From Myxococcales bacterium (GTDB lineage: Bacteria > Myxococcota_A > Polyangia > Polyangiales > Polyangiaceae): a stretch of 32,074 nucleotides of DNA. Under the pieces are notes generated by a model. That model saw nothing but the letters and a program-made list of their open reading frames with translations, made no database searches and had not been told where the DNA came from. Within the stretch, counting starts at the first letter, position 1. Every line of letters begins with the position of its first letter. A program made the translations under genes and the position numbers. Below are positions 1 to 32,074 of the stretch, piece after piece. The stretch covers positions 1-32,074 of the forward strand of contig JAAFHV010000092.1 of NCBI GenBank assembly GCA_013297655.1. Direction: 5' to 3'.

Positions 1-610
1 TCTCTGCTGCGGCGCGAAGGAGCACCTCGAGCACCGGCTCCGCGCGGAGCGTGCTCGGCAACGTCGGCACCGAGATGCGCGCGTCGGACAGCACGCGGAC
101 CGCCCCACCGAGGGCCACGATCGGCCCGTCCGCGGTGAGCCCGAGCAACGTGCCTCGCTGCGCGACCTCGGCGTTCTTGGTCGGATCCCAAACGTACGCC
201 GTGACCTCCTTTCCGATCGACGGCTCGAGCAATCGCTCTTTCGTGATGGGCTGCGTGTACGGCCGAAGCTCCACCGTCTCGAGCGTGGTCTGCGCGCCGC
301 TCGATCGCACCGAGACGTTGCCCGCTTCGACGTCGCTCGGCACGCCCGCCACCGTCACGCGGGAGAGGCCGGCGGGGAGCTTTACGTTGCGTACGTCACG
401 GACCGCACACGCCTCGCTCTCGGGCCCGATCAGCACTTCGAGCTCACCGCGGTTCTTGTCTTGGGAGGGCGCGGCCGCGGCGACACGCTCGACCTTCACC
501 TCGCTCTGGGTGCCCTCTCCCTTCACCGCCACCGGAGCAGGCGGAGGCGCACACGCCGTGACGAGGAGCACGAGGGTCAACGACCGAGACCACGAAGGAG
601 CGAACCGCAT
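1..610 (-). CDS. DUF4139-family lipoprotein, N-terminal part (3' end outside window)
   Basis: About 203 residues are visible; the frame runs off the window edge, so the C-terminus is missing. The start at 610 gives a short basic N-terminus, a hydrophobic stretch and a lipobox LVTAC with the lipidated Cys at residue 20, followed by a Pro/Ala-rich linker, so the product should be exported and lipid-anchored. The following part contains LPAGLSRVTVAGVPSDVEAG and later LLEPSIGKEV and GTLLGLTADGPIV. These resemble the N-terminal half of DUF4139 proteins (strand-rich, function unknown). A small 5-bp inverted repeat (cttcg/cgaag) lies just before the start. It lies 91 bp downstream of the secreted lipoprotein gene at 702-2090 on the same strand, and an AT-richer patch in that gap could hold its own promoter. 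The family call rests on recalled pattern only. Confidence 0.7.
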   Translation of the reverse strand, partial: MRFAPSWSRSLTLVLLVTACAPPPAPVAVKGEGTQSEVKVERVAAAAPSQDKNRGELEVLIGPESEACAVRDVRNVKLPAGLSRVTVAGVPSDVEAGNVSVRSSGAQTTLETVELRPYTQPITKERLLEPSIGKEVTAYVWDPTKNAEVAQRGTLLGLTADGPIVALGGAVRVLSDARISVPTLPSTLRAEPVLEVLLRAAAE

Positions 611-701
611 GTTCCATCTTCGTCGATCGAAGGGCAAGTGTGACCGGCCGCGTTGCGTTCGGAAATCTACTCTAATTTCGACATCTTACGAGCAGCGCGC
701 C

Positions 702-2090
702 TTAGGGAGCGGGGTAACTCGCGAGGTTCGCGGCGAAGACGGCGCGCGATCCGACGCCCTCCGAGAGCCCCCACACGAGGCCGCGAGTAGGCTCGATCAT
801 GAGGTCCTCCGGGGTGTCGATCGTGCTCGACGTGGCGCTACGATTGCCCTTCACGCGGAACATCGCGCCCGCGCCGCCCGCGGGTGCGCTCGACGAGAAG
901 AGGAACGTTCCGTTGCGCGAGGCTCCGCCCTGCACTTGGCGCTCGCCCATGTAGAACGCTTCGCTCGGGTACGTGGTGCGACCGGCGAGGAGATCCGTCG
1001 TCGGATCGAGCGGCCAGCGGTAAACCCGACCCGCGAGCGGGCCGGAGCAGGCGGTGGTGCTGCAGTACTCACCGGAGACGAGCGAGATCGGGGTCGTGGA
1101 ACGATCGAGCGAGACCCACGAAAAAAGCGGCGCGCACGCCGAGCTATCCGCGTACGTGCCGATCTGCGGGACGACGTACTTGTAGCGACCCGCGCGGCAG
1201 GTGGTGGCGTCGCAGCCGACCGAGTCGACGTCGACCGCGACGCGAAGAATGCGGCTCATGTCGAACACGCGGAAACCGGTGCCGGTGTCGGCCACGTAGA
1301 GACGAGAGCCGATCCAAACGATGCCCCCGGCGTGGATGTTCACCTGACGATACGAGGGCGCGGCGGCGCTGCCGGTGGGCTCCACGAGGAGCGCGAAGCG
1401 GTAGCGTGGCGAATCGAGGTTGGTCACGTCGGTGAACGCGAGGCGCACGCCCTTTTCGAGGCCGACCGCGTCCTCGTACGAAGCGACGACGAGGATCCGT
1501 TTTCCGCCCACGAGCCCGGTCGGGTCGGCGTCGGCGCTGCCGGTGATCCCTTGCGGGAACCAGTCTGCCGAGCCTACGTCCTCCGTGTTCCAGCGAAACG
1601 CATAAGCAAGGCCGGGAGGGTTGCCAGGCACGCTCGTGATTCGGACCGCGTCGCGGTTCGTGTCGGCGACCACGTCGCTCACGGTCACCTTGGTGGCGAG
1701 CGCCTCGAGGGCCGTAAGGATGGCGCCGTTGCCGCCGAAGCCGGCGCGCTGCGCGATGGGAAACGCGCAGCGATCGATGGTGGTGAGCCCGCGGCCATCG
1801 GCCCCGCCGGGAACCGCGGTGCACACCGAAGCCCGCGTGCTGCAAGGATCGGGTGGCGCTGCGTCCGCGGTGCTCGCGTCGCTCGGCGCGCCGTCGTTCG
1901 CGCTCGCGTCGTCCGGTCGCGGCGCGCTGCCCGTGGTGGTCGTGGTGGGAGACGGCGTGGTCGTCGAGGGCGCGGGCTCGCCGCCATCGGGAGCGCCCCC
2001 CGTCACGGTGGAGGAGCACGCCGCGAACGCCGTGAACGAGCCCGCGACGAGAAGGCAACCGAGCCCGAGGGCGTGACGAGGAGCGCGCAT
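702..2090 (-). CDS. Large secreted lipoprotein, function unknown
   Basis: A 462-residue protein from the ATG at 2090; another in-frame ATG three codons upstream (2099) is possible. A Met further upstream would only add a tail before an otherwise complete signal peptide. The signal peptide ends in AFAAC (Cys 25), a lipobox. It is followed by about 60 residues of Thr/Pro/Ser/Asp/Ala-rich linker, a typical spacer of outer-membrane lipoproteins in myxobacteria. The globular part (about residues 80-462) has many Gly/Ser and aromatic residues and several Cys (for example DPCSTRASVC, VGCDATTCRAG, YCSTTACSG) that could form disulfides outside the cytoplasm. Segments such as GGIVWIGSRLYVADTGTGFRVFD look like beta-propeller blades, which is an inference. 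I do not recognise a named family. Downstream of hrpA on the same strand, 81 bp away. Confidence 0.82.
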   Translation of the reverse strand: MRAPRHALGLGCLLVAGSFTAFAACSSTVTGGAPDGGEPAPSTTTPSPTTTTTGSAPRPDDASANDGAPSDASTADAAPPDPCSTRASVCTAVPGGADGRGLTTIDRCAFPIAQRAGFGGNGAILTALEALATKVTVSDVVADTNRDAVRITSVPGNPPGLAYAFRWNTEDVGSADWFPQGITGSADADPTGLVGGKRILVVASYEDAVGLEKGVRLAFTDVTNLDSPRYRFALLVEPTGSAAAPSYRQVNIHAGGIVWIGSRLYVADTGTGFRVFDMSRILRVAVDVDSVGCDATTCRAGRYKYVVPQIGTYADSSACAPLFSWVSLDRSTTPISLVSGEYCSTTACSGPLAGRVYRWPLDPTTDLLAGRTTYPSEAFYMGERQVQGGASRNGTFLFSSSAPAGGAGAMFRVKGNRSATSSTIDTPEDLMIEPTRGLVWGLSEGVGSRAVFAANLASYPAP

Positions 2091-2171
2091 ACGACCCATC
2101 CAGTTTAGCAGACGCGACGAAGCTCCCAGCCGAATTTCCCTGCAAACCACGGGGTGGTGCGCGCGGAGAGC

Positions 2172-5100
2172 CTACGAGAGCGACGCGAGCGACGCCGTGA
2201 TCTTGGCGAGCGAGACCGGGCGCGCGGTCTTGAGCTCGGGCGCGAACACGAGCACCTTGAGCTCCTCGAGATCCCAGCGCAGCTCCTCGACCAGCGCGCG
2301 ATCCTTCGCGAGATCCTTCTTCACCGCGAAGGCGCGCACGAGCGGCACGAGCGGCGCGAGCTTGTCCGAGTCTTTCCGCGGATCGGCGATCGCACGACCG
2401 AGGCGGAGCCCGCACGCGCGGAGATAACGAGGCAGGTGTTGGAGCGTGGCGAGCGGCATTTCGCCTGGAAATTCCGCAAAAAAGAGGCCCGCGAGGTGCG
2501 CTCGAATGTCGGCGATGGAGAGGGTCGCGCTCGGGTGCTTCGACGCGGAGCGGACCGCGGCGTCGAGCTTGTCGAGCTCGACTCGGGTGGCAGCGAGCGC
2601 GTCTCCGTAAGCACGCGCGACGCCGGCCATCCGCGCGGCCCCACGCGCGAGCACCGCGTCGAACGCAGCGCGGTTTCGAGGAAGCGCGCCGTCGATGTCG
2701 AACGTGTCGGCGAGGATGCGCGCGACGAGACGTGCGCGGAACGCGTCCTCTTGGGTGCGCGAGACAGGCGCGGCGCCCATCGACGCCACGACGAGGGCCT
2801 TCGGGAGCCGAGGTGTGATCGCCGAGAGCGAGGCCTTCTCGGCGATCGCGAAGAGGCGCAAGATCCCGTCACGGCTCGCCTTTTCGGCGGCGTCGAGGGA
2901 CTCGAGGAGCGTGAGATCGACCGACGTGCCGCGGTCGACGATCGCGGGGTAGCTGCGCACGGTGACCTTCCCGACCCGCCGCTCGACGTGATCGGGGAGC
3001 GTGCCGAAGTCCCACGTCGTGACCTTGGTGCGCTCCCACGTGCTCGCGGACGGCACCTCGAGGAAGGCCTCCCGCGCGCGGCCGGCGAAGCGCTCGCGGA
3101 GTGAACGAACGTCGCGTGTCTCGGCGAGCACCTTGCCCGCCTCGTCGACGAGACGGACCCGGAGACGGAGGTACGTCGCGACGGTGTCGACGCGGAAGAG
3201 GCGAGCCGGGATCTCGACGTCTTCCTCGTTCAGGATCGCGTCGACGAGCTTCGGGACGAGCTCGCCCTCGAACGGACGCACCCGCTTCGCGAGCCGCTTC
3301 GCGACGTCGGGGAGGTTGCCGAGCTTGGCGCGTTCGGCGCGAGGCAGCTCGTAGAGGATGGCGAGGATCTTCTCTTCGTGCCAACCCGGGATCGTAAAGT
3401 CGAGGGAGCCGTCCTTGAGCTGCGGGAGGAGAACGAGCGGCAAATCGAGGGTGATCCCGTCGCCCTCGTCGTGCGGCTCGAACAGGTACGCGAGCGCGAC
3501 CTTGGTGCCGAAGAGCACGAGCGAATCGGGAAAGTCGGCCGGCTCGATCTTGGTGTCGCCGACGAGCACGTCGCTCGTGGAGAGCACGAGCGCGTCCGGA
3601 TCACGCGCCTCGGCCGCCTCGCGAAACTTCTCGAACGACCGCGCGTCGACCACGTCGGCCGGCACCCGCGCGTCGAAGAACGCGAGCAGCGCCTCGTCGT
3701 CGGCGAGCATGTCGCTTCGCCGCGCCTTGTCCTTCAGCCGCGCGACCTCGACGAGGAGAGCCTCGTTTTTCGCCTGGTAGCGACCCTTCGAGGTGTACTC
3801 GCCGCGCACGAGCGCGTGGTCGAGGAAGATCGTGCGCGCCTCGGCGGGGGCGACGTTCGTGTAGTCGACGATCCGATCTTTCGCGACGACGAGGCCGAAG
3901 AGGGTGCACTGCTCGTTCACGATCGCCTTGCCCGCGCGCGCGGACCAGCGCGGCTCCGAGTAGCTGCGGCGGATCATGTGCGGACCGGCGGCGAGCAGCC
4001 ACTCGGGCTCGATCTTGGCCACGTTCCGCGCGAAGAGCTGCGAGGTCTGCACGAGCTCGAACGCCATGACCCACGCCGGCGTTTTGCGGCCGAGACCGGA
4101 GCTCGGGTGGATCGCGAATTTGGTCTGCTTCGCGCCGATGTAAATGCGCGCCTCGGGGTTGTACTGGCCAATCTTGGAGAGGAGCCCGGTGAGGAGCGCG
4201 TGGTGGAGCGCGTCGCCAGGGTCGGAGCCTTTTTTGGCCTTCTCCGGGGGGCCGCCTCGTCTTCCGCTCGCGGCCTGGGCGGGGGCCGGCTCGTCCTTCG
4301 GAGCGAGCTTGCCATCGTCGCGACCGCGGCGCTCGCCCTTCACGAGGCCGAGCTCGCGCACGGTGTCCTCGAGCTGACGGTGGATCTCTTTCCATTCGCG
4401 GACGCGCATGAACGAGAGGAACGTGTCGCGGCAGACACGGCGCAGGTTCGACGAGCCCTTCGCTTCGGCCTCGCGCACGAAGTCCCACACCTTGAGGAGG
4501 CTCACGAAATCGGAGGCCTCGTGGCGGAACGGGGCGTGGGCGCGATCCGCCTTCCCCTCCGCCTCACGCGGCCGCTCGCGTACGTCGATCACGTTGAGCG
4601 CGGCGGCGATGACGAGCACCTCGCGAAGGCACCCGAGCTCGTGACCGGCCATGATCATGCGGCCAATCCGCGGGTCGACCGGGAAGCGCGCGAGGCTCGC
4701 GCCGAGGGCCGTGAGCTCCTTCGCGGCATCGAGGGCCCCCAGCTCCTGGAGCACACGGTAGCCCTCCGCGATCGCGCCGCGGTCCGGCGGATCGAGGAAC
4801 GGGAACTCTTCGACCTCGCCGAGGCCGAGCGATTTCATGCGCAAAATGACGCCCGCGAGGCCGGTGCGCCGGATTTCGGGGTCGGTGTAGGCGGGGCGCG
4901 CGTCGTAGCTCTGCTCGTCGTAGAGGCGAACACAAATGCCCTCGCGGACTCGGCCGCAGCGTCCCTTGCGCTGATCGGCGCTCGCCTGCGAGACCCCCTC
5001 GATCTGAAGGCGGGTCACGCCCGAGCGCGGATCGTAGCGAGAGAGGCGCGCGAGCCCAGCGTCGACGACGTAGACCACCCCCGGGAGCGTGATCGACGTC

Positions 5101-5978
5101 TCGGCGACGTTCGTCGCGAGGATGATCTTGCGCCCCACGGAGGGCGCGAACACCCGCGCCTGATCGGCCGCGGTGAGGCGCGCGAAGAGCGGCTGGATCA
5201 CGGCGTGGCGAACGTCGCGCGCGCGAAGGCACGACTCGGTCTCGCGGATCTCACGCTCGCCGGGGAGGAACACGAGCACGTCGCCACGAGGATCGAGGCC
5301 GCACAAATCCGCGACCGCGTCGGCCACGCCCTCGGCGAGATCGATCTCGCTGTCGAGCGGCTCGTAGAGCACCGACACCGGGAACGTGCGCCCCTCCACC
5401 TGAACGATCGGCGCGCCGCCGAAGAACGCCGAGAAGCGCTCGGTGTCGAGCGTGGCGGAGCTCACGACCACCTTGAGGTCGGGCCGCTTCGGGAGGATCT
5501 GGCGCAAATAGCCGAGCAAAAAGTCGATCGTGAGGCTGCGCTCGTGCGCCTCGTCGACCAAGATCGTGTCGTACGCGGTGAGGAGCGGATCGCCCTGGAT
5601 CTCGGCGAGGAGGATGCCGTCCGTCATCACCTTCACGTAGGTGCGAGGAGACGTGCGATCGTCGAAACGAACCTTGTATCCTACATCTTCTCCGAGGGTG
5701 GAGCCGAGCTCCTCCGCGATGCGGGCGGCGACGCTGGTCGCGGCGATGCGGCGCGGCTGGGTGAGGCCGATCCGCTTCTCCAGGCCGCGGCCCATGCCGA
5801 GGGCGATCTTGGGAAGCTGGGTGGTCTTGCCGGAGCCGGTGGCGCCCGCGACGACGACGACCTGGTGCTCGTGGAGGGCGCGCGCGATCTCCGCCACCTT
5901 GGCCGAGATCGGCAGGTGCTCGGGGAACTTGAGGCGATCCTCCGGCGGGTGCTCGCCAGGGACGGGGGGCTCGGTCAT
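2172..5978 (-). CDS. hrpA: ATP-dependent RNA helicase HrpA (DEAH box)
   Basis: A 1268-residue protein, close to the usual HrpA length of about 1300. Helicase motifs are in order: Walker A GATGSGKT (residues 45-52), [12 protein letters not shown] (142-145), [33 protein letters not shown] and [12 protein letters not shown]. They are followed by the helicase-associated region and the long C-terminal DUF3418-type part. HrpA is a cytoplasmic 3'-5' RNA helicase linked to mRNA processing and rescue of stalled ribosomes. The start at 5978 ([10 protein letters not shown]) leaves about 50 residues before Walker A; upstream in-frame Met codons would run into the promoter region shared with the divergent aldo/keto reductase (70 bp between starts). 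A charged low-complexity loop rich in Lys, Gly and Pro sits near residues 560-600. No motif is missing. Confidence 0.95.
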
Positions 5979-6048
5979 GGGACGCGAGATAGCAAGGTCC
6001 CAAAAGGTTGTCGCGAATCGCCGCCGCTCGCGACTACGCTCCCGTCCC

Positions 6049-7035
6049 ATGACGACCACGATGGGCTACCGCAGACTCGGAAAATCGGGCGTGAAGGTGA
6101 GCGAGCTGTCGTTCGGCTCCTGGGTCACGTACGGCAAACAGGTCGACGTCGACGCCGCGATCGCGTGCATGAAGACCGCCTACGACGGCGGGGTGAACTT
6201 CTTCGACAACGCGGAGGTGTACTCACGCGGCAAATCGGAGGAGGTCATGGGCGCCGCGCTGAAAAAGCTCGGGTTCCGCCGCGCGAGCTACCTCGTCTCC
6301 ACCAAGTTCTACTGGGGCCTCGAAGAGGGCCCGAACGAGAAGAACACGCTGAACCGCAAGTACCTCGCGCAGGCGATCGACGGCTCCCTCGCGCGCCTCG
6401 GCCTCGACTACGTCGACCTCGTGTTCTGCCATCGGCCGGACAAGGAGACTCCCCTCGAGGAGACCGTGTGGGCGATGCACGACATGGTCGCGTCCGGTAA
6501 GGCGCTCTACTGGGGCACGTCGGAGTGGAGCGCGGAGGACGTGCTCGAGGCCTATCGCATCGCCGACAAGCGGAACCTGCACAAGCCGGTGATGGAGCAG
6601 CCCGAGTACAACCTCTTCGCGCGCAAACGCGTCGAAGTGGAGTACGCGCCGCTCTACGAGGAGCTCGGATTGGGCACGACGACCTGGAGCCCGCTCGCGT
6701 CCGGCGTGCTGACTGGCAAGTACCAAGGTGGCATTCCGATGGACAGCCGCGCCGCGCTGAAGGGATATGGCTGGCTCGAGCCGATGGTCACCGACAAGGC
6801 GAAGCTCGCCGTGGTCGACGCGCTCGCCAAGATCGCCAAAGATCTCGACTGCTCGCTGGCGGAGCTCTCGATCGCGTGGTGCGCGAAGAACCCGCGCGTC
6901 AGCACCGTGATCTTGGGCGCGAGCCGGGTGGAGCAGCTCGAGCAAAACTTGAAGGCGCTCGCCGTCATCCCGAAGCTCACCGCCGACGTGCTCGCGGCGA
7001 TCGATCACGCGAGCAAACGAGGCGATTTGGGCTGA
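6049..7035 (+). CDS. Aldo/keto reductase, Kv-beta-like (AKR6-type)
   Basis: A 328-residue NAD(P)H-dependent oxidoreductase with the family's TIM-barrel signature. It starts [20 protein letters not shown]. The catalytic tetrad is visible as Asp53 and Tyr58 (FFDNAEVYS), Lys86 (STKFYWG) and His128 (FCHRPD). The cofactor-binding C-terminal part reads [15 protein letters not shown]. The order of motifs and the sequence around TKFYWG and MEQPEYNLF are like bacterial relatives of the potassium-channel beta subunit, which reduce aldehydes and ketones. Start: ATG at 6049; a second ATG at 6061 would also leave the fold intact, and neither has a clear Shine-Dalgarno sequence. Transcribed divergently from hrpA. 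The substrate cannot be told from sequence. Length is normal. Confidence 0.93.
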
Positions 7036-7051
7036 CCGCGCTCGCGACAGG

Positions 7052-7097
7052 CTCACCAAAAAGAGACGAGGGCGATGCCGGTCGGCTTCGCCCTCGT
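7052..7097 (-). terminator. Rho-independent-type terminator for the 35-residue protein gene
   Basis: A perfect 10-bp inverted repeat (ACGAGGGCGA at 7066-7075 with TCGCCCTCGT at 7088-7097). Its 12-base centre can itself pair GCC with GGC. Read on the minus strand, the stem is followed by CTCTTTTTGG. This hairpin plus T-run sits about 65 bp beyond the stop of the small gene at 7163-7270. On the plus strand it lies 30 bp after the aldo/keto reductase stop but has no T-run there, so for that gene it would act weakly if at all. Confidence 0.75.
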
Positions 7098-7162
7098 GAA
7101 CGTGAGGAGGATCGCGCCTCCGGAGCTTCGTGAGGCTGGACGAGCCGGGCGGCTGCGCCGGC

Positions 7163-7270
7163 TCACTTGCCTTTCGTGGCCTTCTTTTCCTTCTTTTTGG
7201 CCTGCTTCTCCTTGGTGGAGAGCTTCTCCTTGTTGTTGCTCTTGTTCGGTCTCTCGACTCCCTTGGCCAT
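7163..7270 (-). CDS. Small lysine-rich basic protein (35 aa), function unknown
   Basis: A 35-residue protein beginning MAKGVERPNKSNNKEKLST and ending in a Lys/Glu-rich tail, with 13 Lys, no Cys and no hydrophobic segment. It is supported as a real gene by a strong ribosome-binding site, AAGGAG six bases before the ATG, and by a hairpin terminator downstream. It has its own transcription unit between a convergent gene (aldo/keto reductase) and the methyltransferase gene upstream on the same strand. Short proteins starting MAKG with many Lys and Arg residues are known as unannotated conserved genes in other proteobacteria. The composition suggests nucleic-acid or ribosome contact, or an unstructured charged peptide; this is inference only. 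It is easily missed because of its length. Confidence 0.72.
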   Translation of the reverse strand: MAKGVERPNKSNNKEKLSTKEKQAKKKEKKATKGK

Positions 7271-7282
7271 GACGGTCTCCTT
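7258..7282 (-). promoter_or_regulatory. Shine-Dalgarno site of the 35-aa protein
   Basis: Read on the minus strand, ACCAAGGAGACCGTC precedes the ATG at 7270. AAGGAG with a six-base spacer is close to the ideal ribosome-binding site, and it is stronger than the site in front of most other genes in the window. This decides the start and the reality of the small gene. Confidence 0.75.
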
Positions 7283-7469
7283 GGTGGGTGGGTGAACGAC
7301 GAAGAGAGCTAGTAGAGCACCGAACAGGTTGAATCCCGTCGGTTTTCCGCGCGTTTAGCGGGGCTGCGGGTCGTTGCTCCTCCTAAGATAGAAGACTATC
7401 CGTCGTCGTCGCGCCTACCGCAGCTTGCTAACCGCGTGAAATCCTCGGTCCTTCGACCTGATCGGCGCT

Positions 7470-8423
7470 CTAGCCCTTTTTCCTCGCCACGAAGTAGAGC
7501 TTGTGCGCGAGAAGATCGCGCCGATCTTTGTAGGCCGTGTAGGTGGGGTGCACCTTGGGCAGCGGCGCCGTGTCCGGATCGCAGCCGCGTGGGTAGCGGC
7601 GGTCGACCTCGAGGAGCTCGAAGCCCGCCTCGGTCGCCGCGTCGAGGTACGCGGAGGCGCGGAGGCGGTTCTGATAGAGCATGTCGGCGTTCAGGAGGCC
7701 CCAGGTGCGCTCGTCGAAACGCAAGTAGTGCCAAGAGTCGATCGAGCCGTCCGAGTGGCTGAAATGGTCGCTCATGTCGACCTTGGACACGAAGAGACCG
7801 CCGGGGCGCAAAATGCGCGCGAGCTCGGCAAAAATAGAGCGAATCTCGGGCAATGGCACATGCTCGAGGGTGAGGCTCGATGTCACACAATCGACGTCCC
7901 CCGCGGGCAGCCCGGTGCGCCGCGCGTCTGCCGGGGCGCGGTAGTCGATCCCGAGCTCGCGGAGCGCTCCGTCGACCTCGAACTCGTTCGCGACGAACGA
8001 GGTGGGCAGCCGCGAGAGCTCGAGGCCGGTGGTGTCGAAGTCGTGCGGCGGGCTCGCGACGAACGCGCGGAGCCGCGCGAGGGCGTGGTGAACGAGGTTC
8101 GGTCGCACGAAGCGATTGAGGTCGACCATGGTTTGGCGCCCCACGCCGGCCGCGCGCAAAAAGAGGCCCATTCCGAGGTCCCATCCGGCGCCGAACTCGA
8201 AGAAGTGGGACTTCGCGAGATCGAAGTTGGGTGCATGACGACGGATGGCCTGGAGGTGCTCGACGCCGATCTGGAAGCGCCCGAGCAGCTCGTGGTCCGG
8301 AAACGGGAGCGAGCGCGTGACGTAGCGCTGCATGACGTAGCGCACCTCGGGACCGCCCGGCACGCGGGAGAGCACTTGAGCGACGGCGGCGCGGAAGGCC
8401 CACTTCGGGACGGGAGTGACCAT
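7470..8423 (-). CDS. SAM-dependent methyltransferase (class I), substrate unknown
   Basis: A 317-residue protein from the ATG at 8423, the only reasonable start: the frame stays open far upstream but overlaps the divergent gene there. A Rossmann-fold methyltransferase pattern is visible. The glycine-rich motif is FFEFGAGWDLGMG (about residues 74-86), then VDLNRF, then DCVTSSLTLEHVPLPEI (motif IV region), ELARILRPGGLFVSKVD and a C-terminal part with a Tyr- and basic-rich end. Roughly 70 residues precede motif I, and the distance between motif I and the EHV segment is longer than in small UbiE-type enzymes, so there is an inserted segment. Methyltransferases of this outline often act on small metabolites or glycan and lipid substrates; nothing nearby fixes the substrate. 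It is divergent from another methyltransferase gene, with 111 bp between starts. Confidence 0.85.
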   Translation of the reverse strand: MVTPVPKWAFRAAVAQVLSRVPGGPEVRYVMQRYVTRSLPFPDHELLGRFQIGVEHLQAIRRHAPNFDLAKSHFFEFGAGWDLGMGLFLRAAGVGRQTMVDLNRFVRPNLVHHALARLRAFVASPPHDFDTTGLELSRLPTSFVANEFEVDGALRELGIDYRAPADARRTGLPAGDVDCVTSSLTLEHVPLPEIRSIFAELARILRPGGLFVSKVDMSDHFSHSDGSIDSWHYLRFDERTWGLLNADMLYQNRLRASAYLDAATEAGFELLEVDRRYPRGCDPDTAPLPKVHPTYTAYKDRRDLLAHKLYFVARKKG

Positions 8424-8534
8424 GGTGGGGTCGAGGGTACACGGGTTCGTTTTGGCGTGGGAGCGGCAAACCCCGGCGCCGCTTTCGTCCGGCGGGATCG
8501 CGTGCTCGTGGGGGCTTCCGCTATAGCAACGCCG

Positions 8535-9323
8535 ATGACCACCTCCCTCCCCGCCTACGTGCACGGATCGACGGACGATCGAGAGGTCGCGCGCCTCGTG
8601 CTCCAAGCCTCCTTCGTCGCCGGCTTCGCGCTCACGCACTTCGACGCGCCTCCGGGCTCGCGCGTGCTCGACCTCGGGACGGGGGTGGGCGCGATGGCGG
8701 CCGAGCTCGCGCGGCGATACCCCGGAATCAGCATCACCGGAGTCGACATCTCGGGCGCGCAGCTCGCGCGGGCGCGCGCGCTCCACCCGATAGCCGATTA
8801 CGTAGAGGCCAATGCCGAGAAGCTCCCCTTTTCCGACGGGAGCTTCGATCGCGTCCACGCGTCGTGGGTGCTCGAGCACGTGAGTAGCCCCGTGAGCGTG
8901 CTCGCGGAGGTGAAGCGGGTGCTGGCGCGCGGCGGCGTCGCGCAGCTCACCGAGGTCGACAACGCGACGCTGCGGGTCGATCCGCCGCTGCCGGAGCTCA
9001 CGGATACGTTCGACGCGTTGAACGCGGCCCAGACCGCGGCGGGCGGCGATCCGTTCATCGGCCGGCGCCTCGCGGAGCTCGCGCGGGCGGCGGGATTCCG
9101 TCGCGTCGAGACACGGGAGGTGCTCCTCCTCGGCGACGACGATCACGAGACGATGCGGAGTGCCCTCTACGAGGAGTTCGCCGGCATCTGCGAGAGCCTC
9201 GACGAATCGCTCGCGGGCGAAGCCGTCTCCCGCGCACGCCTCGCCGCGGAACGGATTCGCGGTCGCGCAGCGGGCACGTCGCTGGAATACCGGCCGGTCA
9301 TCCTCCGCGTCTTCGGCGAATAA
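8535..9323 (+). CDS. SAM-dependent methyltransferase, UbiE/type-11-like
   Basis: A 262-residue cytoplasmic enzyme. Motif I is RVLDLGTGVGAMAAELARR (about residues 42-60). It is followed by ITGVDISGAQLARARA (acidic residue binding the ribose of SAM), EANAEKLPFSDGSFDRVHASWVLEHV truncated here to its key parts: the Asn-Ala-Glu-Lys-Leu-Pro turn and the WVLEHV helix, then VLARGGVAQLTEVD. The length and motif spacing match the Methyltransf_11 group. The ATG at 8535 is the first Met that gives a compact N-terminus. It is transcribed divergently from the other methyltransferase, so the 111-bp space between them must hold both promoters. The two enzymes are not close paralogues. Substrate unknown. Confidence 0.88.
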   Translation: MTTSLPAYVHGSTDDREVARLVLQASFVAGFALTHFDAPPGSRVLDLGTGVGAMAAELARRYPGISITGVDISGAQLARARALHPIADYVEANAEKLPFSDGSFDRVHASWVLEHVSSPVSVLAEVKRVLARGGVAQLTEVDNATLRVDPPLPELTDTFDALNAAQTAAGGDPFIGRRLAELARAAGFRRVETREVLLLGDDDHETMRSALYEEFAGICESLDESLAGEAVSRARLAAERIRGRAAGTSLEYRPVILRVFGE

Positions 9324-9514
9324 AGGCACGGCGCGAGAAAGAACGCACTCGAGCGCAGAATCCGGATGCCGTGTGTCGGGCCGGGCCTCGCCGGACTGGT
9401 ACTCTCCGCGCGGACGGGTGGCGTGGCGGAGCGACTTCCCATGGGGAGAATGCGAACGTACTCTCGAGTCGTCCTGGATCCAGATTGCCACTCTCGAGAC
9501 TCCGAATCCCCCCC

Positions 9515-10066
9515 ATGTTCCTTTCCAGAATAGCGTTTGGTGCCCTCGTCGGCGCCGTCATCGGCGGCATTCGTGGCTGGATTTGGCACCGCGAAAAGCA
9601 GGAGCGCCGCGCGCGCGCCACGCGGATGGCGGCCACAGCGCTGCCCCCGATGGCGACCGTGGTCGCGCTCGCGGGCACTTCGATCGCGGGGCCGGACTGG
9701 GGTTGGGTTTGGGTCCACGCGCACGCGGAACGGTGGAAAGGGCTCGGGTACTATTATCGCGACTCTGCGCTCGGGCCATCGTTACGTATCTTCGCCGACC
9801 TGCTCCAAAATCCCGACGAGGCGACTCTACGCTCCGCGATCGCGACGGCGTTGCCCTCCGGCGGGAGCTCCGTGCGGCTCGGACCGCATCGCATCGTGAC
9901 GACGGATGGGGCGAGCGAGAACGACGCCGACGTTGCCCGCGCGACCTTTGCCGCTGGCCGCGATCCCGACGGAACGGTCGCTACGATTTTGCTGCGGGTC
10001 TCGCGCCACGAGCTCGCAATCTTCGCGCTCCCCGCACGGCCGGCGTTCGTCGACACGCTCTTTTGA
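9515..10066 (+). CDS. Unrecognised protein with N-terminal membrane segment
   Basis: A 183-residue protein from the ATG at 9515. Residues 5-22 (RIAFGALVGAVIGGIRGW) form a glycine-rich hydrophobic helix, followed by a strongly basic stretch (HREKQERRARATR). This suggests a single-pass inner-membrane anchor with the basic side in the cytoplasm. A second, weaker hydrophobic part lies at MATVVALAGTSIAG. The rest looks soluble and contains a Trp-rich segment (DWGWVWVHAHAERW). No catalytic motif or known domain is recognised. It is preceded by 190 bp of non-coding sequence. The codon bias agrees with a real gene in this frame. The earlier in-frame start at 9371 would add an Arg-rich tail and is unlikely. 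Confidence 0.62.
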   Translation: MFLSRIAFGALVGAVIGGIRGWIWHREKQERRARATRMAATALPPMATVVALAGTSIAGPDWGWVWVHAHAERWKGLGYYYRDSALGPSLRIFADLLQNPDEATLRSAIATALPSGGSSVRLGPHRIVTTDGASENDADVARATFAAGRDPDGTVATILLRVSRHELAIFALPARPAFVDTLF

Positions 10067-10117
10067 TTTCACGGCAATGGAGCTCATGACGTGCGCGCGC
10101 GAGCGAAGTACGCTCCA

Positions 10118-10468
10118 ATGATGCCGAGTCGCTCGTACGTGCTCGCGTTTTCTTTTTTGCCGCTCCTCGCGTGCCATTCGAAGAAGCTCGAAGAGGCCCA
10201 GCGCGCGCAAGCGGGGGTCGAAGTGGGCATGCTCAGCGCGGCGGCGGAGATCTCGTTCGTGACGAAGGGAACGTGCCCCGCGAGCTTGGAGCAGCTCAAA
10301 GCCGACGGCCAGCTCAGCCCGGCCTCGAAGACGACGGACCCGTGGGGCACGCCCTATTCGCTTCGATGCGATCGCGACGTGAAGATCACGAGCTTCGGCC
10401 CAGACAAGACCGAAGGCACCGCCGACGACGTCGTGAAGACAAAAAAGGACGGCGCGAAGAAGCCCTAG
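10118..10468 (+). CDS. Small lipoprotein with GspG-like C-terminal domain
   Basis: A 116-residue protein; two adjacent ATG codons (10118 and 10121) are both possible starts. The signal sequence ends in LLAC (Cys 19), a lipobox. Next comes an amphipathic helix (KKLEEAQRAQAGVEVGMLSAAAEI), then the motif DPWGTPYSLRC and TSFGPDKTEGTADDVV. This DPWG(T)PY...GPD...GTxDD pattern is the calcium-binding C-terminal region of type II secretion major pseudopilins (GspG). The prepilin peptidase site and the long N-terminal pilin helix are absent, replaced by a lipoprotein signal. It is therefore not a classical pseudopilin but a lipid-anchored protein with that domain. No other type II secretion genes are nearby. 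The last residues are Lys-rich. Confidence 0.72.
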   Translation: MMPSRSYVLAFSFLPLLACHSKKLEEAQRAQAGVEVGMLSAAAEISFVTKGTCPASLEQLKADGQLSPASKTTDPWGTPYSLRCDRDVKITSFGPDKTEGTADDVVKTKKDGAKKP

Positions 10469-10486
10469 CAGGGAGCGATGCATGCC

Positions 10487-10506
10487 AGGTCGCGCCGTCG
10501 CGACCT
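10487..10506. terminator. Possible hairpin before addB (no T-run)
   Basis: A perfect 8-bp inverted repeat AGGTCGCG / CGCGACCT with a 4-base loop lies in the 87-bp gap between the GspG-like lipoprotein gene and addB. There is no T-run on either side, so it is only a candidate for a factor-dependent terminator or a protein-binding site. Confidence 0.3.
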
Positions 10507-10555
10507 CGGAAATCGAACGGGCCCGGGGCCTGCGAGAGCGTGTAGTCTCCGCGCC

Positions 10556-13500
10556 GTGACAGCCCCCCACGAGCCGCCGCGCCTCTACACTTCGGCGTCC
10601 AACGGCGACCGCGTCGCGTTCGCGGCGAGCGTGCTCGTGGACCTCCCGAAGGACGCGAACGTCACGCTCGTCACGCCGAGCCTCGAGGCCGCCGCGCACG
10701 TGTCGCGCGTCGCGAGCCTTCAGAAGAGCGCCACGTTCGGGATCGTGCGCACCACCCTCGCCCTCGAGATCGCCTCGATCGCGCGGCCGGAGCTCGCGCG
10801 ACGAGGGCTCGTGCGCGCCTCGTCGCTCACGCTCGAGGCGGTGTGCCAGAGGCTCGCCCGCGATCCGGCAGCCGACCTCGACTATTTCGCCGAAATTGCG
10901 GCATTTCCGGGCTTTGCGCGCGCACTCGCGCGCACCTTGTCGGACCTTCGCCTCGCCGAGATTTCTCCCGCCGACACGAGCCTCGCAGACCACCGCGCCG
11001 GGAAGAGCCTCGCGAAGCTGGCCGCGTCGTTCGCCGCTGCGCTCTCGGATCTCGGTCTCGCCGACGAACGTGCCACGCTCGACGCGGCCTGCGCCGTGCT
11101 CGCCAACGCACGCGCGCCGAGGCTCGTCGTGCTCGTCGACGTGCCGATCCGCGGTGTCGCGGAAGAGATGTTCGTGCGTGCGCTCGCGGAGAGGGACTCG
11201 CTCGTGTTCGCGGTTCCTTCGTTCGACGAGGCGACCCTCGCGCGCCTCGACGCGATGGGCGCAGTGAAGGTGGAGCCTCCCGTCCCCTTCCCCCGCGGGC
11301 CGCTTCATTTGCTGAAGGAGCGGCTCCTCGGTGAGTCCGAGCACGAGCCGCCCCCGAAGGAGCTCACGAGCGCGGTCCGCATTCGCTCGGCGCCGGGCGA
11401 GAGCCGCGAATGCGTCGAAATCGCGCGAGAGATCGAGGTCTCCGCGAAGGCGGGAATACCGTTCGACCGGGTCGCGATTCTGCTTCGATCGCCCGAGATT
11501 TACGTGCCGCACGTGGTGGAGGCGCTTCGTCGCGCGCGGATCCCGGCCCACTTCGCGCGCGGGCTTCGCCTCCCCGATCCTTCCGGGCGCGCGCTCCTCG
11601 CGCTCCTCGCCTGCGCCGCAGAGGGCCTCTCCGCGCGCCGCTTCGCGGAGTACATGTCGCTCGGGGAGACGCCGCGCCGCTTCGGTGACGCACCCCCGCC
11701 GCCGAAGCCCGGCACGTTCGCCCCCTCGGACGACGAGTCCACGACGATCGCCCTCGAGCGCGTCGACGACGGCGATGGCGATGGCGACGAGGCCACGCCC
11801 GCGAGCACCGACGGAGAACCGATCGACACCGGGACCGTCGCCGCGCCCTACCGCTGGGAGCGCTTGCTCGTCGAGGCGGCCGTCATCGGAGGCAAAGATC
11901 GTTGGGAGCGACGCCTCGCCGGCCTCCTCGCGTCGATGCGGGAGAAACTTGCACTCTACACGCGTGAAGAGGATCCCCGCGCAGAGGGCGCAGCGAAGGA
12001 GATCGCGTCGCTCGAGGCGCTGCGAGGCTTCGCGCTTCCGCTCTTGGACGATCTCGCGGCCCTCGGGACCGAGACGTCGTGGCGCGGCTGGATCGTGCGG
12101 CTCTCCGCCCTCGCGACCCGCGCGCTTCGAAAACCGGAGCGTGTGCTCGCGGTGCTCTCGGAGCTCTTTCCACTCGACGACGACGCGACCCTCGGGCTCT
12201 CGGAGGTGCGCGCCGTGCTCGAGCCGCGCCTGTCCGACGTGCGTCAACCCGCGACCGGACGCCGCCTCGGCAAGGTGTTCGTCGGCGCGATCGAGGACGC
12301 ACGCGGCCTCTCCTTCGACACCGTGTTCGTCCCCGGGCTCGTGGAGAAGGCGTTCCCCAAGAAGGTCCTCGAAGATCCGCTCTTCCTCGACGCCGCGCGA
12401 AAAGCGGTGTCCCCCGCCCTCGCGACGAACGACGATCGCTCGCGCGACGAGCGACGCATGCTGCGCCTCGCCACCGGCGCCGCCGACCGCCTCGTCGTGT
12501 ACTCGTACCCACGCCTCGACGCAGACTCGGGTCGCCCGCGCACGCCTTCGTTTTACGGCCTCGAGATCTTGCGCGTGGCCACCGGCGACGTGCCTTCGTA
12601 CGAGAACCTGAAGAAGGTCGCGAACACGGCGTCGCGCGCGCGCCTCGGCTGGCCCGCGCCCGACGAGCGGGAGGACGCGATCGACGAAGCGGAGCACGAT
12701 CTCGCCGTGCTCGCCGCGCTCCTCGGCCACGACGAAGCGAAGACCGTCGGCGCCGCGCGTTATCTCCTCGGCAAAAACGAGCACCTCCGCCGCGCGCTCT
12801 ACTCGCGCGCGTACCGCTGGCGAAAAGGAAAATACGTGGCCCAGGACGGCCTCGTCGAGGTGCCCGCCGCCTCCGCCGCGCGCGCCGCCCTCGACCTCCA
12901 CTCGACGACGGCGCGAAGCTTCTCGCCGACCGCGCTCCAGAACTTCGCCGCCTGCCCGTACCGCTTCTATCTCTCTGCCCTCCTCAAGCTCTCGAAGCGA
13001 GAGGAGCCAGCGCCACTCGAAGAGATCAACCCCCTCGACCGCGGCACGTTGGTGCACGAGGCGCAGTTCGTGTTGCTCACGAAGCTCCGCGCGGAAGGCC
13101 TGCTCCCGGTGAACGCCGAGCGCCTCCCCGCCGCGGAGGCCTACCTCGAGACCGTGCTCGCGGAGGTCGCCGGGCGCCACGAAGACAGACTTTTTCCAGC
13201 GATCCCACGCGTATGGGAAGACGGCATCGCGCGTGTCACGGCCGATCTTCGCGAGTGGCTCCGGCGCATGGCCGACGATCCGGCGTGGATCCCCTCGCAC
13301 TTCGAGCTCTCGTTCGGGCTCGTCGAGCACGACGACGGGCGCGACGCGGCGAGCGTGAAGGAGCCGGTCGCCCTCGACGCGGGCATCCTCATGCGCGGCT
13401 CGATCGACCTCGTGGAGCGGCGCTCCGAGGACGGCGCGTTCCGCGCGACCGACTACAAAACGGGCAAGGTGCGCGCGACGCAGGGCTCGATCGTGAGCGG

Positions 13501-13837
13501 CGGGAAGATCCTTCAGCCCGTGCTCTATGCCCTCGCGGTGGAGAAGATCCTCGCCGGCGCGAACGTGGTCGGCGGGCGGCTCTACTACTGCACGTCGGTA
13601 GGCGACTACACCCCCATCGACGTGCCCCTCGATGGCCTCGCGCGGAGCGCCGCGAAGACGGTCGCGGACGCGGTGACGGACGCGCTCACGAAGGGCATGC
13701 TCCCGGCGTCACCAGCCGCAAAGGAATGCATTTATTGTGATTTTCGCGATGTATGCGGACCCTACGAGGAGGTCCGAACGAAGAAACGCGATCCCAAGGC
13801 GCTGCCGCTGCTCGCCGCCGTGAGGGCTCTCCCATGA
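10556..13837 (+). CDS. addB: AddB-like subunit of helicase-nuclease (PD-(D/E)XK nuclease, Fe-S)
   Basis: A 1093-residue protein from a GTG at 10556. It has the outline of AddB: an N-terminal UvrD-like region in which no complete Walker A is seen (TSASNGDRVAF stands at that place), a helicase-like middle, and a C-terminal RecB-family nuclease with TDYKTGK (about residue 966). The iron-sulfur cluster ligands are visible as Cys800 (AACPYRFY) and Cys1058, Cys1061 and Cys1067 (CIYCDFRDVC), the CX2CX5C arrangement that staples the nuclease domain. Together with AddA it would process double-strand DNA ends for RecA-dependent repair. An acidic low-complexity loop (DDGDGDGDEA) lies near residue 405. 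The stop overlaps the addA start by 4 bp (ATGA), showing translational coupling. The earlier ATG at 10478 would add an Arg-rich tail across the hairpin. Confidence 0.88.
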   Translation: MTAPHEPPRLYTSASNGDRVAFAASVLVDLPKDANVTLVTPSLEAAAHVSRVASLQKSATFGIVRTTLALEIASIARPELARRGLVRASSLTLEAVCQRLARDPAADLDYFAEIAAFPGFARALARTLSDLRLAEISPADTSLADHRAGKSLAKLAASFAAALSDLGLADERATLDAACAVLANARAPRLVVLVDVPIRGVAEEMFVRALAERDSLVFAVPSFDEATLARLDAMGAVKVEPPVPFPRGPLHLLKERLLGESEHEPPPKELTSAVRIRSAPGESRECVEIAREIEVSAKAGIPFDRVAILLRSPEIYVPHVVEALRRARIPAHFARGLRLPDPSGRALLALLACAAEGLSARRFAEYMSLGETPRRFGDAPPPPKPGTFAPSDDESTTIALERVDDGDGDGDEATPASTDGEPIDTGTVAAPYRWERLLVEAAVIGGKDRWERRLAGLLASMREKLALYTREEDPRAEGAAKEIASLEALRGFALPLLDDLAALGTETSWRGWIVRLSALATRALRKPERVLAVLSELFPLDDDATLGLSEVRAVLEPRLSDVRQPATGRRLGKVFVGAIEDARGLSFDTVFVPGLVEKAFPKKVLEDPLFLDAARKAVSPALATNDDRSRDERRMLRLATGAADRLVVYSYPRLDADSGRPRTPSFYGLEILRVATGDVPSYENLKKVANTASRARLGWPAPDEREDAIDEAEHDLAVLAALLGHDEAKTVGAARYLLGKNEHLRRALYSRAYRWRKGKYVAQDGLVEVPAASAARAALDLHSTTARSFSPTALQNFAACPYRFYLSALLKLSKREEPAPLEEINPLDRGTLVHEAQFVLLTKLRAEGLLPVNAERLPAAEAYLETVLAEVAGRHEDRLFPAIPRVWEDGIARVTADLREWLRRMADDPAWIPSHFELSFGLVEHDDGRDAASVKEPVALDAGILMRGSIDLVERRSEDGAFRATDYKTGKVRATQGSIVSGGKILQPVLYALAVEKILAGANVVGGRLYYCTSVGDYTPIDVPLDGLARSAAKTVADAVTDALTKGMLPASPAAKECIYCDFRDVCGPYEEVRTKKRDPKALPLLAAVRALP

Positions 13838-16800
13838 CCGCGACCACCACCACGAACGCGAACGCGCCGAACCCGCTCGAAGATCAAGACGCACGCACCG
13901 CGATCCGCGAGGAGCTCGACACCACGCTCGTGGTCGAGGCCTCCGCTGGCGCAGGCAAAACCACCGAGCTCATACGGCGCATCGTCGCGCTCCTCGAGTC
14001 CGGCCGCGCGAAGCTCTCCACCCTCGTCGCAGTCACGTTCACCGAGAAGGCCGCCGGCGAGATGAAGCTCCGCCTCCGGACCGCCCTCGAGCGCGCACGC
14101 CACTCGGCCCGCACCGCCACCGACCGCGACGATCCCGCCGCCACCGACCGCGCCACGCGTCTCGATCTCGCGATCCGCGAGCTCGAGGTCGCCCACATCG
14201 GCACGATCCACGCGTTCTGCGCCGACCTCTTGCGCGAGCGGCCGGTCGAAGCGCGCATCGATCCTCTCTTCGCCGTCGCGGACGACGCAGAAGCGCGGCG
14301 CCTCTTCGGCGAGGCCTTCGAGCTCTGGTTCCAGCGCGTGCTCGGCGCGCCACGCGAGAGCTACCCCGGCGCCCACCGCGTGCTCCGTCGAAAGATGCGC
14401 GACGACGGCCCGCGCGGGGCGCTCTTCGAGGCAGGCTACTCGCTCCTCGATCAACGCGACTTCGACGCGCCGTGGACGCGGCCTCCGGTCGACCGCCCGA
14501 AAGAGCTCGATCGCCTCGTGAACGAGCTCCGTGATCTCGGCGCCCTCGCCGAGCGCGCGGACGACAAACGCTCCGATCCGAACGACGGCGCGTGGCTCTA
14601 CATGTCGCTCGAGGCGGTTCGTAAGTTCGTCGCCGAGCTCGATCGCAAAGAAGCCACCCGCGGCGGCGAGCGCGACCACGACGGCCTCGAAGCCGATCTT
14701 CGCGGCCTCGCCCGCGAGCGCCTCTGGGGGTGGAAGGGCTGGGGCCGTTTCTACGAAAAGTCGACCCAGCTCCTCCGCGACGACGTGCTCGCGCGGCGCG
14801 CCCTCGTGAAGGGCTCCCTCGACGCGTACCTCACCCTCGCCGACGCCGATCTCGCGGCGTGCCTGCGCGAAGAGCTGCGCCCCCTCCTCGCCGACTACGA
14901 GCGAAAAAAAGCCGAGGCCGGCAAGCTCGACTTCCTGGACCTGCTCCTCGTCACGAAGAGCCTCCTCGACACGCGCCCGGACGTCCGTCGCGATCTACGT
15001 GCACGGTACACGCACCTCTTGATCGACGAGTTCCAGGACACGGATCCCCTCCAAGCGCACGTGCTCCTCTCCCTCGGGCGCGCGGCCGACGACGACGGCA
15101 ACGAAGGGCCCACGGTGGCGGGGAAGCTCTTCTTCGTCGGCGATCCGAAGCAGAGCATTTACCGGTTCCGCCGCGCCGACGTCGCGTTCTACGAGTCGGT
15201 GAAGCGCGATCTGGTCGCCTCGGGCGCGAAGCTCGTCCACCTCTCCACGAGCTTCCGCTCGGTGCCCGGGGTGCAGAGCCTGGTGAACGCGTCGTTCCTC
15301 GCCGCGATGATCCCGAACGCGGAGGGCTCGCAGGCGACGTACGTCCCGCTCTCGGGTGTTCGCACGAACGATCCCGAAGCGCCGCCTCCGGTGATCGCGC
15401 TGCCGGTGCCGCGCCCGTACTCGACGAAGACGGGCAAGGTCACGAACTGGTCGGTCGACGACTCGTTCCCCGACGCGGTCGGCGCGTTCGTCGATTGGCT
15501 CCTCCGCGAGAGCAAGTACACGCTCCGCGATCCGAGCGGGCGCCGCGTGAACGGGAAGCCCGCGCGCATTCCTCTCGACGCTTCGCACGTGTGCCTGCTC
15601 TTCAAGCGCTTCTCGGCCTACGGCGGCGACGTCACGCGGCCCTACGTGCGCGCGCTCGAGGCGCGTCGGATCCCGCACGTGCTCGTCGGCGGGCGCGGTT
15701 TCCACGAGCGCGAGGAGGTGCTCGCCCTTCGTAACGCCGCGAACGCCATCGAGTTTCCGTTCGACGAGCTCTCGGTCTACGCCACGTTGAAGGGCCCGCT
15801 CTTCTGCTTCGAGGACTCCGCGATCTTCGGTTACCGCACGGCGCACAAGTCACTCGACCCACGGCGCGCCGCGACGAGCTCGGCTTCGAGCGCGGCCGTC
15901 GTGCTCGACGAGCACTCCGCGAAGGTCGGCGAGGGCTTGGCGATCTTGAAGGAGCTCCACGCGAGCCGAAACCGAAGGCCTTACGCCGACACGCTCTCGG
16001 AGCTCCTCGAGCGAACGTCCGCCCACGCCGGTTTTGCGTTCTGGCCGACCGGCGAGCAAGCGCTCGCGAACGTGCTCCGGGTGCTCGACATCGCGCGACG
16101 CACCACGTTCGCGACCGGGATGCACTCGTTCCGCGGCTTCGTCGACAAGCTCATGGAAGACGCGGAGCGAGGACGCGTGGAAGAAGCGTTCGTCGTCGAG
16201 GAGGGCTCCCAGGGCGTGCGGATGATGACCGTTCATCGCGCGAAGGGGCTCGAATTTCCGATCGTCATCCTCGTCGATCCGACCGCGCGTCCTACCCACA
16301 CCGAGCCATCGCGCTACGTCTCGGCCGAAAAGCGCATCTTCGCGGCCCCCCTCTGCGGCGCGGCCCCGTACGAGCTCTCTCGCGAGCGCGAGCAGGTGCT
16401 CCGTCACGACTACGAAGAGAGCGTGCGCCTCCTCTACGTGGCGACCACCCGCGCGCGCGACGTGCTCGTCGTCCCGGTCGTCGGCGACGGTCCGCTCGAG
16501 GACAGTTGGATGGCTCCCCTCGTGCCCGCGGTGTACCCCGCGCGCCCTGGTATGCCGCTGCCGATCGCGCCGCCGGTGCCCTTCGGGAAAGACAGCGTGC
16601 TCGACCGCCCCGATCACGCGCGCGTGACGTCGACGGTGGTGCCCGGATTTCACGCGCCGCGGGCCGGCGATCACGAGATCCTCGTCTTCGATCCGAAGGT
16701 TCTCTCGCTCGGCAAGGAAGACGAAGCGGGGCTTCGCCAGCAGAAGATCCTCGCCGCCGACGAGCTCGGTCTCGGGGACGAGAGCATCGCGCGGTTCGAC

Positions 16801-17391
16801 GCCTGGGTGGCGAAGCGCGCCGCGGCGCACGAGAGCGCCTCCAAGCCGAGCGTGCGGGTCGAGACGCCCACCGAGCTGAAGGAGCGCGCGACCGAGACTG
16901 TCGCCGTCACCGTCACCCGCACCTCGACGCCGCGGGAAGGCCGGCCACACGGAAAACGCTACGGCGTGCTCGTTCACGGCCTGCTCGCCGAGGCCCCCTT
17001 CGACGGCACTCATCACGAGGCACTCCCCGCCCTCGCGCGCGGTCTCGGACGTACGCTCGGCGCGACGGACGACGAAATCGCGTTCGCCACGAAGGCGGCC
17101 GCGGTCGCGCTCGACCACCCGCTCCTCGCCACCGCGCGCGCCTCGACCGACATCCGGCGCGAGGTAGGCGTCACGCAGGTGCTCGAGAGCGAAGGAGGGA
17201 CGACCCTCGTCGAAGGCGTCATCGACCTCGCTTTCCTCGCGCCTGACGGAACGTTCACCCTCGTCGACTACAAGACGGACGTGAACGAAGCCCCGCGTCT
17301 CAAGGCCTACGAGGCTCAGCTCGCCATCTACGCGCGCGGGATCCGCGAAGCGACCGGCAAAGACGTGAGCGCGGTGCTCCTCCTCGTCTAA
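13834..17391 (+). CDS. addA: AddA-like helicase-nuclease subunit
   Basis: A 1185-residue UvrD/Rep-type superfamily 1 helicase fused to a C-terminal nuclease. Motifs in order: Walker A EASAGAGKT (about residues 35-43), AVTFTEKAAGEMKLR (motif Ia), LLIDEFQDTD (Walker B, about 396), FVGDPKQSIYRFR (motif III, about 437), MMTVHRAKGLEFPIVILVD (motif V, about 800) and LLYVATTRARD (motif VI, about 868). The RecB-like nuclease has EGVIDLAF and LVDYKTD (about 1145), then QLAIYARGI. All ATPase and nuclease residues appear present. The ATG overlaps the addB stop, so the two subunits are made together in equal amounts. The product would be a cytoplasmic motor-nuclease acting on double-strand ends in recombinational repair. 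The downstream lipoprotein gene starts 49 bp later with no clear terminator between. Confidence 0.93.
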   Translation: MTATTTTNANAPNPLEDQDARTAIREELDTTLVVEASAGAGKTTELIRRIVALLESGRAKLSTLVAVTFTEKAAGEMKLRLRTALERARHSARTATDRDDPAATDRATRLDLAIRELEVAHIGTIHAFCADLLRERPVEARIDPLFAVADDAEARRLFGEAFELWFQRVLGAPRESYPGAHRVLRRKMRDDGPRGALFEAGYSLLDQRDFDAPWTRPPVDRPKELDRLVNELRDLGALAERADDKRSDPNDGAWLYMSLEAVRKFVAELDRKEATRGGERDHDGLEADLRGLARERLWGWKGWGRFYEKSTQLLRDDVLARRALVKGSLDAYLTLADADLAACLREELRPLLADYERKKAEAGKLDFLDLLLVTKSLLDTRPDVRRDLRARYTHLLIDEFQDTDPLQAHVLLSLGRAADDDGNEGPTVAGKLFFVGDPKQSIYRFRRADVAFYESVKRDLVASGAKLVHLSTSFRSVPGVQSLVNASFLAAMIPNAEGSQATYVPLSGVRTNDPEAPPPVIALPVPRPYSTKTGKVTNWSVDDSFPDAVGAFVDWLLRESKYTLRDPSGRRVNGKPARIPLDASHVCLLFKRFSAYGGDVTRPYVRALEARRIPHVLVGGRGFHEREEVLALRNAANAIEFPFDELSVYATLKGPLFCFEDSAIFGYRTAHKSLDPRRAATSSASSAAVVLDEHSAKVGEGLAILKELHASRNRRPYADTLSELLERTSAHAGFAFWPTGEQALANVLRVLDIARRTTFATGMHSFRGFVDKLMEDAERGRVEEAFVVEEGSQGVRMMTVHRAKGLEFPIVILVDPTARPTHTEPSRYVSAEKRIFAAPLCGAAPYELSREREQVLRHDYEESVRLLYVATTRARDVLVVPVVGDGPLEDSWMAPLVPAVYPARPGMPLPIAPPVPFGKDSVLDRPDHARVTSTVVPGFHAPRAGDHEILVFDPKVLSLGKEDEAGLRQQKILAADELGLGDESIARFDAWVAKRAAAHESASKPSVRVETPTELKERATETVAVTVTRTSTPREGRPHGKRYGVLVHGLLAEAPFDGTHHEALPALARGLGRTLGATDDEIAFATKAAAVALDHPLLATARASTDIRREVGVTQVLESEGGTTLVEGVIDLAFLAPDGTFTLVDYKTDVNEAPRLKAYEAQLAIYARGIREATGKDVSAVLLLV

Positions 17392-17440
17392 CCTTGCGAA
17401 AGCTTCGGAGATCTTGCGGCCGATTCGGAGGACGAGCACG

Positions 17441-17911
17441 ATGGAAACCATGAGAACGGCTTGGCTTTGTGGTCTCCTTTCGCTCTCGCTCGTCGGTTCG
17501 CTCTTCGTCGCCTGCGACAGCACCGACACCACCTCCGACGCGGGCGTCGACGACGCGGGCGATCCCGGCTGTTGCCCCGACGTGCAGACGGGGTGCACCT
17601 TGCGCCGCTACGGCAAAAAACAGGGCCCCGGCGACACGTGCATCGTCGGCTTCGACGGCATCGTCCCCGATCCGAGCGCGCCGGGGTGGACCCGTGCGAC
17701 GAGCAGCGACGGGTGCCCGGCGTGGGTGCCGCCAAAGAACGTCCCGCTCCTCGTATGCGGCATGCGGCCACCGGAGGACTCGGGTTACATCGACGCTCCA
17801 GAGGACGACGCCGCGACGGGCCGCGACGCGAGTGACGGCGGTGACGGCAGCGGCGGTGACGGTGGTGACAGTGGCGACGCCGCGAGCGCCGACGCGTCCG
17901 ACGCTGGCTGA
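17441..17911 (+). CDS. Small Cys-containing lipoprotein with acidic low-complexity tail
   Basis: A 156-residue protein. The start at 17441 is chosen because GGAGGA lies eight bases before it. The signal peptide ends in LFVAC (Cys 25). A short linker (STDTTSDAGVDDAGDPG) leads to a compact region of about 75 residues with six Cys (CCPDVQTGC, DTC, DGC, LLVC), which could be a disulfide-held domain outside the cytoplasm. The last 40 residues are nearly all Asp, Gly, Ser and Ala. No family is recognised. It follows addA by 49 bp and precedes the M3 peptidase by 77 bp on the same strand; it may be cotranscribed with either, but its function need not be linked to DNA repair. Confidence 0.75.
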   Translation: METMRTAWLCGLLSLSLVGSLFVACDSTDTTSDAGVDDAGDPGCCPDVQTGCTLRRYGKKQGPGDTCIVGFDGIVPDPSAPGWTRATSSDGCPAWVPPKNVPLLVCGMRPPEDSGYIDAPEDDAATGRDASDGGDGSGGDGGDSGDAASADASDAG

Positions 17912-17988
17912 CGCGAAAGCGACCTCGGCCACGGTCGGCGACCAACTTTGCGGGCGAAATTCGGCGCGACTTGCCTATGCTGCGCCGC

Positions 17989-20166
17989 ATGCGGAAAGCC
18001 CGGATCTCGCTCGTCTCGTGCGTCGCGCTCGTCACCGTCTCGGCGTGCGCCGATCCGCCCACGCCGGTCGCGCCTCCGGTGCCTTCCGCGTCCGTCTCGA
18101 AGGTGCCCGCGCCGACGACCGCGCCCACTCCGCCCCCGAAGACCCTGCCCCTCGACGTCGATCCGGTCTCGTTCTTCGCGACCGCCGACGACCTTCGCAA
18201 GCTCTGCAACGAGAGCCTCGCGACCGCGCGCGAGAAGATCGCCGAGGTCCGCCTCCTCGCGACCGCGAAGGACGACGTGATCACCGCGAGCGCGGTGCTC
18301 GATCCGATCGACGACGCGCGCCTCGCGACGAAGAACGCGGGGGACTTCAACGGGCTCATGGCCGTCGCGCACCCCGACGCCGCCGTCCGAAAGGCAGCGG
18401 AGGAGTGCGAGCCGCTCGCGGGCACCTTCGAGACGTCGTTCTACCTCGACAAGACCGTGGCCGACGTGGTCGTTCGCCTCGACCAAAGGAGGAGCCGCGG
18501 AGAGATCAAGCTCGCCTCGAAAGAGCAAGAGCGCGTGCTCGCTCACCTCCTCCGCGACTACAAACGAAACGGGCTCGCCCTCGACGACGCGGGGCAGGCC
18601 AAGGTCCGCGAGCTGAACGCGAAGATCACCAAGCTAGGACAGCAGTTCGACGAGAACCTCGCGAGCTCCACCGTCACCATCGACGCGACGGAGAAGGATC
18701 TCGAGGGCCTCCCCAAGCCCTACCTCGACTCCCACAAACCGGGGGCCGACGGGAAGATCAAGGTCTCTACCGATTATCCCGACTACTTTCCTGTCATTCA
18801 ATACGCGAAGAACCGGACCTTCGCCCTCGAGCTCTACAAGAAGTTCGACAATCGCGCGCAAGAGAAGAACCTCCCGCTCCTCGATCAGCTCCTCGTCACG
18901 CGCGAAGAGAAGGCGAAGCTCCTCGGATATGCCACTTGGGCCGACTACGTGCTCGAGCCGCGAATGGCCAAATCACCGAAGGTGGTCGCCGACTTCCTCG
19001 AGGGCCTGCGCGTGCATATCGCGAAAAAGGGCGACACCGAGCTCGCCGAGTTTCGCGCGATGCACGCGAAGCTGGGCGGAAAGAAGGACGACCCGCTCCC
19101 GGTCTCCGACCGCATCTACCTGGAAGACCGCGTCCGCAACGACAAGTACGGCCTCGACTCCAAAGAAGTGAGTGAGTACTTCGAGGTCGGCAAGGTCAAA
19201 GCCGGGATCCTCACCATCACGTCGAAGCTCTTCGGGATCTCCTATCGCCCGGCGCCGGGAATGCCCAAATGGCACCCCGACGTGGAGCCGATGGAGGTCC
19301 TCGACGAGAAGGGCCAGGTCATGGGCCGTTTTTACTTCGACCTCTATCCGCGACCCGGGAAATACAAGCACGCGGCGGTGTTCTCGATTCGCGACACGAA
19401 GAAGATGGCCGACGGCACACGCCTACTCCCGATCGCGGCGATCGAGTGCAACTTCCCGAAACCGGGAGGCGACGCGCCCGCGCTCATGAGCCACCAGGAC
19501 GCGACCACCTTCTTCCACGAGTTCGGGCACGTGCTCCACCACCTCTTGAGCCGCACCGACACCGTCACGTTCGCCGGCACCAGCGTCGCGCGCGACTTCG
19601 TGGAGGCTCCCTCGCAGATGCTCGAGGAGTGGGCGTGGGACAAGTCCACCCTCGCCCTCTTTGCGCGCCACTACAAAACGGACAAGCCACTACCCGACGC
19701 GCTTTACGCGAAGATGGTGCGCGCGCGTGGCTTCGGTCGTGCGCTCGCGACGCAGAGGCAGCTCTTCCTCGCTGGCCTCGATCAGGCGTACCACACGCGC
19801 AAAACGCCGATGGACACGACCGCGATGCTCTCGGAGATCCAAGCGAAGTATACTCCCTTCAAATACGTCGAGGGCACCCACTTCCAAGGCACGTTCGGAC
19901 ACCTCGTCGGCTACGACGCGGGCTACTACGGATACCAATGGGCGCTCTCGATTGCCCAAGACATGTTCTCGCGTTTCGCCAAGGCGGGGCTCCTCGACAC
20001 CAAAACGGCGAGCGAGTACCGCACGCGTGTGCTCGAGCGAGGCGGCAGCGAGGACGCGGAGGACCTCGTGAAGTCGTTCCTCGGCCACGCTCCGAGCGAC
20101 GAGGCCTACAAGCGCTTCCTGACCGGCGAGGCGCCGAAGCCCGCAGCACAAGGCAAAAAGAAGTGA
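17989..20166 (+). CDS. M3-family zinc metallopeptidase, lipoprotein form
   Basis: A 725-residue thimet-oligopeptidase/PepF-type peptidase. The zinc site is HEFGH at residues 510-514, with the likely third ligand Glu539 in FVEAPSQ. Downstream are the family's substrate-binding elements, including FGHLVGYDAGYYGYQWAL. Unlike the cytoplasmic enzymes, it begins with a signal peptide ending in VSAC (Cys 20) and a 35-residue Pro/Ala-rich linker, so it should act outside the inner membrane, probably cleaving short peptides in the periplasm or at the outer membrane. The ATG at 17989 is chosen because it gives the proper lipoprotein signal; upstream ATG (17977) and TTG (17971) only lengthen the N-terminus. 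Its stop overlaps the DUF2330 gene start by 4 bp (GTGA). Confidence 0.92.
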   Translation: MRKARISLVSCVALVTVSACADPPTPVAPPVPSASVSKVPAPTTAPTPPPKTLPLDVDPVSFFATADDLRKLCNESLATAREKIAEVRLLATAKDDVITASAVLDPIDDARLATKNAGDFNGLMAVAHPDAAVRKAAEECEPLAGTFETSFYLDKTVADVVVRLDQRRSRGEIKLASKEQERVLAHLLRDYKRNGLALDDAGQAKVRELNAKITKLGQQFDENLASSTVTIDATEKDLEGLPKPYLDSHKPGADGKIKVSTDYPDYFPVIQYAKNRTFALELYKKFDNRAQEKNLPLLDQLLVTREEKAKLLGYATWADYVLEPRMAKSPKVVADFLEGLRVHIAKKGDTELAEFRAMHAKLGGKKDDPLPVSDRIYLEDRVRNDKYGLDSKEVSEYFEVGKVKAGILTITSKLFGISYRPAPGMPKWHPDVEPMEVLDEKGQVMGRFYFDLYPRPGKYKHAAVFSIRDTKKMADGTRLLPIAAIECNFPKPGGDAPALMSHQDATTFFHEFGHVLHHLLSRTDTVTFAGTSVARDFVEAPSQMLEEWAWDKSTLALFARHYKTDKPLPDALYAKMVRARGFGRALATQRQLFLAGLDQAYHTRKTPMDTTAMLSEIQAKYTPFKYVEGTHFQGTFGHLVGYDAGYYGYQWALSIAQDMFSRFAKAGLLDTKTASEYRTRVLERGGSEDAEDLVKSFLGHAPSDEAYKRFLTGEAPKPAAQGKKK

Positions 20167-21260
20167 CACCGCGCGGGCATGCCCTCTCGCTCCCGTCGCT
20201 CACCCGCCTCGTCGCCGCCACGACCGCGCTCGCGATGGCGCTCGTCGTCGCGGGCGACCGACCTGCAGCGGCGTGCATGCCCGCTCCACCGGAAAACCAC
20301 TGGGTCAAAATCGCAGAAGAGGTAGCGCTCGTTACCTATGATCCCGCGACGCATACAGAGCACTTCCTGCGTCGCGCGTCGTTCACCTCGGACGTCGCCG
20401 ACTTCGGCTTTTTGGTCCCCGTGCCCGCCAAGCCCACGCTCACCGAGGGCGACCCGTCCGTGCTCGCGCGGGTAGAAGAGGCGACTCGTCCGAAGCTCGT
20501 TTACAGTCATCACCTGTCGGGGATCGATCCGACGCCCTTGGTGCTCGCGACGTTCCTCATGCGCTCGCAGAGCGGCGCGATGTCGGCCCCGGTGTCGGTG
20601 AAAGTACTCGACGAGGTCACGGTCGCGGGTTTCGACGCGGCCGTGCTCGAGGCAACTAGCCCCGACGCGCTCGCCGCGTGGCTCACGAAACACGGATACG
20701 CCAAAGGCCCGGAGCTTGCGCCATGGCTCGCCCCGTACATCGAAAAGAAGTGGCTCATCACCGCGTTTCGCATCTCGACAAAAGCGCCAACCAGCGCGAA
20801 CGGCCGCATCGGCTCGGGCCTCGTCGACATCGCCTTCCAGACCGACGCGCCGTTTTATCCCTACCGCGAGCCGGCGAGCATGCGCGGCCCCGAGGCGAGA
20901 GATCCGCGGTCGCTCGCGGTGTTTTACGTCGGGCCGGAGCGGGTCAAAGGCGTGCTCGGGCCGGGCGCCACTTGGGCGGGGGTGCCTCTCTTCGCGAAGA
21001 AGCTCGACGAAGACCTCGCCGGCGTCCCCGGCGGAACGAAGGGCCGCGTGCTCTCCGCGTTCGTCGATCGTTCCTCGCCCCGCCCCGGCACCGACGAGCT
21101 CTTTTTTCTCCGCGCCGACACCCAGGACGACCTCGTCCCGCCGCCGATCGAGATTTCGATCGGCGACAAGGTGCCGGTCCCGATCGACGTCGTCCTCGTG
21201 TTAGGCGGCGCGCTGCTGCTGGTTGGCCGCGCGATCCGAAAGCGCCGCGAAAAGCGGTGA
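20163..21260 (+). CDS. DUF2330 protein, secreted, C-terminal membrane anchor
   Basis: A 365-residue protein. The GTG start at 20163 overlaps the peptidase stop and gives a full signal peptide (LTRLVAATTALAMALVVAG) followed by PAAACMPAPP, which is typical of DUF2330 proteins. The body carries the family pattern: TEHFLRRASFTSDVADFGFLVPVPA, truncated here to its start, then KKWLITAFRI and a Pro-rich PFYPYREP. The end has a hydrophobic helix (IDVVLVLGGALLLVGRAI) and a basic tail RKRREKR. This implies an extracytoplasmic domain anchored by a C-terminal transmembrane helix. The function of DUF2330 is not known. Coupling to the M3 peptidase suggests joint production and perhaps joint work in the cell envelope. 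It converges on the next gene with only 7 bp between stops. Confidence 0.85.
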   Translation: MTPRGHALSLPSLTRLVAATTALAMALVVAGDRPAAACMPAPPENHWVKIAEEVALVTYDPATHTEHFLRRASFTSDVADFGFLVPVPAKPTLTEGDPSVLARVEEATRPKLVYSHHLSGIDPTPLVLATFLMRSQSGAMSAPVSVKVLDEVTVAGFDAAVLEATSPDALAAWLTKHGYAKGPELAPWLAPYIEKKWLITAFRISTKAPTSANGRIGSGLVDIAFQTDAPFYPYREPASMRGPEARDPRSLAVFYVGPERVKGVLGPGATWAGVPLFAKKLDEDLAGVPGGTKGRVLSAFVDRSSPRPGTDELFFLRADTQDDLVPPPIEISIGDKVPVPIDVVLVLGGALLLVGRAIRKRREKR

Positions 21261-21267
21261 CGAGCGG

Positions 21268-22998
21268 CTACTCCTTCACGAACGAAGCGACGACCTTCTT
21301 CGCGAAGCCTTCGTAGGCGGAGTCGGCCATGTGCCCGTAGATGCGCTCCTCGAGCGCACCGGGCCCCGTCTCGCGGAGCTGGGGCATCGAGACGCCTTTG
21401 AAGACGTCGTACTTGGTCTTGTACGCGCGCTTGTCGGCGGGGAGCACGAGGACCGCGTCGAAGGAGAAGTTCAAGCCCACGACCGTCACGCGTGGGGTGC
21501 GGCTCGTGTAGACGTGGCCCGACCAATCGGCGCCGTGGACGAGGAACAACGTCGGCACGCTGACCCTCGGGAGCGGCTCGTCCGCTTTACCCGCGTCCGG
21601 CTCCGCGGTGGAGGCCGCGACGTGGACGAGCTCGGGATTGAACGCGCTCGCCAGCTTGTCGCCGACCACCTTGGTGAGCGCTTCTTCGCGCGCTTTGTTG
21701 TGGGCAGGGTCGAAGTAGTGCGAAATCAGAGAGACCGTACCGTTGTAGGTGATGGTCTTCATGATCGACTTGTCGGCGACGCCGAGCTTCGGTCCGGCGT
21801 GCCTTCGGTAACGAACCTCGAGGTTCGGCCCGCCCTTCTCGAGCGCGGCAAAGAGCTGCCGGAGCACGGGCTCCATCTCCGCTTTGTGCGAGGGAGGAAC
21901 GTTCGCGACGACACGTGCGAGCTCTTTTTCGTAGACCGCGTGCACCGCCTCCGCGAGCTCCTTCGTGAGCCCGTGCTTGGGGTACGTGGTCTCGAACGCG
22001 TGAAGCGCGCTGAGGGTCCCCTTCGCCTTCGCACGTTCGAGCTCGGCGAGGAGCGCGGCGTGGAGCGCGTCGTCCACCTCGCCGGCGATGTCGGTTTCGG
22101 GAAACGCGGTTTGAAACGCTACGATCGCCTCGACCGTGTCTTTGCTCTTCGCCGCGGTCAGCACCGCGCGAGGGAGTAGCGTGCGCGAGACCTCGCGCGC
22201 GTGCGTCTTTCCGTTCTTGAGGTACGCGCGGTAGGCGTCTTCCGTGTTCGCCGCTTTGGCGCGCGAGTAGAGGAGCCCCTCACTCGTCGCGTTGCGCATG
22301 AAGAACACCGACGTCCCGAACACGACGCCCACGCCCAGAGCCACCGCCCAGCCGAGCTTCTGCCAACCCGCCACCTCGTACTGGTACGGGGCGCGGGGCC
22401 CGACCGGGCTCGAGAAGCGCGGCTCGTGCATCGGATCGAGATCGGTGAGCTTCGCAGAGTCGTTCGCGGCGGTCGCGGATTGTGCGTCGCGCTGGCCGGC
22501 AGCGACCAGATCCGACAGCGGCGCCCCCTCGGCCGACGTGAAGGTGAAGCTCTGCCCACCGAACGAGATCGTCACCGTCGATCCGGCGCCCGTCACCGTG
22601 CCCTCGAACGTCGGATACACGCGCAAATCCGCGCTCCTGGCGTCGATCACGCATGCAGGGAAGAGGTACACCCCGCGCGGGAGCGGGAAGGCCTTCACGT
22701 CCGAGAGGTGCCGTCGCGACGCGACGAACGAGAACACGGCGAGCGCGACGAAACCAATGTAGAGCGCGAGCGCGACGAGCCCGTGCTGCGACAGCGACGA
22801 TGCGAGGCTCCCGTAGCCGACCAGGTAGAGCACGAGGAGCGCGACGAGGGACGCGCCCATCGCCGCGAGCCACGCGGTCTCTTTCTTCGGGCCCCCTGGG
22901 ATCCGCGCGAGCGGAACGGGGGTGAACCCTTCGGAAATCGACCCCGTGAGGCGGTCCTGGAGGACACGAGAGAGCGTGTAAAAAGAGACGGGCCGCAT
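21268..22998 (-). CDS. Multi-domain membrane protein with helical repeats, unknown function
   Basis: A 576-residue protein from the ATG at 22998; a GTG at 23070 would add 24 residues and neither has a clear ribosome-binding site. Two adjacent hydrophobic helices (about residues 42-62 and 74-94) are followed by a strand-rich soluble part of about 100 residues (FEGTVTGAGSTVTISFGGQSF). A third hydrophobic helix (KLGWAVALGVGVVFGTSVFF, about 206-226) follows, then a long C-terminal region. Its first 170 residues look like alpha-helical repeats (AYRAYLKNGKTHA, AIVAFQTAFPETDIAGEVDD, ALHAFETTYPKHGLTKELAE), similar in spirit to tetratricopeptide arrays. The final part is mixed strand and helix. No known family is recognised. 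It stands alone between a convergent and a divergent gene. Confidence 0.75.
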   Translation of the reverse strand: MRPVSFYTLSRVLQDRLTGSISEGFTPVPLARIPGGPKKETAWLAAMGASLVALLVLYLVGYGSLASSLSQHGLVALALYIGFVALAVFSFVASRRHLSDVKAFPLPRGVYLFPACVIDARSADLRVYPTFEGTVTGAGSTVTISFGGQSFTFTSAEGAPLSDLVAAGQRDAQSATAANDSAKLTDLDPMHEPRFSSPVGPRAPYQYEVAGWQKLGWAVALGVGVVFGTSVFFMRNATSEGLLYSRAKAANTEDAYRAYLKNGKTHAREVSRTLLPRAVLTAAKSKDTVEAIVAFQTAFPETDIAGEVDDALHAALLAELERAKAKGTLSALHAFETTYPKHGLTKELAEAVHAVYEKELARVVANVPPSHKAEMEPVLRQLFAALEKGGPNLEVRYRRHAGPKLGVADKSIMKTITYNGTVSLISHYFDPAHNKAREEALTKVVGDKLASAFNPELVHVAASTAEPDAGKADEPLPRVSVPTLFLVHGADWSGHVYTSRTPRVTVVGLNFSFDAVLVLPADKRAYKTKYDVFKGVSMPQLRETGPGALEERIYGHMADSAYEGFAKKVVASFVKE

Positions 22999-23396
22999 CG
23001 CTTCGGGGCACTTCGAGGCGGGGAACCATCCCCACACTCGAAGCCTACGGAGAACCGAGGGGAAGGTCACCTATTCGATGCATTCGTCGGCAACGGCGCT
23101 GCCCCGTGACCCGGTCGCGGGCGAATCAGGACACGCGCGCCTCACGCGACGGACGGGAGAACGGGTGGAAACGCAGGGCGCGCGACCGCGAGCGCGACGG
23201 CGCGCGCGTATGTCTCCGCAACCGAGATGCGACGCGACGCGAGACGTACGAACGTGAATTTCTTCGAGTCTCGACGATTTAGCGCCCCCTGTGTCGCGAC
23301 GCGCTGCAAACGCTGACGATGGCCGCGTGTGCACGGACCACGCCGCGCCACGAAATCCTGCGTCCCTCGGACGGGTCGGTGCTCTAGGATCTCGGG
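22999..23396. other. 398-bp intergenic region between divergent genes
   Basis: Separates the membrane protein gene (minus) from the kinase-Hsp70-J protein block (plus), so it should contain promoters in both directions. I see no convincing -35/-10 pair, no tRNA and no strong hairpin. A short inverted repeat TCGAGTCTCGA lies at about 23259-23269 in the least GC-rich part. Open frames here are Arg-rich and look non-coding. Confidence 0.5.
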
Positions 23397-25289
23397 GTGC
23401 GGTACTGCGAGATCTGCTGCGCGTCGTTCCAAGAGCGACGAACGTGCCCGCGCGATGGCATCCCCACGCGCGTCGACATCGGCGATCCGCTCGTGGGCGC
23501 GGTGCTCGGCGAGCGCTACCGCGTCCTCGATCGGATCGCCTCGGGCGGCATGGGCCACGTCTACCGCGCGGCGCATACGCGAATGGCCTGTGTCTTCGCG
23601 GTGAAGGTCCTCTATGGCGACCTCGCCTACGACGGCACGATGCGCGCGCGGTTCGAGCGCGAGGGGGAGGTCGCGAGCCTCCTCCAGAGCCGCTACATCG
23701 TGCGCGTCGTCGACTTCAGCCAGTCGGACTCCGGCCTCCTCTACCTCGCGATGGAGTACCTCGACGGCGAGACCTTGTTCGACACGGTCGAGCGACACGG
23801 CCCCCTCGCCCCCGCGCGCGCGCTCACCCTCGCGATGCAGGTCGCGATCGGCCTCGCCCACGCCCACGAGCGTGGGGTCGTTCACCGTGATTTGAAGGGC
23901 GAAAACGTGATCGTGGTCCGCGAGGACGACGACGAGATCCCCAAGATCCTCGACTTCGGGGTGGCGCGCTTGCGCACCCGCGACACCGAGCCCTCGGCGG
24001 GTCGCCCCGCCCTCACCGCTGCGCGCGACGTGCTCGGGACGCCCGCATACATGGCCCCCGAACAGTTCGCCGGCGGCGAGGTCGACGCGCGCGCCGATCT
24101 CTACGCGCTCGGGGTCATGCTCCACACGCTCGTGACCGGGCAGCTCCCGTTCGACTCGAGCAGCACGATCGACCTCATGCGCCAGCACCTCACCGAGCCG
24201 GCGCCGTCGCTCGTCTCCCGCGTAGGCTCGTCGCCCCTCGTCGAGGCGATGGAGCCGCTCCAGGCCAAGCTGCTCGCGAAGAAGCGCGACGATCGCTACG
24301 GCAACGCGCGCGACTTCATCGCCGACGCGCGCGCGATCCTCGAACATAGGCCACGGTCGCGCACCGAGATCTCCGACGTCAGCGCGCGTCGATCGGGTGC
24401 CTCGATCCGCGCCGCTGCGCCCGTGCCCTCCGTCGACGGGAGCCTCCTCGAGGCGATCCGTGGCGCCATCGTGTTGGGCGCACCAACGTACAATTCCGGA
24501 GATCATTCGGGATGTTACGAGATTTACCGCGGGGCCGCGATGGCCCAGATCGCGCGGACCAACCCGCCGCTCGGGCTCGCTGAACGCGCGCGCCTCGAGG
24601 TCGCCCTCGGCGACGCGGCGAAGGCACGAGGGCCCACCCTCGCGGCGTGGACCTTGCGCCACGCGTTCGACGATCTGACGACCGCAGTGACCGCGCCGAC
24701 GCTGCCGCCACGAGATACCGCCGACGCTGCGATCGACGTGTTCCAAGCCGTGAGCGCGCGCGTCTATGCGCTCGGGCACGCCGACTGCGCGTACCGGTTC
24801 CATGGCGTGTTCGCGACGCTCTTGCGCGAGGGACTCACGCAGCTCGCGAGGCGCAGCGACGACGTGTCGCTCCTCGACGCGTGCCTGCGAGACCTCCACC
24901 ACGCGAGCGCCGACACCGGGCCGACGCTGGTCGCCGAGGCCCTCGAACGCATCCGAGGGGAGCGCGCCGGGTCACGGCCGCGCGCCCTCGAGACGGGCCC
25001 TACCGTGGTTGGTCCTCCTCCGACGCGCGTGCCCGAGGTGGTGCGTCAAGCGATGCTCCGCGCCATCAAGGCGGGTGTGCCCGCGTACAACGCGGGCGAT
25101 CACGCGACGTGCGCCCGCGAGTACCAGCGCACCGCCGAGGCGATCGTAGGCGAAACCAAGCGCAACAAGGACACCCAGGTCATCGCAGCGTGGCTCGATC
25201 CCATCACCACGCGCGCCAAGGCGGCTTCCCCACACGACGCCGCGTGGATGCTGCGTCATGCCTTCGACGCGCTCCTCGGACTACCCTGA
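23397..25289 (+). CDS. Hanks-type Ser/Thr protein kinase with repeated C-terminal domain
   Basis: A 630-residue kinase from a GTG at 23397 (AGGA seven bases upstream). The N-terminus has a Cys cluster (Cys4, Cys7, Cys8, Cys17 in CPRDG), a partial zinc ribbon. The kinase domain (about residues 41-310) is complete: glycine loop ASGGMGHVY, Lys70 (FAVKVLY), Glu in the C-helix, HRDLKGEN with catalytic Asp165, DFG at 186-188 and TPAYMAPEQ at 215-223. HRDLKGEN replaces the commoner HRDLKPEN. There is no transmembrane helix, so it is cytoplasmic. The C-terminal half contains two clear copies (about 349-430 and 547-630) and one weak copy (about 443-520) of an unfamiliar domain. It is the first gene of a block with an Hsp70 (57 bp downstream) and a J protein, suggesting it regulates or is regulated by that chaperone pair. 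Confidence 0.93.
   Translation: MRYCEICCASFQERRTCPRDGIPTRVDIGDPLVGAVLGERYRVLDRIASGGMGHVYRAAHTRMACVFAVKVLYGDLAYDGTMRARFEREGEVASLLQSRYIVRVVDFSQSDSGLLYLAMEYLDGETLFDTVERHGPLAPARALTLAMQVAIGLAHAHERGVVHRDLKGENVIVVREDDDEIPKILDFGVARLRTRDTEPSAGRPALTAARDVLGTPAYMAPEQFAGGEVDARADLYALGVMLHTLVTGQLPFDSSSTIDLMRQHLTEPAPSLVSRVGSSPLVEAMEPLQAKLLAKKRDDRYGNARDFIADARAILEHRPRSRTEISDVSARRSGASIRAAAPVPSVDGSLLEAIRGAIVLGAPTYNSGDHSGCYEIYRGAAMAQIARTNPPLGLAERARLEVALGDAAKARGPTLAAWTLRHAFDDLTTAVTAPTLPPRDTADAAIDVFQAVSARVYALGHADCAYRFHGVFATLLREGLTQLARRSDDVSLLDACLRDLHHASADTGPTLVAEALERIRGERAGSRPRALETGPTVVGPPPTRVPEVVRQAMLRAIKAGVPAYNAGDHATCAREYQRTAEAIVGETKRNKDTQVIAAWLDPITTRAKAASPHDAAWMLRHAFDALLGLP
24441..25286 (+). repeat. Protein-level repeat: two clear and one degenerate copy in kinase tail
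   Basis: Copy 1 contains GAPTYNSGDHSGCYEIYRGAA and, about 50 residues later, AAWTLRHAFDDL. Copy 3 contains GVPAYNAGDHATCAREYQRTA and later AAWMLRHAFDAL. The middle segment has ARVYALGHADCAYRFHGVF at the matching place. The shared pattern is YNxGDHxxCxxxY and AWxLRHAFDxL. The copies differ at DNA level, so this is an old duplication. Confidence 0.75.
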
Positions 25290-25346
25290 TCGATACAAAT
25301 CCCCCCTTTCCTTTACCCTGGGAGTCTGCGGCGATAGAAGGGATCC

Positions 25347-28300
25347 GTGAGTGTCGTAGGCATCGATCTCGGGACCACCAACACGGTCGTGGCTTCCATG
25401 CGGTCTGGCCGCGTGCACGTCCTCGCGGACGAGTCAGGCCAGCGGCTCTTGCCGTCGGTCGTCTCGTTCCATCCTAACGGCGAAGCGCTCGTGGGCAATC
25501 CCGCGAAGGCACGACGGGCGATGGATCCGCGCAACACGGTTGCGAGCCACAAGCGCCTCCTCGGCCGCTCGTGGAACAGCCCCGAGATCGTGCAGGCGCG
25601 TACCCGCGTCCCGTACGAGCTTCGCGAAGGGCCGGCGCAGGGGCCCCTCGTGCACGCCCGCGGGAAGGACTACACGCTCCCCGAGATCAGCGCGTTCGTC
25701 CTGAAGCGCGCGAAGCAAATCGCCGAGACCGCCCTCGGCGAATCGATCATGCGCGCGGTCATCACGGTGCCCGCGCACTTCAACGAGCTGCAGCGCGCCT
25801 CCACGAAGGTGGCCGGTCGTGTCTCCGGGCTCGAGGTCCTCCGCATCCTCAACGAGCCCACCGCGGCCGCCCTCGCGTACGGGCTCGGTCGTGTCGGCAG
25901 CGAGCGCATCGCCGTCTACGACTTCGGTGGCGGCACGTTCGATTGCACCCTCCTCGACTTGAACAACAACGTGTTCGAGGTGCTCGCCACCGCCGGCGAC
26001 ACGTTCCTCGGCGGCGACGACATCGACGCGGCGATCGCCGAGCGGATGGCCGAGCGGCTCCTCAAGCAGCATCGCATCGACGCGAAGGCCGACGCAGGCA
26101 CGTGGGAGCGCCTCCGCGCCGCAGCGGAAGAGCTGAAAATGACGCTCTCGACGCGCGATCAGTCGCAGGTCAAGGTGACCGACCTCGGCTACGGCGTGGG
26201 CGGCTCGTCGCTGTCGCTCGCCTTCGCGATGACCCGCGGCGAGCTCGATCAGCTCATCCAGCCGCTCGTCGAGCGCACCTTCCGCGTCACGCAAGACGCC
26301 CTCGCCCTCGCGCGCCTCACGCCCACGTCGTTCGACAAGGTCGTGCTCGTGGGCGGCAGCTCGCGCATCCCGCTCGTGCGGCGCCGCGTGGAGGCGTTCT
26401 TCGGCGCCCCGCCGATGGACCGCATCAACCCCGACGAGGTCGTGGCCATGGGCGCCGCGATCCAAGCCTCGGCCCTCACCGATGGCGCGGGAAAACGCCC
26501 CATTCCAGCGCCGCCTCCGGTTCCGTCGGCGAACCCGCACACCCTCCGCGGCCTGCAGGACGAAGAGTTCACGTCGACCCAAGTGCGGCCCCCTTCGTCG
26601 GCCTCCGCACCGCCCTATGCGAAGGGCTCGGCGCCGCCTCCGCTCGGCACTCACGACTCCAACCCGCCCTATGCGTCGTCGCGTTCGGCCCCTCCGCCGC
26701 TCGGGGGCGCGAACTCTGGTCCGCCCGCCTCTTCGCCGTCGCCACAGTCGGCGCGTTCTCTCGATCTCTCCGGCGCGATCCACGATCCGCGGCGCGACGA
26801 CGAGCCGAGCATTCCCTCGTTCACTGGCGCGCCAGTGCCCCCTCACTCCGAGTTCTACGAGGCCGTCACCGGCGCCGTCCGACGCGACGAGGTCGAGGAC
26901 TCCGAAGCCGACTGGGCCACCCCCGAGGAAGACGAGGCCACCCTCGCCGGCACCACCGGCTCCGGCGCCCCGCCCCCGCCGCTCGCCGCACAAACAGGCG
27001 AGTTTGGCACCCTCGACGAGCCCCCGTCGCTCGTCAGCTCGATCAGCGGCCAGGGCATGGCGAGGGTCCCCAGCTTCGACCTGGGCGACGCGAGCGCGCT
27101 TCCTGGCGGCGCGTTCGGCGAGGTCCGCGACCTCAGCTTGATCTCCACCTCGGGCATCTCCGGCATCTCGTCCGGGGGCCTCCCGACCGACTCCGAGTAC
27201 GACACGAACGAGCAGCCCGCGCCGGTGCTCTCCATGAAGGGCGCGCCGCCACCGAGCATGCCCGAGGTGCCCTTCGGTCCGATGACCGAGTTCACTCCTC
27301 GGCCGGTGCAAAGCCCCGTTGTTCCGTCGAAGGCGCCCCCGAAGACCGCCCCGCTCGCGGCGCGGAAAGATCCGCGCGCGGAGCCGCTCGACCCGAAAAA
27401 GACAACCGATCCGTACGGGCCGTTCGCGCCGAACCGCACGAGCCCGATGCCGGGCGTGCCCACCACCGCGCAGGGCCAGAATCCGCACAAATCGACCGAT
27501 CCTATGGGCGCCGCGCCGAAGCCCCACCGCACGACCGACCCGATGGGCGGGCGGCCGCACGGCGCGACGCAGCCCCTCCTCGCCGCGAACGCGCCCCCTC
27601 CGCAGGCGGTCATTCCTACGTCACGGCCGCCCGCGCTGCCGACACAGCAGGTCCCTGCCGACGCGTTTCGCTCCTCGCCGCCGCCAGCGGCCACGGTCGC
27701 GAGCGCACCCCCGCTCGGTATGGGCGTGGGCGTTGGCGCAGGTGTTGGCGCAGGCGGCGGCGCGAGCGCGTTCGCGGGTGCCTCTGGCGCGTACCCGGCG
27801 GCGGCGGGCTCGGGCCCCTTCCCCGCGCAACAATCGGGTGGGTTTCCGGCCGTAACTCCGGACTATCCCATGCAACATGCACAGATTCATGCACCGTCGG
27901 GAGGGCCACCGCCGCTGCCGGGACACGGCTCCACACAGCCGGTGATGAGCCACCTCGGGCAGGGCATGGGCTCGCCGATGGGACAGGGCATGCCAATGCA
28001 ACCCCCGATGGGTCAGGGCATGCCGATGCAACCCCCGATGGGTCAGGGCATGCCGATGCAACCCCCGATGGGTCAGGGCATGCCGATGGGCATGCCGATG
28101 GGCCCGATGGGCATGCCGATGCCGCACATGCCGATGCAACCCCCGATGGGGATGCCGGTGCTCGTCGACGTGACACCGAGGGCGCTCGTGGTCGAGACGG
28201 CGGGGGGCTTTTGCGACACCGTCATCCCGCGCAACGCGAAGATCCCGTGCGAGCGCACCCGCAAGTTCTCGACCGGCCGCGACATGCAGACCACCGTCCG

Positions 28301-28577
28301 TGTGCGCGTCGGCCAGGGAGAAAACCCTGTATTCGCGCAGAATACGTTCCTCGGCGAGGTGGAGCTCAGCGGCCTTCGCCCCGCTGGACGCGGTGAGGTC
28401 ACCGTCGCGGTGACGTTCGAGCTCGACGCCGACGGCACGCTCAAGGTGCGCGCCGCCGATGGCCAAACCGGGCACGAAGCACGCGCGACACTTCGCCTCC
28501 TCGGCGTGGCCGACGAAGAATCGGTCGTCGACATGATTCAGCGCATGGGCGATCCCATGCCAAATATGAGAGTCTGA
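25347..28577 (+). CDS. Hsp70/DnaK-like chaperone with very long low-complexity insert
   Basis: A 1076-residue protein, far longer than DnaK (about 640). GTG start at 25347 with AAGG five bases before. The ATPase domain (residues 1-380) is intact: GIDLGTTNT, AVYDFGGGTFD, GDTFLGGDDID and VLVGGSSRIP. Residues about 381-935 are Pro/Gly/Ala/Ser/Met-rich and low in hydrophobic residues, so probably disordered. At about 936 the normal interdomain linker appears as MPVLVDVTP, followed by a recognisable substrate-binding beta domain (VIPRNAKIPCERTRKFST, VRVGQGE, VTFELDADGTLKVRA). The protein ends about 25 residues after this, so the helical lid is missing. Substrate release by such a protein should differ from DnaK. 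It lies between a Ser/Thr kinase and a J protein, the natural Hsp70 partner. It is not the housekeeping dnaK, because no grpE or canonical dnaJ is near; this is inference. Confidence 0.93.
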   Translation: MSVVGIDLGTTNTVVASMRSGRVHVLADESGQRLLPSVVSFHPNGEALVGNPAKARRAMDPRNTVASHKRLLGRSWNSPEIVQARTRVPYELREGPAQGPLVHARGKDYTLPEISAFVLKRAKQIAETALGESIMRAVITVPAHFNELQRASTKVAGRVSGLEVLRILNEPTAAALAYGLGRVGSERIAVYDFGGGTFDCTLLDLNNNVFEVLATAGDTFLGGDDIDAAIAERMAERLLKQHRIDAKADAGTWERLRAAAEELKMTLSTRDQSQVKVTDLGYGVGGSSLSLAFAMTRGELDQLIQPLVERTFRVTQDALALARLTPTSFDKVVLVGGSSRIPLVRRRVEAFFGAPPMDRINPDEVVAMGAAIQASALTDGAGKRPIPAPPPVPSANPHTLRGLQDEEFTSTQVRPPSSASAPPYAKGSAPPPLGTHDSNPPYASSRSAPPPLGGANSGPPASSPSPQSARSLDLSGAIHDPRRDDEPSIPSFTGAPVPPHSEFYEAVTGAVRRDEVEDSEADWATPEEDEATLAGTTGSGAPPPPLAAQTGEFGTLDEPPSLVSSISGQGMARVPSFDLGDASALPGGAFGEVRDLSLISTSGISGISSGGLPTDSEYDTNEQPAPVLSMKGAPPPSMPEVPFGPMTEFTPRPVQSPVVPSKAPPKTAPLAARKDPRAEPLDPKKTTDPYGPFAPNRTSPMPGVPTTAQGQNPHKSTDPMGAAPKPHRTTDPMGGRPHGATQPLLAANAPPPQAVIPTSRPPALPTQQVPADAFRSSPPPAATVASAPPLGMGVGVGAGVGAGGGASAFAGASGAYPAAAGSGPFPAQQSGGFPAVTPDYPMQHAQIHAPSGGPPPLPGHGSTQPVMSHLGQGMGSPMGQGMPMQPPMGQGMPMQPPMGQGMPMQPPMGQGMPMGMPMGPMGMPMPHMPMQPPMGMPVLVDVTPRALVVETAGGFCDTVIPRNAKIPCERTRKFSTGRDMQTTVRVRVGQGENPVFAQNTFLGEVELSGLRPAGRGEVTVAVTFELDADGTLKVRAADGQTGHEARATLRLLGVADEESVVDMIQRMGDPMPNMRV
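27978..28097 (+). repeat. 30-bp in-frame tandem repeat (MGQGMPMQPP)
   Basis: Three full units of 30 bases starting at 27978, 28008 and 28038, and a fourth partial unit from 28068, encode MGQGMPMQPP each. The units are almost identical at DNA level (GGACAG against GGTCAG in the first, CCAATG against CCGATG), so the array is recent or kept uniform. A more degenerate Met/Gly/Pro stretch continues to about 28155. Such an array can change length by slippage without breaking the frame. Confidence 0.9.
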
Positions 28578-28584
28578 CCTCCGA

Positions 28585-29148
28585 ATGGACGCTGAGGCTC
28601 TGGCCGGCTGGCTCGCCGTGCTCGACAAGCTCTCGTATTACGACATCCTCGGGGTCGGTACGCGGGCCGCGCACGACGACCTGCGACGCGCGTTCCACGT
28701 GTTCGCGAGCACCTTCCATCCCGACGCCCACCACGCGCGCTCCCCGGAAGAACGACGCGCCGTCGACACGATCTTCAAGCGCGGCGCGGAGGCGTTCCGG
28801 GTGCTCTCCGAGCCTCACCTCCGCGCGCAGTACGACCAAGCGCTCACCCTCGTGACCGACCAGGGCAGCGCACGCGCCGCCGTCGCGACCCGCACCGTCG
28901 CCACGTCCGCCAGCATCGCTCCTGCTCCCACCCGTCTCATCGACTCGGTGCGGTCCCCCGGCGCGCGACCGTTCGTGCTCCGCGCGGAGGAGCTCGCTCG
29001 CAAAGGCGATTTCAAGCAGGCGAAGCTCCAGCTCACGATGGCGCTCCACATGGAACGCGGCAACGCGCGGCTCGAAGCCTTCGCGAACGAGCTCGACGCA
29101 GGCTCGAAGAAACAAGCCGTCGACGAGAAGAAGAACTGGAAGAAGTGA
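28585..29148 (+). CDS. J-domain protein, partner of the upstream Hsp70
   Basis: A 187-residue protein starting 7 bp after the Hsp70 stop, so almost certainly cotranslated. The J domain spans about residues 16-85: YYDILGVGTRAAHDDLRRAFHVFA, here shortened to its main helix, then the invariant HPD at residues 45-47, and EAFRVLSEPHLRAQYDQAL. It lacks the Gly/Phe region, zinc fingers and substrate-binding domains of DnaJ, so it is a class C J protein that would stimulate the ATPase of an Hsp70 rather than bind clients widely. After an Ala/Thr/Ser linker, residues about 130-170 (RAEELARKGDFKQAKLQLTMALHM) look like one tetratricopeptide unit, a possible docking helix pair. The C-terminus is Lys-rich. 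No start ambiguity is visible. Confidence 0.92.
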   Translation: MDAEALAGWLAVLDKLSYYDILGVGTRAAHDDLRRAFHVFASTFHPDAHHARSPEERRAVDTIFKRGAEAFRVLSEPHLRAQYDQALTLVTDQGSARAAVATRTVATSASIAPAPTRLIDSVRSPGARPFVLRAEELARKGDFKQAKLQLTMALHMERGNARLEAFANELDAGSKKQAVDEKKNWKK

Positions 29149-29261
29149 ACGGCTCGGGGCCTTCGCTGCTTCGGTAAGTGCTTCACGAGCTCGATCGCCG
29201 CTGCGGCCCGGACCTCGTTTCCAGCGCCGGCGGAGACGTCGCGGCGATCACCTCGCCACGA

Positions 29262-31109
<1,848 letters not shown>

Positions 31110-31314
31110 CGGGCGAGCACGCCGCTCGAGCAAACCGCGCCCCAACTTGGGTGGTCGCCGAGCACGGCCGAGAGGGTACCAAGGACGCTCGCGCACGTTA
31201 AGCTTCCTGCCCGCGACCGAGACGACGACGGCCAGCGCGGCGCTCCGCGGGCGCTTTTTGCGTTGGATCCCGCGTCATTGCGACGACGAGCTCGAGCGCG
31301 GAGAGCGCGTCCGC

Positions 31315-31779
31315 TCAGACGGGCACCGGGCCGCCGAAGAGCCCGAAGAAGCGGAGAGCCCACAAGGCGGTCGCGAACAAGAGAACGCCGACGAACGCGC
31401 GTAGCATCGCTCGCACCAACGGGTGCGCGTCGAACGCGCGCACGTGACCATCGCGGCCCGCGACATGAACGAGCCGAATCGCGAAGCCGCCTACGAGCGC
31501 GACGAGGAGCGGCGCAGCGGGGTTCAAGAGCGCGCCGTGGAGATCACCCGCCACGAGCGCGAGCGTGGAGCGCGTAGCGCCGCACGTGGGGCACGGGATG
31601 TGGAACATCGACGCCATCGGGCAGCGCAGCACCCCGTTCGCGATCACGGCGGCGTACGCAAAAATCGCGAACGACGTGGCACAAAGCGCGAGCACGCGGC
31701 GCACGAGCGGAGGGGGCGCTTCGGTGAGCGCTGGGTGGGTTTCCGCGTTCGGCGCGGCCTGCTCGTTTCCCTTGGGCAT
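31315..31779 (-). CDS. DUF2752 integral membrane protein
   Basis: A 154-residue protein. After a soluble Pro/Ala-rich start it has three likely transmembrane helices (about residues 29-50, 85-101 and 127-146). Between the first two is the DUF2752 signature: RCPMASMFHIPCPTCGATRS followed by LVAGDLHGALLNPAAPLL. The Cys residues in CPxCGxTR are the conserved feature of this family, whose function is unknown. It lies upstream of the kinase gene on the same strand with 205 bp between; nothing shows that they work together. The start at 31779 is the only Met before the conserved region that fits. Confidence 0.88.
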   Translation of the reverse strand: MPKGNEQAAPNAETHPALTEAPPPLVRRVLALCATSFAIFAYAAVIANGVLRCPMASMFHIPCPTCGATRSTLALVAGDLHGALLNPAAPLLVALVGGFAIRLVHVAGRDGHVRAFDAHPLVRAMLRAFVGVLLFATALWALRFFGLFGGPVPV

Positions 31780-31869
31780 CGTGAGGAGTTATGCAATCCT
31801 TGCAGAATTCGCGGGCTCCTGGCCAGCGATAGGCTCCGATTCACGACTTCGCGAGGAGAGTAAACGCCC

Positions 31870-32074
31870 ATGATGGTGACCGATCCCACGACCGCAAACT
31901 CAATCGTTCACGCCGCGGGCGGGTACGGGCCTCCGGGTGGCATGCCTCCTGGTGGAGGCTACGGTGGCCCGCCTCCTGGTGGTGGTGGTCCCCCCGGCTT
32001 CGGTGGTCCGCCCCCCGGCGGCGGCGGCTACGGCGGCCCCCCTCCTGGTGGTGGTGGTCCCCCCGGCTTCGGTG
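31870..32074 (+). CDS. Gly/Pro-rich repeat protein, N-terminal part (3' end outside window)
   Basis: Only the first 68 residues are in the window. The start is ATG 31870 or the next codon 31873, with AGGAG 11-14 bases upstream. After a short leader (MMVTDPTTANSIVHAAGGYG) the sequence is made of Gly, Pro, Tyr and Phe only (PPPGGGGPPGFGG, PPPGGGGYGG). This low-complexity head is common in front of membrane or zinc-ribbon domains in myxobacteria, but the domain that would identify this protein is beyond the edge. It is divergent from the DUF2752 gene, with 90 bp between starts. Confidence 0.75.
   Translation, partial: MMVTDPTTANSIVHAAGGYGPPGGMPPGGGYGGPPPGGGGPPGFGGPPPGGGGYGGPPPGGGGPPGFG
31972..32074 (+). 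repeat. 69-bp in-frame repeat in the Gly/Pro-rich gene
   Basis: The 34 bases at 31972-32005 (beginning CCTCCTGGTGGTGGTGG) recur exactly at 32041-32074, a period of 69 bp or 23 codons. The repeat is cut by the window edge, so its full copy number is unknown. Confidence 0.85.

Follow-up and report, generated by a model that had tools for sequence, protein, structure and literature searches.

Nature of the kinase tail

One Ser/Thr protein kinase encoded in the window (the whole stretch of 32,074 nucleotides that was analysed) ends in a long tail, in which a preliminary description made from the letters had noticed repeats of an unfamiliar domain of about 80 residues. The question raised by this locus is what this domain is and what it may do for the kinase. 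The features concerned are listed below.

23397..25289, + strand: Ser/Thr protein kinase gene, 630 aa (open frame with a GTG start; four orthologues aligned over its length)
23517..24302, + strand: protein kinase catalytic domain, residues 41-302 (Pfam Pkinase PF00069, E 1e-44; HRDLKGEN and DFG read)
24441..24686, + strand: domain copy 1, residues 349-430 (profile score 84.3 bits; four helices in the tail model)
24708..24968, + strand: probable, strongly diverged middle copy, residues 438-524 (four helices of low confidence; in-register profile alignment)
25038..25283, + strand: domain copy 3, residues 548-629 (profile score 73.8 bits; AlphaFold2 pLDDT 97.1, four helices)

The protein belongs to the Hanks-type Ser/Thr protein kinases according to both its Pkinase domain, which scores 153.3 bits against a cut-off of 31.7, and its catalytic motifs HRDLKGEN and DFG. 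Beyond approximately residue 340, no acceptable match was obtained in Pfam or NCBIfam. Because no membrane helix was seen by eye between the kinase domain and the tail, the tail should be cytosolic.

Copies 1 and 3 are homologous copies of one domain of approximately 80 residues. The segment YNSGDHSGCYEIY starts at kinase residue 365 and YNAGDHATCAREY at residue 564, and AWTLRHAFD at residue 417 is matched by AWMLRHAFD at residue 616; these motifs lie where the preliminary description had placed them (residues about 349-430 and 547-630). The local alignment score between the two copies is 119, compared with a mean of 26.9 and a maximum of 64 in 1000 shuffles, and both copies carry the signature of the family, A-I-x2-G-A-P-x-[YF]-N-x-G-[DN]-x3-C-x3-Y ... 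A-W-x-[LM]-R-x-A-F-D, over approximately 80 residues. As the two copies are among the profile's own rows, their profile scores are partly circular as evidence of membership, and independent support comes from the copy-to-copy alignment. In a profile search of the genome to which the window belongs, nothing besides the two copies in the kinase passed E 0.001. A recent duplication from copy 1 to copy 3 is not favoured: the two are not paired in a tree of 79 copies, although 42 of the 76 inner branches of this tree are open.

A search with the full-length kinase in 289 genomes of the class, with four candidates scored per genome, yielded three whole-length kinases among the matches listed, L138 (53%), L139 and L140 (47%), and a fourth orthologue (L156) was found with a profile of the kinase copies (A5) in 108 genomes of the family. 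The four orthologues come from two other genera of the same family as the window, so that the kinase with both copies was seen in 5 of the 108 family genomes, own included, and in three genera. Copies 1 and 3 are both present in all five kinases of this type. In 15 further genomes of the 108, the ORF with the domain has one copy only and lacks the kinase motif HRDLK.

The segment between the two copies is probably a decayed, much diverged copy of the same domain, as had been suggested earlier. Together with its orthologues, it aligned in register over 61 columns in a profile-profile comparison (E 0.0056, probability only 6.5%); when the columns were permuted 100 times, one permutation reached this score. 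Its length is similar among the kinase orthologues, and the AlphaFold2 model of the tail places four helices in it, with pLDDT below 50 over roughly two-thirds of them. While the register and the predicted helices are in favour of the earlier suggestion, the likeness is weak in single-sequence scores: the alignment score of 39 against either copy was equalled or exceeded by 30 (copy 1) and 17 (copy 3) of 1000 shuffles, and the profile score of -0.4 bits was exceeded by 10 of the 1988 shuffles reported (2000 made). In addition, the Cys of ALGHADCAYRF is kept in just two of the five kinases, the window's included, and this part of the likeness is therefore not to be leaned on.

Predicted fold

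The domain is predicted to fold as a compact four-helix bundle, in line with the helical packing that had been raised as one option. AlphaFold2 modelled copy 3 from 35 aligned rows with a pLDDT of 97.1 and a pTM of 0.87, with helices at positions 2-19, 23-41, 45-62 and 66-81, and the tail model contains four helices for copy 1 (residues 348-366, 370-386, 394-408 and 413-432). A Foldseek search of the PDB listed no significant relative (best E 0.93); designed bundles, FliS and MIT domains were near the top of the list, and the best hit in BFVD had an E-value of 1.3. VIA-align gave Z scores of approximately 7 to 8.3 with 3c18, designed bundles, p130Cas (5w93), FliS (6gow) and cytochrome b562 (9tmp). 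The overall arrangement is thus similar to that of generic four-helix bundles (Z 7.3-8.3 over 78-84 residues for 3c18, 5w93, 6gow and 9tmp), but such Z scores are common for helical bundles, and sequence identity to these structures is only 8-12%.

Conserved residues of the domain

Conservation was assessed using the 79 copies that remained after 88 had been aligned to the profile and nine with >30% gaps or >80% identity to a kept row had been dropped. Gly13 (78 of 78 filled), Ala68 (78 of 79), Arg72 (77), Tyr29 (76) and Asp76 (74) are kept as often as Cys25 (74) or more, followed by Gly20 (73), Trp69 (72) and Asn18 (73 of the 78 filled). The preliminary description had proposed that His and Cys at fixed positions could bind a metal or haem-like ligand, and had named their lack of conservation as evidence to the contrary. 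This lack applies to the His at position 22, which is kept in only 28 of the 79 non-redundant copies, and not to the Cys.

Cys25 is replaced by Ala, Thr or Ser in five copies. Two of these are worn first copies (L010 and L012), two (L030 and L086) keep most of the remaining signature, and that in L092 has diverged elsewhere too; as nearly all copies used to build the profile carry the Cys, such Cys-less copies are possibly under-counted. Among copies 1 and 3 of the five kinases, the Cys is present in 10 of 10 and the His in 7 of 10, with replacement by Lys in copy 1 of L156 and by Pro in copy 3 of L139 and L140. An invariant pair of His and Cys ligands, as a metal or haem sensor would have, is thus not found, and no second Cys- or His-rich column was seen among the conserved columns.

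A helical-wheel estimate separates two groups of positions. In helix 2, Cys25 (at about 30 degrees) and Tyr29 both point to within 30 degrees of the hydrophobic direction (computed without Cys25), and the His position is placed likewise. The Cys is thus probably buried, which suggests a structural role. For Trp69, Arg72, Asp76 and Asn18, the angle to the hydrophobic direction of the respective helix is 76-142 degrees, suggesting that they form a conserved set outside the core.

Distribution of the domain family

When GTDB contigs were scanned with copy 3, a search limited to close relatives, six planctomycete loci were identified. Five of them (L008 to L012) contain three copies in tandem, the first of which is worn (13-33 bits), and the last of the three in L012 ends early in frame. 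Profile searches, of the kind proposed in the preliminary description, extended this range. In the phylum of the window, taken to be Myxococcota from the kinase-rich genome and the preliminary description, a profile from a 12-copy alignment (A1) found the domain in 30 of 329 genomes; one from a 35-copy alignment (A2) found it in 54 of 294 Planctomycetota genomes, the latter count including the centre genome G348, a positive known beforehand. Both counts are probably lower bounds, as only part of each genome's first-look candidates was scored. In a control set of 2492 ORFs, which came mainly from loci fetched for the family and thus tests specificity and not frequency, the real profile matched 74 ORFs, and three column-permuted profiles and one reversed profile matched none.

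No family in Pfam, NCBIfam or PHROGs matches more than 1 of 35 copies, which agrees with the initial impression that the domain is not assignable to a named sensor domain. RskA_N of Pfam matched 1 of the 35 copies at E 0.00087 and none of the others, and was taken as a chance match. Sequence searches of the PDB were judged in the same way: an 18-residue match of the tail to designed TIM barrels had E 0.0017, but no single stretch passed by itself, and the family profile gave nothing better than E 0.24. Plasmids contained no match to the kinase tail or to the copies of two relatives, and a search of IMG/VR with copy 3 returned no relative. No such domain is named in the literature covered, outside which most subscription journals and preprints fall. 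By sequence, the domain therefore appears to represent a family that is not named in Pfam, NCBIfam or PHROGs as searched here, defined by a profile and a confident predicted fold and spanning at least two bacterial phyla.

Proteins carrying the domain

The ORFs of 16 relatives (L007, L008, L009, L010, L012, L013, L021, L028, L029, L035, L062, L082, L087, L091, L093 and L097) were scanned for partner domains with Pfam; the remaining ones were read by eye only. On these other carriers, the domain is usually present in a single copy and may precede, follow or separate other domains. Families above their cut-offs were Trypsin_2 in L021 and CIA30 in L029 and L035, all from the window's phylum, and, in planctomycetes, CIA30 in L087, Fasciclin in L062 and L087, Bac_globin in L091 (three stretches) and L093, and Pkinase in L097. 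L097 is a distinct, apparently membrane-anchored kinase in which a membrane helix (by eye) and one domain copy were seen, the copy being followed by TPR-like sequence. Below the cut-offs, SOUL was found in planctomycete L062 (25.8 bits versus 27) and TPR in planctomycetes L007, L082 and L097, the TPR-like segments of L007 and L082 following the domain. No family exceeded its cut-off in L008, L009, L010, L012, L013 or L028.

HtrA/Deg proteases carry PDZ domains at their C-termini. The trypsin-like relatives in the window's phylum (L021 by Pfam, others by eye) similarly carry the unnamed domain at the C-terminus, but no PDZ match was detected in L021, the one such protein scanned. Two other architectures were recorded. 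The planctomycete ORF L091:622-3828 (+) has one domain copy followed by three bacterial-globin domains. L028:568-2148 (+) and two other members of family f36 in the window's phylum, L034 and L036, have two domain copies after an N-terminal part that appears TIR-like by eye, for which no Pfam family scores above its cut-off in L028.

Kinases and proteases thus share the family with proteins of globin or adhesion type, although it lacks a consistent match in the copies of Pfam, NCBIfam and PHROGs searched. In one respect it is ordinary, being one more small helical accessory domain on a bacterial kinase; what is unusual is the breadth of the sharing and the partners involved. The binding target of one copy would hint at those of others, including copies in the many kinases of such bacteria, which are poorly understood.

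Possible roles of the domain

From the architecture of its carriers, we consider the chances about even that the domain is a protein-docking or regulatory module, in this case in the tail of a cytosolic kinase. The tail would be an array in which two intact copies flank what is probably a decayed one; this array may bind a partner or substrate and thereby direct the catalytic domain to its target or control its activity. The association of the domain with partners of unrelated chemistry favours such a general binding role. A comparable layout is described for Hanks-type Ser/Thr kinases of Planctomycetota and myxobacteria with C-terminal TPR or WD40 arrays (PMC11032199); these likewise carry, after the Pkinase domain, arrayed small modules whose function is mostly unknown. 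The modules found here differ from those in that they show no consistent TPR match, are predicted four-helix bundles, and are common to trypsin-like, globin and fasciclin proteins.

The main rival to docking, possible though on the unlikely side, is a small-ligand sensor, in which Asn18, Trp69, Arg72, Asp76 and Tyr29 would form a pocket for a common metabolite whose binding alters the kinase. These residues are about as strictly conserved as the core and several lie off the hydrophobic face, and the domain is fused to kinases, proteases and domains that appear to be exported, a pattern often shown by sensor modules. However, the PDB searches gave no convincing solved relative, and buried salt bridges and helix caps also yield invariant polar residues. 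The Asn/Trp/Arg/Asp set could equally line a ligand pocket or belong to a polar network buried in the bundle. A more specific version, which we hold to be improbable, is a promiscuous sensory module in which Cys25-Tyr29 and Asn18/Trp69/Arg72/Asp76 bind one common ligand; the globin and SOUL-like partners suggested a redox- or tetrapyrrole-related one. If true, this sensory module would be coupled to intracellular kinases as well as to extracellular proteases and haem proteins. No greater credence is given to the idea that the tail serves dimerisation or oligomerisation only, without an external partner: small bundles arranged in tandem at the C-terminus of a cytosolic kinase would fit, as would conserved residues outside the core, but the single copies on other carriers would need to oligomerise too.

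The remaining two readings are less probable still. An open array of TPR type, with each copy made of two stacking helical hairpins, is very doubtful. It was prompted by the spacing G-x3-[YF] ... C-x3-Y, which resembles the conserved positions of TPRs, and the TPR-like segments after the domain in L007 and L082 also speak for it. However, no Pfam repeat family matches more than 1 of the 35 copies, the only TPR-named one being TPR_P4H at E 0.16, and a known helical-repeat family, which the preliminary description had considered, did not emerge from Pfam. Four helices are predicted per copy, and the structures listed by Foldseek and VIA-align are mostly closed bundles, the best aligned ones being four-helix bundles. 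One TPR chain is in the Foldseek list, at rank 39 (E 4.5) and behind FliS and several MIT domains, none of these rows being significant. TPR membership is not supported on these grounds, although a fold missing from such lists is not thereby excluded. The solenoid reading concerns the fold and is compatible with docking, and the likelihoods given here therefore overlap. Least credible is a sensor that would bind metal or haem through the His and Cys in GDHxxC. The near-constant Cys and the partner domains of three scanned relatives (bacterial globins in two, the SOUL-like segment in one) fit it, but the loss of His from most copies, the Cys-less copies with most of their signature intact, and the location of both positions on the hydrophobic face led us to reject it as the main reading. 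Docking is more likely than metal holding.

Gene neighbourhood of the kinase

The kinase gene is followed by the three genes listed here.

25347-28577, + strand: Hsp70 homologue (nucleotide-binding domain and conserved C-terminal part separated by a Pro-, Gly- and Met-rich spacer of ~550 residues)
28585-29148, + strand: DnaJ-domain protein (7 bases after the Hsp70 gene; pair kept in relatives of the family)
29262-31196, - strand: second Ser/Thr kinase (Cys-rich start and probable coiled-coil tail, both by eye)

The Hsp70 gene starts 57 bases past the end of the kinase gene, an adjacency that suggested an Hsp70 partnership or a chaperone-docking tail. A search with the DnaJ protein gave matches in 31 genomes, and eight loci were fetched around DnaJ relatives. 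None of the eight had a match to the kinase at E 1e-8 beside the Hsp70-DnaJ pair (the upstream DNA ends at the contig edge in L129 and L133), and no Hsp70 match was found beside the kinase at three of the four orthologues (L156 left out; L149 with ~2.2 kb downstream), which lie in other gene surroundings. The partnership was therefore rejected, and, judging from these loci, the adjacency is probably not functional. When seven neighbouring proteins of the window were compared with the DNA around the three orthologues, only the second kinase was matched, through its kinase domain, and none of the seven was a conserved neighbour that would name a partner.

Two further features of the window were observed. 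The Hsp70 spacer contains a 30-base tandem repeat at 27975-28088, and relatives of this Hsp70 keep both ends with spacers of other lengths. Upstream of the kinase, two overlapping genes at 10478-17391 (+) encode PD-(D/E)XK nuclease and UvrD-type helicase domains (Pfam) and presumably resemble the AddB/AddA pair (AddAB).
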